DNA of 64,000 bases from Deltaproteobacteria bacterium (GTDB lineage Bacteria > Desulfobacterota > DSM-4660 > Desulfatiglandales > Desulfatiglandaceae). The stretch lies in NCBI GenBank assembly GCA_021737785.1, contig JAIPDI010000025.1, positions 1 to 64,000 of the forward strand, read 5' to 3'. Shown piece by piece: positions 1 through 64,000 of the stretch (position 1 is its first letter; every line of letters starts with the position of its first letter). The translations under genes and the position numbers were made by a program. A model generated the notes under the pieces. It had not been told where the DNA came from and did not search any database. It saw nothing but the letters and a program-made list of their open reading frames with translations.

Positions 1-571
1 GGGACGCGATCATCTCGTTGGTGAAATCCTCGGCCGTCATGTAGAAGATCCGGGATTCGGGATCCTTGTCCAGGATGGTATGCCCGATGGCCTGGGAGAG
101 ATGGGTCTTGCCCAGACCGGTGTTGGCGAGCATCAGGAGCGACTGATAGTCGCAGGAGCCGCCCGATGCCATGCTCCTGGACGCGGAATAGGCAAACTCG
201 TTGGATTGACCGACGATAAAGCGGTCAAAGGTAAACTGGCTCTTGAGCCAGAGGTTTCTGGGCCGGGGCATGGAAGGCAGGGGCAACTGGTCGGGGTGGG
301 TCGGGAGAGCGGCGGGAGAGGGCTCCCGCTTGCGGGCCTGGACCTTGAAGTCGACGGCCATATGGCCCATGCCCGAGGCCTCCAGTTTCTCCCGGATCAG
401 GCTCAGGTAGTTTTCCATGACCCAGTTTCTGGAGAACCGGTTGGGGCAGCCCAGGACCATGGATGTCCCGTTCGCCTCCAGGCAGGAGATGGGATGGATC
501 CAGAGGGAGAAGCTGTTTTTTGGAAGATAGGACCGGATTTGGTCCTTGACCTGGTCCCAGACCGCGCTCAT
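1..571 (-). CDS. dnaA: Chromosomal replication initiator DnaA (5' part, runs off left edge)
   Basis: DnaA binds 9-bp boxes at oriC, melts the origin and loads the helicase; it also represses its own gene. The reverse-strand frame starts with ATG at 571 behind GAGGAG and is open to the window edge, giving about 190 residues. Residues 1-75 match the helicase/DnaB-interaction domain I. A proline-rich linker follows, then the AAA+ domain begins near FTFDRFIVGQSN (residues 113-123). The P-loop is ANTGLGKTHL (149-158), where most DnaA proteins read GGVGLGKTHL, so the core GLGKTH is kept. It is divergent from ddl, and the gap between them carries the DnaA boxes. The rest of the ATPase and the DNA-binding domain lie outside the window. 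Confidence 0.95.
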   Translation of the reverse strand, partial: MSAVWDQVKDQIRSYLPKNSFSLWIHPISCLEANGTSMVLGCPNRFSRNWVMENYLSLIREKLEASGMGHMAVDFKVQARKREPSPAALPTHPDQLPLPSMPRPRNLWLKSQFTFDRFIVGQSNEFAYSASRSMASGGSCDYQSLLMLANTGLGKTHLSQAIGHTILDKDPESRIFYMTAEDFTNEMIAS

Positions 572-587
572 GGCATGCTCCTCTTGT

Positions 588-655
588 GACGTGTGAAGTT
601 GGAAATTTGGAGTTTGAAGTTGAATGGTGAAGCTGCGGTTTGAAATTAGCCTTGT
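588..655. repeat. Degenerate word-like intergenic repeat
   Basis: Just upstream of dnaA the sequence is an imprecise run of the words GAAGTTGGAA, TTTGGAGTTTGAAGTTGAA and GGTTTGAAATT. It codes for nothing plausible. Similar but not identical short-word runs sit at several other gene borders in this window. Confidence 0.5.
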
Positions 656-689
656 TCGTTGTGCCTTGCGCCTGCAATGTTGATCGAGG

Positions 690-985
690 CTTTTACACGA
701 AATCGCAAAGGCCTGTCAAAGGTCACGGCGGGGAATGAACACTTACGTTAGGTCTCCTTTTCGACACCTGCTAACCGGTCCCGTTTGCAGGCAAAAACGG
801 ATGCGCAGATGTAAGGGGGCGAGAAAAGGGACGAAATCACCTGTAGAAAATCATATGTAAAGACAATGGGTTAATCAAAATTGAAGTATTGTGGAAAATG
901 TTATCCACATCATCGAACTCCCGATTACTTCATCTTTCACACTTTTTTGGCGATTTTCAATTTTTCTGGCTTTTTTTTTCGGTAC
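690..985. other. oriC: Candidate chromosomal origin (oriC) with DnaA boxes
   Basis: Between dnaA and ddl there are two perfect DnaA boxes facing each other: TGTGGAAAA at 890-898 (reverse) and TTATCCACA at 901-909 (forward). Three one-mismatch boxes lie at 691-699 (TTTTACACG), 842-850 (TGTAGAAAA, reverse) and 933-941 (TCTTTCACA). They are followed by a T-rich tract at 941-980 that could be the unwinding element. Position beside dnaA, and parAB/parS 29 kb away, fit an origin. Some of these boxes may instead serve dnaA autoregulation. The tract ends just before the ddl start. Confidence 0.65.
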
Positions 986-997
986 AGGGGGGAGCGG

Positions 998-1930
998 GTG
1001 ACGCGCAAAATCAGGATTGCGGTGCTGGCAGGGGGTTGGTCCGGTGAGAGACAAGTCTCTTTAAAGAGCGGAAAGGCTGTTTACGAGGCCCTCAACAGGG
1101 AGAGATACGATGTAACCCTCTACGATCCCCGGGACGACCTTGAGACTTTGATCAGAAAGAGGGGGGAGATAGACCTGGCTTTTATCCTGCTTCATGGAAG
1201 GTTTGGAGAAGATGGAAGGATCCAGGGGATGCTGGATCTGTTGCAGATCCCCTTTGTGGGATCCGGGGTACTGGCCAGCGCCATGGCTCTGAATAAACGG
1301 GTTGCAAAGGATGTTTTTAGAAGGGCCGGGCTGCCGGTGGCAGAGGATATGATCCTGAATCGCGGAGAGGGGTTTTCTGCAGACGAGGTTGCGGAGAGGC
1401 TCGGGGTTCCTCTGGTGGTCAAGCCGGTCTCCGAGGGGTCCAGTCTCGGGATCGCTATCGCACATGACAGGGAATCGATCGCGGAAGGTATAAAGAAGGC
1501 CTTTCAGTATGACAGGGAGGTGATGGCCGAGGCATATGTGGCGGGAACCGAGATTACCTGTTGCGTTCTGGGGAACCAGGCGCTCGAGGCACTTCCTGTT
1601 GTGGAGATTGTTCCGACGGATGCGTACGCCTTTTTTGACTACGAGGCCAAATATACGCCGGGCGCCACCCGTGAAATCTGTCCGGCCCCCATCCCGCAGG
1701 TCCTGGCCCAAGAGGCCGCCAAATGGGCAAAAGCAGCGCACACCGCCCTGGGCTGCCGCGTTTGGAGCAGGAGCGACATGATCATTCGGGATGAGACCCT
1801 CTATCTGTTGGAGACCAATACCATCCCCGGAATGACCGAGACCAGCCTTTTTCCCCTGGCGGCCCGGGCCGCAGGCATGTCCCTTTCCGATCTCCTGGAC
1901 AGGATGATCGCCCTTTCCCTGGAGGATTAG
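998..1930 (+). CDS. ddl: D-alanine--D-alanine ligase
   Basis: ATP-grasp enzyme that joins two D-alanines for peptidoglycan precursors in the cytoplasm. The GTG at 998 is preferred because GGGGGGAG precedes it and the protein then begins VTRKIRIAVLAGG; upstream in-frame codons run through the oriC AT-rich tract. Family signatures are present: GGWSGERQVSLKSG near the N-terminus (Glu of the SxER motif), VVKPVSEGSSLG for ATP binding, and RSDMII...LETNTIPGMTETS at the Mg2+/substrate site. At 310 residues it has the normal length. No other cell-wall gene is adjacent; it stands alone and is divergent from dnaA. Confidence 0.93.
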   Translation: MTRKIRIAVLAGGWSGERQVSLKSGKAVYEALNRERYDVTLYDPRDDLETLIRKRGEIDLAFILLHGRFGEDGRIQGMLDLLQIPFVGSGVLASAMALNKRVAKDVFRRAGLPVAEDMILNRGEGFSADEVAERLGVPLVVKPVSEGSSLGIAIAHDRESIAEGIKKAFQYDREVMAEAYVAGTEITCCVLGNQALEALPVVEIVPTDAYAFFDYEAKYTPGATREICPAPIPQVLAQEAAKWAKAAHTALGCRVWSRSDMIIRDETLYLLETNTIPGMTETSLFPLAARAAGMSLSDLLDRMIALSLED

Positions 1931-1973
1931 CCGATCTGATTTACAACATCTCCCCCAGACTCCCCGCACCGGG

Positions 1974-2387
1974 TTAGGGCCGGCGTTTTTCAATGATCAT
2001 CATGCGGCCTTTTCCGACCGCGGCCACCGATCCATCCTCCAGGCAGGCAGTGGTGTCGATATCGAGCAGTCCTTTCTCCTCCCTTTTTAACGCGGCTTTC
2101 AGGATGAGCCGGGATTCCAGGGGCACCGGCTGACGGTACCGGACCTCCAGTCTGGCCGTGACCGCGTCATATCCCAGATGGAATGAGACCCACCCCAGCA
2201 GTTCGTCAAAGATAAGACTGATCACCCCGCCATGAAGATACCCTGACCATCCGCAGTATCTCTTTTCAGCGATGAAGTCGGTCTTGACCCCCGCCGGTCC
2301 GTGATTGACGATGCTGAGCTGGAGTCCATTGGGATTGTCTTTTCCGCAGCAGAAACAATAGGCATCCTTTATAAGGGGGTGGTTCAT
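1974..2387 (-). CDS. PaaI-type hotdog-fold acyl-CoA thioesterase
   Basis: A 137-residue single hotdog domain. The N-terminus carries CFCCGKDNPNGLQL, a Cys-rich leader common in a subgroup of PaaI/YigI-like thioesterases, followed by the helix motif YLHGGVISLIFDELLGW with the HGG typical of the active-site helix. These enzymes hydrolyse acyl- or aryl-CoA esters. In an aromatic degrader a phenylacetyl- or benzoyl-CoA type substrate is conceivable, but that is inference. It converges with ddl (44-bp gap) and is divergent from the rrf2 gene. Confidence 0.8.
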   Translation of the reverse strand: MNHPLIKDAYCFCCGKDNPNGLQLSIVNHGPAGVKTDFIAEKRYCGWSGYLHGGVISLIFDELLGWVSFHLGYDAVTARLEVRYRQPVPLESRLILKAALKREEKGLLDIDTTACLEDGSVAAVGKGRMMIIEKRRP

Positions 2388-2576
2388 CGGGCATCTCCTT
2401 CAGCATTTCGGGTTCAGTCCGGCTTCACCTGGTGCGGCCGCCGGATGCCGTTCCCACCGGTATTAACGCCGGAAAACACCTGTGTCAAGCCGTGAATACA
2501 GCCGACAAGATCCGATGGCCCTGCACGGTTGCCAAAAGGGTTTGGAATTATCTTCTTGTGAACAAAAACTTTTTTA

Positions 2577-2638
2577 TTGACAGGCGAGGGACGGATTCAT
2601 ACTATACAAGAATGCTATAGAATGAAATGCTATAGAAT
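2577..2638 (+). promoter_or_regulatory. Sigma-70 promoter with tandem operator before the Rrf2 gene
   Basis: TTGACA at 2577-2582 and TACTAT at 2600-2605 are separated by exactly 17 bp. Directly downstream the 13-mer AATGCTATAGAAT occurs twice (2611-2623 and 2626-2638), a 15-bp period over the likely transcription start. This is a reasonable autoregulatory operator for the Rrf2 protein encoded from 2703. Confidence 0.7.
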
Positions 2639-2702
2639 CTTGGACGAATAAGGCCTGGCCGTATGGGGAGGGAGTGCATCGTATGCAGAATGAGGCGCTG
2701 GC

Positions 2703-3116
2703 ATGAAATTATCCACGAGAAGTCGGTACGGCACGCGAATGATGCTCGATTTGGCCGCCCACTACGATGAAGGACCGGTGCAGATCGGAGATATTTCAAG
2801 ACGTGAGAATATCTCTGTCAAATATCTTGAACAACTCATTATCCCGCTTAAGAAGGCCCGCCTGATCGAGAGCGCCCGCGGTCCAAAGGGGGGGCATATG
2901 CTGACCAAATCCCCTGAGGAGATTACCATTGGAGAGATTGTCCGGGTGATGGAGGGGGGGATAGACCTGACCCACTGCATAGAAAACCCGGACGTGTGCG
3001 AGAAGACCAACAGTTGCCTGACCCGTACCGTCTGGGAGGATGCCACCCGGGCGATTTATGAGAGACTCGATGCCTCAACCCTGGCCAACATCATCGAGAA
3101 GGGAAGCAACAGATAA
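2703..3116 (+). CDS. Rrf2-family transcriptional regulator (IscR-like)
   Basis: A 137-residue winged-helix regulator beginning MKLSTRSRYGTRMMLDLA, the standard Rrf2 N-terminus. The helix-turn-helix spans about residues 25-50 (ISVKYLEQLIIPLKKARLI). The C-terminal half holds HCIENPDVCEKTNSC, three cysteines spaced C-x6-C-x5-C like the cluster-binding loop of IscR, so an Fe-S or redox-sensing role is likely. The sulfide/homocysteine genes follow on the same strand, which suggests control of sulfur or cysteine metabolism rather than of an isc operon; no iscS or iscU is nearby. Confidence 0.88.
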   Translation: MKLSTRSRYGTRMMLDLAAHYDEGPVQIGDISRRENISVKYLEQLIIPLKKARLIESARGPKGGHMLTKSPEEITIGEIVRVMEGGIDLTHCIENPDVCEKTNSCLTRTVWEDATRAIYERLDASTLANIIEKGSNR

Positions 3117-3211
3117 GCGGTAGGCGATGTCGCCTGCCAGGGAATGCTTAAATGGATGAGAACACTGAAAAAGTCAGCATCGTCGACGCAGGACAGGGTG
3201 AAGGGGGCAAC

Positions 3212-3649
3212 ATGAAAATTGCCTCCATCGCCATCAGCAGGAAGAAAGGGACCCCCAAGGGGGAGGTGAGAGAAGCGTCACTCCTCAAGGATTACGGGAT
3301 TGAAGGTGATGCCCACGCAGGCCCGTGGCACCGGCAGGTGAGTTTCCTTTCGGCTGAAAGCATTCAAGGTGCACGGGGTCGGGGGCTGGATGTGGCTTTT
3401 GGAAGCTTTGCAGAGAATATCGCCACAACAGGGGTTGACTGGCAAGCGATTCCAGTGGGGACCCGGATGGGCCTTGGAGATTCAGCCCTGGTGGAGATCA
3501 CACAGAAAGGGAAGGATTGTCACAAGCGGTGTGCGGTCTACTATCTGTCCGGGGATTGCATCATGCCCCGGGAAGGGGTGTTCGGCAGGGTGATCAGTGG
3601 CGGGAAGATCCGGTGTGGCGACGCGGTGCGCATCGTGGGGAGGCCTTGA
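3212..3649 (+). CDS. MOSC-domain protein
   Basis: MOSC (molybdenum cofactor sulfurase C-terminal) domain proteins bind sulfur or molybdopterin and are often tied to Moco handling. The 145-residue form starting at 3212 (MKIASIAISRKKG) has AAGGGGG just before it; an in-frame ATG at 3152 would add 20 residues without a good ribosome site. Family features visible are GIEGDAHAG-WHRQVS, SFAENI and EITQKGKDCHKRC with the conserved late cysteine. It sits between the Rrf2 gene and the DUF39 gene. The exact substrate is unknown. Confidence 0.85.
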   Translation: MKIASIAISRKKGTPKGEVREASLLKDYGIEGDAHAGPWHRQVSFLSAESIQGARGRGLDVAFGSFAENIATTGVDWQAIPVGTRMGLGDSALVEITQKGKDCHKRCAVYYLSGDCIMPREGVFGRVISGGKIRCGDAVRIVGRP

Positions 3650-3727
3650 TGCGACCCTACGACGTTAAGACGATGCCCGGATGCGTCAAGGGGCCCACGC
3701 ATCCGTTTAAGGACAGGAGAAAACCAG

Positions 3728-4903
3728 ATGGCAAGAACAATAGAAGAAATAAATGAAAAGATCCGGGCAGGGTCTGTCGTGGTGTTTACCGCTGAGGAGA
3801 TAATCGAGGTGGTTCGTGAAAAAGGGATTAAGCGGGCGTCGCGAGAAGTGGATGTTGTGACCACCGGGACCTTCAGCCCCATGTGTTCTTCCGGGGCGTT
3901 TATCAACCTCAGGCAGGAACAGCAGAAGATGAAGTTTGGCGGCGGGTATGCAACCCTCAACGACGTTCCCGCATACGCCGGATTGGCCGCCGCAGATATT
4001 TACCTCGGGGCAACCGCACTTCCCGAGGGTGATCCGCGTAACAATAACGGCCGGCCGGGACGTTTCAGATACGGGGGCGCCCATGTGATTGAAGAGCTGG
4101 CGCAAGGCAAGAAGGTCCTTCTCAATGCAGGGGGTTACGGAACCGATTGTTACCCCAAGAAAAGGCGCGAGCAGATGATCGGATTTGAAGATATGAATGA
4201 GGCGTTTCTTTTCAACCCCAGAAATTGTTATCAGAATTATAACGTGGCGGTGAACCTCTCTGACAAGCCGATCTATACCTATATGGGTAAGCTCAAGCCG
4301 AGACTGGGAAATGCCAATTATTGCAGCGCTGGTCAACTTTCCCCGCTCTTGAACGATCCGATGTACCGCACCATCGGCATCGGCACCCGTATATTCTTTT
4401 GCGGTACCGAGGGATATGTGGTTTGGAACGGAACCCAGCACAACCCTGACGTCCCCAGGCTGGCAAACGGAACACCCACTGCAGGTGCCGGGACCCTGGC
4501 GCTTATCGGAAATTTGAAGGATATGGACCCCAAATGGCTGCGGGCCGTATCTTTTACCGGATACGGGGTCAGCCTGAGTGTCGCCGTCGGCCTTCCCATC
4601 CCGATCCTCGATGAGGAGATGATGCGGTTTGTCTCTATCTCTGATGCGGAGCTGAAAGCACCCGTGATTGACTACGGTGTATTTTATCCGACCGGAGAAG
4701 GTAAACCCAAGCTGGCCGAGGTAACCTATGAGGAACTCAAGAGTGGGACCATAGAGGTCAACGGAAAGAAGGTGCCGACCGGATCCTTTTCCAGTTATGC
4801 CAAGGCCAAGGAGGTCGCAGGATATCTCAAGTCCTTAATAACGGATGGAAAATTCTTTATGACCCAGGCGGTGCAGCCGCTGCCGGGGCCGAACCATAAA
4901 TAA
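3728..4903 (+). CDS. DUF39 homocysteine biosynthesis protein
   Basis: 391 residues of the DUF39 family. In methanogens (the MA1821 type) and sulfate reducers, members work with a NIL-domain ferredoxin to make homocysteine from aspartate semialdehyde and sulfide without the usual O-acyl-homoserine route. Cysteines at residues 53 (SPMCSSG) and 141 (YGTDCYP) are candidates for the functional cysteines of the family. There is no C-terminal CBS pair as in some archaeal forms. The partner ferredoxin begins 12 bp downstream, so the two are almost certainly one operon. Ribosome site AGGAGAAAACC precedes the ATG. Confidence 0.9.
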   Translation: MARTIEEINEKIRAGSVVVFTAEEIIEVVREKGIKRASREVDVVTTGTFSPMCSSGAFINLRQEQQKMKFGGGYATLNDVPAYAGLAAADIYLGATALPEGDPRNNNGRPGRFRYGGAHVIEELAQGKKVLLNAGGYGTDCYPKKRREQMIGFEDMNEAFLFNPRNCYQNYNVAVNLSDKPIYTYMGKLKPRLGNANYCSAGQLSPLLNDPMYRTIGIGTRIFFCGTEGYVVWNGTQHNPDVPRLANGTPTAGAGTLALIGNLKDMDPKWLRAVSFTGYGVSLSVAVGLPIPILDEEMMRFVSISDAELKAPVIDYGVFYPTGEGKPKLAEVTYEELKSGTIEVNGKKVPTGSFSSYAKAKEVAGYLKSLITDGKFFMTQAVQPLPGPNHK

Positions 4904-4915
4904 GGAGACACCGGG

Positions 4916-5323
4916 ATGAAGAAAAAAAAGGTGGTCCTCACCTTCCCCCCCAGCAGTGTGGAAGATCCCATAATCTACCATCTGATCAGCGATCACGGCC
5001 TGAAAGTCAATATTCTGCGGGCGGCCATCGATCCAGGCAAGCTGGGCCGGATGGTGGTGGAACTGACCGGGGAGGAAAGTCGGCTCTCGGGCGGGACCGC
5101 TTACCTGGAACGCCAAGGGATCGGGATTGAGCCGCTTGCCGGGGAGATCCGGCATCTGGAAGATCAATGCACCAGTTGCACCGCCTGTGTTCCGGTATGT
5201 CCCACCGGCGCGCTCGATGTCAACCGCGAGACATGGATGGTTTCTTATGATGCAGACAGGTGTGTGGTCTGCCTGTCGTGCGTGGATGTTTGTCCGTACA
5301 GGGCCATTGTGTCGCACTTCTGA
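4916..5323 (+). CDS. NIL-domain 4Fe-4S ferredoxin, partner of DUF39
   Basis: 135 residues. Residues 1-75 form the NIL (ACT-like) domain known from methionine transporter ATPases. Residues 84-130 carry two 4Fe-4S motifs, CTSCTACVPVCP and CVVCLSCVDVCP. This architecture is the MA1822 type, the electron carrier or regulatory partner of the DUF39 protein in reductive homocysteine synthesis. It follows that gene by 12 bp behind AAGGAGACACCGGG. The pair lies downstream of an Rrf2 regulator, in keeping with sulfur control. Confidence 0.9.
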   Translation: MKKKKVVLTFPPSSVEDPIIYHLISDHGLKVNILRAAIDPGKLGRMVVELTGEESRLSGGTAYLERQGIGIEPLAGEIRHLEDQCTSCTACVPVCPTGALDVNRETWMVSYDADRCVVCLSCVDVCPYRAIVSHF

Positions 5324-5448
5324 TCCAAGAAGGATCTACACCAAATGAAATTACTGAGAATTCTGACTGTACGTCCGATTTCGAATCCAAAAGTTTCGCT
5401 TTCTATCCAGCCCGGCGGGTTTTCCAGCCGGCGGCCATCTGAGATGGG

Positions 5449-5946
5449 ATGGGCATGAAGATTCGGAAAACCATATTTAAGACAACCGCTTTGGGTCTGG
5501 CCCTTTTTTTTGCAGTCGCCGGTTATGCGCACGCGGTGTCCAATAATACCTGCCAGGGCGAGTGCTGCCGGAAAAAGAGAGCCATGCAGCCTGAGAGCGC
5601 ATGTCATGATGTTTCATTGCATCAAGCCGAAGAAGTGGTGCCGCGCTCTCCTCTCTGTGTTCCCCGATATGGTGACCCGGCGGCCGAGACGATCCAGAAA
5701 CACGTCTGTCAAGATGAGAATCTCCCTTCATGCTGCAAGCTGGCCCAAGGGAACAGGAAGACCGACGGTCTGACACCCACATCGATACTTAGAACGGATC
5801 GGTTATTAAATTCGGGTCTCGCTGTTATCCCTTCAGCGGTTGATCTTTCGCATATGCCCAACCGGCCGGTCCCTGCTCAATATCTCCTGCCCGCAAGGGC
5901 TGCCCCCATTCCGCCACACCTCAAAAATTCCGTATTTCTCTGTTAA
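5449..5946 (+). CDS. Secreted cysteine-rich hypothetical protein
   Basis: No family recognised. A clear signal peptide is visible (KIRK, then a hydrophobic run TALGLALFFAVAGYAHA) with likely cleavage after AHA. The start may be the internal ATG at 5455. The mature part of about 135 residues has cysteine pairs such as CQGECCRKK and SCCK, consistent with metal binding or disulfides. It lies 370 bp ahead of the DUF2318/ABC genes on the same strand. A role as a periplasmic metal protein of that system is possible, not shown. Confidence 0.5.
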   Translation: MGMKIRKTIFKTTALGLALFFAVAGYAHAVSNNTCQGECCRKKRAMQPESACHDVSLHQAEEVVPRSPLCVPRYGDPAAETIQKHVCQDENLPSCCKLAQGNRKTDGLTPTSILRTDRLLNSGLAVIPSAVDLSHMPNRPVPAQYLLPARAAPIPPHLKNSVFLC

Positions 5947-6319
5947 CACCTGTGCCCCGGGTATCGGCATTGAAATCCGCTGCCCGTATAACGGCCGCTT
6001 TCCCTTTATCATCGGTCTAAATCCATAAGTTCGTAACCGGCCAGGTCCTGTCGCAGGGCCTGAAACTGGTGCCCGATGCTCAGAGAGCGTTGTGTAGTGG
6101 CTTTGCGACCGGTCAAAGAGGTGTGGCCTGGATCAGGGTTGTGTGCAAATCAGCTGGCGGTGTCGCTGCCCGGTAATCTCAGTCCCGCGGGCTGCCGCCT
6201 ATGATGCCATAAAAAGAAGATCTGGAACAGGCTGTACGGAATCGGAAGGCTTCAGGCAGGTGCTGTTCGGCCAGATGATCCAGAATGGAACTAATTACTA
6301 AAATTATAAGGAGTTAACC
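5947..6319 (+). other. Intergenic stretch, no gene seen
   Basis: 373 bp without a credible reading frame, RNA gene or repeat. The end becomes AT-rich (ACTAATTACTAAAATTATAAGGAG, around 6288-6311) and supplies the AAGGAG ribosome site for the DUF2318 gene. Confidence 0.5.
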
Positions 6320-6886
6320 ATGTCGGATAAAAAAAAGAACCGAATCCAAGAAAAGAGCGCTGAAAAAAAGGCCTTGATCCTGAAGACAGGAAAGAACCGT
6401 CGGCTTTGGTGGGCGCTCGCAGGTGTTGTTTTCGTCCTATTGCTGGGAGCCGGTGTGCTGCTTGCCACCCAGAATACCGAAAAGGAGGGGAGGTCTGACA
6501 CTTTTTCCGGTTCACAGGGGTCGTCGACCTTGGTCTCCTACCCGGTTGCGCTTTTTTCTGACGGGAAGGCCCGGCATTTTCGCTATGAAGCCGGGGATGC
6601 CATCACGGTTCAATACTTCATTCTTAAAAGCGCCGACGGTGTCATCCGGGCGGCCTTTGACGCCTGCGACGTCTGCTGGCATGCCGGAAAAGGGTATAAA
6701 CAGTCAGGGGATGCCATGGTTTGTCTGAATTGCGGACAAAAATTTCCGTCCAACCGCGTGAACGAGGTCAAAGGGGGATGTAACCCGGCGCCGCTTGAGA
6801 GACAGATCCAGGGCGTGAATGTGGTGCTGCGGGTCGAGGACATCCTTGGCGGGAAAAAGTATTTTGATTTCTCAAAGAGGGGATAG
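6320..6886 (+). CDS. DUF2318 membrane-anchored Cys-motif protein
   Basis: 188 residues: a basic N-terminus, one membrane segment (about residues 31-50, WALAGVVFVLLLGAGVLLA) and an extracytoplasmic domain of the DUF2318 type. The domain has DACDVCWHAGKGY and, after about 15 residues, CLNCGQKFP, a double CxxC arrangement that probably binds metal. In epsilonproteobacteria such proteins sit with FtsX permeases, an ABC ATPase and P19/FTR1 in periplasmic iron-uptake clusters. Here a permease starts 3 bp after the stop, so the same type of module is likely, though the other iron genes are absent. Confidence 0.85.
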   Translation: MSDKKKNRIQEKSAEKKALILKTGKNRRLWWALAGVVFVLLLGAGVLLATQNTEKEGRSDTFSGSQGSSTLVSYPVALFSDGKARHFRYEAGDAITVQYFILKSADGVIRAAFDACDVCWHAGKGYKQSGDAMVCLNCGQKFPSNRVNEVKGGCNPAPLERQIQGVNVVLRVEDILGGKKYFDFSKRG

Positions 6887-6888
6887 AG

Positions 6889-8046
6889 ATGAATCTGAGA
6901 GATATTGCATTCAAGAACCTCTTGCGGCGGAAGGCAAAGGCCCTGTTTGTCCTTGCCGGGCTTGTCATCGGGGTCTCGACCGTAGTTGCACTGGTTAGTT
7001 TCGTAGGCGCGATGACCCACAACATCAATCATAAGCTGGAGAAATACGGCGCTAATATCCTGGTTGTCCCGAAGACGGAGAACCTCTCACTCAGTTATGG
7101 CGGACTGTCATTAGGCGGCGTTTCCTTTGAAATGAAGGAGATCAAAGAGGAGGATCTGGCCAGGGTCGGCTCGATAAAGAATGCGGCCAATGTGGCGGGG
7201 CTGGGCCCGATGGTATTTGGGGTGGTTAATGTGTCCGGTCACAGGGTTCTGCTGGCCGGAGTCGACTTTGAGGTAACTCCCATTCTGAAACCGTGGTGGA
7301 AGATCGACGGGACCCTGCCGGGTGGATCGTGCGTTCTCTTGGGGGCGGACACGGCCGCGGTTTTAAACCTGAAAGCGGGGAGCACAATAGAGATGAAGGG
7401 GAAAGCCTTCTCTGTTTCGGGTGTCCTGAGAGCGACAGGATCTCAGGACGATCAGCTGATCTTTGTTCCCCTGAAGACCGCCCAGGGGATCTTGAACATG
7501 GAGGGCCGCGTGTCCATGGCCGAAATCGCGGCCCTTTGCAAGGATTGCCCGATTGAAGATATGGTGAGCCAGATATCAGAGGTGGTACCCGGGGCCAAGG
7601 TAATGGCTATTCAGCAGGTGGTAAAAGGCCGGATGGAGGCCCTGGCCCATTTCAGGAAATTCTCATATGGCGTTTCTATGGTGGTTGTGCTGGTGGGGAG
7701 CCTGGTGGTTCTCGTCACCATGATGGGAAGCGTAAGAGAGCGTACCGAGGAGATCGGGGTTTTCAGGGCCATAGGGTTTCGAAAGCGCCATGTCTTCAAA
7801 ATCGTGCTCCTTGAGGCCGGGTTTATTTCTGCAATCGCCGGGATTATCGGGTATATCGCCGGGGTCCTGGTTGCGGCGGGCGCCATCCGCTTCTTTTCCG
7901 AAAGCGGGGGGGCATCGGTTCACCCAAGCTTGGGGCTTGCGATCGGGGCATTTGCGTTAGCGGTCCTCGCAGGACTTGTTTCCAGTACCTATCCGGCGTT
8001 CATGGCCGCACGCATGGATCCGAATCAGGCGCTGAACGCCCTTTAG
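6889..8046 (+). CDS. ABC transporter permease, FtsX/MacB type
   Basis: 385 residues with the FtsX-family layout: an N-terminal helix (about 20-40, AGLVIGVSTVVALVSFVGA), a large periplasmic domain (45-250) and three C-terminal helices (about 258-285, 305-335, 345-370). The C-terminal cytoplasmic loop has ERTEEIGVFRAIGFRKRHV, the usual coupling motif for the ATPase. It is coupled to the DUF2318 gene (3-bp gap) and served by the ATPase gene 214 bp downstream. Such transporters act as mechanotransducers or lipoprotein/substrate extractors rather than classic importers. Confidence 0.88.
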   Translation: MNLRDIAFKNLLRRKAKALFVLAGLVIGVSTVVALVSFVGAMTHNINHKLEKYGANILVVPKTENLSLSYGGLSLGGVSFEMKEIKEEDLARVGSIKNAANVAGLGPMVFGVVNVSGHRVLLAGVDFEVTPILKPWWKIDGTLPGGSCVLLGADTAAVLNLKAGSTIEMKGKAFSVSGVLRATGSQDDQLIFVPLKTAQGILNMEGRVSMAEIAALCKDCPIEDMVSQISEVVPGAKVMAIQQVVKGRMEALAHFRKFSYGVSMVVVLVGSLVVLVTMMGSVRERTEEIGVFRAIGFRKRHVFKIVLLEAGFISAIAGIIGYIAGVLVAAGAIRFFSESGGASVHPSLGLAIGAFALAVLAGLVSSTYPAFMAARMDPNQALNAL

Positions 8047-8184
8047 ACGCGTTATCTGTAACTTCTCTGCAACGTGCGAAGAAGTCTTGATGGGTCTGTT
8101 CCGATCCTGGAAGAAAGATTCAGGATCAGAACAAACCCAGCCCTGCCGGGCGGTAGTCCGTTATTCGGTAGGAGCCTTTGGACA

Positions 8185-8222
8185 AAAAAAGCTTTGTGTC
8201 TCTGTGCCTCTGTGTGAGACAT
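8185..8222. repeat. Word-like repeat (TGTGTCTCTGTGCC type)
   Basis: Between the permease and its ATPase lies CTTTGTGTCTCTGTGCCTCT and its continuation GTGTGAG, a near-repeat of the word CTGTG. It is one of several unrelated word-like runs placed at gene borders here. Confidence 0.4.
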
Positions 8223-8259
8223 TTTTTGGTTGTGGTTGCACCGCGTTAGGAGGTAAATC

Positions 8260-8937
8260 ATGAGCTACATAAAAGCAGAGCATCTTGTAAAACAATATGG
8301 TGTCGGCGACACATCCGTGATGGCCGTTCGCGATATCAGCTTTGAGGTCCAGGCCGGTGAATTTGTCGCCATCATGGGGGAGTCGGGGGCCGGGAAATCG
8401 ACCCTTCTTTCAATTATGGGGGCCATGAACCCGCCGACTTCGGGAGGGTTTTTTGTCGATGGTATCGATGTCTACGGCCTCGGTTCCGAAAGAAGAACAG
8501 ACTTTCGAAGGGAATTCATAGGCTTTGTGTTTCAAAGCTTTCATTTGATCCCTTACTTGACGGTTGCGGAAAACGTCATGCTTCCGCTGACCACGGTCAA
8601 GATTGGCAGGAAAAAGAAACGTGCGCTCGCAGAGGATGCCCTGGATCAGGTGGGTCTTTCAGGAAAAGGAGGGCGTCTTCCCAGCCAGATATCCGGAGGT
8701 GAAAAGGAACGCGTCGCCGTGGCCCGGGCCATCGTGAACGGTCCGCCGGTCCTGTTGGCAGATGAGCCCACTGGCAATCTTGACTCCATAACATCCCGCG
8801 AGGTGATGCGCCTTCTTCAAAGAATCAACCAAGAGGGGGCGAGCATTCTCATGGTCACCCACAGTTCCGATTGTGCCGGTTATGCGGAAAGGGTGTTGAG
8901 GGTCTCGGACGGTCGCCTGGCGGCAACGGTTGAGTAA
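8260..8937 (+). CDS. ABC transporter ATP-binding protein, LolD/MacB type
   Basis: 225-residue ATPase that should power the FtsX-type permease upstream. Walker A is GESGAGKST (about residues 41-49), the Q-loop is [13 protein letters not shown], the signature is [15 protein letters not shown] and Walker B is [13 protein letters not shown] followed by a switch histidine in MVTHS. The length and [10 protein letters not shown] segment match the LolD/MacB/FtsE group. Ribosome site AGGAGGTAAATC is strong. The 214-bp gap from the permease is unusual for a coupled pair and is partly filled by a word-like repeat. Confidence 0.9.
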
Positions 8938-9153
8938 TGGCCGTGCAGCAGCTGCTTCCAGGGAGGCGCAAAGGAACTTCAGTTTATTGTTTACACGACT
9001 GTGTCTTCGAGTGAGTCAGTATTTTTGATTTGTGTTTCGTGTCGGTTCTTCGTTGCCTTAAAGGGGGGTTCTGTGCAATATAGGGGTGGGTTGGACGCAT
9101 GTTTGACGCGCCTGTCACCTCCCTGGTGCAGCAAGATGGAAAGGAGAAGGACC

Positions 9154-10767
9154 ATGGAAATGCATGATCTGATTCCCGATTACGGGCTGGAAAACGCGGG
9201 GCTTAATGATCTTGGGCAGGTGCACTGGAACCTGTCGACGCCCATGCTGTACGAATGGGCCGTCCGCAGATACGAGGGGACCATTGCCCACCTGGGGCCG
9301 CTGGTGGTGAGCATGGGACAGCACACCGGCCGGGCTGCCAAGGACAAGTACGTGGTGGATGACCCGGAAACCACCAGGGACGTCTGGTGGGGAAAGGTCA
9401 ATGTAAAATATCCCGAGAAGAAATTCCATGCACTTCACAGACGCATGGCGGCTTACCTTCGGGGGAAGACCGTTTTTGTCCAGGACTGTTACGCAGGGGC
9501 CGAGGAGCAGTTCCGGCACTCGGTTCGCGTAGTCAATGAGTATGCCTGGCACAACCTCTTTGTCCGAAACATGTTCATCCAGATGCCCCGCGATCGGGAG
9601 ATCATCCGGCAGTTTGTTCCCGATTTCACGGTGCTTCACTGCCCCAATTTCAATGCGGATCCGGACGATGACGGGACCCGGAGCGGGACTTTCGTGGCGC
9701 TTCACTTAAGTAAGAAGCTGATCCTCATCGGCGGAACGGCCTATGGGGGGGAGATCAAGAAGTCCATCTTTACGGCCCTCAACTTTCTCCTTCCGGGCCG
9801 GAAGGTCCTTTCCATGCACTGCTCGGCCAATGTGAGCAAGGCGGACCCCGATGATGTGGCCATCTTCTTCGGCTTGTCAGGCACCGGAAAGACCACCCTT
9901 TCCGCGGACCCCAACCGGCTGTTGATCGGGGATGACGAACACGGGTGGTCCGACGCGGGGGTCTTTAATTTCGAGGGGGGGTGTTACGCCAAGGTGATCC
10001 ATCTCTCCAAGGAGGCGGAACCGGAAATCTATGCGTGCACCCGGCAGTTCGGCACCATCCTGGAGAATGTGGCCATGAATCCCGCTATCCGGCGTATCGA
10101 CCTGGACGACAGCCGCCTCACGGAAAACACCCGGGCCTCCTATCCTCTCTCCCACCTCCCCAACATCGTCCCTTCCCGGATGGCAGGGCATCCCAAAAAC
10201 ATCATCATGCTGACGGCCGACGCCTTCGGGATCCTTCCTCCCATCGCCAGGTTGACGCCCGAGCAGGCCATGTATCATTTCATCAGCGGTTACACGGCCA
10301 AGGTGGCCGGGACGGAGAAGGGGGTTACCGAGCCCATAGCCACCTTCAGCGCCTGCTTCGGGGCCCCTTTCATGGTGCGGCACCCCTCTGTCTATGCCCA
10401 GCTCCTGGCTGACAAAATCGCCGGGCACGGGACCGCCTGCTGGCTGGTGAACACGGGCTGGACCGGCGGGCCTTACGGAACCGGGTCGCGCATGAAGATC
10501 CAACACACCCGGGCCCTTCTCGATGCGGCCCTTAACGGCGCCCTGGAAGGGGTGGAGATGCGAATCGACCCGCTGTTCTCTTTCAAGGTCCCGGTAAAGG
10601 CCCCTGACGTTCCGTCGGAAATCCTGAATCCGAGAGACACCTGGTTCGACCCTGCGGCCTACGATGCCCAGGCGAAAAGACTGGCAGGGCTGTTTCAGGA
10701 AAACTTTGTTCAATTCCAGGATCAGACGCCCAAAGCGGTGTTGGAGGCCGGTCCCAGGGTGGGTTAA
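9154..10767 (+). CDS. pckA: Phosphoenolpyruvate carboxykinase (ATP)
   Basis: Converts oxaloacetate and ATP to PEP, CO2 and ADP, the entry to gluconeogenesis. The ATG at 9154 follows AAGGAGAAGGACC and gives 537 residues, the usual size; an upstream in-frame ATG at 9001 adds 51 unconserved residues. Signatures are HTGRAAKDKYVVDD near the N-terminus, the P-loop GLSGTGKTTLSADP (kinase-1a) with the following GDDEHGWSD metal site, and the adenine-binding NTGWTGGPYGTGSRM. It is a single-gene unit between the ABC gene and an exporter operon. With methylmalonyl-CoA mutase in the window it fits carbon flow from C3/C4 acids to sugar phosphates. Confidence 0.96.
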   Translation: MEMHDLIPDYGLENAGLNDLGQVHWNLSTPMLYEWAVRRYEGTIAHLGPLVVSMGQHTGRAAKDKYVVDDPETTRDVWWGKVNVKYPEKKFHALHRRMAAYLRGKTVFVQDCYAGAEEQFRHSVRVVNEYAWHNLFVRNMFIQMPRDREIIRQFVPDFTVLHCPNFNADPDDDGTRSGTFVALHLSKKLILIGGTAYGGEIKKSIFTALNFLLPGRKVLSMHCSANVSKADPDDVAIFFGLSGTGKTTLSADPNRLLIGDDEHGWSDAGVFNFEGGCYAKVIHLSKEAEPEIYACTRQFGTILENVAMNPAIRRIDLDDSRLTENTRASYPLSHLPNIVPSRMAGHPKNIIMLTADAFGILPPIARLTPEQAMYHFISGYTAKVAGTEKGVTEPIATFSACFGAPFMVRHPSVYAQLLADKIAGHGTACWLVNTGWTGGPYGTGSRMKIQHTRALLDAALNGALEGVEMRIDPLFSFKVPVKAPDVPSEILNPRDTWFDPAAYDAQAKRLAGLFQENFVQFQDQTPKAVLEAGPRVG

Positions 10768-10847
10768 CGTCAAGGGATAGGGTTCTGAATTCCAGCAGAA
10801 ATCGGCATGCCGATCCATGGGGGTCGGGTGCGTTTTTTGAGGATGGT

Positions 10848-11894
10848 ATGGCAAAAAGAAAGACGGTCCGGGTGGTGCTCCTCCTCTTGCTGGCAGGGGC
10901 CGCGGCCGTAGCGTGGGTTTCGTTTGGGGAACGGGAAAAGGCCCCGCAGCGGGTGCTGACCCTTTACGGAAATGTGGACATCCGTCAGGTTAACCTGGCC
11001 TTTTACGATACCGGCCGCATCCTTCGTCTCCTGGTGGAGGAGGGGGATCGGGTCGAGGCGGGGCAACTGGTGGCCGAGATGGACCCGGTCCGCTATTCAA
11101 TCGATGTGAGGCAATTGGAGGGGAAGCTGGAGGCCCAGTTTCAGGAGGTGACCCGCCTCCACAACGGCACCCGGCCTCAGGAGATCGAACAGGCCAAGGC
11201 TGCGGTTCAGGCCAACGAGGCCACCTTCAAGGACGCGGAGCTCACCTACCATCGGATCAAGGGGCTGGTGGCCACGGATTATGCGCCCCAGCAGGAGCTG
11301 GACGATGCCACGGCCAAGATGGATACGGCCCGGGCCCGCCTGAAAGAGGCGAAGGAGGCCCTTGAACTGGCGGTGATCGGGCCCCGGGAGGAGGACATCA
11401 AGGCGGCCGAGGCCCAGCTTCGGGCCACCCAGGCCGGCCTGGATATGGCCCGGCAGCAGCTTCTGGATACCCGGCTCTACGCCCCGGCCCCCGGGATTAT
11501 TCGGGACCGCATCCTGGAACCCGGGGACATGGCCTTTCCCCAGAGTCCTGTTTTTACCCTGGCCCTTACCAGGCCCATGTGGGTCAGGGCATATGTGCCT
11601 GAGCCCAGCCTGGGCAAGATCGTCCCCGGAATGCAGGCCCACATCAGCACAGACAGCTATCCCGGGAAGACATACAAGGGGTGGATCGGATTCATATCCC
11701 CCACTGCGGAATTCACGCCCAAGAATGTGGAGACCCCGGACCTCCGCACCCGCCTGGTCTATGAGGTGAGGGCTTATATCTGCGATCCTCAGGACGAACT
11801 CCGGCTCGGCATGCCGGCCACGGTCTCCATCCCCCTGGATCAGCCTCCCTCCCGGGCGGGCGGTTCCGATGGGGGATCGTGTCAGGACGGATGA
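10848..11894 (+). CDS. HlyD/YbhG-type periplasmic adaptor of an ABC exporter
   Basis: 348 residues with one N-terminal membrane segment (about 8-25), a first half-lipoyl motif (GRILRLLVEEGDRVEAGQ), a long alpha-helical hairpin (about 90-205, Ala/Glu-rich) and the returning lipoyl and beta-barrel domains (YAPAPGIIRDRILEPGD). This is the membrane-fusion subunit bridging inner membrane permease and an outer-membrane channel. It overlaps or abuts the double-ATPase gene and heads a four-gene operon equivalent to ybhGFSR. Substrate is unknown; no TolC or TetR gene is adjacent. Confidence 0.88.
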   Translation: MAKRKTVRVVLLLLLAGAAAVAWVSFGEREKAPQRVLTLYGNVDIRQVNLAFYDTGRILRLLVEEGDRVEAGQLVAEMDPVRYSIDVRQLEGKLEAQFQEVTRLHNGTRPQEIEQAKAAVQANEATFKDAELTYHRIKGLVATDYAPQQELDDATAKMDTARARLKEAKEALELAVIGPREEDIKAAEAQLRATQAGLDMARQQLLDTRLYAPAPGIIRDRILEPGDMAFPQSPVFTLALTRPMWVRAYVPEPSLGKIVPGMQAHISTDSYPGKTYKGWIGFISPTAEFTPKNVETPDLRTRLVYEVRAYICDPQDELRLGMPATVSIPLDQPPSRAGGSDGGSCQDG

Positions 11895-11895
11895 T

Positions 11896-13761
11896 ATGGC
11901 CAAGGAGACGGACGCTGCTTCGGATCCGGATGCCCTGGCTCTGGATGCCGTGACCAAACGCTTCCGATCCGGCAGGCATAAGGTGACCGCGGTCAAGGAG
12001 GTCTCGGCCAGGGTGAAAGCCGGGGTGGTTACCGGCCTCATCGGCCCGGACGGGGCCGGCAAGACCACCCTCATGCGCCTCATTGCTGGTCTCCTCCTCC
12101 CGGACAGCGGCACCATTCACGTGCTGGGCATGGACGTGAAGCAGGAGGCCCTTCGGGTGCAGGCGGCCATCGGATACATGCCCCAGCATTTCGGCCTGTA
12201 CGAAGACCTGAGTGTTCAAGAAAACCTGGACCTGTATGCCGACCTTCAGGGGGCCCCTAGGACCGAGCGACCGGCCCGGTATGAGACCCTCATGAAGATG
12301 ACCGGACTCGGCCGGTTTACCAAAAGACTGGCCGGAAGGCTCTCCGGCGGCATGAAACAGAAGCTGGGCCTGGCCTGCACCCTGGTCAAGCCCCCGGCCC
12401 TTCTCCTCCTGGACGAACCCACCGTGGGCGTGGACCCGGTCTCCAGACGCGAGCTGTGGGAGATCGTCTATCACCTGGTGGAGGAAGAGGGAATGAGCGT
12501 CCTTTTGAGCACCGCCTATCTGGACGAGGCCGAGCGATGCCAGGAGGTCCTTCTCCTTCATGAAGGGACCGCCCTGGGCCAGGACGCGCCGTCGGTCTTC
12601 AGCAGCCGGCTTCAGAATCAGACCTTTTTCCTTACGTCCCGGTCCCTCCGCAGGCGAAAGATTCAGAAGGCGTTCCATGGAAAGCCAGGGGTCTTGGACG
12701 CCGTGATCTCAGGGGACGGGGTGCGCCTGGTCATGGGCACTCCCCTGCAACCTGAGGCCGTGGCCGCGCTTATGGAGGCCTCTCGTGAGGTCGGCGGTCA
12801 GGACTTATCTGCCCGCGCTTCAACCTCCAAGCCCCGAGGCCCGAGCCCCGAGCCCGCGGTAACGGTCACCCCGACGCCGCCCCGGTTCGAAGACGCCTTT
12901 ATCGCCCTGCTCACGGCCCATGTCGATGAAAAAGGAGGATCGCAGCCTGCAGATGACCCGAAGATGGCTGCCGGCATTCCCACCGGACCTGACAGGGACG
13001 GGGATGTCATCGTGGTGGAGGAGGTGGAGCGGCGATTTGGTGAGTTCGTGGCGGTGAACAAGATCAACTTCCGCGTGCGGCACGGCGAGATATTTGGTCT
13101 CCTGGGGGCCAACGGGGCCGGCAAATCCACCACATTCCGGATGCTTTGCGGTCTTCTTCCGCCCTCCGGGGGCCGGTTGACCGTGGCCGGAGTGGACCTT
13201 CGAACCGCGCCGGCCCATGCCAGGGCCCGAATCGGCTATATGGCCCAGAAGTTCTCCCTCTACAGCGGACTGAACGTGACCCAGAACCTCCGGTTTTTCA
13301 GCAGTGCCTATGGGTTGTGGGGGAAGCGCCAGAAGGATCGGATCGACTGGGCCATGGCCTCCTTCGGCCTGGGGCCTGTGGCGGACAGGGCCAGCGGGGA
13401 CCTTGCTTTAGGCTTCAAGAAGCGGCTGGCCCTTGCCGCCGCCCTGATGCATGAACCCGACATCCTGTTTTTAGACGAGCCCACCTCCGGGGTGGATCCC
13501 ATTGCCCGGAGGGAATTCTGGCAGCGCATCGGTCAGTTGGCCGAGGCCAACGTCACGGTCCTGGTGACCACCCACTTCATGGATGAGGCCGAATATTGCG
13601 ACCGTCTGGTCATCATGGCCCAGGGCGAGATCTTAGGGGAAGGGACCCCGTCGCAGATCAAGGAACGATATCGCTCCCCGGACCTTCCGGACCCGAGCCT
13701 GGAGGACGCCTTTATCGCCATGATCGCATCCGGCGAAGAAGCAGTGAGGGACGCTGCATGA
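11896..13761 (+). CDS. Double ABC ATPase, YbhF type
   Basis: Two ATPase modules in one chain. Module 1 (about residues 10-220) has GPDGAGKTT and LSGGMKQKLGLAC with LLLDEPTVGVDP. Module 2 (about 330-590) has GANGAGKST, a degenerate signature DLALGFKKRLALAAAL and FLDEPTSGVDP; that loss of the LSGG motif is usual for YbhF second modules. The start could be the ATG at 11869, which overlaps the adaptor gene, or 11896 (MAKETD), chosen here because AGGACGG precedes it. It ends in an ATGA overlap with the first permease. It drives drug- or lipid-type export with the two ABC-2 permeases. Confidence 0.9.
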   Translation: MAKETDAASDPDALALDAVTKRFRSGRHKVTAVKEVSARVKAGVVTGLIGPDGAGKTTLMRLIAGLLLPDSGTIHVLGMDVKQEALRVQAAIGYMPQHFGLYEDLSVQENLDLYADLQGAPRTERPARYETLMKMTGLGRFTKRLAGRLSGGMKQKLGLACTLVKPPALLLLDEPTVGVDPVSRRELWEIVYHLVEEEGMSVLLSTAYLDEAERCQEVLLLHEGTALGQDAPSVFSSRLQNQTFFLTSRSLRRRKIQKAFHGKPGVLDAVISGDGVRLVMGTPLQPEAVAALMEASREVGGQDLSARASTSKPRGPSPEPAVTVTPTPPRFEDAFIALLTAHVDEKGGSQPADDPKMAAGIPTGPDRDGDVIVVEEVERRFGEFVAVNKINFRVRHGEIFGLLGANGAGKSTTFRMLCGLLPPSGGRLTVAGVDLRTAPAHARARIGYMAQKFSLYSGLNVTQNLRFFSSAYGLWGKRQKDRIDWAMASFGLGPVADRASGDLALGFKKRLALAAALMHEPDILFLDEPTSGVDPIARREFWQRIGQLAEANVTVLVTTHFMDEAEYCDRLVIMAQGEILGEGTPSQIKERYRSPDLPDPSLEDAFIAMIASGEEAVRDAA

Positions 13762-14909
13762 ACCGCCCGAATCCATCGGAACTCCCGACCGGAAAGCGCC
13801 TGATGCGTCTGAACGGCCTGATGAAGAAGGAGTTTCATCAGATCGTCAGGGATCCTTCCAGCATTGCCATCGCTTTTGTGCTTCCCGTGATCCTCCTGAT
13901 CCTTTTCGGATACGGGGTGTCCCTGGATGCCGAGCATGTCCCCATCGCCCTTGTGGTGGAACACCCGGGAACCGAGACGGCCTCATTTGTGGGGGGATTT
14001 CAGGAGTCCCGCTATTTCAGGCCGAAGACCATGAACACGATTCAGGTTGCTGAAGAGGCCCTGATGCATCGGGAGGTGGATGGGATCGTATGGCTCCGCG
14101 GCAATTTCGCCAGGGAGATGCGGGGCCCCGGATCTGCCTCCATCGGGGTGATTGTCAATGGCGTAGATGCCAATCAGGCCAGGATCATCGAGGGGTATGT
14201 GACAGGGGTGTGGTCGAAATGGCAGGAGCGACTGGCTTTGGAGCGGGACAGCCCCCTTAGCGTCCCTGTGGCGGTGGAACAACGCATCTGGTTCAATGCG
14301 GAGATGCGGAGCCGGAGCTTCCTGGTGCCCGGTCTCATTGCCATCATCATGACCCTCATCGGGGCCCTCCTCACCGCCATGGTGGTGGCCAGGGAGTGGG
14401 AGCGGGGGACCATGGAGGCATTGATGGTGACGCCGGTCCGGGTACAGGAGATCCTCCTGGGAAAGATCATCCCCTATTTTATCCTGGGCATGGGCGGCAT
14501 GACCCTGTCCGTGGCCATGGCGGTCTGGGTCTTTGACGTCCCGTTTCGCGGTTCCTATTGGGTCCTCTTTGCCACGGCCGGACTCTTTCTCCTGACCTCT
14601 CTGGCCATGGGGCTCCTGATCTCGGTGGCCGCCAAGAACCAGTTCGTGGCCGGCCAGATCGCCATTATCGCCACCTTTCTCCCGGCATTCATCCTCTCCG
14701 GCTTCCTCTTCGACATCGGTTCCATGCCGAAGGCCGTGCAGTTCATCACCCATATCATTGCCGCCCGATATTTCGTCAGTATCCTTCAGACCCTCTTTCT
14801 TGCGGGCGACGTATGGAGCGTGGTGGCCTGGAACTCCCTGGCCCTGGGGATCATGTGCGTCCTTTTCCTGGTCCTGGTACGGAAGCGGATGAAAAAACGT
14901 CTGGAATAG
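13758..14909 (+). CDS. ABC-2 type permease 1 (YbhS/YhhJ-like)
   Basis: 383 residues starting MNRPNPSELPTG in a 4-bp ATGA overlap with the ATPase stop. A first helix (about 32-50, SIAIAFVLPVILLILFGYG) is followed by a periplasmic domain and five helices between about 190 and 375. The ABC-2 signature is visible as REWERGTMEALMVTPVR, the cytoplasmic coupling segment. It pairs with the next gene, 8 bp downstream, to make a heterodimeric channel. Confidence 0.9.
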   Translation: MNRPNPSELPTGKRLMRLNGLMKKEFHQIVRDPSSIAIAFVLPVILLILFGYGVSLDAEHVPIALVVEHPGTETASFVGGFQESRYFRPKTMNTIQVAEEALMHREVDGIVWLRGNFAREMRGPGSASIGVIVNGVDANQARIIEGYVTGVWSKWQERLALERDSPLSVPVAVEQRIWFNAEMRSRSFLVPGLIAIIMTLIGALLTAMVVAREWERGTMEALMVTPVRVQEILLGKIIPYFILGMGGMTLSVAMAVWVFDVPFRGSYWVLFATAGLFLLTSLAMGLLISVAAKNQFVAGQIAIIATFLPAFILSGFLFDIGSMPKAVQFITHIIAARYFVSILQTLFLAGDVWSVVAWNSLALGIMCVLFLVLVRKRMKKRLE

Positions 14910-14917
14910 GGGATAGA

Positions 14918-16027
14918 ATGCTGCGCCGCATACTGGCCTTGATGATCAAGGAAATATTCGCCATTGTCATTGACCCCAAGAGCCGGATGGTCCTGATCGT
15001 CCCCCCCATTGTCCAGCTCATGGTGTTCGGATATGCAGCGACCTTCGATCTGGAGCATGTGACCTATGCCGTGTACAATGAGGACCGGGGCCGGGCCTCG
15101 AGGGACCTCCTGGCGCGGCTGGAGGGATCGCCCAACTTCCAACTGGCGGCCCGGTTAGAGAGCGACCGGGAGGTGAGGCCCCTCATCGATGACCGGAAGG
15201 TCATGGCCGTGGTCCACATAGGGCCCAGGTTTTCGGAGGACCTCCTGCGGGGCCGACCGGCGCGTGTTCAAGTGGTGGTGGACGGCCGCAACTCCAATAC
15301 GGCCATGATTGTGCTCAATTATGTGCGGGGCGTTGTCACGGGCTTCAACACTGCCTGGTCCGCGGGCCGGGGAGATGCCCCGGCCCCGGCAGAGTTGCGC
15401 ATTCGATTCTGGTTCAATCCCAACCTGGATTCCCGCTGGTTCATTATTCCGGGCCTGGTGGCCCTCCTGACCCTGGTGGTAAGTCTCCTCCTGACGGCCC
15501 TGTCCGTGGCCAGGGAGAGGGAGGCCGGCACCTTCGATCAGATGCTGGCGACCCCCCTGAGGCCGGTGGAGATCCTCATCGGCAAGGCCCTCCCCGGATT
15601 TATCATCGGCATGGCCGAGGCCACCTTTATCCTCCTGATGGCCATGTTATGGTTCGAGGTCCCTTTCAGGGGCGCCTTCCTGCCCCTCTATGCGGGTCTT
15701 TTCATGTTCCTCTTATCCGCGGTGGGCGCGGGCCTCATGATCTCGTCCCTCTCGGTCACCCAGCAGCAGGCCCTTTTGGGGACTTTCCTGTTTCTGGTCC
15801 CTTCCATCATCCTATCAGGCTTCGCCACCCCCATCGCCAACATGCCCCCGGCGGTCCAGTATCTCACCTACCTCAACCCCCTGCGTTATTTCCTCATCAT
15901 CGTCCGGTCGGTCTTCTTGGAGGCCGCATCCTTCGATCTCCTCTGGAACCTCTACTGGCCCATGGCCCTGATCGGCGCGGCAAGCCTGGTCATTGCCGGG
16001 TGGCTCTTTCGTCGAAGGATGTATTGA
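14918..16027 (+). CDS. ABC-2 type permease 2 (YbhR-like)
   Basis: 369 residues starting MLRRILALMIKEIF, 8 bp after permease 1, behind ATAGGGGATAGA. Same layout as its partner: one N-terminal helix (about 20-38), a soluble periplasmic domain and five C-terminal helices, with REREAGTFDQMLATPLR as the coupling loop. The two permeases are clearly paralogous. It is the last gene of the exporter operon; the repeat-rich gap that follows separates it from the radical SAM cassette. Confidence 0.9.
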   Translation: MLRRILALMIKEIFAIVIDPKSRMVLIVPPIVQLMVFGYAATFDLEHVTYAVYNEDRGRASRDLLARLEGSPNFQLAARLESDREVRPLIDDRKVMAVVHIGPRFSEDLLRGRPARVQVVVDGRNSNTAMIVLNYVRGVVTGFNTAWSAGRGDAPAPAELRIRFWFNPNLDSRWFIIPGLVALLTLVVSLLLTALSVAREREAGTFDQMLATPLRPVEILIGKALPGFIIGMAEATFILLMAMLWFEVPFRGAFLPLYAGLFMFLLSAVGAGLMISSLSVTQQQALLGTFLFLVPSIILSGFATPIANMPPAVQYLTYLNPLRYFLIIVRSVFLEAASFDLLWNLYWPMALIGAASLVIAGWLFRRRMY

Positions 16028-16078
16028 GGGATTGAGGAATTGAGGGATTGAGGAGTTTGGGGATTGAGGGATTGAAGG
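16022..16078. repeat. Tandem degenerate ATTGAGG repeats
   Basis: Directly after the permease stop the octamer-like words ATTGAGGG, ATTGAGGA and GTTTGGGG repeat about six times to 16078. It looks like a decayed minisatellite. The same word recurs after threonine synthase near 44127-44150. Confidence 0.6.
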
Positions 16079-16217
16079 CAAAGATATTTGAGGTCGGGAC
16101 GGGCTACTCCTTGCGCGTTGCAGGTCTTGGGCACACCCTCTTACCTTCTTCCGACGGCGGCTTACGGCGTGTGAGAGATGAACGCTCAGGATGATGGCTG
16201 TTTTGCGGCCCGGTGTG

Positions 16218-16379
16218 AGATCTCAGCGATTCTCATTTTGGGAAAATAGCCATGTGGGAGCGGCTTCCCCCGCTAAAGACGGGATCTGCGACAAGCCGCG
16301 AAACGTCGTGGCAAGATGCCGCTCACACAGGATGTTGATACCGGGTCTGCCTCATTAATGAGAATTGCTGGTGAGATCT
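16218..16379. repeat. 162-bp nested palindromic element (MITE/REP-like)
   Basis: Outer arms 16218-16237 and 16357-16379 are inverted copies (one 3-base gap and one mismatch, core AGATCTCA...ATTCTCATT). Inside, TGTGGGAGCGGC at 16253-16264 faces GCCGCTCACACA at 16318-16329, with a central GC-rich hairpin (16264-16310). No reading frame lies inside. The size and nested inverted arms fit a non-autonomous transposable or REP/BIME-type repeat. Confidence 0.6.
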
Positions 16380-16445
16380 TTTCTGGTTGACGACATGCCG
16401 CATTAAAAAAAATGCACATTGCGCGCACGTCTGTTCACTTTTTTG

Positions 16446-16473
16446 TTGCAATGCGCTAGAAAAGGCCTATATT
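16446..16473 (+). promoter_or_regulatory. Possible sigma-70 promoter of the KamA cassette
   Basis: TTGCAA at 16446-16451 and TATATT at 16468-16473 are 16 bp apart. The KamA start lies 115 bp downstream. The -35 is imperfect, so this is a candidate only. Confidence 0.4.
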
Positions 16474-16588
16474 AGCCCGCCAAAAGGACGGCCCTCGGGT
16501 CATTTTTTCTGAAAATTCAGCCAGAGCAACAGGTTATATGCCGTTTCAGACGTTTTGGCGACCCACACTGAAAAGAGAGGAACACGCT

Positions 16589-17944
16589 ATGCACGAGACC
16601 ACGCAAGAAAGTAGTCCATCTGAGTTCCTGATAGACGAAAACGACGAACCTCCCAGCGGAGAAGAAGCCGAGGAGCCCCCCAGCGGATTTGCGGCGCTCC
16701 CCTTCCAGCACGCCCATTCCGCCCCGTTTGTCATTACCCCGACCCATTCCTTTCCTGTTCCACCCTTTGTCCAGCCCAGACGCGTTGCCCGGACCAGCCC
16801 CGGGACCCGGGCCTTCCGCAAACGGTTTTATCCCCAGGTGAAAGACACCCAGTGGAACGACTGGCACTGGCAGATCCAGAACCGCATTCGAACCCTGCAA
16901 CAGGCCGAGATGATGCTCCACCTGTCGCCCCCGGAGCGGGATGCCCTGGTGCATCTCGGGACATCGCTCCCCTTCGGGGTAACCCCCTATTATATGAGCC
17001 TGCTCGCTGTGGACAATCCTCTGGATCCCCTGCGCCGCTGCGTGATCCCGACCGCATATGAGCAGATGGCGTCGCCGGGGGAAGCGGATGACCCTTTGGG
17101 CGAGGACTCCCAGAGCCCGGTACCGGGCCTGGTGCACCGGTATCCCGACCGGGTCCTTTTTCTGCTGAGCGATTTCTGCTCCACCTATTGCCGCTATTGC
17201 ACCCGCTCCAGGATGGTGGGCCATGGATCGCTTACACCTCAGCGGGATCGATTAGAGGCGGCCCTGGCCTATATTCGACGGACGCCCACGGTTCGGGATA
17301 TCCTACTTTCGGGAGGCGATCCGCTGACCATGGGAGAGGAGAAGCTGGAGTGGGTCCTCAAGGGATTGAGGTCCATTCCCCATGTGGAGATCGTGAGGAT
17401 CGGGACCAAGGTCCCGGCGGTGCTCCCCCAGCGCATCACTCCGGCCCTTGTGCGCATGCTGAGAAAATATCACCCTCTCTGGATCAGCGTGCACTTCATC
17501 CACCCGGACGAATGTACGCCCGAGAGCGCCAGGGCGTGCGCCATGCTGGCGGACGCCGGTATTCCTTTGGGATCTCAGACCGTGTTGCTGAAGGGAATCA
17601 ATGACCGGGTGGAGACCATGACCGCCCTGGTTCACGCCCTCCTCAAGATGCGGGTCCGGCCCTACTACCTCTACCAGTGTGACCCCATCTCCGGCTCGGC
17701 CCATTTCAGGACCCCGGTGGAGAAGGGCCTGGAGATCATTCGAGGGCTCAGGGGCTTCACCAGCGGCTATGCCGTGCCCACCTATGTCATTGACGCCCCC
17801 GGCGGGGGGGGCAAGGTTCCGCTGATGCCCGATTACGTGGCCGGAAGGCAGGGCGACGCCCTGATCCTGCGCAACTATGAAGAGAAGTTTTTCAGCTATC
17901 CCGATGCCGCGGACGCCTCCTGTCCGGACGGGCTGTATCAATAG
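16589..17944 (+). CDS. KamA-family radical SAM aminomutase (lysine 2,3-aminomutase-like)
   Basis: Radical SAM and PLP enzyme expected to move an alpha-amino group to the beta carbon. With the start at 16589 (AGAGAGG before ATG; another in-frame ATG is at 16538) it has 451 residues. The SAM cluster is CSTYCRYC (Cys197, 201, 204). The PLP lysine is K409 in DAPGGGGKVPL. Both aspartates that hold the lysine side chain in lysine 2,3-aminomutase have counterparts, D365 (YQCDPISG) and D402, so L-lysine is a fair substrate guess. Residues 1-75 form an acidic, proline-rich extension not typical of the family. Two ATP-grasp ligases follow at 20 and 8 bp, which is unlike the ablAB osmolyte pair. Confidence 0.88.
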   Translation: MHETTQESSPSEFLIDENDEPPSGEEAEEPPSGFAALPFQHAHSAPFVITPTHSFPVPPFVQPRRVARTSPGTRAFRKRFYPQVKDTQWNDWHWQIQNRIRTLQQAEMMLHLSPPERDALVHLGTSLPFGVTPYYMSLLAVDNPLDPLRRCVIPTAYEQMASPGEADDPLGEDSQSPVPGLVHRYPDRVLFLLSDFCSTYCRYCTRSRMVGHGSLTPQRDRLEAALAYIRRTPTVRDILLSGGDPLTMGEEKLEWVLKGLRSIPHVEIVRIGTKVPAVLPQRITPALVRMLRKYHPLWISVHFIHPDECTPESARACAMLADAGIPLGSQTVLLKGINDRVETMTALVHALLKMRVRPYYLYQCDPISGSAHFRTPVEKGLEIIRGLRGFTSGYAVPTYVIDAPGGGGKVPLMPDYVAGRQGDALILRNYEEKFFSYPDAADASCPDGLYQ

Positions 17945-17963
17945 GTCCGAGAGAAGAGAGGCT

Positions 17964-18944
17964 ATGCGCATCGGACTGACCTACGACCTCCAGAGCGAAT
18001 ACCTGGCCCAGGGATACGGCGAGGAGGAGACGGCCGAATTTGATCGGGACGACACCATCGAGGCCATCGAAGGGGCCCTGGCCGAGCTGGGCCACCAGGC
18101 CGAGCGCATCGGAAATGCCCGGAACCTGGTGGAGGCCCTGGCCGGGGGCGCAGCGTGGGATCTGGTCTTCAACATTGCCGAGGGGCTTCACGGCATGGGC
18201 CGCGAGGCCCAGGTCCCGGCTATCCTGGAGGTGTACGGCATTCCCTATACCTTCTCTGATCCGTTGGTCCTGAGCCTCACCCTTCACAAGGGGATGACCA
18301 AGCGGGTCATCCGGGATGCGGGACTGGCCACTGCGCCGTTCCTGGTGGTGGGGCCCGGTGAGTCGGTCCCATCGGTTCCCTTTCCGCCGCCCTATTTTGT
18401 CAAGCCCGTGGCCGAGGGGACGGGCAAGGGCGTGACCCCGGAGTCCCTGGTCCACCGGGAGGAGGACCTGCCCGGGGTCTGCACCCGGCTGGCAGCGCGA
18501 TTTCATCAACCCGTGCTGGTGGAAGGCTTCCTCCCCGGCCGGGAGTTTACGGTGGGCATCGTGGGCACCGGGTCGAAGGCCGAGGTGCTGGGCGCCATCG
18601 AGGTGGTCCTGGGGAACCGGGCCGAGGCGGGCATGTATTCCTATGGGAACAAGAAGCACTACGAAGACCGGGTGGAATACCGGCTCTGCCGTGCCCAGGA
18701 TGATCCGCTCATCGCCCAGGTGGAGGCCCTAGCCCTGATGGCCTACACGGTCCTGGAATGCCGGGATGCGGGGAGGGTGGATATCCGGTGCGACGGGGAG
18801 GGCCGCCCCCATTTTTTGGAGATCAACCCCCTGGCCGGGATTCATCCGGTCATATCCGACCTGCCGATTATCTGTAACTTTTTGAAAATTCCTTACATCT
18901 CTCTCATCGGCCGGATCGTGGCCTCGGCCCTGGAGAGGGTTTGA
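17964..18944 (+). CDS. ATP-grasp ligase 1 (D-Ala-D-Ala ligase-like)
   Basis: 326 residues starting MRIGLTYDLQSEYL behind GAAGAGAGG. ATP-grasp features are YFVKPVAEGTGKGV (ATP lysine), LVEGFLPGREFTVGIVG, and the metal/substrate site RVDIRCDGEGRPHFLEINPLAG. The N-terminal domain has FNIAEGLHGMGREAQVPA and YTFSDP, recalling Ddl, but the SxER glutamate motif of true Ddl is missing. It lies 19 bp after the KamA gene and 7 bp before a second ligase. The expected chemistry is ATP-dependent amide bond formation between amino acids; substrates unknown, beta-lysine being an obvious candidate. Confidence 0.85.
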   Translation: MRIGLTYDLQSEYLAQGYGEEETAEFDRDDTIEAIEGALAELGHQAERIGNARNLVEALAGGAAWDLVFNIAEGLHGMGREAQVPAILEVYGIPYTFSDPLVLSLTLHKGMTKRVIRDAGLATAPFLVVGPGESVPSVPFPPPYFVKPVAEGTGKGVTPESLVHREEDLPGVCTRLAARFHQPVLVEGFLPGREFTVGIVGTGSKAEVLGAIEVVLGNRAEAGMYSYGNKKHYEDRVEYRLCRAQDDPLIAQVEALALMAYTVLECRDAGRVDIRCDGEGRPHFLEINPLAGIHPVISDLPIICNFLKIPYISLIGRIVASALERV

Positions 18945-18951
18945 GGCCCCT

Positions 18952-19962
18952 GTGCGCTTAGCTGTTGTCCACCATGCGGTCGGCCCGGATGCCCCAGCCG
19001 ACGAACAGGATGTCCTGGACCAGGCTGCGGCCGTGGCCTCGGCCCTCGAGGCCCTGGGACACGAGATGAGCGTCCTTCCCTGCACCCTCAATCTGGAACA
19101 TATTCGTGGGAACCTGACGAGCCGGCGGGTCGAGGCGGTCTTCAATCTCGTGGAATCGCTCCATGGAACAGGCCGGCTGATCCATCTGTTTCCTGCCCTT
19201 TTAGATGCGATGGGCCTCCCCTATACGGGGTCGAGCGCCCTCTCGATCCTGACCACCAGCCATAAGATCCTGGCCAAGAGACGTCTTCGGGCCGCAGGGA
19301 TTGCGACCCCTTCCTGGGTGGGACCGTTTCCGCCGGACGGGAGCGGGGACGATGTTTCCGGTGCTGTAAAAGACGCAGGGGATGTGTGGATCATCAAGTC
19401 CCTGTGGGAACACGCATCCATCGGTCTGGACGAAACATCCATTGTTGAGGGGAGGAGGGAGGACGTGGCCGCCATGCTCCCGCAAAGGGCGTCCCTCCTG
19501 GGCGGCGCCTGTTTTGCCGAGCGGTTTGTGGAGGGCCGGGAGTTCAACCTGTCCGTCCTGACGGGGTCTGAAGGTCCCCAGGTCCTCCCTCCGGCCGAGA
19601 TCCTGTTTAAGGACGTTGCGCCAGGCGCCCCCCGCATGGTAGGCTACCAGGCCAAGTGGGACCCGGGCTCCCATGCCTGTCAGAACACCCCCCGGCGATT
19701 CTCAGAAGGCGGCGAGGATGGCCCACTGCTTCACGAACTTACCGAGGTGGCCCTCCGGTGCTGGGACCTTTTTTCATTGAAGGGCTATGCGCGGGTGGAC
19801 TTCCGGGTGGACGACCAGGGAAGGCCGTGGGTTCTGGAGGTGAATGCCAACCCGTGTCTCTCGCCGGACGCCGGATTTGCCGCGGCCCTGCAGCAGGCGC
19901 GCATACCTTTTGAGGAAGCCATCAGGCGAATCCTTGAGGAGACTGTTGGAATTGGCGATTAG
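18952..19962 (+). CDS. ATP-grasp ligase 2 (D-Ala-D-Ala ligase-like)
   Basis: 336 residues from a GTG start 7 bp after ligase 1. Motifs parallel those of ligase 1 but the two are clearly different proteins: FNLVESLHGTGRLIH in the N-terminal domain, WIIKSLWEHASIGL for ATP, AERFVEGREFNLSV, and YARVDFRVDDQGRPWVLEVNANP at the metal site. Having two paralogous ligases in tandem suggests two successive couplings or a heterodimer. The asparagine and proline after EVNANP are the standard ATP-grasp metal ligands. Confidence 0.85.
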   Translation: MRLAVVHHAVGPDAPADEQDVLDQAAAVASALEALGHEMSVLPCTLNLEHIRGNLTSRRVEAVFNLVESLHGTGRLIHLFPALLDAMGLPYTGSSALSILTTSHKILAKRRLRAAGIATPSWVGPFPPDGSGDDVSGAVKDAGDVWIIKSLWEHASIGLDETSIVEGRREDVAAMLPQRASLLGGACFAERFVEGREFNLSVLTGSEGPQVLPPAEILFKDVAPGAPRMVGYQAKWDPGSHACQNTPRRFSEGGEDGPLLHELTEVALRCWDLFSLKGYARVDFRVDDQGRPWVLEVNANPCLSPDAGFAAALQQARIPFEEAIRRILEETVGIGD

Positions 19963-20156
19963 ATTCTGGTTACTGGATACTGGATATTTGCTGCAATTGA
20001 AAAATGAAAATGGAATATTGAAGAAGTGAAAGGCTGCCCGATCACCTATGACCTCAGCCTTGTGCTCGATACAGGAATGAAACAGGTCGTTAGCCGTTCG
20101 TCACCGGGTATTGCTCATTAATTGTTGCTCTTTCGACATTGGATGTTCGGTGTTGA
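19963..20156. repeat. Word-like repeats between ligase 2 and the GNAT gene
   Basis: TTACTGGATACTGGATATT (about 19977-19990), an ATTGAAAAATGAAAATGGAA run (19996-20015) and, at 20136-20170, GACATTGGATGTTCGGTGTT followed by GAATGTTGGACGTTG. None codes for protein. They resemble the degenerate words at other gene borders. Confidence 0.45.
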
Positions 20157-20720
20157 ATGTTGGACGTTGATCCTTTTTTTGGTAAAAGCGTGCCTGCCCT
20201 AAAACATGACCAGGAAGATCGTCTAAAAGGCGTAGCGTTCCGCTACGAGGTCCTCCCCAAGGATGTGGAGGACGTGCGCGCCCTTGTAGAAAAGACCGGG
20301 TTCTTTCGCGTCGACGAGATATCGGTTGCGGCCGAGCTGGTGGCCGAGCGCTTGAACCGGGGGCCGGAGAGCGCATATTATTTTGTCCTGTCTGAGGAGG
20401 GGAGTCGGCTTTCAGGGTATGTGTGCTATGGCCCCATCCCTTGTACAATCGGGTCTTATGATCTGTATTGGATTGCTGTGGATCCCACGTTCCAGGGAAA
20501 AGGCCTTGGTAGATCTCTTCTCCATGAGGCCGAGCGTCTCATCCGGGAGATGGGCGGGACCCGAATATATGTGGAAACCTCCTCCCGGGGCCAGTATGTC
20601 AGCACCCGTATCTTCTATGAGCGTTGCGGGTACATGCTCGCATCTGTGCTCGATGACTTCTACGGCCCCGACGACAGCAAGGCAATCTTCCTCAAGGTAC
20701 TGACGTCTTCCACAGGGTAA
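20157..20720 (+). CDS. GNAT-family N-acetyltransferase
   Basis: 187 residues; the acetyl-CoA-binding motif is VDPTFQGKGLGRSLLHEAERL (about residues 105-125) and the C-terminal strand FYERCGYMLASVLDDFY is typical. The real start may be the in-frame GTG at 20190, since the first codons lie in repeat-like sequence. It follows the two ATP-grasp genes on the same strand after about 190 bp. It could acetylate a beta-amino-acid product, as AblB does with beta-lysine, but the sequence does not show close AblB features. Other GNAT substrates are equally possible. Confidence 0.8.
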   Translation: MLDVDPFFGKSVPALKHDQEDRLKGVAFRYEVLPKDVEDVRALVEKTGFFRVDEISVAAELVAERLNRGPESAYYFVLSEEGSRLSGYVCYGPIPCTIGSYDLYWIAVDPTFQGKGLGRSLLHEAERLIREMGGTRIYVETSSRGQYVSTRIFYERCGYMLASVLDDFYGPDDSKAIFLKVLTSSTG

Positions 20721-21176
20721 CCCGCGGCCTAATCCCCGACAGAACACAGTCCTCTTCTCCATCTTGACCGTGATTTCTATCCCATCGTCCGTCACCCTCG
20801 GCATATCCTCGCAACAAACGATGATCCTCCGTCGAATGGCTCTGCCGCGACCTCTCTCTTCAGGTAATTTGCCACAGAGGCATTCAGGAATCGATGCGGC
20901 TGGTCGGCAAGATATATGACAGGAAGCTATCCATGATTCAGAAGCCTGTTCAGATCGAAGTCAGGGGCCAGCTCCGCGGCGTTGAAGCCGAACAATTCAT
21001 AACGGACGTGCAGGAAAGGGACACCCTTTATACCTGTATATTCACCAGATCTATCACTCTCTGGAGATCGACCCCTTAAGCTGCCAGAGCGGGTTTCCTT
21101 TCCATGGCACGATAAAAGTCATTCATTCACCGGCACTGTGGGAAGCCGGAGATTGGAGACGATAAGACACTCGCGT
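20721..21176. other. Region of decayed or unrecognised sequence
   Basis: 456 bp. On the plus strand a 61-codon frame (20894-21079) and on the minus strand a short frame near 20740-20890 both have coding-like composition but no recognisable domain, no good ribosome site and early stops. They may be gene remnants. No RNA gene seen. Confidence 0.4.
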
Positions 21177-21728
21177 TCAAGAGGCATTTTTCAGAACACT
21201 CTCAAAACGATCAACAAAAGACTCACCTGTGGCCTCTGCCAGGTCATTCAGCCAGCGACGGATGTAAGGGGTGTCCATTTCGGGGTTTTTGATCAGGATG
21301 GATTTGACATCTTCCATATCACGGGGCCTTCCGGCAAAGATTTTATGTATTACAAGATCCTCAGCCGATGCGAACTTTACGTCGACGCCTTCCATGTTCA
21401 CCAGGCGTACCATTTCCATGGCTTGACGCTCATAGGGAGAAAAAGAAAAGATGAAATCAACACGGATGTGGCTTTTGGGATCTTGACAGGGAAGGACCAT
21501 GGTTCGAAGAGTAAAATCGGTAGGGTCTACGAGAGGTTTTAATCCAACTGATCCAACGGCATCCAACATCTGATCAATTTTGTCGGTTCCAATCCCAACG
21601 GTCACATCGATGTCTCGAGTCATGCGGGGCTCTCCGTGGAGGAGAACAGCCTGCCCTCCAATGACCATATAGGGGATGCGTTTTCGATCCAGCACCAGGG
21701 CGATTGTTCTAAGAAGTTTTGTGAACAT
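21177..21728 (-). CDS. DUF6036/AbiEii-like nucleotidyltransferase
   Basis: 183 residues from ATG at 21728 (MFTKLLRTIALVL). The nucleotidyltransferase core is IGGQAVLLHGEPRMTRDIDVTVG, that is, the GGxA turn and the DxD-type metal pair, followed by a third acidic residue in HIRVDFIFSF. Similar proteins occur as stand-alone nucleotidyltransferases and as toxins of type IV toxin-antitoxin pairs. It overlaps the preceding small gene by 20 bp, so translation is probably coupled, which is the usual arrangement of such two-gene modules. The TTG upstream at 21761 lacks a usable ribosome site. Confidence 0.78.
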   Translation of the reverse strand: MFTKLLRTIALVLDRKRIPYMVIGGQAVLLHGEPRMTRDIDVTVGIGTDKIDQMLDAVGSVGLKPLVDPTDFTLRTMVLPCQDPKSHIRVDFIFSFSPYERQAMEMVRLVNMEGVDVKFASAEDLVIHKIFAGRPRDMEDVKSILIKNPEMDTPYIRRWLNDLAEATGESFVDRFESVLKNAS

Positions 21729-21972
21729 TGAGTACACGCGCAAGTCTGATATCGTTTTCAATCCCTTCCAGCGGATCTTTCAGCGGTAACGCCCCCATTG
21801 CAATGGCCTCGCGATAAAGCCCTTCAAAGAGAGCGAGATTCTCGAAATAGTCGGGGGTGGAAGACCGAATCAGAACTTTGTTCAGCTCTTCAATCAAATG
21901 GATATTCTGAATCATGCGCTGCACGAACTTTCTTTTGATAAGAGGTTTGGAAAGGGGGCCATTAGCCGTCAC
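21709..21972 (-). CDS. Small protein paired with the nucleotidyltransferase
   Basis: 87 residues from GTG at 21972 behind AGGAGG. No family recognised. It is mostly helical and contains a Tyr-Phe-Glu-rich centre (DYFENLALFEGLYREA). The last codons overlap the start of the nucleotidyltransferase gene in another frame. By position it could be the antitoxin or substrate-recognition partner. It may also be a DNA-binding component, but no helix-turn-helix is obvious. Confidence 0.7.
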   Translation of the reverse strand: MTANGPLSKPLIKRKFVQRMIQNIHLIEELNKVLIRSSTPDYFENLALFEGLYREAIAMGALPLKDPLEGIENDIRLARVLNVHKTS

Positions 21973-22291
21973 GCCCTCCTATTCTCTCACGCATGGATCG
22001 GATAATTCGAGCGTGGTGGATTACACTCAGCTTAAGAATATCCTATTGATTTGTCAATTAATATTCCTTTCTTTAAACCGCATCCTATTCAAATTTCCTG
22101 GCGGCGAAATGTAGAACCAGAAAAGCCACTCCGTCACGAGGTCTTTTTTGCTTCTGCATCTGATTTCTACGGCAGCACCGGTCCTTCCATGCTGCTTCGG
22201 TTGGGAGATGGCGCTCCGGTCGGAAAGTAGACCAGGATTGCCGGCAAGCGGTATTTCGACGAATCTACCGGCATGAACGGTCTCCCGGTTG
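21973..22291. other. Intergenic stretch, nothing recognised
   Basis: 319 bp between the small-protein gene and the end of the hybrid kinase gene, both on the minus strand. The part at 22010-22080 is AT-rich and may hold the promoter of the nucleotidyltransferase pair. The 92-codon minus frame at 22054-22332 overlaps the kinase 3' end and shows no conserved domain. Confidence 0.4.
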
Positions 22292-25200
22292 TCATCCACG
22301 GCTGAAACTGGAATAGACAGAAATCTTGTCAAAGAGTGCTGCCTTTTTCAGCGGCTTGGACAGATAATCGGTGCACCCTGCATTCAGGCATTTCTGACGG
22401 TCATCCGCCAGGGCATGGGCGGTGAGGGCGATGATCGGAGTGGCGTCTTTGTTGGTTTCCTTTTCCCACTTCCGGATCTCACGGGTCGCGGTATAGCCGT
22501 CCATGACCGGCATACGCATGTCCATGAGCACAAGGTCATAGTCTCCGGATACGAATTTATCCACGGCGATTTCCCCGTTTTCGGCGACTTCAATGGTGTG
22601 CGGACTCTTTTTTAAGAAGGCCTTGACCACGATCTGGTTCTCTTTTGCATCTTCCACCAGGAGGATATGGAGAGGACGGATCGTTTCTTCCGTTTCTCCC
22701 TTTGTGTCCGGGGCTTCCTCCTGAGGGGGCGCCTCTGCCTTTCCAAGTGCTGTTTGAATCGCCTCTTTCAACTCCTGGCGCTTGACCGGTTTAACCAGAT
22801 AGATCGAAATGCCGATCTCCCTGGCCCTTGAGATATCCCGGCTGCTCTCTTCCGAGGTAATCAGCAGCAAGGTTTGTTTCATATGATCGAAGCGCTCCTT
22901 GATCTTCCGCGCGGTTTCAAACCCGTCCATTCCAGGCATTCTGCTGTCTAACAGGATCAAGGGGAACGGTTGATGGGTCCTTTCGGCCTCCGCAATGATC
23001 TCCAGGCACTCCGAACCGCTTTTGGCCTCACTGACCTCCAACCCCCAGGAGGTCAGTGTTTCATTGAGAATGAGGCGATTGGTGGCATTGTCATCAACCA
23101 CCAGGGCCCGAACCCCTTTAATATCCGAAGGAACCGGCATCTTTGTTGCCGCGGGCTTGGGATCGACCTGGAACCACGCGGTGAAAGAGAAGGTGCTTCC
23201 CTCACCCGGGCGACTCTCTACCCGGATATCCCCGCCCATCAACCTGGCCAGACGCCGGGAAATGGCCAGGCCCAGACCCGTACCCCCATACTCCCGTGTG
23301 GTGGAGGTATCGGCCTGGCTGAAGGTCTCGAAGATTATGTCCTGCTTATCCTTTGGGATGCCGATCCCGGTATCCCGAACCGAGAATTCGAGCGACACTG
23401 TGCCCTCACGCTCCTCAGCCGTCCTTACTTCCAGGACGATCTCGCCCTTGTGGGTGAACTTCACCGCATTTCCGATTAGATTCACCAGGACCTGCCGTAA
23501 CCTGATAGGGTCTCCCACAAGGTGCACCGGTGTGTCGGGCAGCACATGACAGAGGAGTTCCAGTCCCTTCTCGTGGGCCCTCAGTGCCATGAGTTCACCG
23601 ATCCGCTCAACCACGGCCAGGAGATCAAAACCGGTTTCCTCCAACCCAATCTGTCCGGCCTCCACCTTGGAGAGATCCAGAATATCATTGATCAGGTCCA
23701 GAAGTCCTTCTCCGGCATTGCTCAGGATATGGACATATTTTTTCTGTTCAGGGGTCAGAGAAGATTCCCGGAGGAGATCGGCCATGCCCAGGATGGCATT
23801 CATCGGCGTCCGGATCTCATGGCTCATGATGGCCAAAAACTCACTCTTGGACTGGTTTGCGCGGGCCGCCAGTTCCTTTTCCTGTCTGAAGGTACGGATG
23901 CGGTCCCCGAGGGCCAGGGAGAGCAAAACGGCCTCCAGAGAGATCGAGGTCTCAAATATTTCAAAAGACAACTGGAAGTAGGGGAGTACCCCCTCCAAGA
24001 TGAGGGCGTAATAAACGCCTGAAATACATGCGATAATTTCAGCCAGCAAAAAAAACCTCGCCGGTTTGAAACCCCGCTTCCAGCATGCCAGGCCGATCCA
24101 GACAAAAATAAAGGATGAGATAAAAATCAATAGTGAAAGGCATTGACTTAAGACCCGGATATCACCAAACAGGCTCGACACCACAAGTATCAGGCATAAG
24201 GCCAAAAAGATGACCAGCACCTTGTCGCCCAGGGGGTAGTTTTGTTTTGTGGCCAGGAATGATCGGGTAAACATCACCAGGAAGACGAAAAATGTCCCCC
24301 CAAAGAAGAGGACCACGCGCCCATGTCGCATAAATTCGTGGGGGCCGATGCCCCCTAAGAAAGTGGTGTCAATATGACCATACACATAGACGGCGAAAGA
24401 CAGCAGGTAAAGGACATACCAGAGGTAGCTTCTGCTCCGAAGGCTGATAAAGAGAAACAGGTTGAATGCTGCCATGGAAAAGATGACGCCATAGTTGATG
24501 CTTTTCCATGTCTTTTTCACAATGGATACGTCAAGATAGGCGGCATCTTGATAGATATTGAGGGGCAACAGGATATCTGATGCGCCTTGTAATCGCAGAT
24601 AGCAGGTGACGGGTTTTTCAAGATCGTTCGGGAGATGAAAAAAGGGGAGTTTCCGATGGGATCGGCCGGGGAAGGCGCCTGCGGAGGTTCCAACCTCCTC
24701 CATGATCCACCCCTCTGATGCGCCGCCCGTATCCCTGGCGGACCTGGGGATATAGAATTGTGTAAACAAAGGAAACGGCCAGTCCACGTCAAGAAGCCAT
24801 TTTTGTGGGGTCGGGCTGTCTCCTGGGCCTGGCTCGGCCTTGACTGTGAAACGGAGCCAGAATGCAGAAGCGCTCATGCCCAGGTTCGGGGTCTGTGAGT
24901 CCACAAGTTTGAATTGGTCCGACAAGGGGGGAGTCGTCACATCATCGATGGTCCATTTTCTCTCTTTGTCCTCTAGGATTTCTGCGTAGGGCGACAGGTC
25001 ATAGTGATCCTGACCGGGCTGGAGCTGAAGCGTTGGAACATCTCCTGCCGTGCAGACAGGGGCCATGAACAGGCACAGGATCAGGATTATCGTGAGCTGA
25101 CGGATAACCCCGCCCTTGGCCGCCTTTTCCAGCTTTTCGGGCGGTATCGCGCCCAAGTCCTTGATGTCCTCGACGACATTCACCACATCGGCGGTGTATT

Positions 25201-25660
25201 CTGCCTTGTCAAGTCCTTTTATGATCGCCTCATCGGAGGGATATGAACGGATCAGGATGTCCAGAACCTCATGTTCCGTGGCGATGACCACATGGACACG
25301 ATAGCCGCAAACAAAGGTCACCTCATCCATGGCCTCGTAGTCAATGGGGTTGCTCATGGCCACGGCAACCTCCCGGCCCCTGATGGACAGGGGTATCAAG
25401 CGCCTTTTGAAACAGAGCTTTGCAGGGAGGAGTCGCAGTATCTTGGGGTCCACTTTGACATTCTTGAGGCTGATCATCCGGATGCCCAACTGTTTGGACA
25501 GGGTGCGGCAGATGTCCATCTCGGAGACCCACCCCATTTCAACGAAAACCTTCCCGATGCGTTTCCCTGTCTGGCCGGATATTTTCAGGGCCTCCTGGAC
25601 CTGCTCTTCGCTCAGAACGCCGGCTTCCTGAAGGATCTCGCCAAGTTTTTTGCGTTTCAT
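22292..25660 (-). CDS. Hybrid sensor kinase with MshEN (GspE-N) and 7TMR-DISM input domains
   Basis: 1122 residues. Residues 1-140 are the two-part N-terminal domain of type II secretion/pilus ATPases ([20 protein letters not shown], then [29 protein letters not shown]), a fold that binds c-di-GMP in MshE. A signal-like helix follows (about 187-205, ending CTA), then a 7TMR-DISM extracytoplasmic domain (205-370) and seven membrane helices (about 385-585). Next come HisKA with H614 in MSHEIRTPM, a full HATPase ([15 protein letters not shown]) and two receivers (VVDDNA...LLDSRMPG and LVEDAK...LMDMRMPV). An Hpt protein gene precedes it, so it probably feeds a phosphorelay. The internal signal-like helix suggests a gene fusion. 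Confidence 0.9.
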
Positions 25661-25690
25661 GATGTGTCCTTGTGGGAGCTTAAAGGTGAA

Positions 25691-25781
25691 AGCTCAAAGC
25701 TGAAAGCTCAAAGGATCGTTCAACCCGCTTTCAGCTTTCAGCTTTGAGCTGAGGGACGAAATTGGGCGGGTACGTCCCGCC
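25691..25781. repeat. Perfect 18-bp inverted repeat plus second hairpin
   Basis: 25691-25708 (AGCTCAAAGCTGAAAGCT) is exactly inverted at 25733-25750 with a 24-bp spacer. A second hairpin, GGCGGG/CCCGCC, lies at 25765-25781. Both sit between the Hpt gene and the hybrid kinase gene. The word AAAGCTGAAAGCTCAAAG is of the same type as other border repeats in the window. No T-tract follows, so it is not a standard terminator. Confidence 0.6.
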
Positions 25782-25789
25782 TTCCCCTT

Positions 25790-26113
25790 TCAGCTTTCGG
25801 CTTCTTCGTAGACGACCTCTACTCGGTCGATATATTCGGAAAGGTTCTGGACCTGGTTTTTGATATCACCCGTATTCAGTTCCTTTGCCGCCATTTCAAT
25901 GGATTTTCCTATCTCCGAAACCGCGTCAAACCCAAAGGTTTCCCCGCTTCCCTTCATGCGGTGGCCCGCATCCCGAATGGTTTCGAAATCGTCTTTTTCA
26001 AGGGCCGCACCAATGGCTTCTATATATTCCCGTACCTGCCCCATATACCAGGGAATGTCATCGGCCAGGTCCGGGTCCGCATGCACGACGATCCGTTCTG
26101 TTTCCATAGCCAT
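25790..26113 (-). CDS. Hpt (histidine phosphotransfer) domain protein
   Basis: 107 residues, a single Hpt four-helix domain. The phosphoacceptor is H51 in AGHRMKGSGETFGF. It lacks other domains and so can only relay phosphate. It lies directly upstream (same strand) of the hybrid kinase with two receivers, which makes it the likely shuttle between that kinase and an output regulator. A start at 26107 (second Met) is also possible. Ribosome site AGGAGGAG precedes the ATG. Confidence 0.88.
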   Translation of the reverse strand: MAMETERIVVHADPDLADDIPWYMGQVREYIEAIGAALEKDDFETIRDAGHRMKGSGETFGFDAVSEIGKSIEMAAKELNTGDIKNQVQNLSEYIDRVEVVYEEAES

Positions 26114-26129
26114 CTCCTCCTATCTGTTT

Positions 26130-26714
26130 TCAGGGTTCCAGGCCCTGATGCATGCGGCCTGTCTGCTCTGGAGAGATGTACGCCAAGGCCCCTTCCAGGG
26201 AATGCGGGTTTTCCGAGGCGACGGTTTCAATGGATTCGAAGGTGGAAATTCTGAAGCCGATGATTTTGACCCGGTCTGATTCCGGATGATGGAGGATATG
26301 GGATGGGTTGATGTTCTTATGGATGATGCCTGCGGCATGGATGACCCCGAGGTGTTCTGAAATTATGGAAGCCATCTGCAGAAAAACATTGGGGTCTGCA
26401 TATGTGCCGGATCCCTTCAGCCGGTACAGAGAGCGGCCGCCAAAGTCCTCCAGTACCAGTACATGGCGGTTTCTCAGGGCCAGATCTCCATGCAGTTTAA
26501 TGATGCCGGGGACATCGGACTGATTCAAAATGGAGAGGATGTTATATTCCTGTTTATACCGGGTCATCTCCGCAATGGAAGGATAAGCGTTCCTCATTGC
26601 CATGAGGACCACCGGAAGATCGTCCTTGATCCGACGAGCGCCGAGGATCAGGGACGTGTGGCTTTCACATAGGGTTTCCTTTGGCTGATATCCGGGAATT
26701 GACATCATGGCCAT
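26130..26714 (-). pseudogene. Truncated, catalytically dead Ser/Thr kinase domain
   Basis: 194 residues that match the N-terminal kinase domain of the large kinase-AAA-GAF-histidine kinase proteins (motif AYISPEQTGRM near the end). The protein stops right after that motif, before the rest of the kinase lobe and all downstream domains. Catalytic residues are also gone: the beta-3 lysine position reads M (VVLMAM), HRDxxxxN reads HKNINPSHI (residues 132-140), and DFG reads GFR (153-155). It sits 16 bp before the Hpt gene. Most likely a remnant; a retained pseudokinase regulator is the alternative. Confidence 0.65.
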
Positions 26715-27001
26715 CGACTTCCACAGGTTTTTGAGATATTCCAGGATGCTGCATCTGCGGTACTCTTAGATAAGAAAGAGAGGTTTGTCAAGGAAGTTGT
26801 CGCCGTTCGCCACGAGCATCACCGAAGATCAGAAGTCGGCTTTCGGAGCCGCGCGCGCCCGGAAAATTTCTGGGAGTTGCACCAATACCTTTTTGGTTGC
26901 GGCTGTTAGACCGCCTTGGGAAGAGAGGGGTATAGAACTCAATCTAGCGAGTGCTCTGCAACTACGAAAAAATTGATATCCGTTTGATAATGCTCTTCAA
27001 A

Positions 27002-28132
27002 TTAGCTGCATGGGAGGGATATTAAGAAGGTGGTGCCTTCCGCCTCTGTGGAGGTGAAAGACACATGCCCGTTCAGATATCGTTCGGTGAGAAGCTTAAT
27101 GCTGTAGGTTCCGAGGCCTCTTCCCTTTCCTTTGGTAGAGAAGGATCGTTGAAAGACCTGGAGCTGGCTGTCCCTGGGCATGAAGCCCGGATTGTGAACC
27201 CATATTTCAACACGGTTTTCTCTCCGTCTGGCGCCAAGAGTCACGGTTTCTCCGGCGGCAGAGGCCTCCAGGGCGTTTTTCATCATATTGCCCAAGACGC
27301 GTCTTAGAATAGTTAAATCAGCTGTGAAATCAAATGGTTGTGCTTCAACATGAATGGCCGTACGCCGGCCCTTCGATACCATATGGTTCTCATATAGACC
27401 GGCGACCTCCTCCAGGAGAACATCGGCCCGAACCGTCTCCGGATCAACTGTGAGTTCGCCGGTTTCCGCTGCGCTGAGCGCCTTCTGGGCTTGTATTTCT
27501 TCAATGAGACTATGGGCCCCGATGCGGATGATGTCAATGAGTTCACCGGCCTTCCGGGGATCGGCCTCCTCTTTCAGAAGTTCTGCCAGACCCTGGACCC
27601 CGCCGGCAGTATTGAGGACATCGTGAAAAAAGATCCGCTCAAGGGCCCGGCGCCGCTTCTCATGGGTGATGTCTTCAAGGGCAAAGGATATAAATTCATT
27701 TCCATCTGTCCATGGGCAGGCAAAAGCCCTCAGATCCAGCGCTTCTCCGTTTCGGGTGGTGATCCGGCACTCCTGCATATTTGTTTTCCCGCCGATGGCG
27801 GCAACAATGGCCCGGGCCGCCCCGCACGTCCTGCAGAATTCGGTTGTGCCGCATCCTCCCGCTATCTCATCCAGATGGACGCAGTTAAGTGCTTCCCCGG
27901 GCCGGAGCCCGTATAAGGCCTGGGGGTGTTTTTTTCCGGCGAGATCCGCCAGGGCCTGGTTTGCAAAGACGATCTGGCGATGGGTGTTGAGCACCACGAA
28001 AATGGTGGGGAGTGCGTCGGCAAATTGTCTGAGATAGGATAGGTTGGAAAAGAACGCCGATTGGATCTGGATCTCCTCCGGGGGCAGCCTTTCTGCGGGT
28101 GCGAACCGGGTCGGGAGGGCGGATGGTTCCAT
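27002..28132 (-). CDS. PAS sensor histidine kinase with Cys-rich insert
   Basis: 376 residues, soluble. A PAS domain spans about 35-155 and contains a cysteine-rich loop, NCVHLDEIAGGCGTTEFCRTCGAA (about 82-105), that could hold a metal or Fe-S cluster. The kinase core has a divergent H-box FFHDVLNTAGGVQGL and ATPase boxes NMMKNALEAS (N-box) and GKGRGLGTYSIKLL (G-box). No response regulator is adjacent. The gene lies between the MBL gene and the kinase remnant, all on the minus strand but widely spaced. Confidence 0.87.
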   Translation of the reverse strand: MEPSALPTRFAPAERLPPEEIQIQSAFFSNLSYLRQFADALPTIFVVLNTHRQIVFANQALADLAGKKHPQALYGLRPGEALNCVHLDEIAGGCGTTEFCRTCGAARAIVAAIGGKTNMQECRITTRNGEALDLRAFACPWTDGNEFISFALEDITHEKRRRALERIFFHDVLNTAGGVQGLAELLKEEADPRKAGELIDIIRIGAHSLIEEIQAQKALSAAETGELTVDPETVRADVLLEEVAGLYENHMVSKGRRTAIHVEAQPFDFTADLTILRRVLGNMMKNALEASAAGETVTLGARRRENRVEIWVHNPGFMPRDSQLQVFQRSFSTKGKGRGLGTYSIKLLTERYLNGHVSFTSTEAEGTTFLISLPCS

Positions 28133-28213
28133 TTTTGTCTCCTCGGATATAGGGGGCCCTGACCTGAGGTGAAAAACGTGGGCTATCAGCGATATGGAAG
28201 GGACTCGATGTCG

Positions 28214-28855
28214 CTATTCCAGGAATCCGGTGATATAGGGGTTTGTCTCCCTTTCCCGGGCGAGGGTCGAAACCGGCGCGTCGCCGTAATCGTGTCCCGG
28301 CCATACCCGCGTTTCAGGCGGCAGGGTTAAAAGTTTTTTGAGAGAATCCAAAAGAGTCTCGAAAGACCCGCCCTTCATATCGGTCCTGCCGACCGCCCCG
28401 ACAAAAAGGGTGTCGCCTGTAAAGAGGTTTCCTTCTCCATAGAGGCAGATGGCGCCGGGGGTGTGACCGGGCGTATGAATGACCTTGAGACCGGTCTTCC
28501 CGATCCGGATGACATCCCCGTCGGTCACCAGTAAATGGGGCGCCGGCGAGGGTCATTTCCCCATGGCCATGCTGAATGCGCGGTTCAATCCCCTGAGGAT
28601 CTCGCCGGCCTCCTCCCGGTGCATCACCAGGTCGGCCCCGGTTTTTGCCAAGACCGCCCGGTTGCCGCAGGTATGGTCCGCATGGCCATGGGTATTGACC
28701 ACATATCGGATGGTGAGTCCCATGTCCCCGGCCTTTGAAACGATCTTACTTTCGGATCCGGCAGGATCGATGACCAGGCCTTCTTTCTCCTGTTCGCAGG
28801 CTACGATATAGGAAAAGACCGCCATAGGCCCGATCCGCATCTGTTCTACAATCAT
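28214..28855 (-). CDS. Glyoxalase II-like MBL hydrolase interrupted by in-frame TGA
   Basis: Read through the TGA at 28553-28555 this is a 213-residue metallo-beta-lactamase-fold hydrolase of normal length. The first part has the metal motif NTHGHADHT; the second has HTPGHTPGAICLY, FTGDTLFVGAVGR and PGHDYG. The halves are in the same frame, joined as MAMGK-stop-PSPAPHLLV, so there is no frameshift. The position is a surface linker, not the metal site. Downstream hairpin potential is weak (CCCC/GGGG only), unlike the hdrA UGA, so a nonsense mutation is more likely than selenocysteine. The second half has a GTG at 28528 that could restart. Confidence 0.75.
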
Positions 28856-29341
28856 GGATATCTCCGTTTAACTTTAACCGTATAGCCTGTTTTCATAGGA
28901 GGCGTCAAGGATGATGCCGTATCGAAACCAATGAAATCGTGAATCTTTCCTTTAATCCCTCGACCAAACCAACCCCCCGAGGCTGTTTCTGCTTTGGGGA
29001 TCTCAAAGCTGCCTGTATGGCTCAGCCTATTGATATTAAGTTATTTGAGAGGATTTGATCCGTTGGTCTTGATAAATACCTGCCTCTGAGGAACGTATGC
29101 CGCTTAGGTTGGATGAGTCACTTGACGCCGCGAGAGATAAACGGACTTCCTGCCGGTGCTCCCTTTTTCGGTGCGTAACCCCTTTGTTCGTGCCGATAGC
29201 GCGATTCCGGCCTTTCCCTCCTCTGCATCTGGAATCTACATTGAATTCCTCGGCCGGCCCTCCCCCAAGCTTATTCCAATTTTAAAGATGGCAAAACTGG
29301 CCCTGAAAGGACTCCCTGTGATCACTTTCGAATTTCCAGGA
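28856..29341. other. Intergenic stretch upstream of parS, no gene seen
   Basis: 486 bp with no credible frame or RNA. It leads into the two parS sites. Confidence 0.4.
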
Positions 29342-29357
29342 TGTTTCACGTGAAACA
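29342..29357. promoter_or_regulatory. parS: parS site 1
   Basis: TGTTTCACGTGAAACA, a perfect 16-bp palindrome identical to the consensus chromosomal parS bound by ParB. It is 188 bp upstream of the parA start. Confidence 0.93.
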
Positions 29358-29401
29358 CCGGTATTCGGAATGAGTGTTCGAATTGGTGTTTTGCGATCCG
29401 A

Positions 29402-29417
29402 TGTTTCACGTGAAACA
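29402..29417. promoter_or_regulatory. parS: parS site 2
   Basis: A second identical TGTTTCACGTGAAACA exactly 60 bp after the first (about 5.7 helical turns). Two sites at this distance next to parAB probably form the ParB loading centre near the origin. Confidence 0.93.
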
Positions 29418-29544
29418 TGGTTTTGTCTTTTCAATCCGGAAGGATTGTGCTATCAATCCACTTGTCTTTGATTCACTTGTGCCCAGGGGCGGAAATTTCC
29501 CGGGGCGGGATCTAACATTCCTTAACAGGCGGTTACTTTCAGTC

Positions 29545-30306
29545 ATGGGTCATGTCATCTCCATCTCCAACCAGAAGGGCGGCGTGGGAAAAACCACCAC
29601 CGCGGTCAACCTTTCCGCCTCCCTCGCCGCAGGAGAGAAGGAGTGTCTTCTTATCGACTGCGATCCTCAGGGGAATGCCACCACCGGGCTGGGCATAGAC
29701 CCGGCCGACATAGCGCACGGCCTCTACGATGTCCTCCTCGACGGAGTGCCGCCCCATGAAGCGATCACCGCGACCCTCCTTCCCAGGCTCCATTTGATCT
29801 GCGCCAGCCGCAATATGATCGGGGCCGAGGTGGAGATGGCCTCCATGGAGGGAAAGGAGTTCCTCCTGCGGAATGTGGTTGCCGCACTCAGGAATGAATA
29901 CGACTACGTATTTATTGACTGTCCCCCCTCTCTGGGCTTTCTGACGGTGAATGCCCTCACTGCCACCGAATCCGTCCTGGTTCCGCTTCAATGTGAATAT
30001 TATGCCCTGGAGGGACTCTCTCAACTCCTTACTACCGTCAATGCGGCGAAAAAACGACTTAATCCGCGGCTTCAGCCACCGGATATTCTCCTGACCATGT
30101 ATGACAGCCGCAACAATCTCTCACGCCAAGTGGAAGAGGAGGCCAGGTCGCTCTTCAAGGACCGGGTGTTCAAGACGGTAATTCCGCGGAATGTCCGTTT
30201 GAGCGAGGCCCCGAGTTATGGAAAACCAATTATTTTGTATGACATCAGCTCCAAAGGGGCCCAGAGTTACCTGGCCCTTGCCAGGGAACTGATCAAGAGG
30301 GGATAG
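29545..30306 (+). CDS. parA: Chromosome partitioning ATPase ParA
   Basis: 253 residues from ATG at 29545 (MGHVISISNQKGG); upstream in-frame codons pass through parS and are not conserved. Deviant Walker A is KGGVGKTTT; Walker A' IDCDPQGNATTGLG and Walker B FIDCPPSLG follow. It is the ParA/Soj type without an extra N-terminal DNA-binding domain, as is usual for chromosomal copies. parB starts 6 bp downstream. ParA moves the ParB-parS complex during origin segregation. Position 28 kb from dnaA/oriC agrees with this. Confidence 0.95.
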   Translation: MGHVISISNQKGGVGKTTTAVNLSASLAAGEKECLLIDCDPQGNATTGLGIDPADIAHGLYDVLLDGVPPHEAITATLLPRLHLICASRNMIGAEVEMASMEGKEFLLRNVVAALRNEYDYVFIDCPPSLGFLTVNALTATESVLVPLQCEYYALEGLSQLLTTVNAAKKRLNPRLQPPDILLTMYDSRNNLSRQVEEEARSLFKDRVFKTVIPRNVRLSEAPSYGKPIILYDISSKGAQSYLALARELIKRG

Positions 30307-30312
30307 GGTATC

Positions 30313-31158
30313 ATGACCAAAAGGAAGGCCCTCGGAAAAGGCTTGTCCGCACTGATCCCGGATGCCGACCGTCTGGATGGGGAAGAAGCGGTCTTTTTTC
30401 AGTGTCCCATAGAGACGATTTCGCCGAATCCCAATCAGCCGAGGCAGCAGTTTTCCCCTGTCGAGCTGGATGAGATAGCGACATCAGTTAAGGAAAAAGG
30501 GATTCTCACACCGCTTTTGGTCAGCCGGATCGAAGGCGGGTATCAACTCATTGCAGGCGAACGCCGGTGGCGGGCGGCTCAGAAGGCGGGTCTTGAGCGC
30601 GTGCCGGTGGTGGTCAGGGACGTCACCCCTGTGGAGGCCCTTGAACTGGCGCTCATTGAGAATATCCACAGGACGGACCTGAATCCCATCGAGGAGGCGG
30701 CTGCATACCACAACCTGTTGGAACAGACCGGGATGACGCAGGAGGAACTGGCCAGGAGGCTGGGCAAGGATCGGTCCTCGGTAACGAATCTGCTGCGCCT
30801 TTTACGGCTCCCGCGTGCCATTCAGCAGGATGTGATGGATGGGCGGTTGAGCATGGGGCATGCCCGGCTGTTGGCCGGACTCAAGGACGCTACGGCGCAG
30901 AAGGCCCTGTGGGATGTCATCGTGAAGAGAGGGCTTTCTGTCAGGCAGGCGGAAGCGTTGGCAAAAAGAGGAAAGGCCTCTTCAGGCGCAGGGGGAAAAA
31001 GACCGTCCAGGGATCCCTATGTTCTATCCCTGGAGGACAGGCTCAAACGCTCCCTTGGCACCAAGGTCGAGATCAAAACAAGGGGCGGGAAGGGCCATAT
31101 TATGGTGCACTTCTATTCCGATGAGGAATTGGACAGACTGATGGAATTCTTTGGTTGA
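30313..31158 (+). CDS. parB: Chromosome partitioning protein ParB
   Basis: 281 residues beginning KALGKGLSALIPD, the segment that stimulates ParA. The CTPase/clamp motifs are visible: PNPNQPRQQF (box I), LIAGERRWRAA (box II, GERRxR) and ALIENIHRTDLNPIEEA (box III). A helix-turn-helix for parS follows (TQEELARRLGKDRSSVTN) and the C-terminal dimer domain ends LDRLMEFFG. Six bp separate it from parA. Its last 46 bp overlap the convergent plsY gene. Confidence 0.95.
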   Translation: MTKRKALGKGLSALIPDADRLDGEEAVFFQCPIETISPNPNQPRQQFSPVELDEIATSVKEKGILTPLLVSRIEGGYQLIAGERRWRAAQKAGLERVPVVVRDVTPVEALELALIENIHRTDLNPIEEAAAYHNLLEQTGMTQEELARRLGKDRSSVTNLLRLLRLPRAIQQDVMDGRLSMGHARLLAGLKDATAQKALWDVIVKRGLSVRQAEALAKRGKASSGAGGKRPSRDPYVLSLEDRLKRSLGTKVEIKTRGGKGHIMVHFYSDEELDRLMEFFG

Positions 31159-31769
31159 TGGCCCTTTTTTTTCCATTTCCGCTCTTCTCCCCTGATAAGC
31201 TGTCTTATGTTTTCCCTGTGTTTGAAGCAGATAAGCACCGCCATGACCAGGGAGACAGCGATGAACGGGTATGGCTTTCCAAATAGAATGAGGAAAAGGG
31301 GGATGGCGCAGGCTGCAATGAGAGAGCCCAGGGAAACAAAGTCCCATATGGCTACCACCAGGAGAAAGAGGATGAGCCCGCACAGGCAGGATAGGGGCGA
31401 CATGACCAGGTAGATACCCAGTGCGGTGGCCACCCCTTTGCCGCCCCTGAATTTTAGAAAAAGCGGAAACATGTGCCCCAACAGGGCGCACAGGCCGATG
31501 CCGGCAAGGGCGATTTCATAGGAGGTTCCTGATTCGGACGTATGGAGAGCAAAGACGCTCATAGGGACCAAGCCCTTTAGCATATCCAGAATGAGGGTGA
31601 TGATCCCCCATTTCATGCCGATTTCTCTGGCGACGTTGGTCGCTCCGATATTACCGCTTCCCCGACGAGTGATGTCGATATGGGCCACATACCCTGCAAT
31701 GAGTTTCCCAAAGGGGATGGAGCCGACGATATAGGCCGCGGTGGCAAAAAAAATGGACGGATATGCCAT
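31113..31769 (-). CDS. plsY: Glycerol-3-phosphate acyltransferase PlsY
   Basis: 218 residues, an integral membrane enzyme that transfers acyl groups from acyl-phosphate to glycerol-3-phosphate, the first step of phospholipid synthesis. Signature loops are VGSIPFGKLIA, RRGSGNIGATNVAREIG (the conserved SGNxGATN loop) and LFLKFRGGKGVATALG. Five membrane helices are predicted. The C-terminal tail (GEERKWKKKGHQPKN and on) is longer than usual and lies in the 46-bp overlap with the parB 3' end, so either a late stop was lost or the overlap is ancestral. Confidence 0.92.
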   Translation of the reverse strand: MAYPSIFFATAAYIVGSIPFGKLIAGYVAHIDITRRGSGNIGATNVAREIGMKWGIITLILDMLKGLVPMSVFALHTSESGTSYEIALAGIGLCALLGHMFPLFLKFRGGKGVATALGIYLVMSPLSCLCGLILFLLVVAIWDFVSLGSLIAACAIPLFLILFGKPYPFIAVSLVMAVLICFKHRENIRQLIRGEERKWKKKGHQPKNSISLSNSSSE

Positions 31770-32017
31770 GATATACCTCTTCGAATTGATGAATTGAAGA
31801 TTCCGCCATCCGGTGATGGATCTTTACACTTTCCAAGAGCTTTGTTATTCTAACAGCAACATGATCGCATCTTCGATTAAATTTTATGAAACTTTAGAAA
31901 AACCATTGAAATTGAAACCATTGCACTTCTGAACCCATGAACGGGTACATATATTCTTTTTGATACGGATGCAAATTCTTTTTTGGCGCCGGTCTTTGCC
32001 GGTGGACAGGGGTCGGG

Positions 32018-32425
32018 ATGAAATTGATGGTGATGGACGGACAGGGCGGTGGCATTGGGGCAGCCGTCATCAAGGGGTTGCGGCAATCCATCGGGAGTGA
32101 TCCGGAGATTTTAGCCCTCGGCACCAATTCAATTGCCACATCCAAGATGATGAAGGCCGGGGCAAACCGGGGCGGTACGGGTGAAAATGCCATCCTGTGT
32201 ACCAGCCGGATCGCGGATGTGATCATCGGGCCGCTCGGTATCCTGATGACGAATGCCATGATGGGCGAGGTGACCGCTCAAATGGCGTCCGCCGTGAGTT
32301 CAAGCAGGGCAACTAAGATCCTGATTCCGCTGACGCAGGAGAAGGTCCGACTTGTGGGGTTCTCGGGGGAGCCCCTGCCGCACCTGGTGAATCGGGTCAT
32401 TGAAATGGTAAAGGAGATGATGTGA
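32018..32425 (+). CDS. DUF3842 family protein
   Basis: 135 residues, family DUF3842. The start MKLMVMDGQGGGIGAAVI resembles a nucleotide-binding glycine loop, and the rest (LGTNSIATSKMMKAGAN, GENAILCTSRIADVIIGP) is strongly conserved in anaerobes. Function unknown. It overlaps or abuts the cooT gene (stop at 32423-32425, CooT ATG at 32428) and is repeatedly found beside CooT in anaerobes, so a role in nickel or CO dehydrogenase biology is inferred, not shown. Confidence 0.85.
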   Translation: MKLMVMDGQGGGIGAAVIKGLRQSIGSDPEILALGTNSIATSKMMKAGANRGGTGENAILCTSRIADVIIGPLGILMTNAMMGEVTAQMASAVSSSRATKILIPLTQEKVRLVGFSGEPLPHLVNRVIEMVKEMM

Positions 32426-32427
32426 AG

Positions 32428-32616
32428 ATGTGTGAATCGACAGCCTATCTTTTGAAGGACGCAAGGGAAGAGATGGTTTTTGAGGACATCGAATCCCTGG
32501 AGAACAGCGGCGGTGAGATAAAGATGATCAGCATCTTCGGGGAGGAGAAAACCATTCGCGCGAGGCCCAGACGGTTTTCGCTGGTAGATCACAAGATCGT
32601 ATTAGAGCCTCAATAA
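32428..32616 (+). CDS. cooT: CooT family nickel-binding protein
   Basis: 62 residues starting MCESTAYL. CooT is a small homodimeric Ni(II)-binding protein of CO dehydrogenase maturation; the N-terminal Met-Cys pair carries the nickel-ligating Cys2, retained here. The rest (FEDIESLENSGGEIKMISIFGEEKTIRA) follows the family. A GTG at 32422 would add two residues and put Cys out of position 2, so 32428 is chosen. The ribosome site AAGGAG lies within the end of the DUF3842 gene. No CO dehydrogenase gene is in the window. Confidence 0.85.
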   Translation: MCESTAYLLKDAREEMVFEDIESLENSGGEIKMISIFGEEKTIRARPRRFSLVDHKIVLEPQ

Positions 32617-32654
32617 AGGAAGATGATGGACTATTTTTCGAAGGAGGTGGTGAG

Positions 32655-33281
32655 ATGATTGCGTCGTTTGCCGATAAAATTACGTGGCTGGGTCACGATG
32701 GGTTCCGCATAGACGCGGGCAAGACGATCTATTTTGATCCCTATCAGATCGCCGGCGGTCCTACGGCGGACCTGATTCTGGTCTCCCATGAGCACTTCGA
32801 TCATTGTTCACCTGAGGATATCGAAAAAATTCAAGGACCTGCAACCACTATTCTCACAGAAAAAGACTCTGCAAAGAAGCTTACCGGAGATGTGAGGGTG
32901 ATGAAACCGGGAGATGTCCTCGATCTGGGTGACGTAAAAATAGAGGCCGTTCCCTCATACAACATGGACAAGGAGTTCCATCCCAAAAAAAGGGGGTGGC
33001 TGGGATTTGTTGTGGAGACGGAGGGGGCCAGGATCTATCATGCCGGCGATACAGACTTTATTCCGGAGATGAAAAACTTAAAGGTGGACATCGCGTTCCT
33101 GCCGGTGTCCGGGACATATGTCATGTCGGCGGAGCAGGCCGTTAAGGCGGCCCTTGGCATTCGACCCAAACTTGCCATCCCGATGCATTACGGGGCGATT
33201 GTGGGAGATGCCGGAGATGCGGACCGTTTCCAGAAGGCCCTTTCAGGGAAGGTGGATGTGCGGATTTTTGAAAAAGGGTAG
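32655..33281 (+). CDS. UlaG/MBL-fold metal-dependent hydrolase
   Basis: 208 residues of the UlaG-like metallo-beta-lactamase fold. Metal ligands visible are the HExxDH-type motif SHEHFDH, HAGDTDF and AIPMHYG. The first strand is KITWLGHDGFRI. Substrates of this family vary (lactonases, phosphodiesterases), so none is assigned. Start ATG at 32655 has AAGGAGGTGGTGAG. It is 38 bp after cooT and probably in the same operon with DUF3842. Confidence 0.88.
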   Translation: MIASFADKITWLGHDGFRIDAGKTIYFDPYQIAGGPTADLILVSHEHFDHCSPEDIEKIQGPATTILTEKDSAKKLTGDVRVMKPGDVLDLGDVKIEAVPSYNMDKEFHPKKRGWLGFVVETEGARIYHAGDTDFIPEMKNLKVDIAFLPVSGTYVMSAEQAVKAALGIRPKLAIPMHYGAIVGDAGDADRFQKALSGKVDVRIFEKG

Positions 33282-33304
33282 CAGTCGGTTTGGGGATATT
33301 GTTC

Positions 33305-33335
33305 TTGACAAGGCATGCCGGTTAAATGTTATATG
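33305..33335 (+). promoter_or_regulatory. Sigma-70 promoter candidate before a structured RNA
   Basis: TTGACA at 33305-33310 with an overlapping -10 TTATATG at 33329-33335 (spacing 18-19 bp). No ribosome site or gene follows for 360 bp, so it may drive a non-coding RNA. Confidence 0.45.
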
Positions 33336-33339
33336 ATGC

Positions 33340-33515
33340 CCACACCAGCGGCTGTTAAAGGCTGCGGTTTTGTTGAGAGGCACAAAGAATCCGACGCATG
33401 GTGCCGAGCAGCTTTGGGGTGTTCTTTACGACAACTCGCAATTAGAGGTCCCGGGAATAACTTTTTATAACAGGGCGTGTTTTCAGATTTCCTTCGGCGA
33501 CAGCTGACTGTGTCG
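33340..33515 (+). ncRNA. Candidate structured non-coding RNA (6S-like size)
   Basis: About 175 nt. The two ends can pair: ACAC...CGGCTGT near 33342-33355 with ACAGCTG...GTGT near 33500-33513, and AAGG (33357-33360) with CCTT (33491-33494), enclosing a large centre with its own hairpins. Size, closing stem and promoter fit 6S RNA. I cannot confirm the diagnostic 6S bubble and no terminator is seen. It may be another RNA or chance pairing. The region holds no coding frame. Confidence 0.35.
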
Positions 33516-33701
33516 TTGATCTGGAATGATGAAAATGGGGAATAATGGAATGACGGGCATGAAAAACAGAAAGTCATCTTTTTCTAGGCTTTCCATTCCG
33601 CTATCCCATATATTCTAAATGCTTCATCACTGCAATTGGGTCGAAACCCACTAACGTATTTATTTTATTATCATATTATTAATTCAAAGGAGGTAATGAA
33701 C

Positions 33702-33914
33702 GTGAGCGACATTATTGCTCCCATGGGAGGAAAGGTCATCGATGTGAAGGTAAACGTAGGTGACGCGGTTAACGAAGGGGATGAGGTCGTGATCATCGAG
33801 GCCATGAAAATGGAACTGCCCATCACAGCCGAGGCATCCGGGACGGTCAAAGAGGTCAAATGCAAGAAAGGCGATACGGTTGAAGCAGAGGGCGTCCTGA
33901 TCGTATTGGAGTAA
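33702..33914 (+). CDS. Biotin carboxyl carrier protein (biotin/lipoyl domain)
   Basis: 70 residues, only the biotinyl domain. The biotin site is EAMKMEL, with the lysine in the usual place. GTG at 33702 is preferred because AAAGGAGG ends 8 bp before it; the ATG at 33696 would be too close. Such stand-alone carriers serve Na+-pumping methylmalonyl-CoA or oxaloacetate decarboxylases and carboxyltransferases. Here OadG-like and OadB genes lie just beyond on the other strand, supporting that role. An intrinsic terminator follows. Confidence 0.9.
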   Translation: MSDIIAPMGGKVIDVKVNVGDAVNEGDEVVIIEAMKMELPITAEASGTVKEVKCKKGDTVEAEGVLIVLE

Positions 33915-33971
33915 TAAAGCCTGAAACAGGGGGATGGTCTTATCGAACACCCTCTGTCACCAGAAATGGTA

Positions 33972-34007
33972 ATGCCGGAGGATGCTAATGTTCTCCGGCA
34001 TTTTTTT
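33972..34007 (+). terminator. Intrinsic terminator after the biotin carrier gene
   Basis: ATGCCGGAG (33972-33980) pairs with CTCCGGCAT (33993-34001), with a 12-nt loop, then seven Ts to 34007. It is oriented for plus-strand transcripts and sits in the gap before the convergent OadG-like gene. Confidence 0.9.
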
Positions 34008-34042
34008 GTGTCCCCCGGCAGAGGAATACCCGCTATGGCTGA

Positions 34043-34507
34043 TCAGTGAGCCGCCTTTTTGGCGTCCATTCTGGCCACCGACCTGGAGATAATCCTTCCG
34101 GAAACAGACATCCCGATGAGGAGCACCATCAGGACCATAAAAACTCCGATATATCGGAGAACAAGGGTCCCGATTATCCATGTCCAGTTGTCTTTGACGA
34201 TAGTGATCTCCGTCTCGGTTTCCCCGCCTTTTGAGACGGTGATGGAATGCCACGGCATCCTGCCGTCGTCTTCAATATAGGTGGCGTCTTTCCAATTCCT
34301 GAATTTGATATCCTGAAAGTCCTTCAGGGCCTCCCTGTAGAAAGCGATGACTTCGTCGTGGGAGAGCCCGACCTTCATCTCCAAGCGGTCATCGGTCTTT
34401 TTGGTCGTCGTCCCCTGGGGAATGACCGGCGCCCCGAGAAAATCCTCGCCATAGGAGGCGACGGGCAGGAAGATCACGAATGAGAGTAACAGTATCCATT
34501 GTTTCAT
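34043..34507 (-). CDS. OadG-like membrane subunit with periplasmic domain
   Basis: 154 residues: a signal peptide (LLSFVIFLPVASYG), a roughly 90-residue extracytoplasmic domain with DEVIAFYREALKDFQDIKF, and a C-terminal membrane helix (about 110-135, IGTLVLRYIGVFMVLMVLLIG). The C-terminal helix resembles that of the small gamma subunit (OadG) of Na+-translocating decarboxylases, but the N-terminal domain is extra. It lies 135 bp after oadB on the same strand. The alternative is an unrelated secreted membrane-anchored protein. Confidence 0.6.
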   Translation of the reverse strand: MKQWILLLSFVIFLPVASYGEDFLGAPVIPQGTTTKKTDDRLEMKVGLSHDEVIAFYREALKDFQDIKFRNWKDATYIEDDGRMPWHSITVSKGGETETEITIVKDNWTWIIGTLVLRYIGVFMVLMVLLIGMSVSGRIISRSVARMDAKKAAH

Positions 34508-34642
34508 GATTCATCACCTTAAAATATTATAGGTTGAACCGTTGTGCTTAACCTCTCGAAGTTTTTTACAACTTTCTGTAACTGTGTATCTTATGTGCTT
34601 GTTTTCCAGGTTGACCCATTATTCCAGAATTCCACCATTCGA

Positions 34643-35785
34643 TTAATCAAACATGGCGATAAACATGCCTGCTGCAGCGGCCGATCCGATAACCCCTGCC
34701 AAATTGGGTCCCACGGCATGCATCAGGAGATGATTGGTCTTGTCATACTTAAGCCCCTGCATCTGGGAGACGCGTGCCGCCATGGGTACTGCGGAGACGC
34801 CTGCCGAGCCGATGAGGGGGTTGATCTTCTCCTTCAGGAAGAGATTCATGATTTTCACCGTAACAATCCCCCCGACGGTACAGACCGCAAAATCCACAAG
34901 GCCCAGGCTGAAGATGAAGAGGGGTTTCCAGCTTAAGAATTTATCGGCATGCATGGTGGCCCCCACTGAAATTCCCAAAAATATAGTGACAATATTCATG
35001 AGAGAACCTTGGGCCGTATCGGTCAGCCTGCCCACGACGCCGCTTTCCTTCATCAGATTGCCCAGCATGAACATCCCCATCAGGGGGATGACGGAAGGCA
35101 CCAGCAGGGCGATGATGCCCGCGGTGACCAGAGGAAAGAGGATTTTTTCCTGCCGTGAGACCGGTCGCAACTGGTGCATGCGGATCTTTCTCTCCTTTTC
35201 ATTGGTCATCATCCGCATGATGGGAGGCTGGAGAAGGGGGACCATGGCCATATAGGAATAGGCCGCCAGGGCATTGGGGCCTAAGAGCTGGGGGGCCAGA
35301 TGCTGGGTCAGATAAATGGTGGTGGGGCCGTCTGCGCCCCCGATAATGCTGACAGAGGCCGCCTCCTTGAGAGTGAACCCCACCAGGACCGTACCAGTAA
35401 AGGTGATGAAGACCCCTAATTGTGCGCCGGCCCCGATCAAAAGGGTCTTGGGGTTGGCAATGAGAGGACCAAAGTCGGTCATTGCGCCCAGTCCCAGGAA
35501 AATGATGCAGGGGATGACCTCCCATTCCAGCCCATAGTGGTAAAATACCTGCAGGAGCTGGGCATGGCCGTGGGAGTAGCCCATTAACGGGACCAGGGGG
35601 AAGTTGACGATAAATATCCCGAAACCGATAGGGAGGAGGAGGAGGGGCTCATATTTCTTGGCGATGGCCAGGTAGATGAAGAGGCTTCCTATGCCCCACA
35701 TGATGATCAGGTTCCACTGGAAATTGTATACCCCGGTTGTACGGAGGGTCCCGTACAGCAGGTCCAATATCTCATTTGCTGTCAT
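34643..35785 (-). CDS. oadB: Sodium-translocating decarboxylase beta subunit
   Basis: 380 residues from ATG at 35785, preferred because GGGAGAGGATG precedes it; the ATG at 35815 adds ten residues. Many membrane helices; hallmarks of the Na+-pumping subunit are FLGLGAMTDFGPLIANPK, SIIGGADGPTTIYLTQ and GVGAxxHADKF-like GISVGATMHADKFL. It couples carboxybiotin decarboxylation to Na+ export. The biotin carrier and an OadG-like gene are next to it, and methylmalonyl-CoA mutase is divergent, so methylmalonyl-CoA is the likely substrate. The carboxyltransferase subunit is not in the window. Confidence 0.92.
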   Translation of the reverse strand: MTANEILDLLYGTLRTTGVYNFQWNLIIMWGIGSLFIYLAIAKKYEPLLLLPIGFGIFIVNFPLVPLMGYSHGHAQLLQVFYHYGLEWEVIPCIIFLGLGAMTDFGPLIANPKTLLIGAGAQLGVFITFTGTVLVGFTLKEAASVSIIGGADGPTTIYLTQHLAPQLLGPNALAAYSYMAMVPLLQPPIMRMMTNEKERKIRMHQLRPVSRQEKILFPLVTAGIIALLVPSVIPLMGMFMLGNLMKESGVVGRLTDTAQGSLMNIVTIFLGISVGATMHADKFLSWKPLFIFSLGLVDFAVCTVGGIVTVKIMNLFLKEKINPLIGSAGVSAVPMAARVSQMQGLKYDKTNHLLMHAVGPNLAGVIGSAAAAGMFIAMFD

Positions 35786-35867
35786 GGCAACATCCTCTCC
35801 CAGAAATCGTTTCATGCGTGCTGTCCCGAAAAGGGGGCCAGCATTTTAATTGTTGATGATCACAGGT

Positions 35868-35899
35868 GTAGCTATAATAAAGCTACAATCCGTTGTCAA
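35868..35899 (-). promoter_or_regulatory. Promoter of oadB with overlapping palindromic operator
   Basis: On the minus strand TTGACA (35894-35899) and TATAGC (35871-35876) are 17 bp apart. A perfect inverted repeat GTAGCT/AGCTAC at 35868-35873 and 35881-35886 covers the -10, so a repressor site is likely. It lies in the 228-bp divergent gap before the mutase gene. Confidence 0.6.
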
Positions 35900-36043
35900 G
35901 ATCAAAATCAGAACACCGGAGCGAAAGATGTCGGGCCGGAGCCGTTTAAAAATGATTTGACAGATGTCAGGGTGTTGAAATAGTTTCTCATGAAAACCCG
36001 CAAGTTTTAGAAGCGTTTCTCAGAAGACAATCAGGAGGCTTAG

Positions 36044-37723
36044 ATGGGGAATCAAAAAGGTCATGAGGACTTGCAGACCGCCCTGAAACGGTGGTCGGAG
36101 GCGGTGGAAAAGACCGTGAGCAAGCGGCCGGAACGGAAGGCTGCATTTGTCAATACCTCGGACATTCCGGTCAAACGACTCTATACGCCCCTTGACGGGA
36201 ACGATGTCGACTATCTGTCGGAAGTGGGCCTGCCCGGGGACTACCCCTTTACCCGGGGAGTACAGCCTACCATGTACCGGGGACGATACTGGACCATGCG
36301 ACAGTATGCCGGATTTGCCACGGCCGAGGAATCCAACCGGCGATACCGGTTCCTGTTGGATCAGGGTCAGACAGGACTCTCTGTGGCCTTCGATCTTCCT
36401 ACCCAGATCGGGTATGATTCGGACCATGAAATGGCCATGGGCGAGGTGGGCAAGGTGGGAGTGGCCATCGACTCGCTCAAGGATATGGAGATCCTTTTTG
36501 ATCAGATCCCCCTGGACAAGGTGAGCACCTCCATGACCATCAATTCGCCTGCTGCCGTACTGCTGGCCATGTACATTGCCGTGGCGGAAAAGCAGGGCGT
36601 TTCAGCCGACAGGCTGACGGGCACCATTCAGAACGACATCCTGAAGGAATACTCATCCCGGGGCACCTATATCTTTCCCCCCAAACCGTCCATGCGGATT
36701 ATCACGGACATCTTTTCCTATTGCGGGGATCATGTGCCGATGTGGAACACCATCAGTATCAGCGGGTACCATATCCGGGAAGCGGGATCTACGGCCGTGC
36801 AGGAGGTGGCCTTTACCCTGGCGAACGGGATTGCCTATGTTCAGGCGGCCCTGGACGCCGGTCTGGATGTGGATACCTTCGGGCCCAGGCTGTCATTCTT
36901 CTTCAACGCCCATGTGGATTTCCTGGAAGAGATCGCCAAGTACCGGGCAGCGCGGCGGTTGTGGGCCGAGATCATGAAGGAGCGGTTCAAGGCCAGAAAT
37001 CCCAAATCCATGATGATCCGATTTCACACCCAGACCGCCGGGTGCACCCTCACTGCCCAGCAACCCAAGAACAACATCGTGCGGGTGGCGTTTCAGGCCC
37101 TCTCCGCGGTCCTGGGGGGCACCCAGTCGCTCCACACCAATTCCATGGATGAGGCGCTCTGTCTCCCGTCGGAGGAGGCCGTGCAGATCGCCCTTCGGAC
37201 CCAGCAGGTGATCGCCCATGAGACGGGCGTGACCGATACGGTGGATCCCTTGGGTGGATCCTACTATCTGGAGACACTCACCCGGGAAATCTATGCGCGG
37301 GCCGGCGATTATATCCGGAAAATCGATGAATTGGGCGGTGCGGCCGAGGCTATTGAGAAGGGTTTTGTGCAGCGGGAAATCCAGGACAGCGCCTACCGAT
37401 ACCAGCGGGAGATCGAAAAAGAGGAAAGGATCGTCGTAGGACTCAATCGATTCCACGTTGCGGAAGAAAAGCCGAAAAACCTCCTCAGGGTGGACCCGGC
37501 GGTTCGCACTTCCCAGGTCGATCGTCTCAAGCGGCTCCGATCGGAAAGGGATGGCAAAAAGGTGGAAACATGCCTGGCCGACCTGAAGCGCGGGGCTGAA
37601 AGCGACCGGAATCTGATGCCACTCATCCTGGAGGCCGTCAAGGCGTACGCGACCCTCGGGGAAATCTGCGACGTATTGAGGGAAGTGTTTGGGGAATATC
37701 AGCCGGTCAATACGCTGGGGTAG
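36044..37723 (+). CDS. Methylmalonyl-CoA mutase, large subunit
   Basis: 559 residues, the TIM-barrel subunit of a B12-dependent acyl-CoA mutase with the B12 domain on a separate gene. The residues that set specificity in methylmalonyl-CoA mutase (Tyr89 and Arg207) have counterparts in Y88 (MRQYAGF) and R206 (YSSRGTY), so succinyl-/methylmalonyl-CoA is favoured over isobutyryl- or hydroxyisobutyryl-CoA. Other motifs are [16 protein letters not shown] and [10 protein letters not shown]. Partner small subunit begins 124 bp downstream. The pathway links propionate and succinate metabolism. Confidence 0.92.
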
Positions 37724-37732
37724 CCCAGGTAA

Positions 37733-37830
37733 CGGAATGCTGAATGCTCGATACCGGATGCAGGGATAGCGGCCGCGCCGGTGAACCATGGCGATAATCT
37801 GTGCCAATCTGCGAAATCTGCGGATCAGGC
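37733..37830. repeat. Word-like repeats between the mutase subunit genes
   Basis: GGAATGCTGAATGCTCGATA at 37735-37754 and AATCTGTGCCAATCTGCGAA with its continuation ATCTGCGGAT near 37796-37825. These are degenerate direct repeats of short words, not coding. The small subunit ribosome site follows directly. Confidence 0.5.
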
Positions 37831-37846
37831 AGCAGGAGGGTGGGAG

Positions 37847-38254
37847 ATGACCAAAGACAAGAAGATACGGGTATTGGCGGCAAAGCCGGGCCTTGATGGG
37901 CATGATCGGGGGATCAAGGTTGTGGCCTCGGCCCTTATGGACGCCGGGATGGAGGTGGTTTACACCGGCCTGAGACAGACACCCTCGCAGATCGTCTCAT
38001 CCGCCATTCAGGAAGATGTGGACGTGATTGCCATGAGCATCCTTTCCGGGGCCCATGATTATCTCTTCCCAAGAGTTATGGAACTCTTGAAGGAGAAGGG
38101 CGTAACAGACATGCTGGTGGTCGGCGGCGGGATCATCCCGGACGAAGATATCCCGCCTTTAAAGACCGCGGGCATTGCCGAGATCTTCGGTCCAGGGACG
38201 ACCACCACGGAAATCATCGATTATATAAAAAGCAATGTAAGAATCCGGAACTGA
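37847..38254 (+). CDS. Methylmalonyl-CoA mutase, B12-binding small subunit
   Basis: 135 residues starting [15 protein letters not shown] behind AGGAGGGTGGGAG. It is the Rossmann cobalamin-binding domain; the lower-ligand motif DxHxxG is D-G-H-D-R-G in [11 protein letters not shown], and the later [12 protein letters not shown] and [10 protein letters not shown] loops hold the nucleotide tail of B12. It works as a heterotetramer with the large subunit upstream. A hairpin terminator follows the stop. Confidence 0.92.
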
Positions 38255-38261
38255 TAATAAA

Positions 38262-38298
38262 GAGAGGCCCTGATGACCTTGGCATCATAAGGCCTCTC
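38262..38298. terminator. Hairpin terminator between convergent operons
   Basis: GAGAGGCC (38262-38269) pairs with GGCCTCTC (38291-38298), continued inward by TGATG/CATCA (38271-38275, 38283-38287). It lies between the B12-subunit gene and the convergent enoyl-CoA hydratase gene. T-tracts are weak on both sides, so it may act through Rho or as an RNA-end stabiliser. Confidence 0.7.
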
Positions 38299-38310
38299 AA
38301 TGCTTGTTCA

Positions 38311-39078
38311 TTACTCATTTTTCCATTCCGGCTTCCGCTTTTCCAGAAAGGCTTTCAGGCCCTCCTGGGCGTCGGCGGTCTTCATGAGTTCGTCTAAATA
38401 GATCCCTTCGATAACCTTTAAGGACGGTTCCAGCTCATCCATGAGACCGGCCATGACGGCCTTTCGGGTCTTTCTCAGGACCTCGGCGCTCAGCTTGAGG
38501 TAGGGCTTGAGAAATTCCTGGGTAGCTGCCTGCAGGTCTTCCTTGCCGACCACCTTGTTGATTAGGCCCATTGCCAGGGCCTCTTGAGCGGAGATGATTC
38601 TCCCGGAGAGGATCAGGTCCATGGCGGCCTTTCTTCCGATGATTCGGGGCATGATCTGCGCGGCAATGGGGGGGAATACTCCCACCTGTACCTCCGGCTG
38701 CCCATATTTGGCGTCATCCGAAGATATGACGAGATCGCAGAAGATGGCCAGTTCACATCCTCCGCCCAGGCACGACCCGTATACCGAGGCCAGGGTAGGT
38801 ACGCCCAGACGATCCATCAGACGGAACATCCCATGAAAGACCCCAATCATCTTGGGGGCCAGGTCCCCCATGTGTTCTCCCACATCCACGCCGGCAGAGA
38901 AGCATTTTCCTTTGGCATCGAAGAGGACGGCCTTGAGGTCTTTCTTCCCCCGCCAGTCCTCCAGCACCTCATTGATCTCTTCCATCATCGCGATATTCAG
39001 TATGTTGACCGGGGGCCGGTTCAAGGTGATGGTCCCCAGCCCATCCTGGAAGCCGGTCTCAATATGTTCATAAGCCAT
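38311..39078 (-). CDS. dch: Cyclohexa-1,5-diene-1-carbonyl-CoA hydratase-like crotonase
   Basis: 255 residues from ATG at 39078 (MAYEHIETGF) with GAGGAG upstream; a longer frame to 39201 has no ribosome site. It is a crotonase: oxyanion-hole segments KCFSAGVDVGEHMGD and YGSCLGGGCELAIFCDLV. By position just after the Oah and Had genes on the same strand it is assigned as the dienoyl-CoA hydratase of the benzoyl-CoA pathway (adds water to cyclohexa-1,5-diene-1-carbonyl-CoA). Assignment by context rather than unique motif; other enoyl-CoA hydratases look similar. Confidence 0.78.
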   Translation of the reverse strand: MAYEHIETGFQDGLGTITLNRPPVNILNIAMMEEINEVLEDWRGKKDLKAVLFDAKGKCFSAGVDVGEHMGDLAPKMIGVFHGMFRLMDRLGVPTLASVYGSCLGGGCELAIFCDLVISSDDAKYGQPEVQVGVFPPIAAQIMPRIIGRKAAMDLILSGRIISAQEALAMGLINKVVGKEDLQAATQEFLKPYLKLSAEVLRKTRKAVMAGLMDELEPSLKVIEGIYLDELMKTADAQEGLKAFLEKRKPEWKNE

Positions 39079-39225
39079 GATTATCTCGCTCCTCTTGTTC
39101 GGGTTATCTTCATCATGGGTCAATGTCTGATCATCAACCCGGAATCGCATTTTTAAAAAAAATGGCAGGAGGGTTTGGTCTTGCCGCCCTGCCTGCCACA
39201 TGGGTTCTTACCGTCAATAAGGCGA

Positions 39226-40362
39226 CTATTCCTGAGGCTTTCCAAGAACTTCCGCGAACATATCCATATCCCATCCTTTGGTTTCCGCAATGTTCTGGCG
39301 GAATTTGATAAAGTCGATGGTATCCTTGCCGGTGATCTTTTTGGTGTTAAAGGCCCCGAAGCCTAAGAAGGCTTCGCCGCCCATGTTGGCTGCCAGCCAG
39401 TGCCTGTGGGCGTTTTTCATGGTATCCCAGAAAAATTTCTTCTTCTGGCGAACGCTGTCGATGGATTCGATAAGACATGCGGGGAAGAGATTGGCAAAGG
39501 TCCATACCATTTTATCCACTTCCTTGTCCAGGAGCTCGAAATCCGCATTGGGCTGATGTTCCTTGGCAAAGGCGCGGGCCTCTTTGGCCTCAGGACCTGT
39601 CTTGAATTCGCCATAGACGATCTCGCCGTCCTGGATATACTGATCCGTGATGATCATGGGGTTTCGGACCCACTTGCCATCCACCTTCAGGACCGGGACA
39701 ATCTTGCTGATCAGGTTCTTGGCCTTCATTTTGTAGGCGGACCACATCTCGCACGAGATACAGTTCCACATGGCGTCTTCAATGCTGAGATACCAGGGGA
39801 GAAAATCCGAGGCCCCGCCCACGGGGGCCGACCCGTGTCTGGGCCCGGCCTGTCCATAAATGGCCAGATCCGACGAAACGGCCAGGTCGCATGCCATGCC
39901 GATCTCCTGACCGCCGGCCACCCTCATGCCGTTGACCCTGCAGATAACAGGCTTTTTACAGGCGAGGATGGAATCGACCATATGGTTGAAAAGCTCCATG
40001 TACTGGCCGTATTCATCCGGTCTTCGGCTGTAGTATTCACTGTATTCCTTGGTATTTCCGCCGGTGCAGAAGGCAAAAGGCCCGGTGCCCGTAAAGACTA
40101 CGGTGACAACGCTCCTGTCCAGGGAGGCGTTTTCAAACCCGGCGATGACGCCTTTCACCATCTCCGTGGTATAGGAATTGTATTGTTTAGGGTTATTGAG
40201 ACGAATCCACGCCACATAAAGACCCTCCACGACGTTTCCCTGCGGATCTGTCAAGGGTCTCTTTTCATAGACCACGCACGGGGCATCGGTTCCCCAGTGG
40301 CCGTCGGTGTGCAAAATGTGATCTTTCTTCTCATCTTCTCTCGGCATCCATTCTAAAGCCAT
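39226..40362 (-). CDS. oah: 6-oxocyclohex-1-ene-1-carbonyl-CoA hydrolase (ring opening)
   Basis: 378 residues, also called BamA, the marker enzyme of anaerobic aromatic degradation; it hydrates and opens the ring to 3-hydroxypimelyl-CoA. It is a long crotonase-type protein with typical BamA segments DAPCVVYEKRPLTDPQGNVVEG, FCTGGNTKEYSEYY, RVAGGQEIGMACDLAVS and GQAGPRHGSAPVGGASDF. The 3' part (QKKKFFWDTMKNAHRHWLAA) is also family-specific. The dch gene lies 148 bp downstream and had 82 bp upstream, all on the minus strand, so an operon is likely. Confidence 0.95.
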   Translation of the reverse strand: MALEWMPREDEKKDHILHTDGHWGTDAPCVVYEKRPLTDPQGNVVEGLYVAWIRLNNPKQYNSYTTEMVKGVIAGFENASLDRSVVTVVFTGTGPFAFCTGGNTKEYSEYYSRRPDEYGQYMELFNHMVDSILACKKPVICRVNGMRVAGGQEIGMACDLAVSSDLAIYGQAGPRHGSAPVGGASDFLPWYLSIEDAMWNCISCEMWSAYKMKAKNLISKIVPVLKVDGKWVRNPMIITDQYIQDGEIVYGEFKTGPEAKEARAFAKEHQPNADFELLDKEVDKMVWTFANLFPACLIESIDSVRQKKKFFWDTMKNAHRHWLAANMGGEAFLGFGAFNTKKITGKDTIDFIKFRQNIAETKGWDMDMFAEVLGKPQE

Positions 40363-40444
40363 AATGTCTCCTCCTTTTTCTTTTTAGTTGTTTCTCTGCT
40401 CTGGTTTAACGCCTCTGTTTCAAGCCTGGAACGGCTGGACCGCC

Positions 40445-41548
40445 CTAAAAATCAGGCGTGAGAACGATCCGTTTCATGGGCGGCGTCTTGTGGGCCTCGG
40501 CAAACGTCTCGGCGATGGTGCTCATGGGCCGGACTTCCACGAAGTTTGCCATGTTGATCTTGCCGCTTAAGACCATATCCAGGACAATCGGATAATACTC
40601 GGGGAGGCATCCCCAGGTACCGATAATCTCCGCGTCAAAGGCCATTAATCGACCGATGGCGTATTCGTTTTTGGCAAGGCCGAATCCCACCACAACCAGT
40701 TTGCCGGTGAATCCGAGCAGGGCCAGCGCAATATCCTGGCCGCCTTTGGCACCGGTGACCTCAAAAATCTTCCAACCGAAATTGGGAAGTTCGTTTTCCT
40801 TGCAGATAGTCTTAAATTCCTTGGAAACGGCCTTGGCATCCTTGTCCCTGGAATTGATGACAAAGTCAGCCCCGTACTGAAGGGACCTGTCCAGCTTCTC
40901 CTGATTGCGGGCGATCCCGATCACCGTCTTTGCACCCAAGGCCTTGGTGATCTGACCCACATACTGGCCTACCCCGCCGGTGATCCCCACCACCACCACA
41001 TTGTCGCCCGGCTGCAGGTCGACCCGTTTGGCCGCCTGATAGGGGGTTGTGGCGGCGTCGGCCACCACGGCAAGGTGGGCGAGGGGGACATCTCCACGGG
41101 TTTTGACCTCGCACAAATCGATGCTGGGGACAGGAATATGGCTGGAAAACCCCCCATAGAGGCCGAGGCTGTTTCCGGGCATTTTCTGGTCCAGGCATCG
41201 GTTTCCGCGGCCGGTCTTGCAGAGGATACATTTCCGGCAGGGCATTACCGCAGGGATGATCACCTCTTTGCCGATCCAGGCATCATCTCCAGCCACGACC
41301 GTCCCTGAAATTTCGTGGCCCAATGTCAAAGGGGGCTTTGATACAGTGGGGACGCCATCATAGAAATAGCCCAGGTCTGTGTGGCACACGCCGCACCCGG
41401 CCACCTCCACAAGGACCTCTCCGGCCTGCAATTCGGGAACAGGGATCTCGGTCTTCTCCAGTTTGCCGGGCGTGGACTCTTTGGTTTCCCGGTTGAATGT
41501 CGTGGGCTGAACCATCTGCCAGGTCTGAATTTTATCTGGTACTGTCAT
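40445..41548 (-). CDS. had: 6-hydroxycyclohex-1-ene-1-carbonyl-CoA dehydrogenase
   Basis: 367 residues, Zn-dependent alcohol dehydrogenase family. The catalytic zinc Cys is in GCGVCHTDLG and the His pair in LGHEISG; the structural zinc set is CRKCILCKTGRGNRC. The NAD site is VGITGGVGQYVGQ. It oxidises the 6-hydroxy group to the 6-oxo compound used by BamA. It precedes oah on the same strand. The last pair before stop is LTPDF. Confidence in the exact substrate comes from the cluster. Confidence 0.93.
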   Translation of the reverse strand: MTVPDKIQTWQMVQPTTFNRETKESTPGKLEKTEIPVPELQAGEVLVEVAGCGVCHTDLGYFYDGVPTVSKPPLTLGHEISGTVVAGDDAWIGKEVIIPAVMPCRKCILCKTGRGNRCLDQKMPGNSLGLYGGFSSHIPVPSIDLCEVKTRGDVPLAHLAVVADAATTPYQAAKRVDLQPGDNVVVVGITGGVGQYVGQITKALGAKTVIGIARNQEKLDRSLQYGADFVINSRDKDAKAVSKEFKTICKENELPNFGWKIFEVTGAKGGQDIALALLGFTGKLVVVGFGLAKNEYAIGRLMAFDAEIIGTWGCLPEYYPIVLDMVLSGKINMANFVEVRPMSTIAETFAEAHKTPPMKRIVLTPDF

Positions 41549-41624
41549 GATATCCTCCTTGCTTCTGGATTGATGTGGTTGAGTCCCGCATACCTGAGGC
41601 GGGATTGATGGTCAATTTTTCATG

Positions 41625-42377
41625 TTAAATCATTCCGTAGCCTCCGTCCACACAGAGCAGCTGGCCGGTGATGTAGTTGCTTTCGTCTGAGGCAAGAAAT
41701 ACAAAAGCCGGAGAAATATCGCCGGGTTCGGCAAACCGCTTCAAGAGTATCCGGTTCATGTATATCTCTCTGAGTTTATCATCGCTTCGTATCTTCTCCG
41801 TCATATCGGTGGCCACAATGCCGAGAGAGATGACATTACAGCAAACATTATAGCGGGCCAGCTCGCGGGCAATGGACTTGGTCATACTCAGGATGCCCCC
41901 TTTGGCAGCGCTGTAGTTGACCTGTCCCACGGTGCCCACCAGTCCCGCAACCGACATCACGTTGATGATTTTGCCGTTGTTTTGCTCCTTCATGCGCAGC
42001 CCGGCGGCCTGTGAGCAGAGAAAGGCCCCTTTCAGGTGGATATCCACCACCTGATCCCATTGGTCTTCCGTCATCTTGAGGAGTAGGGCCGGTCGGGTAA
42101 ACCCTGCGTTGTTAACCAGGATGTCGATTCTGCCGAAGGTCTCAACGGCCGCCCCCACCAGGTCTTCTGCGTCTTTTTTCCGTGCCACATCCGCCTTGAC
42201 GGCAACGGCCTTGGTCCCGATGGCCTGAACAGCGTTTACCGTCTCCTTAGCCGCATCTTGGTTGGAAGTGTAGTTGATGACGACATTCGCCCCCTGTTGT
42301 GCGAAACCGAGGGCAACGGCCTTTCCCACACCCCTGCTGCTGCCCGTTACTATTGCAACTTTGTCTTTCAATCTCAT
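41625..42377 (-). CDS. SDR-family (FabG-like) 3-ketoacyl reductase/dehydrogenase
   Basis: 250 residues of the classical short-chain dehydrogenase type: NAD(P) loop TGSSRGVGKAV near the start, NNAGFT, catalytic serine region NVMSVAGLV and YSAAKGG (Tyr and Lys). It ends CVDGGYGMI as FabG-like proteins do. It is first in the minus-strand set, 77 bp before had. In the benzoyl-CoA pathway a 3-hydroxyacyl-CoA dehydrogenase is needed after ring opening, so 3-hydroxypimelyl-CoA is a reasonable, unproven substrate. Alternative is fatty acid synthesis. Confidence 0.8.
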   Translation of the reverse strand: MRLKDKVAIVTGSSRGVGKAVALGFAQQGANVVINYTSNQDAAKETVNAVQAIGTKAVAVKADVARKKDAEDLVGAAVETFGRIDILVNNAGFTRPALLLKMTEDQWDQVVDIHLKGAFLCSQAAGLRMKEQNNGKIINVMSVAGLVGTVGQVNYSAAKGGILSMTKSIARELARYNVCCNVISLGIVATDMTEKIRSDDKLREIYMNRILLKRFAEPGDISPAFVFLASDESNYITGQLLCVDGGYGMI

Positions 42378-42461
42378 AACTTAACCCTCATCATCAGGTC
42401 CGCTGCCGAAGCGGAATGAAACGTTTAGGGACCTCACGGATCCGTAAAAATATAATCACAT

Positions 42462-42482
42462 TGTAATCACAATATAGTTACA
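42462..42482. promoter_or_regulatory. Palindromic operator candidate upstream of the benzoyl-CoA genes
   Basis: Ends TGTAA (42462-42466) and TTACA (42478-42482) face each other across an 11-bp AT-rich centre. On the minus strand the word TGTGATTA occurs twice within 11 bp of this palindrome. TTGACA lies upstream on that strand. A TetR- or similar repressor site is plausible. Confidence 0.45.
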
Positions 42483-42558
42483 GTGCCAATTTAAAAGAAA
42501 TGCCATTTTCATGTCAAGAAAAATCGAATGAGGAAGATTGCCGGGACTTTATTACCCT

Positions 42559-42587
42559 TTGACACGCGAAACCTTCAAATATATACT
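42559..42587 (+). promoter_or_regulatory. Sigma-70 promoter of threonine synthase
   Basis: TTGACA (42559-42564) and TATACT (42582-42587) are 17 bp apart, a near-consensus pair 87 bp before the thrC ATG. The leader contains the word run CCTACTGCCTACTGCTTACT (about 42629-42648). Confidence 0.75.
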
Positions 42588-42673
42588 CTTGCCTGAGTCA
42601 GGAGGGGCCGGGGAAGGGAAACGACGTTCCCTACTGCCTACTGCTTACTATCTACTTTTTACGGGAGCCTTAC

Positions 42674-44128
42674 ATGGGCCGGATCACCTACTACAGCACC
42701 AATAACCCGTCAGAACATGCCAGTTTCGAGACCGCATTGATGAACGGCCTTGCCTCCGATTATGGTCTGTACATGATTTCGAAGAGAGATATCCCTTCAC
42801 TCCCCCCTGATGCAATTCAGGCGATGAAAGGGCAATCCTACGCACAGATCGCTTATCAGGTACTCTACCCGTTTTTAAAAGAGGACATTGAAGGGTCGGA
42901 CCTGAGGGAGATGCTCGCGGATGCCTATGATGAGGAGATCATCCCCACCCAGGTAGCCCATGTCACGGGTAAGACCCATATCATGTGGCTGACCCGGGGC
43001 CCGACCTATTCCTTTAAGGATTATGCGGCCCGGTTTTTCGGAAGGGCCCTCAATTATTTTCTCACCCGATCGGGGTCCCGGCGGGTGGTCGTCGTGGCTA
43101 CCAGCGGGGATACGGGGGGGGCCGTGGCCGATGCCCTGCATGGCCTGGAACAGATCGACAATATCGTCTTTTTTCCAAAAGGATCTGTCACCGAAAGACA
43201 GCGGAGACAGATGACCACCCTGGCCGGCAACGTGTATGCCTTTGAGATAAACGGCGATTTTGATGTGTGTCAAGCCCTTGCCAAACGTCTCTTAGGGGAC
43301 AGGGCCTTTGCGGAGGGCCTGTTCGGGGACCCTGCGCGGTTCACCTCTGCCAATTCCATCAGCGTGGGCCGGCTCCTGCCTCAGGCCGTCTACCCTTTTT
43401 TCGCCTATTCCCGCATTGCCGCATATGACGAGCCGATGATTGCCAGCGTGCCCTCCGGGAACTTCGGAGACATGATGGGCACGGTCTTGGCCAAGGAGAT
43501 GGGTCTTCCCATCCGGAAGATCGTCTGCGGCGTCAACGAGAACGATGAGTTTCCCCAATTCCTGCAAACTCAGGATTACCGGGTCAAACCCTCCAGGAAA
43601 TCCCCGTCGTCTGCCATGATCGTCTCCAATCCGAGCAATTTTGCGAGACTGGTGGATCTGTATGGGGGGCATGTCTACGACAAAAGGGATGAGGAGGGAA
43701 ATGTGATTCAGGAAGGCGTCATGGACGTGAGGCCGGACATGGCAGCCATGCGAAGAGATTTTTATTCCATCAGCGTCAGCAACCCGGATCACTATGCAGC
43801 CATTCGGGAGGTCTATGAGAGATTCGGGATCATCCTCGAGCCTCATGGGGCCGTGGGCTGGCGGGCCCTGGACGATTTCCTTGAACATCATCATGACCGG
43901 CTTGCCGTCATCTATGAGACCGCGGACCCGGGGAAATTTCCCGATGACGTCAAATTGGCGATCGGCGTGACGCCGGATGTGCCTGAACGGATCGCCAGGC
44001 AGGCAACACTCAAGGAACGGATATATCGTGTCGGGGCGCCCCCCTTGCAGCGGAAGGATGGTTCCATGGCGCTGAGCGACGGGCAGTACAGGGAAGCAAG
44101 AGAGGTCCTAAGAGAGATCTTCGGCTGA
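42674..44128 (+). CDS. thrC: Threonine synthase
   Basis: 484 residues, PLP enzyme that turns O-phosphohomoserine into threonine. Start MGRITYYSTNNP, PLP lysine K115 in TYSFKDYAARF, phosphate-binding VVATSGDTGGAVADA and the C-terminal PHGAVGW loop. It belongs to the longer class of threonine synthases. A strong promoter lies upstream and nth follows 22 bp after the stop, the two in one unit. Homoserine phosphate synthesis genes are elsewhere. Confidence 0.95.
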   Translation: MGRITYYSTNNPSEHASFETALMNGLASDYGLYMISKRDIPSLPPDAIQAMKGQSYAQIAYQVLYPFLKEDIEGSDLREMLADAYDEEIIPTQVAHVTGKTHIMWLTRGPTYSFKDYAARFFGRALNYFLTRSGSRRVVVVATSGDTGGAVADALHGLEQIDNIVFFPKGSVTERQRRQMTTLAGNVYAFEINGDFDVCQALAKRLLGDRAFAEGLFGDPARFTSANSISVGRLLPQAVYPFFAYSRIAAYDEPMIASVPSGNFGDMMGTVLAKEMGLPIRKIVCGVNENDEFPQFLQTQDYRVKPSRKSPSSAMIVSNPSNFARLVDLYGGHVYDKRDEEGNVIQEGVMDVRPDMAAMRRDFYSISVSNPDHYAAIREVYERFGIILEPHGAVGWRALDDFLEHHHDRLAVIYETADPGKFPDDVKLAIGVTPDVPERIARQATLKERIYRVGAPPLQRKDGSMALSDGQYREAREVLREIFG

Positions 44129-44150
44129 GGAATTGAAGGGTTGAGGAATT

Positions 44151-44792
44151 ATGGAAAGCGCAAAAAAGATGAAGGAAAGGGCCGGTCTGATCTACGAGAC
44201 GCTGGATCCCATCTATACTCACGAAAAAACCGCTCTCACCTATAAAACCCCGTTTCAGCTCCTGGTATCAACCATCCTGTCGGCCCAGTGCACGGACAAG
44301 CAGGTGAATATGGTGACAAAGGACCTGTTCAAAAAGTACAAATCCCCCCGGGACTATGTCTCAGCGCCCATTGAAGAACTGGAAGCGGACATCCGGCCGA
44401 CCGGATTCTACAAGAATAAGGCAAAATCCCTGAAGGGATGTTCTCAGGGTCTGCTGGATCTCTATGGAGGAGAGGTTCCTGCCAGCATGGAGGCGTTGAT
44501 CAAGCTGCCGGGCGTGGGGAGAAAGACAGCCAACTGCGTACTGGGAGCTGCCTTTGATATCCCCGGTGTAGTGGTGGATACCCATGTGAAGCGGCTTTCC
44601 CTTCGGTTGGGGCTCACCCAGAACGAGAATCCGGACAAGATAGAAACCGACCTTCAAAAAATCCTTCCAAAAGAGCGGTGGCGTCGCTTTTCAGACCTTC
44701 TCATCTATCACGGAAGGGCGGTCTGCAAGGCCAGAAACCCGGACCATGGCCGTTGCGTTATCTCGGCATATTGCCCATCACGATCAATATGA
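44151..44792 (+). CDS. nth: Endonuclease III (DNA glycosylase/AP lyase) with His in a cluster position
   Basis: 213 residues. HhH motif LPGVGRKTANCV holds the catalytic lysine K125; the aspartate is D143 in VVVDTHVKR. The C-terminal iron-sulfur loop reads C192-x6-H199-x2-C202-x5-C208, so the second of the four usual cysteines is a histidine. Three Cys plus a His could still bind a 4Fe-4S cluster, with changed redox potential. It removes oxidised pyrimidines. It follows thrC by 22 bp; the start ATG overlaps a GAATTGAAGG word run. Confidence 0.92.
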   Translation: MESAKKMKERAGLIYETLDPIYTHEKTALTYKTPFQLLVSTILSAQCTDKQVNMVTKDLFKKYKSPRDYVSAPIEELEADIRPTGFYKNKAKSLKGCSQGLLDLYGGEVPASMEALIKLPGVGRKTANCVLGAAFDIPGVVVDTHVKRLSLRLGLTQNENPDKIETDLQKILPKERWRRFSDLLIYHGRAVCKARNPDHGRCVISAYCPSRSI

Positions 44793-44820
44793 AGTGCATG
44801 ATAGGAAAGGGTGAAGACAG

Positions 44821-45183
44821 ATGATGAAAATAGCAGTAAGTATCCTCCTCTTAGGGGCGTTGATGCTTGGAGGATGTGCGGAAACCCCCTACCGGGAGTC
44901 CAAAATTCGATATCAGTATCCCAAATGGGATGATGCCACGATCCGGAAGGTGGCCAAACGGGAAGTGGAACCGGGGATGACCGGCGACATGGTGCGGGCC
45001 GCTTTGGGGATCCCTGACGCCATTTCGCGCCAGGGCGATGAGGAACGGTGGGGGTATGCGGTCATGGTAGGCGATATTCAGCCGCAGGAAGAACTGGTTT
45101 TTTTCGTTTATTTGAGGCATGGCGTCGTGACACGAACCGCCGGGGACAGGGATCGACTCAAGACACTTTCCTGGCATGACTGA
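44821..45183 (+). CDS. Small outer-membrane lipoprotein (SmpA/BamE-like)
   Basis: 120 residues. A lipobox (LGGC) ends the signal peptide at about residue 19. The domain has VEPGMTGDMVRAALGIPDAIS, the typical turn of SmpA/OmlA-like lipoproteins. At this length a BamE-type role in outer-membrane assembly or a cell-wall role is possible; the family is broad. It lies 28 bp after nth and 15 bp before the cupin gene. Confidence 0.7.
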   Translation: MMKIAVSILLLGALMLGGCAETPYRESKIRYQYPKWDDATIRKVAKREVEPGMTGDMVRAALGIPDAISRQGDEERWGYAVMVGDIQPQEELVFFVYLRHGVVTRTAGDRDRLKTLSWHD

Positions 45184-45198
45184 GAAAGGGCAACCACA

Positions 45199-45597
45199 AT
45201 GGATATCTTGAATGTCAACGACAGGGAAGAAATGCGGATTGAGAGCTTTCCGTATAAGGGTAGATCCCTGAAGGTGCGCGAAGTGGGAATCCGATGGTTG
45301 AGCCAGGCCGGTCCCGACGATTCCCCGGAATACGGCCTCAGATTCTTTACCGTCGGCCCCGGGGGTGAAATTCCCATCCATAATCATTTCTATGTGCAGA
45401 CCATGTTTATCCTGAGCGGGCGGATGGTCGTCTATTCATATGACAGGGAGACGGATGAGCAGACCAGCGAACGGACAGTGGGACCCCATGATATTATTTT
45501 TGTCCCCAGCATGGAGCCTCACGGCATGAAGAACGCCAGCGGGACCGAGGAGGCCACCTTCCTCTGCTGTATTGCCAATGTCTATGAAGAGGAATGA
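45199..45597 (+). CDS. Cupin-domain protein
   Basis: 132 residues, one cupin barrel. Cupin motif 1 is GPGGEIPIHNHFYVQTMFILSG (HxH then Glu replaced by Gln) and motif 2 is VPSMEPHGMKN. Metal binding by two or three histidines is likely but function is not assigned. It is the last gene of the thrC-nth-lipoprotein run, 15 bp after the lipoprotein. Confidence 0.8.
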   Translation: MDILNVNDREEMRIESFPYKGRSLKVREVGIRWLSQAGPDDSPEYGLRFFTVGPGGEIPIHNHFYVQTMFILSGRMVVYSYDRETDEQTSERTVGPHDIIFVPSMEPHGMKNASGTEEATFLCCIANVYEEE

Positions 45598-45953
45598 GTT
45601 CTCACGGTACGCTCATATGGCGATGATGTGCAGATGCGGGAAACAGTCCGAACTTGTCAGGAGATGATCAGGGGTTTTTATCGTCTGCAGGTCCTGCGGA
45701 CGGGAAAGACCTCTGAGGGTGGATGATATAACCGACGAAATAGAGGCGTTGCTGGCCCGAATGCGATGCGATCGCATTTGATTCAGCCCATGATACGGCA
45801 CTCCAGACGGTTTCCTTGACGCCGTCGCCGTCCCAGAAAGCCCGAGCCCGGGAAAAAATGGCTGGGAAGAAGGAAAAAAACACAAGCCAGTTGAGATCCA
45901 ACGCCTGCAGGTGAGCTCAGCCGGGGGGTCTCCGATAGAAGCTGATTAACCCC
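45598..45953. other. Intergenic stretch between convergent genes
   Basis: 356 bp with no conserved product. A 77-codon minus-strand frame (45668-45901) looks coding by composition but has no ribosome site or known domain. It may be a remnant. No RNA seen. Confidence 0.4.
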
Positions 45954-46568
45954 TTAACTGCGTAACCTTGCAGCGGCGGGTCTTCTGGCAGGTACATTTG
46001 AGCTGTTCACAGGTCTTTTTACTTTTTTTTCCCGCAGCCGGATGCCGTTTTCTTCAAGGTCAATCAACCTTTTTTTGTACAGATTGCCGATGGCCTTCTT
46101 GAATGATTTCTTGCTGATGCCGAAAAGGTCGGCGATCAGCCTTGGCCGGCTCTCATCGGTGACCCGGATAAATCCCCCCTGTTGCTGCAATTCGTCCATA
46201 ATTTTTCGTGACACAGCATCGACGGATTTGTAGCCGGGTCTTTGCAGACAAAGATCTATTTTCTTGTCGTCGCGCACTTTTTTGATAAATCCGTCAATTT
46301 CCTGACCGATCTTCAGCGGCTGAAACACCTCGTTTTTATAAAGGATGCCCTTGTGGGTGCCGTTGATGTCGGCCAAAAACCCCATCTCGGTTTGAGAGGA
46401 GATGCGCAGCGCCACCTTCTGGCCTTTAAGAAAATCATTTTTCGCCGAAATGGCCCGGCCCTTCTTATTTTCCGGCCTTAGCCTTTGAATAACCCCGGCA
46501 ATAGGTGCGGATCGATCCCTGCGACTATCGATCAATGGTTCAAGAATTCGGGGACTTTTCAGCATCAT
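45954..46568 (-). CDS. CvfB-like S1 RNA-binding protein (short form)
   Basis: 204 residues. One S1 domain (about 46-110, KVALRISSQTEMGFLADINGTHKGIL) followed by a winged-helix domain (about 115-180, IRVTDESRPRLIADLFGISKKSFKKAIGNLYKKRLI). Full CvfB/YitL proteins have three S1 domains; here the first ones are missing, so this is either a short form or the start lies in lost sequence. The N-terminal 45 residues are not conserved. It overlaps the small basic protein gene by 29 bp. Confidence 0.75.
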   Translation of the reverse strand: MMLKSPRILEPLIDSRRDRSAPIAGVIQRLRPENKKGRAISAKNDFLKGQKVALRISSQTEMGFLADINGTHKGILYKNEVFQPLKIGQEIDGFIKKVRDDKKIDLCLQRPGYKSVDAVSRKIMDELQQQGGFIRVTDESRPRLIADLFGISKKSFKKAIGNLYKKRLIDLEENGIRLREKKVKRPVNSSNVPARRPAAARLRS

Positions 46569-46677
46569 CGTTTTCCACCGACTTGTTTTCCTGCTTGCGT
46601 TGTTTTTTTTCCTCTTTTTTCTTTTTCTTGGCTAATTCTTTCTGGCGTTTCTGAAACTCGTAATTGGGTCTTGCCAT
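46540..46677 (-). CDS. Small lysine-rich protein (MARPNY family)
   Basis: 45 residues from ATG at 46677 with AAAGGAAA before it. Starts MARPNYEFQKRQKELAKKKK, a highly basic coiled segment found as a short protein in many proteobacteria, with an acidic tail (NKSVENDDAEK). Function is unknown, RNA or nucleic-acid contact is likely from charge. It shares 29 bp with the following gene and lies downstream of the csp gene. Confidence 0.75.
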   Translation of the reverse strand: MARPNYEFQKRQKELAKKKKKEEKKQRKQENKSVENDDAEKSPNS

Positions 46678-46767
46678 GGTATTTCCTTTCAGGGTGTATG
46701 GATAGGGTCTCTGGTAACAGGGAAAGAACCTCCGCCTGTATGAAAGATTTGATGGGAAAAACGACAA

Positions 46768-46800
46768 AAAGGCATCCCCCGCTTCACAGGAGATGCCTTT
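46768..46800 (-). terminator. Intrinsic terminator of the cold-shock gene
   Basis: On the minus strand AAAGGCATC (46792-46800) pairs with GATGCCTTT (46768-46776), followed by a T run, TTTTTGTCGTTTTT. It lies directly after the csp stop at 46820. Confidence 0.85.
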
Positions 46801-46819
46801 AATTGCCTTTTAAAGCATG

Positions 46820-47020
46820 TTAGACAGCCGTCACATTGACAGCAGCCGGACCTTTTGGCCCTTGCTCGATGTCAAAGGTCACACGCGCACCTTCACTGAG
46901 GGATTTAAAACCGGCTGCATTGATTGCGCTGTGATGCACAAATACATCCGGGCCGTTTTCCTGCTCGATGAACCCAAAACCTTTATGGTCGTTAAACCAT
47001 TTAACAGTTCCGTTTATCAT
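46820..47020 (-). CDS. Cold-shock protein (CspA family)
   Basis: 66 residues from ATG at 47020 behind AAAGGAGGATGATATT. A single cold-shock domain with RNP1 KGFGFIE and RNP2 VFVHHSAI. It binds single-stranded RNA and DNA. The upstream leader (47021-47135) contains a TTCCGCC/GGCGGAA hairpin at 47111-47132, as expected of a cold-responsive untranslated region. Confidence 0.93.
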
Positions 47021-47205
47021 AATATCATCCTCCTTTCGAAAAATTTCAACGTTACCGACTGAAGGATGACAGCGTTTGAGAAACGGATACTTCCAACAGA
47101 AAGAAACTCTTCCGCCCAATTGGCGGCGGAACTTTATTGATAATTTATGTTAACCATCTTTATATGAATAACAAGGCAAATGCGACTTGTCTACTGAAAT
47201 TCTGC

Positions 47206-47228
47206 AGCTTAAGACCCTTCTTTAAGCT
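47206..47228. terminator. Hairpin downstream of HU
   Basis: AGCTTAA (47206-47212) and TTAAGCT (47222-47228) pair perfectly across a 9-nt loop, after the HU stop on the minus strand. No clear T-tract. Confidence 0.4.
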
Positions 47229-47274
47229 CCTGACTCGAGCGCAAGATCTCCATAGAATCTTGGAGCCCTGGTGC

Positions 47275-47550
47275 TTATCTGTTAATCCGCTCCTTAAGCG
47301 TTGCGCCTGGGGCAAATTTAATCGCCTTGGAGGCCGAAATCTGAATTTTTTCACCCGTGCTTGGATTTCTTCCTTCTCGAGCAGCTCGCGTCACAGTCTT
47401 AAAACTCCCGAAGCCTACCAGGGAGATAGAATCCCCTTTCTCCAATGCGGAAGTGATGCCCTCCAACACGGCGTTAACGGCTTCACCTGCGGATTTCTTG
47501 GTGATGTCTGCCTTTTCTGAAACAAATGCCACTAATTCTTCTTTTTTCAT
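47275..47550 (-). CDS. HU-family DNA-binding protein
   Basis: 91 residues from ATG at 47550 (MKKEELVAFVSEKADI) behind AAGGAG. The HU core is GDSISLVGFGSFKTVTRAAREGRNPSTGEKI, including the arm with the DNA-intercalating proline. It bends and packages DNA. It lies divergent from no neighbour; a 230-bp gap separates it from csp on the same strand. Confidence 0.95.
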   Translation of the reverse strand: MKKEELVAFVSEKADITKKSAGEAVNAVLEGITSALEKGDSISLVGFGSFKTVTRAAREGRNPSTGEKIQISASKAIKFAPGATLKERINR

Positions 47551-48193
47551 CTCTTTTCTCCTTATGCGAATCATTAAAGTGCAATTTCGGACAATTCCCG
47601 ATGGTAAGATCAAATAGCCTTGTAACCCTCTAAAGGTCAAGGAAAAAGATTGATGTAGAGGAAATTTGAACGCCGGGAGCGAGATCCTGTCTCTGAAAAA
47701 GAGAAACGGCCATAATTGTTGAGCACAAATGGGTTGAAATTGTGGGACAAGCGTTCGACCCAGTATGAATACCCACATATTTGCAGAAAATCATTCAGGG
47801 AAGACTGAATTTTTGAAGCGCACAATGGGCCGATGGTCAACTAAGCCCAAAAATTATGATCTGCTTCGATATAATGTTAAGCATCGCATGGTCTGGGTCA
47901 GTCCTTCCCCTCAATCCCCTCCTTTTGTCTTTTTAACTTTTTTCTCCAGGAGGACTCTTCTGCAAGATAGATGTCTGCCAGCCGATTAAACCCCCGGGCC
48001 TGATCCAGCACGTGTAATTCCGCCCGTTGTTCGGGTCCAGGCTGACAGCCCGTTCCAGGATCCTTTTCGTACATGAGTTCCTTGATAACGGCCATGAGCA
48101 TTTCCTTGAGCTTCCTGGAAAAAGTCTTCTCAGGTGTTAGAAAATAATTCTTCTGAACCGGACAGGGAAAATAAAGAAACTTGGATCAGTGAC
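47551..48193. other. Intergenic stretch with a possible gene remnant
   Basis: 643 bp. A minus-strand frame at 47898-48101 (67 codons) shows coding-like composition, and a second frame over the same bases reads RILERAVSLDPNN, a TPR-like turn. Such dual readings suggest a frameshifted remnant of a TPR protein. No promoter or RNA found. Confidence 0.35.
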
Positions 48194-49561
48194 TTACTTT
48201 GCCTTTTTGAACGCCGAAGGAGTCAGGTGATGTTTCTTCATGAGGGCGTAGAAATCGCCCCTGTATTTTCCGGCCAGTTTCGCCGCCTTGCTCACATTGC
48301 CCTCTGAAAGCGACAGGATGTTGGAAATATAGCCCTTTTCGAACTGATTTTTGGCTTCTTTTAATGAACTTAACTTATCATCTTCTGATGCTCTGGTATG
48401 TAGAATCATGTCTTCGCCAATGATCTCCTGAGCAGTCATGGCCACCGCATACTCGATGGTGTTTTCCAATTCTCTCACATTGCCGGGCCAGGAATAAGCC
48501 AAGAGCTTCTGGAGGGCGGGCGTAGAAATTCCCTTTACGCCCTTTTTCAATTTATTGTCAAATTTGTTTAAAAAATGATCTACCAAAAGGGGGATATCTT
48601 CTTTCCTCTCCCGCAAAGGGGGGAGGTAAATAGGTATGACGTAAATGCGATAAAAAAGATCTTCACGAAATCTGTTATTTTTGACTTCGTCTTCCAGATT
48701 TTTATTTGTGGCTGTCAATATCCTTGCGTCCACATGCGTTGATTTTTCCCCCCCCAGAGGATAAAACTGTTTTTCCTGAAGCACCCGGAGCAGTTTTACC
48801 TGCATGGATTCCGGCATCTCCGACACCTCGTCAAGGAAAAGAGTCCCTTCATGGGCCTGGGCAAAAAACCCTCTCTTATTTCTGTGGGCGCCGGTGAAGG
48901 CCCCCTTTTCATAACCGAACAGTTCGCCTTCATGTAACCCTTCCGGAATGGCGGCGCAGTTTACCGCCACAAACGGCTTATCCTTTCGGGAACTTAACAA
49001 ATGCAGAGACTTGGCGATAAGTTCTTTGCCGGTTCCACTCTCTCCAGAGATACAGACGTTGGAGTCTGTCTCTGCCGCTCTAGCGACCTGCTCCATGACG
49101 TCCTGCATTATTTTGCTCTTGCCGATGATGTTTTCAAAGCCATACCTTTCCCCTACCAAGGCCTTTAGCCTTCTGACTTCTCTTGAAAGACTACTCTTTT
49201 CTAAGCCGTTTTTGATCTGAAGAAGCAGTTCTCGACGGTTGAACGGCTTAGTGAGGTAACTGTAGGCGCCGCGCTTCATGGCTTCTACCGCCGTGTCGAT
49301 TGTTCCGTAGGCGGTGAGAATGATCACCGGCATTTCAGGAGCTACCAGGTGCAACTTTTCCATCAAGTCGATGCCATTTTCCCTTCCGGCCAACTTGAGA
49401 TCAACAAGCGCAAGATCAAACAGCTCATTTTCAACCATTTTTAAGGCATCTTGGGCTCCGGCGGTGGCAGTGACGGTATATCCTTCCGCTTCAAGCCTTA
49501 GGCTCAGGACCTCAAGCATGTTTTTGTCATCATCCACTATCAGAATGTTCTCTGCAGTCAT
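48194..49561 (-). CDS. Sigma-54 response regulator (QseF/GlrR-like)
   Basis: 455 residues. Receiver domain 1-120 with acidic pocket VDDDK and phosphoacceptor D54 (ALVDLKLAG). AAA+ domain about 140-375 with GESGTGKELIA and the sigma-54 contact loop GAFTGA, then a Fis-type helix-turn-helix at the C-terminus (SKAAKLAGKYRGDFYALMKKH). It activates RpoN promoters. Immediately upstream are a lipoprotein and a HAMP kinase, the same order as qseE-qseG-qseF in enterobacteria. Confidence 0.92.
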   Translation of the reverse strand: MTAENILIVDDDKNMLEVLSLRLEAEGYTVTATAGAQDALKMVENELFDLALVDLKLAGRENGIDLMEKLHLVAPEMPVIILTAYGTIDTAVEAMKRGAYSYLTKPFNRRELLLQIKNGLEKSSLSREVRRLKALVGERYGFENIIGKSKIMQDVMEQVARAAETDSNVCISGESGTGKELIAKSLHLLSSRKDKPFVAVNCAAIPEGLHEGELFGYEKGAFTGAHRNKRGFFAQAHEGTLFLDEVSEMPESMQVKLLRVLQEKQFYPLGGEKSTHVDARILTATNKNLEDEVKNNRFREDLFYRIYVIPIYLPPLRERKEDIPLLVDHFLNKFDNKLKKGVKGISTPALQKLLAYSWPGNVRELENTIEYAVAMTAQEIIGEDMILHTRASEDDKLSSLKEAKNQFEKGYISNILSLSEGNVSKAAKLAGKYRGDFYALMKKHHLTPSAFKKAK

Positions 49562-49575
49562 ACCCGCTCACCTGC

Positions 49576-50400
49576 TTATTTTCGGGGTCGATCTTCCCTC
49601 TTTTTTTCTTCAATCCTTATGTCTATTTCTTTTAGAATATTCAGTCGCTTATTCAACACGCTGACCGATTTTTCAAGATCTTGGACTCTCTCCTCATATC
49701 GGATAAGTTCGTTAGTGGCGCTCACCCAGATGCTGGCTTGTTCCTTTAAAGGGCTTCCAGGAAAATCGCGGGAAAGCCGCTGAAAATATCGACGGGCCTT
49801 TTCATAATTCCTCTGTGGATTGGCAGGATACGCGCAGATAAGCCCCATATAAAACAAGGCCCTGTCTCCCGGCGATTCGCCGGGAAATACCCTTACAACC
49901 TCCTCATATGCTTTGAGCGCTCCTTTGTAGTCTCCTTTGATTGCCAGGTTGTGTGCCTCTTCAAGCTCTTCTATTCTGCCGTTGCACTGGATGATGTGAT
50001 TAATGGCGTTTACCCATGCCCCGGCGTGTTCCTTTAGGGGGCTGCGGGGAAAATCCCGGGAAAGCCGCTGAAAATATGGAAGGGCCTTTTCATAATCTGT
50101 CTGTGGATTGTCCGGATGCACCCAGATAAGTCCCATGTGAAACAGTGCCCTGTCACCCGGCGAATCGCCGGAAGACAATCTTACAGCATCTTCATATGCT
50201 TTGAGCGCTCCCCCATAGTCTCTTTGGGTTGCCAGGTTTTCGGCCAATTCAAGATGTTTGTTCGCCTGGTATTTGTTCTCGTCCCACTTCTTTTGAAAGG
50301 CCGGGCTATTGAGGCATCCGGCGCTTAACAGCAGGACGGCTAAAAAACAGGCACCGTGAAGAAAAAGGTGCTTCCTATTTTTTCTTCGCTTTTTACCCAT
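49576..50400 (-). CDS. QseG-like lipoprotein with duplicated TPR-type unit
   Basis: 274 residues. Lipobox LLSAGC near residue 29. The rest is two clear copies of a ~95-residue unit: the pattern QRDYGGALKAYEDAV-(x)-SPGDRALFHMGLIW-(x)-DYEKALPYFQRLSRDFPRSPLKEH reappears with a few changes as GDYKGALKAYEEVV...GESPGDRALFYMGL...NYEKARRYFQRLSRDFPGSPLKEQ. A coiled coil ends the protein. By position between the kinase and the sigma-54 regulator it corresponds to QseG/YfhG, which modulates the kinase. Its start overlaps the kinase 3' end by 61 bp. Confidence 0.82.
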   Translation of the reverse strand: MGKKRRKNRKHLFLHGACFLAVLLLSAGCLNSPAFQKKWDENKYQANKHLELAENLATQRDYGGALKAYEDAVRLSSGDSPGDRALFHMGLIWVHPDNPQTDYEKALPYFQRLSRDFPRSPLKEHAGAWVNAINHIIQCNGRIEELEEAHNLAIKGDYKGALKAYEEVVRVFPGESPGDRALFYMGLICAYPANPQRNYEKARRYFQRLSRDFPGSPLKEQASIWVSATNELIRYEERVQDLEKSVSVLNKRLNILKEIDIRIEEKKREDRPRK

Positions 50401-51809
50401 ATATGGCCTCCGTGGGCACTGACAATTTGCTTTGCTATATAAAGGCCCAACCCTGTGCCTTTCTCATGCAACTTCTTAAATTTTTCAAACACGTCTTGAA
50501 GATGTTCTTTCGGGATCCCGCACCCTGTATCTGATACAAAAACCTCTATGAACTCTTTTTCTTCATTGCCGAGATGGTTTGAGGGCTCCTTATCTTTGAG
50601 AACTGCTCCGATTGACACCTTCCCCCTTGCCGAGGTGAATTTCAACGCATTGTCCAACAGGTTATCAAGTACCTGTCCGATCTTTTCTGTATCTATTGCA
50701 GCATTTGGCAGGTTGTCGACAAGATTCACCTCAAGAGAAATTTTCTTCCTTTCCGCTATCGGCCGTATCTTCGAAACGCTCATCTCTACCAACTGGGAAA
50801 GGCTGTATTCCTCCATATGATAGTCCATCATTCCGGCATCCATCCGAGACAGGTTGAGTACCTTATTGACTGAGGTTATCAGTCTCTCGCATTCCTCTGC
50901 GATGATACCCAAAAGCCTGCGTTGTTTTTCTATGGGACCTTTGGAGATAGCGTCCAGCTGCAGGCTTACCGCTTCCCTGATTACCGCCAGAGGGGTTCGA
51001 AATTCATGCGATATATGGGCGATAAGATCCGCCTTCATCTCGTCGAGTTCCTTTAAGCGGTCACACATATGATTGAATGCATTTGTCAGTTCATTTATCT
51101 CTGGAGGAGAGGGTATGGTCAAGTGTTTTTCGAATTTTCCTTTGGCGATCTCCTTTGTCCCTTTTATCAGGAGAACAATAGGTCGATTGATCGTCCGGGC
51201 AATGAAAAATGCGATTAAGATTCCCATTGCAACGGATGCTATGGTGATGATCACGATAACTTTCGATGCCTGCGAACCGATCCTTTTGGACATGTCAATT
51301 TTGTTATCGATAGCCGCCTTTGTCTCTTTTATCAATGTTTCAAGCTTCTGAATGATCTGTTCGGTAAGCTCCTCCTTTATCTGCTCATATTCTTGCTGGG
51401 AATATCTCTCCCTGCTCTTTATCAAGCGGACTTCCTCTTGAACCGTAAAAAGATAACGGCGATAAAACGTCTTTACGTCGGTAAGGAGATCCTCGCTTTC
51501 AGTGTCACCCATAAGGGGGCTCATCTGCTCGAGATCCTTTTCGATATATTTCTCAGTCTCCAGAAACTGGCGATGAAAGTCCGTGTCTTTGGAAACCACA
51601 TATTTTTTTTCAAACTTCCTCTGAGTGAGGAGGGAATCCCTCAGCCGATTTGCCATCCTCATGGTTTCATTGTCGATAGAACTGATGGATCGGATGATCT
51701 GGTTCAACTGCCCCAGCTTCAAGGTTGAGTACACCCCGAGAGCAGTAACAACCAGCAGGATTACGAGGAAACCCAGGACAAGTCTTTTAAAAATAGTAAA
51801 TTTAGCCAT
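50340..51809 (-). CDS. Membrane sensor histidine kinase (QseE/GlrK-like)
   Basis: 489 residues. Membrane helices at about 8-30 and 184-204 flank a periplasmic helical sensor domain (40-180) rich in charged residues. A HAMP domain follows (205-260), then HisKA with H268 in HISHEFRTPLAV and an HATPase with NLLDNALKF, DTGCGIP and GTGLGLYIAK. The start ATG at 51809 follows no strong ribosome site. It is the first gene of the three-gene unit with the lipoprotein and the sigma-54 regulator. Confidence 0.92.
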   Translation of the reverse strand: MAKFTIFKRLVLGFLVILLVVTALGVYSTLKLGQLNQIIRSISSIDNETMRMANRLRDSLLTQRKFEKKYVVSKDTDFHRQFLETEKYIEKDLEQMSPLMGDTESEDLLTDVKTFYRRYLFTVQEEVRLIKSRERYSQQEYEQIKEELTEQIIQKLETLIKETKAAIDNKIDMSKRIGSQASKVIVIITIASVAMGILIAFFIARTINRPIVLLIKGTKEIAKGKFEKHLTIPSPPEINELTNAFNHMCDRLKELDEMKADLIAHISHEFRTPLAVIREAVSLQLDAISKGPIEKQRRLLGIIAEECERLITSVNKVLNLSRMDAGMMDYHMEEYSLSQLVEMSVSKIRPIAERKKISLEVNLVDNLPNAAIDTEKIGQVLDNLLDNALKFTSARGKVSIGAVLKDKEPSNHLGNEEKEFIEVFVSDTGCGIPKEHLQDVFEKFKKLHEKGTGLGLYIAKQIVSAHGGHIWVKSEEKIGSTFFFTVPVF

Positions 51810-52652
51810 GATACGTGTGGTGTCGGAAGCGGCGAAATGGGTTATGGGCGAAAAATGACGAGCTGTTTACCAAAATGTAATATGATTAAAGGAAGTTTAG
51901 ATTAAGTTCTTTCTTTTCCCATCGAAAAGAAAAGAACACTCTGTGAAAGTAGGTTCGGAGATAAGTTGTTGGCAGTTAATGCATCTTGGCTTTCTGAAAG
52001 CTGTCAAAGAGTTGCCGCAGGAGTTTCAGTTGCCGGAAGGCGCACTGTGTCAGCACCTCTCATTTTCTGGCTGCCATCCGACCCATACACTTTTCCCTTT
52101 TGAGGCCGTACCATACCACATCTTTTTGCTAAATGCGGCAGAGAGTTAACGATTTTAAAAAAAAATATCAAAATTTTATGGTTTTAAGGTCCCCGGGCAG
52201 CGTGCCCGCCGGACCCATCGAGAGTCAGCTCAATCAGAGAGGCGCCGGAGTAAACGCCTCGCCTGCATCAGCTCAGTCCCTGTGGTTGAAGACATATAGA
52301 TTGAAAGAATTTCAAGACCTTGTCAACACTTGTGCATGATCCTGGAGATGAGAGGGGATGTTGATTTGGTGAAACCTCGGTGACACGCCTCAATGGTAAC
52401 TCATGGGTGTGAAAAGACCTTGGACTTTCCGCCGTTCTCGCACCGGCAAAGAAACAAGAAAACGCCTTTGCATCGCGGTGAAAACCACCTGAATGTCCAA
52501 TGTCATTGCCCTGGCCAAATGAAAAAGTCCAATATTTTGGATTGATTTTCCTAACCTTTCAGTAGTATCCAGAACATATGAATTCGACGCCTTGGAATCG
52601 GAAAACCAAATTATCTCCAAATGACGAGGACGCTCACAGAGGGAGGGACGGC
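51810..52652. other. Long intergenic region with two hairpins
   Basis: 843 bp without a credible gene. Two GC-rich hairpins lie at 52188-52215 (GGTCC-cc-GGGCA, three-base loop, TGCCC-gcc-GGACC) and 52239-52260 (GAGGCG/CGCCTC, 10-base loop). Upstream is an A/T-rich run at 52150-52182. A structured leader or small RNA is possible; nothing recognised. Confidence 0.45.
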
Positions 52653-53078
52653 ATGGATAAGGGACAAATCGCAGAAATAATCCGGAGGAGATTGAACCTT
52701 GAAGACCAGGATTGGTCAATGATTGAAAAAACCCCTAGATTTCAAAAGCTTTTTCAAAACGCAATTGAAGCATCGAAATACAGACTGGTTGCCGAAGTGA
52801 CCGAATCAAAAGGCTGCCACTCAGGACATGTCGTCGGTCAACAGCTGATTTTTGATAATTCCGGCAATCTGCTTACCAAGGAGAATCCGGATCGGATATG
52901 TGCATTCCTGATGCCGAATCTGACGGTGCTTATAAATGCATTCTTTGAAAACTTTATGAACGGACGCAATCCGAACGAGGTGATGTTCAACACCACCGGA
53001 TGTTTCGATACAGGCCCTTCCTGTGGCGGTTGGGGACATGTCGTGGTGAGAATGCAGGCGGAGTTGATTCCAAGATAA
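52653..53078 (+). CDS. TIGR04076 family protein
   Basis: 141 residues from ATG at 52653 with GAGGGAGGGACGGC; an in-frame ATG at 52578 lacks that site. A short helical N-terminus is followed by the family domain: VAEVTESKGCHSGHVVGQQLIF, then ICAFLMPNLTVLINAFF and TGCFDTGPSCGGWGHVVVRM. The Cys-Gly-His positions suggest metal binding. The function of the family is unknown; members occur beside redox genes in anaerobes. Nothing adjacent gives a clue. Confidence 0.8.
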   Translation: MDKGQIAEIIRRRLNLEDQDWSMIEKTPRFQKLFQNAIEASKYRLVAEVTESKGCHSGHVVGQQLIFDNSGNLLTKENPDRICAFLMPNLTVLINAFFENFMNGRNPNEVMFNTTGCFDTGPSCGGWGHVVVRMQAELIPR

Positions 53079-53367
53079 ATTGAGACTTCGCACTCTCTGT
53101 AGCTTTTCAGTAATTACTGGGAAGTCCGAGCCCGAGTCAATCCCTTCCCTCAGTCAACCGCCACCCACCAACCCAAAGCAGAGCGTCTCTGAAGCCGCAG
53201 GAGCCGGACCCGGTTTGCGGCCAAGGACCTGCCGGGCTGGCAGCCGGTCCTTGTTTTCCTTGACATCCAAGATCCATCTCAGGATACTCTTATATGAATG
53301 GACGTTCTCTGTCACCTTATCACCTCCACGAGCAAACACGAGTTAATATACCGAAAGGAGGTGGGCC

Positions 53368-53631
53368 ATGTACGCCCTCATCTATGACCAACACCAACTG
53401 GATCACCCGCAAAAACGAGTCTTTTCCGTCCATAAGAGTCGGACAACTGCTGAGAAAGCCTTGGAAAAGAGGATGAAAACCCTTGATCGAAGGGTCTGGG
53501 AATGCCATACCCGAATCGTGTGGGTAAGCCGAAAGGTCGGTGCCGGGGACCTGCTCGGGCCCGGGGATTACGACACCTGGCGTCCGGGTGAAGAGATTCC
53601 CCATGGAGACCTGTATTCCGATTCAGACTGA
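53368..53631 (+). CDS. Small hypothetical protein
   Basis: 87 residues, ATG at 53368 with a very good ribosome site (AAAGGAGGTGGGCC). Sequence MYALIYDQHQLDHPQKRVFSV is followed by SRTTAEKALEKRM, with a C-terminal GPGDYDTWRPGEEIPHGD. It resembles short conserved proteins of delta- and gammaproteobacteria that begin similarly, but I cannot name a family. Monocistronic. Confidence 0.65.
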   Translation: MYALIYDQHQLDHPQKRVFSVHKSRTTAEKALEKRMKTLDRRVWECHTRIVWVSRKVGAGDLLGPGDYDTWRPGEEIPHGDLYSDSD

Positions 53632-53747
53632 TGCCCTTTGGGTGAAGAAAAAAAGGCAAGAGACGGGATGCGCGGGGAAAAGGGTCTAATATAGGCAAGG
53701 CTTGGCCAAGTTAGATATTCCAGCCCTTGCTTACAACGAAAGTATAC

Positions 53748-54245
53748 CTAATCCTCAGTTCGCAACTCCGGTGTCCGGAGCTGATCGCATCCCCCCTTCT
53801 CCCTCTGGATTTGGTTGATGGCATTGTCCAGCGACTGCAGGAAGCGGGAACGGTCGCGCTTATCAAACGGCGGAGGTCCTCCCGTAACCTCACCCCACTC
53901 CCGCAGCTCGGAGAGGAGGTTTCGAGTGGCAAGGGCAGAACCGATGTTGTCTTCTGAGAAGGGTTTCCCCGTGGGTCCAAGCACATAGGCGCCTTTGGCA
54001 ACGCACCGGGCTGCGAGAGGAATGTCCGCCGTGATAACAATGTCGCTCGCCTCCATATGTTGGACTATCCAGTCGTCGGCTGCATCCATGCCCTGACCAA
54101 CAACTTGCAGGTCTATGTTCCCGCTCTCCGGGATCCGCATTCTTACCCCTGCTACCAACGTGACGCTCAGCTGGTAGCGGTGAGCCACTCGATAGACCTC
54201 CGGTTTCACCGGACAGGCGTCCGCGTCTACGAAGATGCGCAGCAA
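53748..54245 (-). CDS. YaiI/YqxD family (DUF188) NYN-like protein
   Basis: 165 residues of the UPF0178 family: RIFVDADACPVKPEVYRVA at the N-terminus (conserved Asp-x-Asp-x-Cys-Pro), SDIVITADIPLAARCVAKGA in the middle and FSEDNIG. Family members have a PIN/NYN-like nuclease fold with the conserved aspartates as the putative active site; a substrate is not known. The 3' end lies in an intergenic area before the 87-residue gene. It is followed upstream by ywbE, 13 bp away. Confidence 0.87.
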   Translation of the reverse strand: MLRIFVDADACPVKPEVYRVAHRYQLSVTLVAGVRMRIPESGNIDLQVVGQGMDAADDWIVQHMEASDIVITADIPLAARCVAKGAYVLGPTGKPFSEDNIGSALATRNLLSELREWGEVTGGPPPFDKRDRSRFLQSLDNAINQIQREKGGCDQLRTPELRTED

Positions 54246-54258
54246 TCAATCTCTCCTT

Positions 54259-54465
54259 TCAATTCTCCCGCTGAGGGATGATCCCCTTTACCCGGCCAAC
54301 CACCCCGTTTTCCAGGCGCACCTTTATGCCGTGGGGGTGAGTGGCGGAACGTGTCAGAATTGTGTGTACAATCCCTTCCGTCAACCTGCCGGAGCGCTGG
54401 TCCTGTTTCTGCACAACCTGCACCCGATCCCCCGGCCTGATGTGGGATCGTTTTTTATTGTCCAT
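54259..54465 (-). CDS. YwbE family small protein
   Basis: 68 residues from ATG at 54465 (MDNKKRSHIRPGDRVQVV) with AGGA just before it. The YwbE domain: QKQDQRSGRLTEGIVHTILTRSATHPHGIKVRLENGVVGRVKGI. Function unknown, an SH3/KOW-like RNA or ribosome contact is likely from the fold. A start at 54504 would add residues with no support. It is 13 bp before the YaiI gene in the same direction. Confidence 0.85.
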   Translation of the reverse strand: MDNKKRSHIRPGDRVQVVQKQDQRSGRLTEGIVHTILTRSATHPHGIKVRLENGVVGRVKGIIPQREN

Positions 54466-54974
54466 TCCTGTCCACCATGAAAAGCACCATCGCTCCTTTG
54501 GCAAATGATACCCGATTCTTCTCTCTGCCTAAAATAGTTGAATGGATTGGTAAACTGCCTCTTCTTGAGTATACAGGACGCAAGACACCGTATCTACCAC
54601 CGTCCAAATCCTGAAATCACTTCAAACGAAGCACCTTCTCTGCACCCTTGAAGAAAATGGTGCCTTATCGGCAAGCGCGTGGGGGTCTCTTTCTCCCGCT
54701 CTCCATTTTCCCGATTGCTCTGCAGTGACCTCACAGAGAAGGGAATTGTATCCAAGGCGATTTGAGGGCGTATGTTTGAATGTCGTCAAAACATTGACGA
54801 TTCCTTCATAGAAGCGCCCGGGGCGCCCCTTGCATATCCCCAATGTGCCCATGACATCGTCCAAATGAACCGTTTACAATAGATCTCTCGTTTTGGCATC
54901 ATATTTGCATTTCTCCACATGGCGGAAGCCCCAGGACTATACAGGTAGACTCATGACCAGAGGAGGCATACAGA
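54466..54974. other. Intergenic stretch, no gene supported
   Basis: 509 bp. A minus-strand 80-codon frame (54622-54864) has no ribosome site or domain. No RNA or repeat recognised. The end supplies GAGGAGGCATACAGA before the PilZ-like gene. Confidence 0.4.
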
Positions 54975-55343
54975 ATGGGATTGATTGAAATTGAAGAAAG
55001 CAAGAGAGGGACAGGCCCTTATGCACCCGATCTATCCACAAACAAATACTATAGCGTGGAGTTCTCAGTCAATGGTTCGTTTTTTGTCCACCAGTTTAAG
55101 ATTCGGAATCTGACAACGTCATCCATTGGGGTTCTGGTCAATGAGAATTCCGAGATTATCGATTTGCTCAGGGTCGGCGATGTCATCAAAATGAAGTACT
55201 ATCCCAAAGATTCATTCCTCCCTCCAGACCTGATGGATACGGAAATCCGGCATATCAAAAAAGAACGCCAGGGACGCTTTAACGGACACTATCTCATCGG
55301 CCTGGCCATCCGATCTCAGACGCTCCAGGAGCAGCTTCACTAG
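54975..55343 (+). CDS. PilZ-like domain protein
   Basis: 122 residues starting MGLIEIEESKRG behind AGAGGAGGC. The segment QFKIRNLTTSSIGVLVNE matches the [D/N]xSxxG half of PilZ c-di-GMP binding motifs, followed by LRVGDVIKMKYYP as in PilZ strands. The RxxxR half is not obvious, so ligand binding is uncertain. If it does bind c-di-GMP it could go with the MshEN kinase elsewhere in the window. It is a single gene. Confidence 0.6.
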   Translation: MGLIEIEESKRGTGPYAPDLSTNKYYSVEFSVNGSFFVHQFKIRNLTTSSIGVLVNENSEIIDLLRVGDVIKMKYYPKDSFLPPDLMDTEIRHIKKERQGRFNGHYLIGLAIRSQTLQEQLH

Positions 55344-55393
55344 GATAACCGGCCTGGGCTCGGCGGTTGCTTTTCAGGCATAATCAACTCCTT

Positions 55394-56047
55394 TCAATAA
55401 ACCCATCCCAGGAATCCCAGACAGATGATATTGGCGATTACGGCCGTGAGGTAAAGGCACGTCACAACGGCAATTTTGGCCGTGTGGGACCTGAGGGAGA
55501 GGACCAGAATGGTGGCCACGTAAAAGTGGAAGTAGCCGAAGAAGAAGATGAGCCAGATCCCGCCGAAGCTGCGGTTCCACCAGGGGTATTCCCAGACCAG
55601 GAGACCTCCCTTATTGAGCGCGCATTCCACGAACACGCAGAACGCTGCATAGCCGATGGCCCAGAACCATCGATTGGGGATTCCCAAGATTCTTTCGGCC
55701 GGGTCCTCCGACAGGGTGTGATAATAGATGATGCCGGCAATGGCGAACATGAACATGATCTCGATGTTCCAGCCCACCATGGTCCGGAGGGCCGTTTCGC
55801 CGGGCACGGTCCAGCAGGCGGAATGCTGGGTAAAGTGAAGCACCCAGCCGTTCCAGGTCTCGTTGATAAAATCCATGCCGAACAGGGTCAGCCCGGCATA
55901 GACCGCATCCCAGTTGCCCGATGACCGCGCCGCCTTGATTTCCCGCGCGTAAATATAGAACACAACGGCCAGCAGAGGGATGACATACCACTTGAGTGTG
56001 GACAGGTCTCTCAAGTGTTGAAGGGCCAGTTCGGATGCGTGCGTCAC
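55394..56047 (-). CDS. Seven-helix membrane protein of unknown function
   Basis: 217 residues with about six to seven membrane helices (WYVIPLLAVVFYIYAREI, MFMFAIAGIIYYHTL, IWLIFFFGYFHFYVATILV, VTCLYLTAVIANIICLGFL). Polar residues in the helices include GMDFINETWNGWVLHFTQ and FVECALNKGG, with several Trp and Tyr. No family recognised. It lies 192 bp after the AmpG-like gene on the same strand. Confidence 0.7.
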   Translation of the reverse strand: MTHASELALQHLRDLSTLKWYVIPLLAVVFYIYAREIKAARSSGNWDAVYAGLTLFGMDFINETWNGWVLHFTQHSACWTVPGETALRTMVGWNIEIMFMFAIAGIIYYHTLSEDPAERILGIPNRWFWAIGYAAFCVFVECALNKGGLLVWEYPWWNRSFGGIWLIFFFGYFHFYVATILVLSLRSHTAKIAVVTCLYLTAVIANIICLGFLGWVY

Positions 56048-56238
56048 GGGATCCTCCCTTCAGGACAAACAGCCGGTTGTTTCAGAAAGACGGCAGAAAT
56101 TTTCAGAACATATATGACATGTTCCGTCTGTTCAGTCAATTCTCTTGATGGTGCGGGCCGCATAAACAACCATGCGTTTTTGTGGATTCGAAGCATTCTG
56201 AGGGCTCTGTGAGAGACCTGCCGGGTCGGAAGCTCGGG

Positions 56239-57477
56239 TCAGCGGGAGGATGGTCGCCAAGGGGCGAACTTGAGGAGGAGGAGCATGCCCGGGGCGGCGA
56301 TGAGGGTGCAGGCGATGAAAAAGCCTTCCCAGCCAAAGTGTTTTGCCAGAAAGCCGGTGGGGGCCGAGGCTATCACCCTCGGAACGCCCATAAGACTGCT
56401 CAGGAGGGCATACTGGGTGGCGGTGAAGCGTTTGTTGGTGATGCTGGCCATGAAGGCCACATAGGCCGCAGTCCCCATGCCGCCGCTCAGGTTCTCAAAG
56501 GCGATGACCCCGGAAAGGAGCGGGACGCTGTGCCCGACGCGGGCCAGGAGGGCAAACCCGGCCGTGGATACGGCCTGAAGCACGCCGAAGATCCAGAGGG
56601 ACCGGTTGATCCCGAGCCTGAGCATGATCACCCCGCCGATCAGGCTCCCCACCACCGTGGCCCAGAAGCCGAAGAGCTTGACCACGGCCCCGATCTCGGT
56701 CTTGGTGAATCCGATGTCGAGATAAAAGGGGGTGGTCATGGCGCTGGCCATGGTATCGCCGATCTTGTAGAGGAGGATGAAGGCCAGTATCCAGAGGGCC
56801 CCTTCCCTGCTGAAATACTCGGTCAGGGGATCGATGACCGCCTCCCGAAGACGCCTGGGGGCCCCGGGCGGGAGCGGGGGTTCCGGGGCCATGAGGGTGG
56901 TCAGGATCCCCGGCAGCATGCCGCCGGCCATGATGAGGTAGACCGAGGCAAAGGGGATGTGGTCCGCCAGGATGAGCCCGCCCCCGGACGCCAGGAGCAT
57001 GCCCAGCCTATAGCCGTTCACGTAGAGGGACGAGCCCAGTCCCAGTTCCGCGTCCGAGAGGTCCTCCCGCCGGTAGGCGTCCACCACGATATCCTGGGAG
57101 GCGCTGAAAAAGGTGACCAGAAATGCGGCCACGGCCACCATCCAGGGGTTGGCGCCCGGATTGGTCAGGGCCATCGCTGCGATGGCCAGGGCCAGGGCCA
57201 CTTGGGCCGTGAGGAGCCACCCCCGCCTCCGGCCCAGGAAAGGGAGGGTATATCGGTCCAGAAAGGGGGCCCAGAGGAATTTGACCGTATAGGGGAGGCC
57301 CACCAGGGCCATCAAGCCGATGACGGTCAGGTCCACCCCTTCCTCCTGCATCCAGGCCTGAAGGACGGTGATGGTCAACAGAAGGGGCATGCCGCAGGAA
57401 AAGCCCATGATGAGGGCCACGAACATGCGGTGGCTGAACACGGTTTTCAGCAGGGGTTTGCGATCGTCAGGGGACAT
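56239..57477 (-). CDS. ampG: AmpG-like MFS transporter
   Basis: 412 residues with the typical 12 or so helices of the AmpG muropeptide permease group. Signatures: FSCGMPLLLTITVLQAWM, YTVKFLWAPFLDRY, GRRRGWLLTAQ, and SASQDIVVDAYRREDL, the latter usual for AmpG. It imports cell-wall fragments (GlcNAc-anhydroMurNAc peptides) for recycling. A monocistronic unit; no other recycling genes are near. Related peptide or siderophore carriers are the alternative. Confidence 0.85.
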   Translation of the reverse strand: MSPDDRKPLLKTVFSHRMFVALIMGFSCGMPLLLTITVLQAWMQEEGVDLTVIGLMALVGLPYTVKFLWAPFLDRYTLPFLGRRRGWLLTAQVALALAIAAMALTNPGANPWMVAVAAFLVTFFSASQDIVVDAYRREDLSDAELGLGSSLYVNGYRLGMLLASGGGLILADHIPFASVYLIMAGGMLPGILTTLMAPEPPLPPGAPRRLREAVIDPLTEYFSREGALWILAFILLYKIGDTMASAMTTPFYLDIGFTKTEIGAVVKLFGFWATVVGSLIGGVIMLRLGINRSLWIFGVLQAVSTAGFALLARVGHSVPLLSGVIAFENLSGGMGTAAYVAFMASITNKRFTATQYALLSSLMGVPRVIASAPTGFLAKHFGWEGFFIACTLIAAPGMLLLLKFAPWRPSSR

Positions 57478-57692
57478 GTATTGGATTGATGATGGATGAT
57501 TGCAGATTGTTGATTGAAAGGCAGCAGAGAAGCAAAAAATATGGGCTCGGTTTTCTTAATAACGTGTTCAATGAGTTGGGTCGTTGAGTTGACAGACTGA
57601 CGCTCCTGTCGGGATTGAAGGTTTAGCCACAGGAGGCGCCGGGTTTGACGAGGTTTTCACTCAATCGTCAATCAACAATCATCAATCGCCAA
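57478..57692. repeat. Paired word-like repeats flanking a gap
   Basis: GATTGATGATGGATGATTGC plus AGATTGTTGATTGAAAG at 57483-57520 faces CAATCGTCAATCAACAATCA and TCAATCGCCAATCATTC at 57663-57699, roughly inverted copies about 150 bp apart. The words are degenerate. They lie between the AmpG and HdrA genes. Confidence 0.5.
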
Positions 57693-60119
57693 TCATTCCG
57701 TGAGTATCTGCACTGTTTCGGCGATCTCCTCAAGGGATACGGCGTCCCTCAATGACTCCATCCGTTTCATGACCTCGGCAAAGCGGATCCCCTCGGCCGC
57801 ACTGATCCATTCCAGTTGGAGCCGTTCGGGCCGCATTCCCAGCTTTGCCATCTTTTTGTGTATTTTTGCGACCCGCTTTTCGGTCCAGTGATTGGCGTCG
57901 ATATAATGGCAGTCGCCGATATGGCACCCGCTCACCAGGATCACGGGCGCCCCCATCTTAAAGCCCTCCCAGATGAACTTTTCATCGACCCTTCCCGAGC
58001 ACATGGTCCGGATGAGCCGCACGTTGGGAGGGTACTGGAGCCTGGACACCCCGGCAAAGTCGGCCCCGGCATAGGAGCACCAGTTGCAGGCAAAGGCCAG
58101 GACCTTTTCCTTGGGGTCCTCTTCCAGGAGGGCATGGACCTGATTAAGGATCTGGTCATCGGTGAAATGATTCATGACAATGGCGTCGAAGGGACACTCT
58201 GCCGCGCAGGTGCCGCATCCGGCGCAGGCGGCGGTATTGACCACAGCCGGGGTCTTCCGCTTGACATCCACGGTGATGGCGTTGTAAGGGCAGACCTCCG
58301 CGCACTTGCCGCACGACTTGCATGCCTCCGCCACCACCATGGAGGTGATCGGCTCGGTGGTGATCTCCCCCTTGTGCATGAGTCGGATGGCCCGTGCCGC
58401 GGCGGCCGAGGCCTGGGTCACGCTCTCCTTGATGTCCTTGGGGCTTTCCGCACATCCGGCGTAGAAGACGCCCCGGGTGGCAGCGTCTACCGGCTGGAGC
58501 TTGGGATGGGCCTCCAAGAAGAACCCGTCCGGGGTAAGCTGGAGTCCCAGCATCTCCTGAAGCCGCTGGGTGCTGGAGGCCGGTTTGATCCCCAGGGCCA
58601 GGACCAGCATATCTAGAGAATGGGTTTCGAGTTTGCCGGTGGCCGTGTTTTCCACCGATACCTTCAGGCTCTTGTCCGGTCCTTCTTCCACGGTTCCCGG
58701 AAGCCCCCTGAGATAATGCACCCCCAAGCGCCGGCTTCGCGTGTAGAGGTCTTCAAAGCCCTTTCCAAAGGCCCGTATGTCGATGTAAAAGACCTTGAGG
58801 TCCATGTCGGGATAGTGCTCTTTGAGCATGAGGGTGCTCTTCACCGTGTTCATGCAGCAGATATTGGAGCAGTAGCTTCCTCCCTTTTTGGCGGAACGGG
58901 ACCCCACGCACTGCACAAACCCGATGGACCGGGGCGGTTTTCGGTCTGTGGGCCGAAGGACCTCTCCTCCGGTCGGTCCACCGGCATTGATGAGCCGTTC
59001 CAATTCAAGGCTGGTGACCACGTTCGGAAACCGGGCATAGGCGTATTCATCCATCTCAGTAGGGTCGTAGACCTCCAGGCCGGTGGCCACCACTATGGAG
59101 CCTACGGTCTCGACGATCTCTTCGTCGGACATGTGAAAATCGATGCACCCCTTGTCGCAGGCGTCCACGCACTTGGCGCAGACCACGGGATTGTGACCGA
59201 GGCACTCGGCGATGTTGATGACATAGGCCGAAGGAACGGCCTGGGGAAATGGGGAGAAAATGGCCCGCCGGGAGGAGAGGCCCAGGTTGAACTCATCCGG
59301 ACGCACCACCGGGCAGACCTTGGCGCATTCCCCGCATGCCGTGCATTCCTTTTCATTCACGTAGCGGGCCTTTTTCAGTATCCTGACATCAAAATTGCCG
59401 ACATAGCCCTTGACATCGACCACGTCGCTGAGGGTGTAGAGGGTGATCCGGGGATGTCGACCGACATCCGTCATCTTGGGCCCCAGTATTCAGATGGAAC
59501 AGTCCATGGTGGGAAAGGTTTTGTCCAGCTGGGCCATGACCCCGCCGATGCTGGGCAGTTTTTCCACTAGGACCACGTCGTAGCCGTTGTCTGCAAGGTC
59601 GAGGGCCGCCTGGATCCCGGCCACGCCGGCTCCGATCACCAGGGTCCTCTTGGTCAGGGGAAGGGTGTCCTCATGGAGCGCCTCAAGGAGCCGTATCCGC
59701 GATACGGCCATCTTGACCAGGTCCCGGGCCTTTTGTGTGGCCCCCTCGGGATCCTTCATGTGGACCCAGCTGCACTGCTCCCGTAGATTGGCCATCTCCA
59801 GGAGATAGGGATTGAGTCCGGCCGACTGGAGCATCTGTCTGAAGGTGGGTTCGTGCAGCCGCGGGGAACAGGATGCCACCACCACCCGGTCCAGTTCATA
59901 CTCCTTAATATCATCCTTCATCTGTTGCTGTCCGGGCTCTGAACAGGCGTAGCCGATATCTTTGGAGACGATCACATCGCTCAGAAGTGCGGCCGATTCG
60001 GCCACCTTCCGGCAGTCCACCGTCTGGGCGATATTGAGTCCGCAGTGACAGACATAGACCCCGATGCGGGGGCTTTCAGCCGAAGGTTGCGTCTCATTGT
60101 CAAGCACACTTGCTTCCAT
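57693..60119 (-). CDS. hdrA: HdrA-MvhD fusion, selenocysteine-containing
   Basis: 808 residues when the TGA at 59490-59492 is read as selenocysteine U210. The context is PTMDCSI-U-ILGPKM, and HdrA homologues read DCSxC-ILxPKM, so U stands exactly at a conserved Cys. A bacterial SECIS hairpin follows. The protein has a leading Cys motif (VYVCHCG), an FAD site (VIGAGVAGIQAAL, about 155-180), 4Fe-4S sets at 259-269, two more near 600-645 (CKSCGKCAEVCP, CAGCGTCAAECP) and a C-terminal MvhD domain (about 670-808, CNWCSYAG...GCHIGDCHY). It bifurcates or confurcates electrons. Genes for an MvhD-HdrD fusion and a GltD-like protein lie upstream. Without recoding it would be mis-split. Confidence 0.92.
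59452..59469 (-). promoter_or_regulatory. Bacterial SECIS hairpin of hdrA
   Basis: On the sense (minus) strand a 7-bp stem GGATGTC/GACATCC closes the loop GGTC. The loop lies 27 bases after the UGA, inside the usual 16-37 nt window, and holds the GGU that SelB recognises. The arms are at 59463-59469 and 59452-59458. Confidence 0.85.
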
Positions 60120-60145
60120 TGTTTCCTCTTTCTCCCGAAATCCCT

Positions 60146-61729
60146 TTACTCCCATTCGATGGTCTGGGCCAGGACGCTGGTGACGTCCATCATTTCCATC
60201 TGAAGCGCCTCGCCCAAAAACGGGTCCTCCATGGCGCAGCGGAGATGGATCTGACACTTGGGACAGGCCGTGACCAACAGATCGCTTCCTGTTTCATGGG
60301 CCTGCCGGATGCGTTTGACCTGAAGGGCCTTGCTGAATGCATCGCACCCGATCCAGGCGCTGTTTCCGCAGCAGATGGCGCTGGCGCCATGATCCGCCAT
60401 CTCGTCGAACGATACAGGATTCAGCCGCCGGATCAGTTTCCTCGGGAGATCCGACCGATTTTCAAGGCGGCTCAGTCGACAGGGATCCTGAAAGGTCAGT
60501 TTCCTGTCCAGTTCCTTGAAACTCACGGCCCCCTTGTCGATCTCTTTTTCGATCAGATCAAAGATGTGGGTGACCTTGAACCCCGGATCCACGCCCTGCC
60601 GAGGATAGTCCCTGGCAAGGGTGTGATAACACTCGGGGCAGGCCGTGATGACCTCTTCAACCCCCATGTCCTGAAGGGCGCGCACATTCAACTGCGCCAG
60701 CTTCAAAAAGTTCTCCTGATCGCCGGACCAGAGGAGGTCGTGACCGCAGCAGCGCTCATCCTGGAGAAGGGCCGGATGGATGTCGAAGAAATTGAGAAGC
60801 CGCAGGCTGTCCACCAGTGTGTTGCGGGTTTTGACCCCCAGATGGGTCCTGAAAAAGATATCAAAATAAGGGGCGCATCCTCCGAAAAAAAGGACCTTGC
60901 TGTCCGGATCCGTCCGAATGTCTTTGGGGAGCCAGTCCCAGTGTCTGATCGGGAGTTCTTCCGATGTCATGGTCCGCATCAGGGATTGAAAAAATCCCCC
61001 GTGGGCCGCGTAGCTGTTTGAGCCTCTCGTTGCCAGGTAATGGCGAAGATCGCGGATGAACTCGGCAAAATTGACTGCCGACGGGCACCGGTCATAACAG
61101 AGCCCGCAAGTGAGACATGACCAGATGTCCTTCTGGACCGCGGGGTCGTCGATATGCCCGGCAATCACCTCGCCGACGATCCCCCTCGGAGAAAAGGGCT
61201 TCCCTGCGAGGGTCAGGGGGCAGGCGGAGGAGCACTTCCCGCAGTCCTGACAGGCATAGACATCGTGGGCGGATACGATGTCCTTAACCCTGTCTTCACC
61301 TTCAGTTTCCAGGATGCTTTCTTCTGAAGGGACCACTAAACTGGGACCCATTTCCCGTATTTCCGCTGAGAAGTCCTGGAGAAACGACAGGAGCCGTTCC
61401 GGTTCATCGGGGAGAAAGGTGGCCAGACGAAGGCGATCCTTTCCAAGGCCCAGCAGCTCCAGGATTCCCCGGGTATCTTCCACATGACCCTGCGCATTGG
61501 ACGATCCTGTTCCATACCGGCATGAACCGGGCCGACACCCCACCAGGGCCACGCCGTGGGTCCCCATTTCAAAACACCTGAGCAGGAGGGCCTTACTGAT
61601 CCTTCCCACGCACGGAATCCGGACCATCTTGATCTCGTCCGGAATTAGGGCGGCCGTATCCTGAAGCGTCTGAAATGCCGCATGGGGGCCCCAGTTGCAC
61701 ATAAAGAGGATGATATTAAATTCTTTCAT
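60146..61729 (-). CDS. MvhD-HdrD fusion electron-transfer protein
   Basis: 527 residues. The first 100 are an MvhD-like domain (FMCNWGPHAAF, IPCVGRIS, GCRPGSCRYGTG, cysteines 11, 40, 65, 70). Two 4Fe-4S motifs follow (CQDCGKCSSACP at 160-170 and CLTCGLCYDRCP at 205-215). Two CCG domains come next (RCCGHDLLWSG and ICCGNSAW, about 327 and 453), as in HdrB/HdrD, where they bind a non-cubane 4Fe-4S pair. It sits between the GltD-like and HdrA genes with short gaps. It probably passes electrons between HdrA and a thiol or CoA-linked partner; substrate not known. Confidence 0.9.
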   Translation of the reverse strand: MKEFNIILFMCNWGPHAAFQTLQDTAALIPDEIKMVRIPCVGRISKALLLRCFEMGTHGVALVGCRPGSCRYGTGSSNAQGHVEDTRGILELLGLGKDRLRLATFLPDEPERLLSFLQDFSAEIREMGPSLVVPSEESILETEGEDRVKDIVSAHDVYACQDCGKCSSACPLTLAGKPFSPRGIVGEVIAGHIDDPAVQKDIWSCLTCGLCYDRCPSAVNFAEFIRDLRHYLATRGSNSYAAHGGFFQSLMRTMTSEELPIRHWDWLPKDIRTDPDSKVLFFGGCAPYFDIFFRTHLGVKTRNTLVDSLRLLNFFDIHPALLQDERCCGHDLLWSGDQENFLKLAQLNVRALQDMGVEEVITACPECYHTLARDYPRQGVDPGFKVTHIFDLIEKEIDKGAVSFKELDRKLTFQDPCRLSRLENRSDLPRKLIRRLNPVSFDEMADHGASAICCGNSAWIGCDAFSKALQVKRIRQAHETGSDLLVTACPKCQIHLRCAMEDPFLGEALQMEMMDVTSVLAQTIEWE

Positions 61730-61770
61730 GGATGTGTTTCATTTCCCCATTTTCGTTCATTGACAGACGT

Positions 61771-64000
61771 TCACGGGCTCAGGGTTTCGTGCAGGTCCTG
61801 ATCCGTTGATCCGGTCCCCAGCGAGGGCCGGAAAAGTACCGCACTCAGCAGTTCTTCCAGATACCCCTGATTTCTGTATGGGCTGTCAGCGGCATTCGAC
61901 GGGCATACCGAGATGCAGTTGCCGCACCCCTTACAGAGGGCCTCGTCCACCTTTGCCACCCACCCGCCCACGGTGTTCTCGTGGAGGGTCACGGCCTGGT
62001 AGGGGCAGATACGAGTGCAGCGGCCGCAGCCCCGGCAACGATCTTCGTCCACCACCACAGTGAATCCCTTGCTCTGTCTCGGCCCCCGGGGCATGATGGC
62101 GGCGGCAAGGGCGGCGGCCGCAGCGCCGGCCCTTCGTTGAGACACGGGAATCCCCGAGGGATAGGCCTTGAACAGTCCCGCGATGGGGGTGGCACCGGGA
62201 TAGGCAAAGGGAATTCCCGAGAGGTCGCTCTTTTGCATGGACGGCGACAGCATGATGCTCGGGAGACCCTCCTGGGGAATGTAGGGGATCAGCGCTCTCG
62301 CCTTGTTTCCTAAGATGATGGCCCCCACCTGCATCACCTGAGAAAACCCGTCGGTCTCGACAAATATCTGAAAATTGCCCAGGTTGCCGCTCATGCCGTT
62401 GACCCTGGACCCCTCGAAACAGTGGATGTTCGGATGGGCCAGTTCCGTTGACAGCGGTTTTTCACGGGTCCCGAACAAAAACACCTCAAGCCCGGCAGAG
62501 GCCAATGTCTGGGCACTGCTGACAGCGGCTTCAGACTCGCCGATGACTGCGGTGGCAAAATTGTATATTCTTACCGGGGCCGGCAGGGGCCGCAGGGTCC
62601 TGGCCCTGCTGATGGATCGGTCGATCAGTCCGGAAAACCGTTCCATGGCCGCATCCCGGTCATGTGCCAGATACCGGAGGGCCTCGCCCCTCAGATTGCA
62701 GGTCTCCACCATGGCGCGGCTGACGCCTGTCCCATGGAAGAGGGCGTCCTTCAATCGACTGCGTTGATCTGTGCAGGCACTGCATACGAAGTCGAGGGGG
62801 CAGCACACACACGACGCAAGGACCACCCGGGTCAACCCCTTTTCACGGATCGCCCGCAGAATGCCGGACGTCCCTTCCACGACGCATGCAGCGGGCATGA
62901 CCTCGGCGTGGACGATTTCCTCTCTTTGCGTCAGGGCCTCGACATATGGATTCATCTCGTCTATCCAGCCGAAGGCATCATTGCACCGGCATACGAAGAC
63001 GCCCATGCGGATCTCAGGGGACAGGTCCGGGTCCGGGGGGAGGAATGAGACGCCGCGGCCTCTCGGTCGCTGGGAGGTCCCGCCCAACAATACCATGGCC
63101 TGGGCCGCAGCGGCAAAGCCACGGACAATCATGGCATTTACATCCGATTTGGCGGCCTTGGGACCATAGGCCCTGAGTACATCTTCTCCTTTGACCGCGG
63201 GCGCTGCTTCCGGGTCGGCGATAATCACCACCCCTGCATGCTCCACCCCCTCTTCCGCCTGTTGCTGGTGCTGAATGGCACTCAAAGAGCCGCAGGCCTC
63301 GGTGCAGAGGAGGCATTCGGAACAGATCCCGCACTGGAGGCACCGTTCGGCCTCCGATATGACCTGGGATTCGCTCAGACCCAGGGCCACCTCCAAGAAG
63401 TTATCTTTTCTGATGGCCGGTTGTCTCTCAGCCATGGTGGGCCGGGCAAGAGAGGGGATGTCTTCGGGGATCTGAAGATACTCCCGGGCTTCGGGTCTCG
63501 ATGAGCCATTCAGCGGGATCTCTTCTTTGCTGAGGGCCGTATGCACCGAACGGGCGACCGCCCTGCCCGAGGCCATGGACTGGACCACACTGGAGGGACC
63601 TGTCACTGCATCGCCTGCCGCATAGACGCCGTCCATATTCGTGCGTCCGGCTTCATCAGCCTCCAGGAAGCCGTAAGGTGTGGTCCGAAGCCCGGCAGGG
63701 TCTCCCTTTCCACTGGATTCGGTCGGGGCGGGAAAGGCGCCTGCCTGGCCGATGGCCACAATGACCCTGGAGAAATTGAGCTCAAAAGGCTCTGACGCGG
63801 GAACCATGACCGGCCATGCAATGCCGTTGGCATCAGGGGGGCCCGGTTGTGTGGACCGGCAGGTTAGATGGGTCAGCCTTCCGTTGCGGCCGGAAAAGGC
63901 CGTCACCTGGGTCTGATCCACGATGGCGATGCCCTCTTCCTTGGCCTGCTTGACCTCTTCTCTGTCTGCCGGTATCTGGTCTTGGGAAAACCACGAAATA
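61771..64000 (-). CDS. GltD/HdrA-like FAD- and Fe-S oxidoreductase (5' end beyond the right edge)
   Basis: The frame is open to base 64000 (upstream codons read ISWFSQDQIPADREEV), so only the C-terminal 740 or so residues are seen. The first part resembles the GltD/NfnB NAD(P)H:Fe-S subunit (VIVAIGQAGAFP, GVYAAGDAVTGP). The middle has CLQCGICSECLLCTEAC, then an HdrA-like segment MGVFVCRCNDAFGWID with CVCCPLDFVCSAC. The end carries two 4Fe-4S motifs (CRGCGRCTRICP, CKGCGNCISVCP). It is the first gene of the Hdr module and likely brings NAD(P)H electrons in or takes them out. Stop TGA at 61771. Confidence 0.88.
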   Translation of the reverse strand, partial: ISWFSQDQIPADREEVKQAKEEGIAIVDQTQVTAFSGRNGRLTHLTCRSTQPGPPDANGIAWPVMVPASEPFELNFSRVIVAIGQAGAFPAPTESSGKGDPAGLRTTPYGFLEADEAGRTNMDGVYAAGDAVTGPSSVVQSMASGRAVARSVHTALSKEEIPLNGSSRPEAREYLQIPEDIPSLARPTMAERQPAIRKDNFLEVALGLSESQVISEAERCLQCGICSECLLCTEACGSLSAIQHQQQAEEGVEHAGVVIIADPEAAPAVKGEDVLRAYGPKAAKSDVNAMIVRGFAAAAQAMVLLGGTSQRPRGRGVSFLPPDPDLSPEIRMGVFVCRCNDAFGWIDEMNPYVEALTQREEIVHAEVMPAACVVEGTSGILRAIREKGLTRVVLASCVCCPLDFVCSACTDQRSRLKDALFHGTGVSRAMVETCNLRGEALRYLAHDRDAAMERFSGLIDRSISRARTLRPLPAPVRIYNFATAVIGESEAAVSSAQTLASAGLEVFLFGTREKPLSTELAHPNIHCFEGSRVNGMSGNLGNFQIFVETDGFSQVMQVGAIILGNKARALIPYIPQEGLPSIMLSPSMQKSDLSGIPFAYPGATPIAGLFKAYPSGIPVSQRRAGAAAAALAAAIMPRGPRQSKGFTVVVDEDRCRGCGRCTRICPYQAVTLHENTVGGWVAKVDEALCKGCGNCISVCPSNAADSPYRNQGYLEELLSAVLFRPSLGTGSTDQDLHETLSP

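Follow-up and report, generated by a model that had tools for sequence, protein, structure and literature searches.

The 426-bp gap between dnaA1 and ddl holds a conserved noncoding element that we read as the DnaA1-dependent chromosomal replication origin (oriC) of an uncultured, sulfate-reducer-type (Desulfobacterales-type) bacterium, and the genome seems to hold two oriC-dnaA1 modules. The full reading that we favor, at a probability of roughly two in three, is that positions 686 to 979 are oriC, that the module at one place (location 1) is the one used, that the module at the other (location 2) is a passive spare, that gene conversion maintains the pair, and that a second DnaA, DnaA2, is a partner or regulator. 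As to its parts, the identification of the dnaA-ddl element as oriC is reasonably supported, and the location-2 module is probably a near-silent spare. The oriC call itself is ordinary; a duplicated module with one apparently passive copy is less so. The window, meaning the whole stretch analyzed, covers 64,000 nucleotides (C25:1-64000) of a 5.33-Mb draft assembly (G000; 96 contigs, 3.11% contamination), of which contigs C25, C37, C49, and C91 bear on the origin modules.

Anatomy of the element between dnaA1 and ddl

A sequence-only reading had proposed a compact oriC at 690 to 985. That interval is close to the noncoding block kept between the two copies, and the neighbors are as described there: dnaA1 starts on the minus strand at 571, with its N-terminal 190 codons in the window, and ddl starts on the plus strand with a GTG at 998 (Table 1). 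The element is indeed compact, at ~290 bp, but a single compact origin is an incomplete account because the module exists twice in the genome. The window holds dnaA1 only as a fragment; the full-length DnaA1 orthologue of the relative G018 scores 405 bits against TIGR00362, above the cut-off of 344.

Table 1. Features of the origin region; coordinates refer to the window unless a contig is named
Feature	Position	Strand	Remarks
dnaA1, N-terminal 190 codons	2..571	-	contig begins inside the gene; TIGR00362 match of 143 bits as a fragment (cut-off 344)
Spacer between dnaA1 and origin element	572..685		differs between the two copies; short repeat near 596-647
Origin element (putative oriC)	686..979		~290 bp; 96% identical in second copy, C49:731-1024; aligned with 8 other genomes
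Weak DnaA box TTTTCGACA	758..766	+	2 mismatches
Weak DnaA box TTTTCTACA	842..850	-	2 mismatches
DnaA box TTTTCCACA	890..898	-	1 mismatch; left half of inverted pair
DnaA box TTATCCACA	901..909	+	perfect; right half of inverted pair
T-rich tract, presumed unwinding element (DUE)	910..985		T runs also in relatives; unwinding presumed
ddl, D-alanine--D-alanine ligase	998..1930	+	GTG start (by eye); NF002378, 359 bits (cut-off 243)
parS (presumed)	29342..29357		exact match to 16-bp consensus
parS, second (presumed)	29402..29417		exact match; 60 bp from the first; ~28 kb from origin
parA/soj-like and parB/spo0J-like genes	29545..31158	+	named by eye from sequence, start by eye
dnaA2	G000:C37:8066-9382 (L018)		DnaA2 within dnaN-gyrB-gyrA operon in 14 aligned genomes

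Mismatches in boxes were scored against the E. coli DnaA-box consensus. The pair at 890-898 and 901-909 is inverted with a spacing of 2 bp, as the sequence-only reading had it, but only one of the two boxes is perfect and the other carries one mismatch. The box at 901-909 is the sole perfect E. coli-consensus box within the window, and the looser TTWTNCACA fits both members of the pair. Instead of the three near-perfect boxes claimed in addition, there are two boxes with two mismatches each, and a scan of 690-985 at up to two mismatches returned four boxes in total and nothing further. At least four boxes at that threshold occur in 17 of 2548 sliding windows of ~300 bp. A search of the window for the pair sequence TGTGNAWAANNTTWTNCACA, allowing up to two mismatches, gave a single hit, itself free of mismatches, where 100 shuffles predict 0.07. 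The claim of an AT-rich tract holds: positions 845 to 985 are 32% GC in a window of 55% GC, and the lowest-GC 100-bp window lying wholly within 690-985, at 33% GC, falls in the bottom 0.5% of 6390 windows.

The element is kept, as noncoding sequence, beside dnaA1 in related genera, and the TTTTCGACA/TTTTTGACA block is retained in all ten aligned sequences. Fifteen dnaA1 gaps hold 12 near-consensus boxes, against 2.5 expected by shuffling, with 7 of the 15 gaps having none. The box pair lies above chance (p<=0.05) in 23 of 68 regions upstream of dnaA1 homologues and is not significant in the remaining 45; this set includes both copies from our genome and one region (L164) that was anchored on the wrong dnaA and counted as a miss. 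Among 42 dnaA1 loci, ddl lies within ~1.5 kb upstream in 22, the location-2 gene in 5, and neither in 15.

Two sites farther along the window match the 16-bp parS consensus exactly, and we take them to be parS. The pair stands just before the parA-parB-like genes (29342-31158), and a search at up to two mismatches found no parS in C37, C49, or C91. The region combines a cluster of DnaA boxes, an AT-rich flank, adjacency to dnaA, and parS with parAB-like genes nearby. The inverted pair is a plausible candidate for a core loading site, as had been proposed from its arrangement.

Two other readings of the region were tried and not adopted. A DnaA-trio/BUS reading, under the rule that three or more NAN trios lie no farther than 16 bp from a DnaA box, gave two trios on the T-rich side and three on the other, with chances of at least three of 0.78 and 0.60, respectively; trio counts are thus no better than chance, and the rule has no discriminating power here. 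A plasmid origin was set aside as the first 8 kb gave no useful plasmid match, with one match to an FtsX-like gene only. Separately, the spacer carries short GTTGGAAATTTGGAGTTTGAAGTTG-like repeats at 596-647, of which 25 of 26 bases recur on an unrelated contig of the relative G001.

A second copy of the module in the assembly

A DNA search with the gap returned a second match at C49:731-1024, 96% identical over 294 bp, in which the 20-bp box pair is identical. A second dnaA1 N terminus lies at C49:2-571, and its protein is 96% identical over 190 residues. The copies share dnaA and 686-979 and differ at 572-685 and beyond 979; over 396 aligned positions their identity is 91%. The first 139 bp of C25, which lie inside dnaA, are also the exact first 139 bp of C49, and C37 and C91 agree in the same way over another 139 bp, the 3' end of dnaA1. 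Such a convergence of four contigs on a collapsed core is the trace expected of a two-copy repeat in a de Bruijn assembly. The middle of dnaA1 is absent from the assembly, with ~211 codons missing as judged from residue numbers, and the 5'-to-3' pairing of contigs (C25 with C37, C49 with C91) was assigned by synteny.

Location 1 in our genome, split over C25 and C37, reads ddl-oriC-dnaA1-gpsA-gyrA-gyrB-dnaN-dnaA2, with parABS nearby. The usual order in relatives (G012, G022, G035, G010, and G050) is ddl-oriC-dnaA1-small gene-(birA)-(gpsA)-gyrA-gyrB-dnaN-dnaA2-cooC; gpsA and birA are absent from that place in G018 and G003. In G003, contig C415 runs unbroken through dnaA1 to gyrA, and ddl lies on a separate contig joined solely by a 55-bp overlap. 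A conserved frame of ~57 codons, seen by eye, occurs in the birA-ddl gaps of the genomes labeled g12 (L218, L259, and L260) and near gpsA on C37 (L018, ~500-700).

Location 2, on C49 and C91, reads era...radical SAM-PHP/helicase-oriC-dnaA1-glycosyltransferase. C49 carries rnc, era, two further genes, a radical-SAM gene, and a PHP-UvrD-type gene, and C91 carries the glycosyltransferase. Matching neighbors flank dnaA1 in four g12 genomes (G013, G057, G059, and G060); dnaA1 was not found in a further g12 genome, G058. In G002, of our genome's own genus, the radical-SAM gene lies on one side and genes of C91 on the other, past a gap. The gene beside the second origin (L019:1081-4311) matches TIGR00375 in its N-terminal part and UvrD/PcrA-type helicases in its C-terminal part, all below cut-offs, and its homologue in G002 and G060 is reduced to a short N-terminal match next to oriC. 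Homologues of the radical-SAM gene (c49_4682) have one in-frame TGA in L231, L233, and L234 (G050, G017, and G012), a possible selenocysteine codon.

The second copy might instead be an artefact, in which two strains, one per location, were merged or C49 and C91 are contaminants from a relative. The draft is in 96 contigs with 3.11% contamination, the copies lie on separate contigs, and the g12 genomes (and G002, as far as found) have the module at location 2 only, all of which speaks for such an artefact. We nevertheless regard it as very unlikely. C49 alone has an era that exceeds its cut-off as a single unit (on C2, a frame does so only when two domains are summed), and C25 alone has a ruvB above cut-off; both contigs therefore belong to the core chromosome, and contamination is unlikely. 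Composition agrees, with tetranucleotide correlations of C49 to the two halves of C25 of 0.976 and 0.964. A mixture of strains should break contigs at the outer edges of the module, yet C25 is unbroken from oriC into ddl and C49 is unbroken into the PHP gene. Finally, a three-way overlap within the element is present in G003, which belongs to another genus.

In that genome, three contig ends (the dnaA1, ddl, and location-2 sides) share one 55-mer within the element, and the two continuations past the 55-mer are alignable yet different, implying that the origin, or no less than the right half of it, is present a second time in G003. The terminal 46 bases of the G018 location-2 contig are identical to the oriC-ddl gap of G018 itself, an overlap that is suggestive of duplication there but was not counted as evidence for it. 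A search with the dnaA1 N terminus (E<=1e-40) matched 31 of 46 family genomes, among which our genome alone has two; draft assemblies hide such repeats. Contig breaks inside dnaA1 at G047:C35 and G007:C164 were considered as further signs of duplication and left out of the count.

The g12 genomes differ at location 1, which reads gpsA-birA-ddl without dnaA1 in all three that are readable (G013, G057, and G060). Alignment of the element to their birA-ddl gaps gave scores of 22 to 27, against shuffle means of 25 to 28, whereas g12 location-2 gaps scored 89 to 120 against a shuffle maximum of 39. An unrooted dnaN+gyrB tree places g12 with more distant genera, apart from g1, with support of 100; how g2 and g17 fit into this order has weak support (58 to 75).

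The two copies in our genome are 96% identical in the oriC core, compared with 63 to 71% to each of eight other genomes, some of which have dnaA1 at location 2, and a branch with support of 100 sets the two own copies apart from the rest of the dnaA1 tree. Because location 2 is common to other genomes, yet our own copies are most alike, this pattern suggests an old duplication with later homogenization as the simplest reading. A fresh copy placed into an already occupied location-2 site would be expected to give the same pattern. One might picture a several-genera lineage of uncultured Desulfobacterales-type bacteria that stably carries two near-identical modules at separate chromosomal sites under gene conversion, the second dormant but competent and able to take over, with g12, where the module survives at the second site only, as an end point of relocation, either of the origin or of the initiator gene; we put this forward tentatively, as a doubtful generalization.

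Two DnaA paralogues and the position of the skew switch

The sequence-only reading remarked on ddl rather than dnaN beside the origin. While ddl is present, dnaN-gyrB-gyrA also exists, in an operon with a different DnaA paralogue, DnaA2, which lies ~10 kb from dnaA1 in relatives; ddl rather than dnaN flanks the origin because the genome has two dnaA genes. DnaA2 of our genome and DnaA1 of G018 both score above the DnaA family cut-off. All 15 aligned DnaA1 sequences retain the inner Walker A glycine and the sensor-II arginine, and in Walker B they have EE (13) or DE (2) in place of DD. In 14 aligned DnaA2 sequences Walker B is DD, the inner Walker A glycine is kept in 2 and lost in 12, and the sensor-II arginine is kept in 1 and lost in 13. 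Relative to B. subtilis DnaA, the first glycine of Walker A is substituted in 15 of 15 DnaA1 and 13 of 14 DnaA2 sequences. Because it is missing from DnaA1 as well, its loss is no ground for calling the DnaA2 ATPase eroded. Two weak matches to the DnaA C-terminal domain (26 to 28 bits, below cut-off) also occur 13 kb apart on G000:C23 (L007 and L009), and G001:C191 (L103) carries an extra dnaA-dnaN-gyrB set, 27 to 58% identical to our cluster and present in addition to the usual set, which may be a contaminant or an extra replicon.

Strand-balanced GC skew was computed by averaging fourfold sites over plus and minus genes, which removes gene-strand effects. In the single-contig relative G050, which served as calibration, it is -0.105 on the left arm (74 genes) and +0.085 on the right arm (107 genes), and raw skew changes sign in the dnaA1/ddl region. 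Raw skew in our genome has a negative sign along the cooC side of C37 and turns positive at the gyr block, staying so into C25. Strand-balanced skew on the ddl side (first 42 kb of C25) is +0.092 (35 genes; interval 0.056 to 0.141); on the cooC side it is -0.074 (31 genes), with an interval, -0.138 to 0.033, that crosses zero and with plus genes at -0.193 and minus genes at 0.044.

The cumulative minimum falls at the dnaA2/dnaN end, at C37:8203 in our genome and at 1374149 in G050, the latter in the dnaN-dnaA2 gap and 10.5 kb from the dnaA1 origin of that genome. The five plus genes of our gyr block score -0.014 (right-arm calibration -0.025, left-arm -0.208), a ddl-side score, and the minus genes gpsA, gyrA, gyrB, and dnaN of G050 score -0.148 to -0.342, siding with the dnaA1/ddl arm. 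In both genomes the gyr block points to a switch located at the dnaA2 end. A displacement of the minimum by ~10 kb can arise from operon orientation and codon bias, yet it counts against placing the origin exactly in the dnaA-ddl gap. Skew resolves the origin to ~10 kb, and within that distance it leans to the dnaA2 end. The proposal of an oriC between dnaA and ddl stands on the conserved element, the regional skew switch, and parS. The GC-skew check suggested with it found a sign switch in the dnaA-ddl region, with the cumulative minimum displaced by ~10 kb to the dnaA2/dnaN end.

These minima would be accounted for if the true origin were at the dnaA2 end, in the dnaA2-dnaN or the dnaA2-cooC gap, and the dnaA1 element were an autoregulatory promoter and DnaA-binding region that travels with dnaA1. 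The gyr genes, oriented away from dnaA2 and grouping by skew with the ddl arm, agree with such a position, as do the AT-rich dnaA2 gaps and the g12 genomes, whose location 1 keeps dnaA2-dnaN-gyrBA, a parS, and a switch-like skew without the element. We judge this arrangement unlikely all the same, though a stronger competitor than the artefact considered above. In 14 genomes the 28 gaps beside dnaA2 together contain 2 near-consensus boxes against 2.05 expected, with none of the enrichment seen in the dnaA1 gaps, although DnaA2 might read other boxes. The losses of the sensor-II arginine and the inner Walker A glycine in most DnaA2 sequences, the readiness with which skew minima shift with operon orientation and codon bias, and the element itself, whose ~290 bp, inverted boxes, and T-rich flank exceed what an autoregulated promoter generally needs, also speak against it. 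A bipartite origin of the B. subtilis or H. pylori type, with box clusters on both sides of dnaA or between two loci, was rejected for lack of box enrichment in a scan that covered these 28 dnaA2-side gaps.

The second copy has an intact element and boxes beside dnaA but no GC-skew switch of its own. Skew at location 2 is positive on both sides, at +0.104 on the era side (20 genes; 0.066 to 0.136) and +0.130 on the other (8 genes, no interval), and this lack of a switch indicates that the second copy is replicated passively. The same values bear on whether both copies might be active and fire within one cell cycle. In favor of dual firing, the copies have an identical box pair and an element of 96% identity, and two oriC copies are tolerated by engineered E. 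coli (Wang 2011, cited in PMC4403523). Era-side skew toward the copy is nevertheless opposite in sign to the signature of outward replication, the location-2 contig of G003 has the same sign (+0.128), and neither C49 nor C91 has a parS, so that dual firing seems to us very unlikely.

A regional skew switch together with parS at location 1 argues that location 1 is the long-term origin region. In g12, location 2 has the element without a clear strand-balanced switch, and location 1 of G060 has an exact parS and a switch-like skew. A move of the origin to location 2 in g12, hinted at by the raw skew of G013, did not find support once strand was balanced: G013, G057, and G060 all have values near zero to either side, and in G060 the parS and the switch-like skew are still at location 1.

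In the mechanism that we infer from the computed anatomy, the duplication in the assembly, the synteny, and the skew pattern, ATP-bound DnaA1 would nucleate at the inverted pair (890-909), spread across the weak boxes, enter the T-rich tract (910-985), and melt it, with helicase then loaded for bidirectional replication. The origin and dnaA1 would form one module, held twice by the genome, with location 1 as the origin region in use on an evolutionary time scale. The copy at location 2 would be replicated passively and serve at most as a rarely fired spare, or else as a source of extra dnaA1 dosage and DnaA-binding sites, and recombination (gene conversion) would keep the copies alike. In the weakest step, DnaA2, beside dnaN, may be a partner or regulator rather than the main initiator; the motif differences point only weakly to DnaA1 as the protein that opens the origin.

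Comparison with known systems

To our knowledge, the one-origin rule for bacterial chromosomes is nearly universal. With a near-identical spare module that leaves no mark in the skew and shares its location with other genera, one could ask how it is settled which of two origins of almost the same sequence fires; such a module would also be a natural intermediate for movement of an origin or an initiator gene. A second question comes from the two paralogues of this family: DnaA1 goes with the box element, DnaA2 with the dnaN operon, and the two deviate from the standard ATPase motifs in different ways. Among the matches listed in our literature search, with subscription literature mostly outside it, none described two near-identical oriC-dnaA units at separate sites in Desulfobacterota.

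Canonical DnaA-dependent origins beside dnaA are catalogued in DoriC/Ori-Finder. The element resembles these in its DnaA boxes, AT-rich tract, dnaA neighbor, location in a skew-switch region, and parS within tens of kilobases. It differs from them in having ddl as its flank instead of dnaN or rpmH, in its few strong boxes, in the second dnaA within the dnaN-gyrB-gyrA operon, and in the duplication of the module. A box pair beside a T-rich region also recalls the basal unwinding system (BUS), but the boxes here are inverted, whereas BUS boxes are most often tandem (57%; PMC8287927).

Two origins on one natural chromosome, of which one can be silent, are described for the single-chromosome V. 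cholerae strains NSCV1 and NSCV2 (PMC6284228). Those origins differ in type and stem from chromosome fusion, while the modules here are near identical and occupy locations common to other genomes. According to Gao 2015 (PMC4403523), evidence was lacking at that time that any chromosome used two functional origins; the V. cholerae fusion strains (PMC6284228) were described later. Two oriC copies or dnaA-oriC units per genome are also found in the duplication of M. bovis BCG Pasteur (PMC2448323) and in Acidaminococcus fermentans with its double dnaA (PMC4403523). Those copies are tandem or adjacent; here they have different neighbors, and the second site is shared across genera. More than one dnaA is likewise present in Chlamydiales and "Ca. 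Kuenenia"; Kuenenia has one dnaA by dnaN-gyrB and Waddlia has none at its skew minimum (PMC2878342 and PMC7709395). Unlike the arrangement in those lineages, the DnaA boxes in this family adjoin a dnaA that lies outside the dnaN operon.
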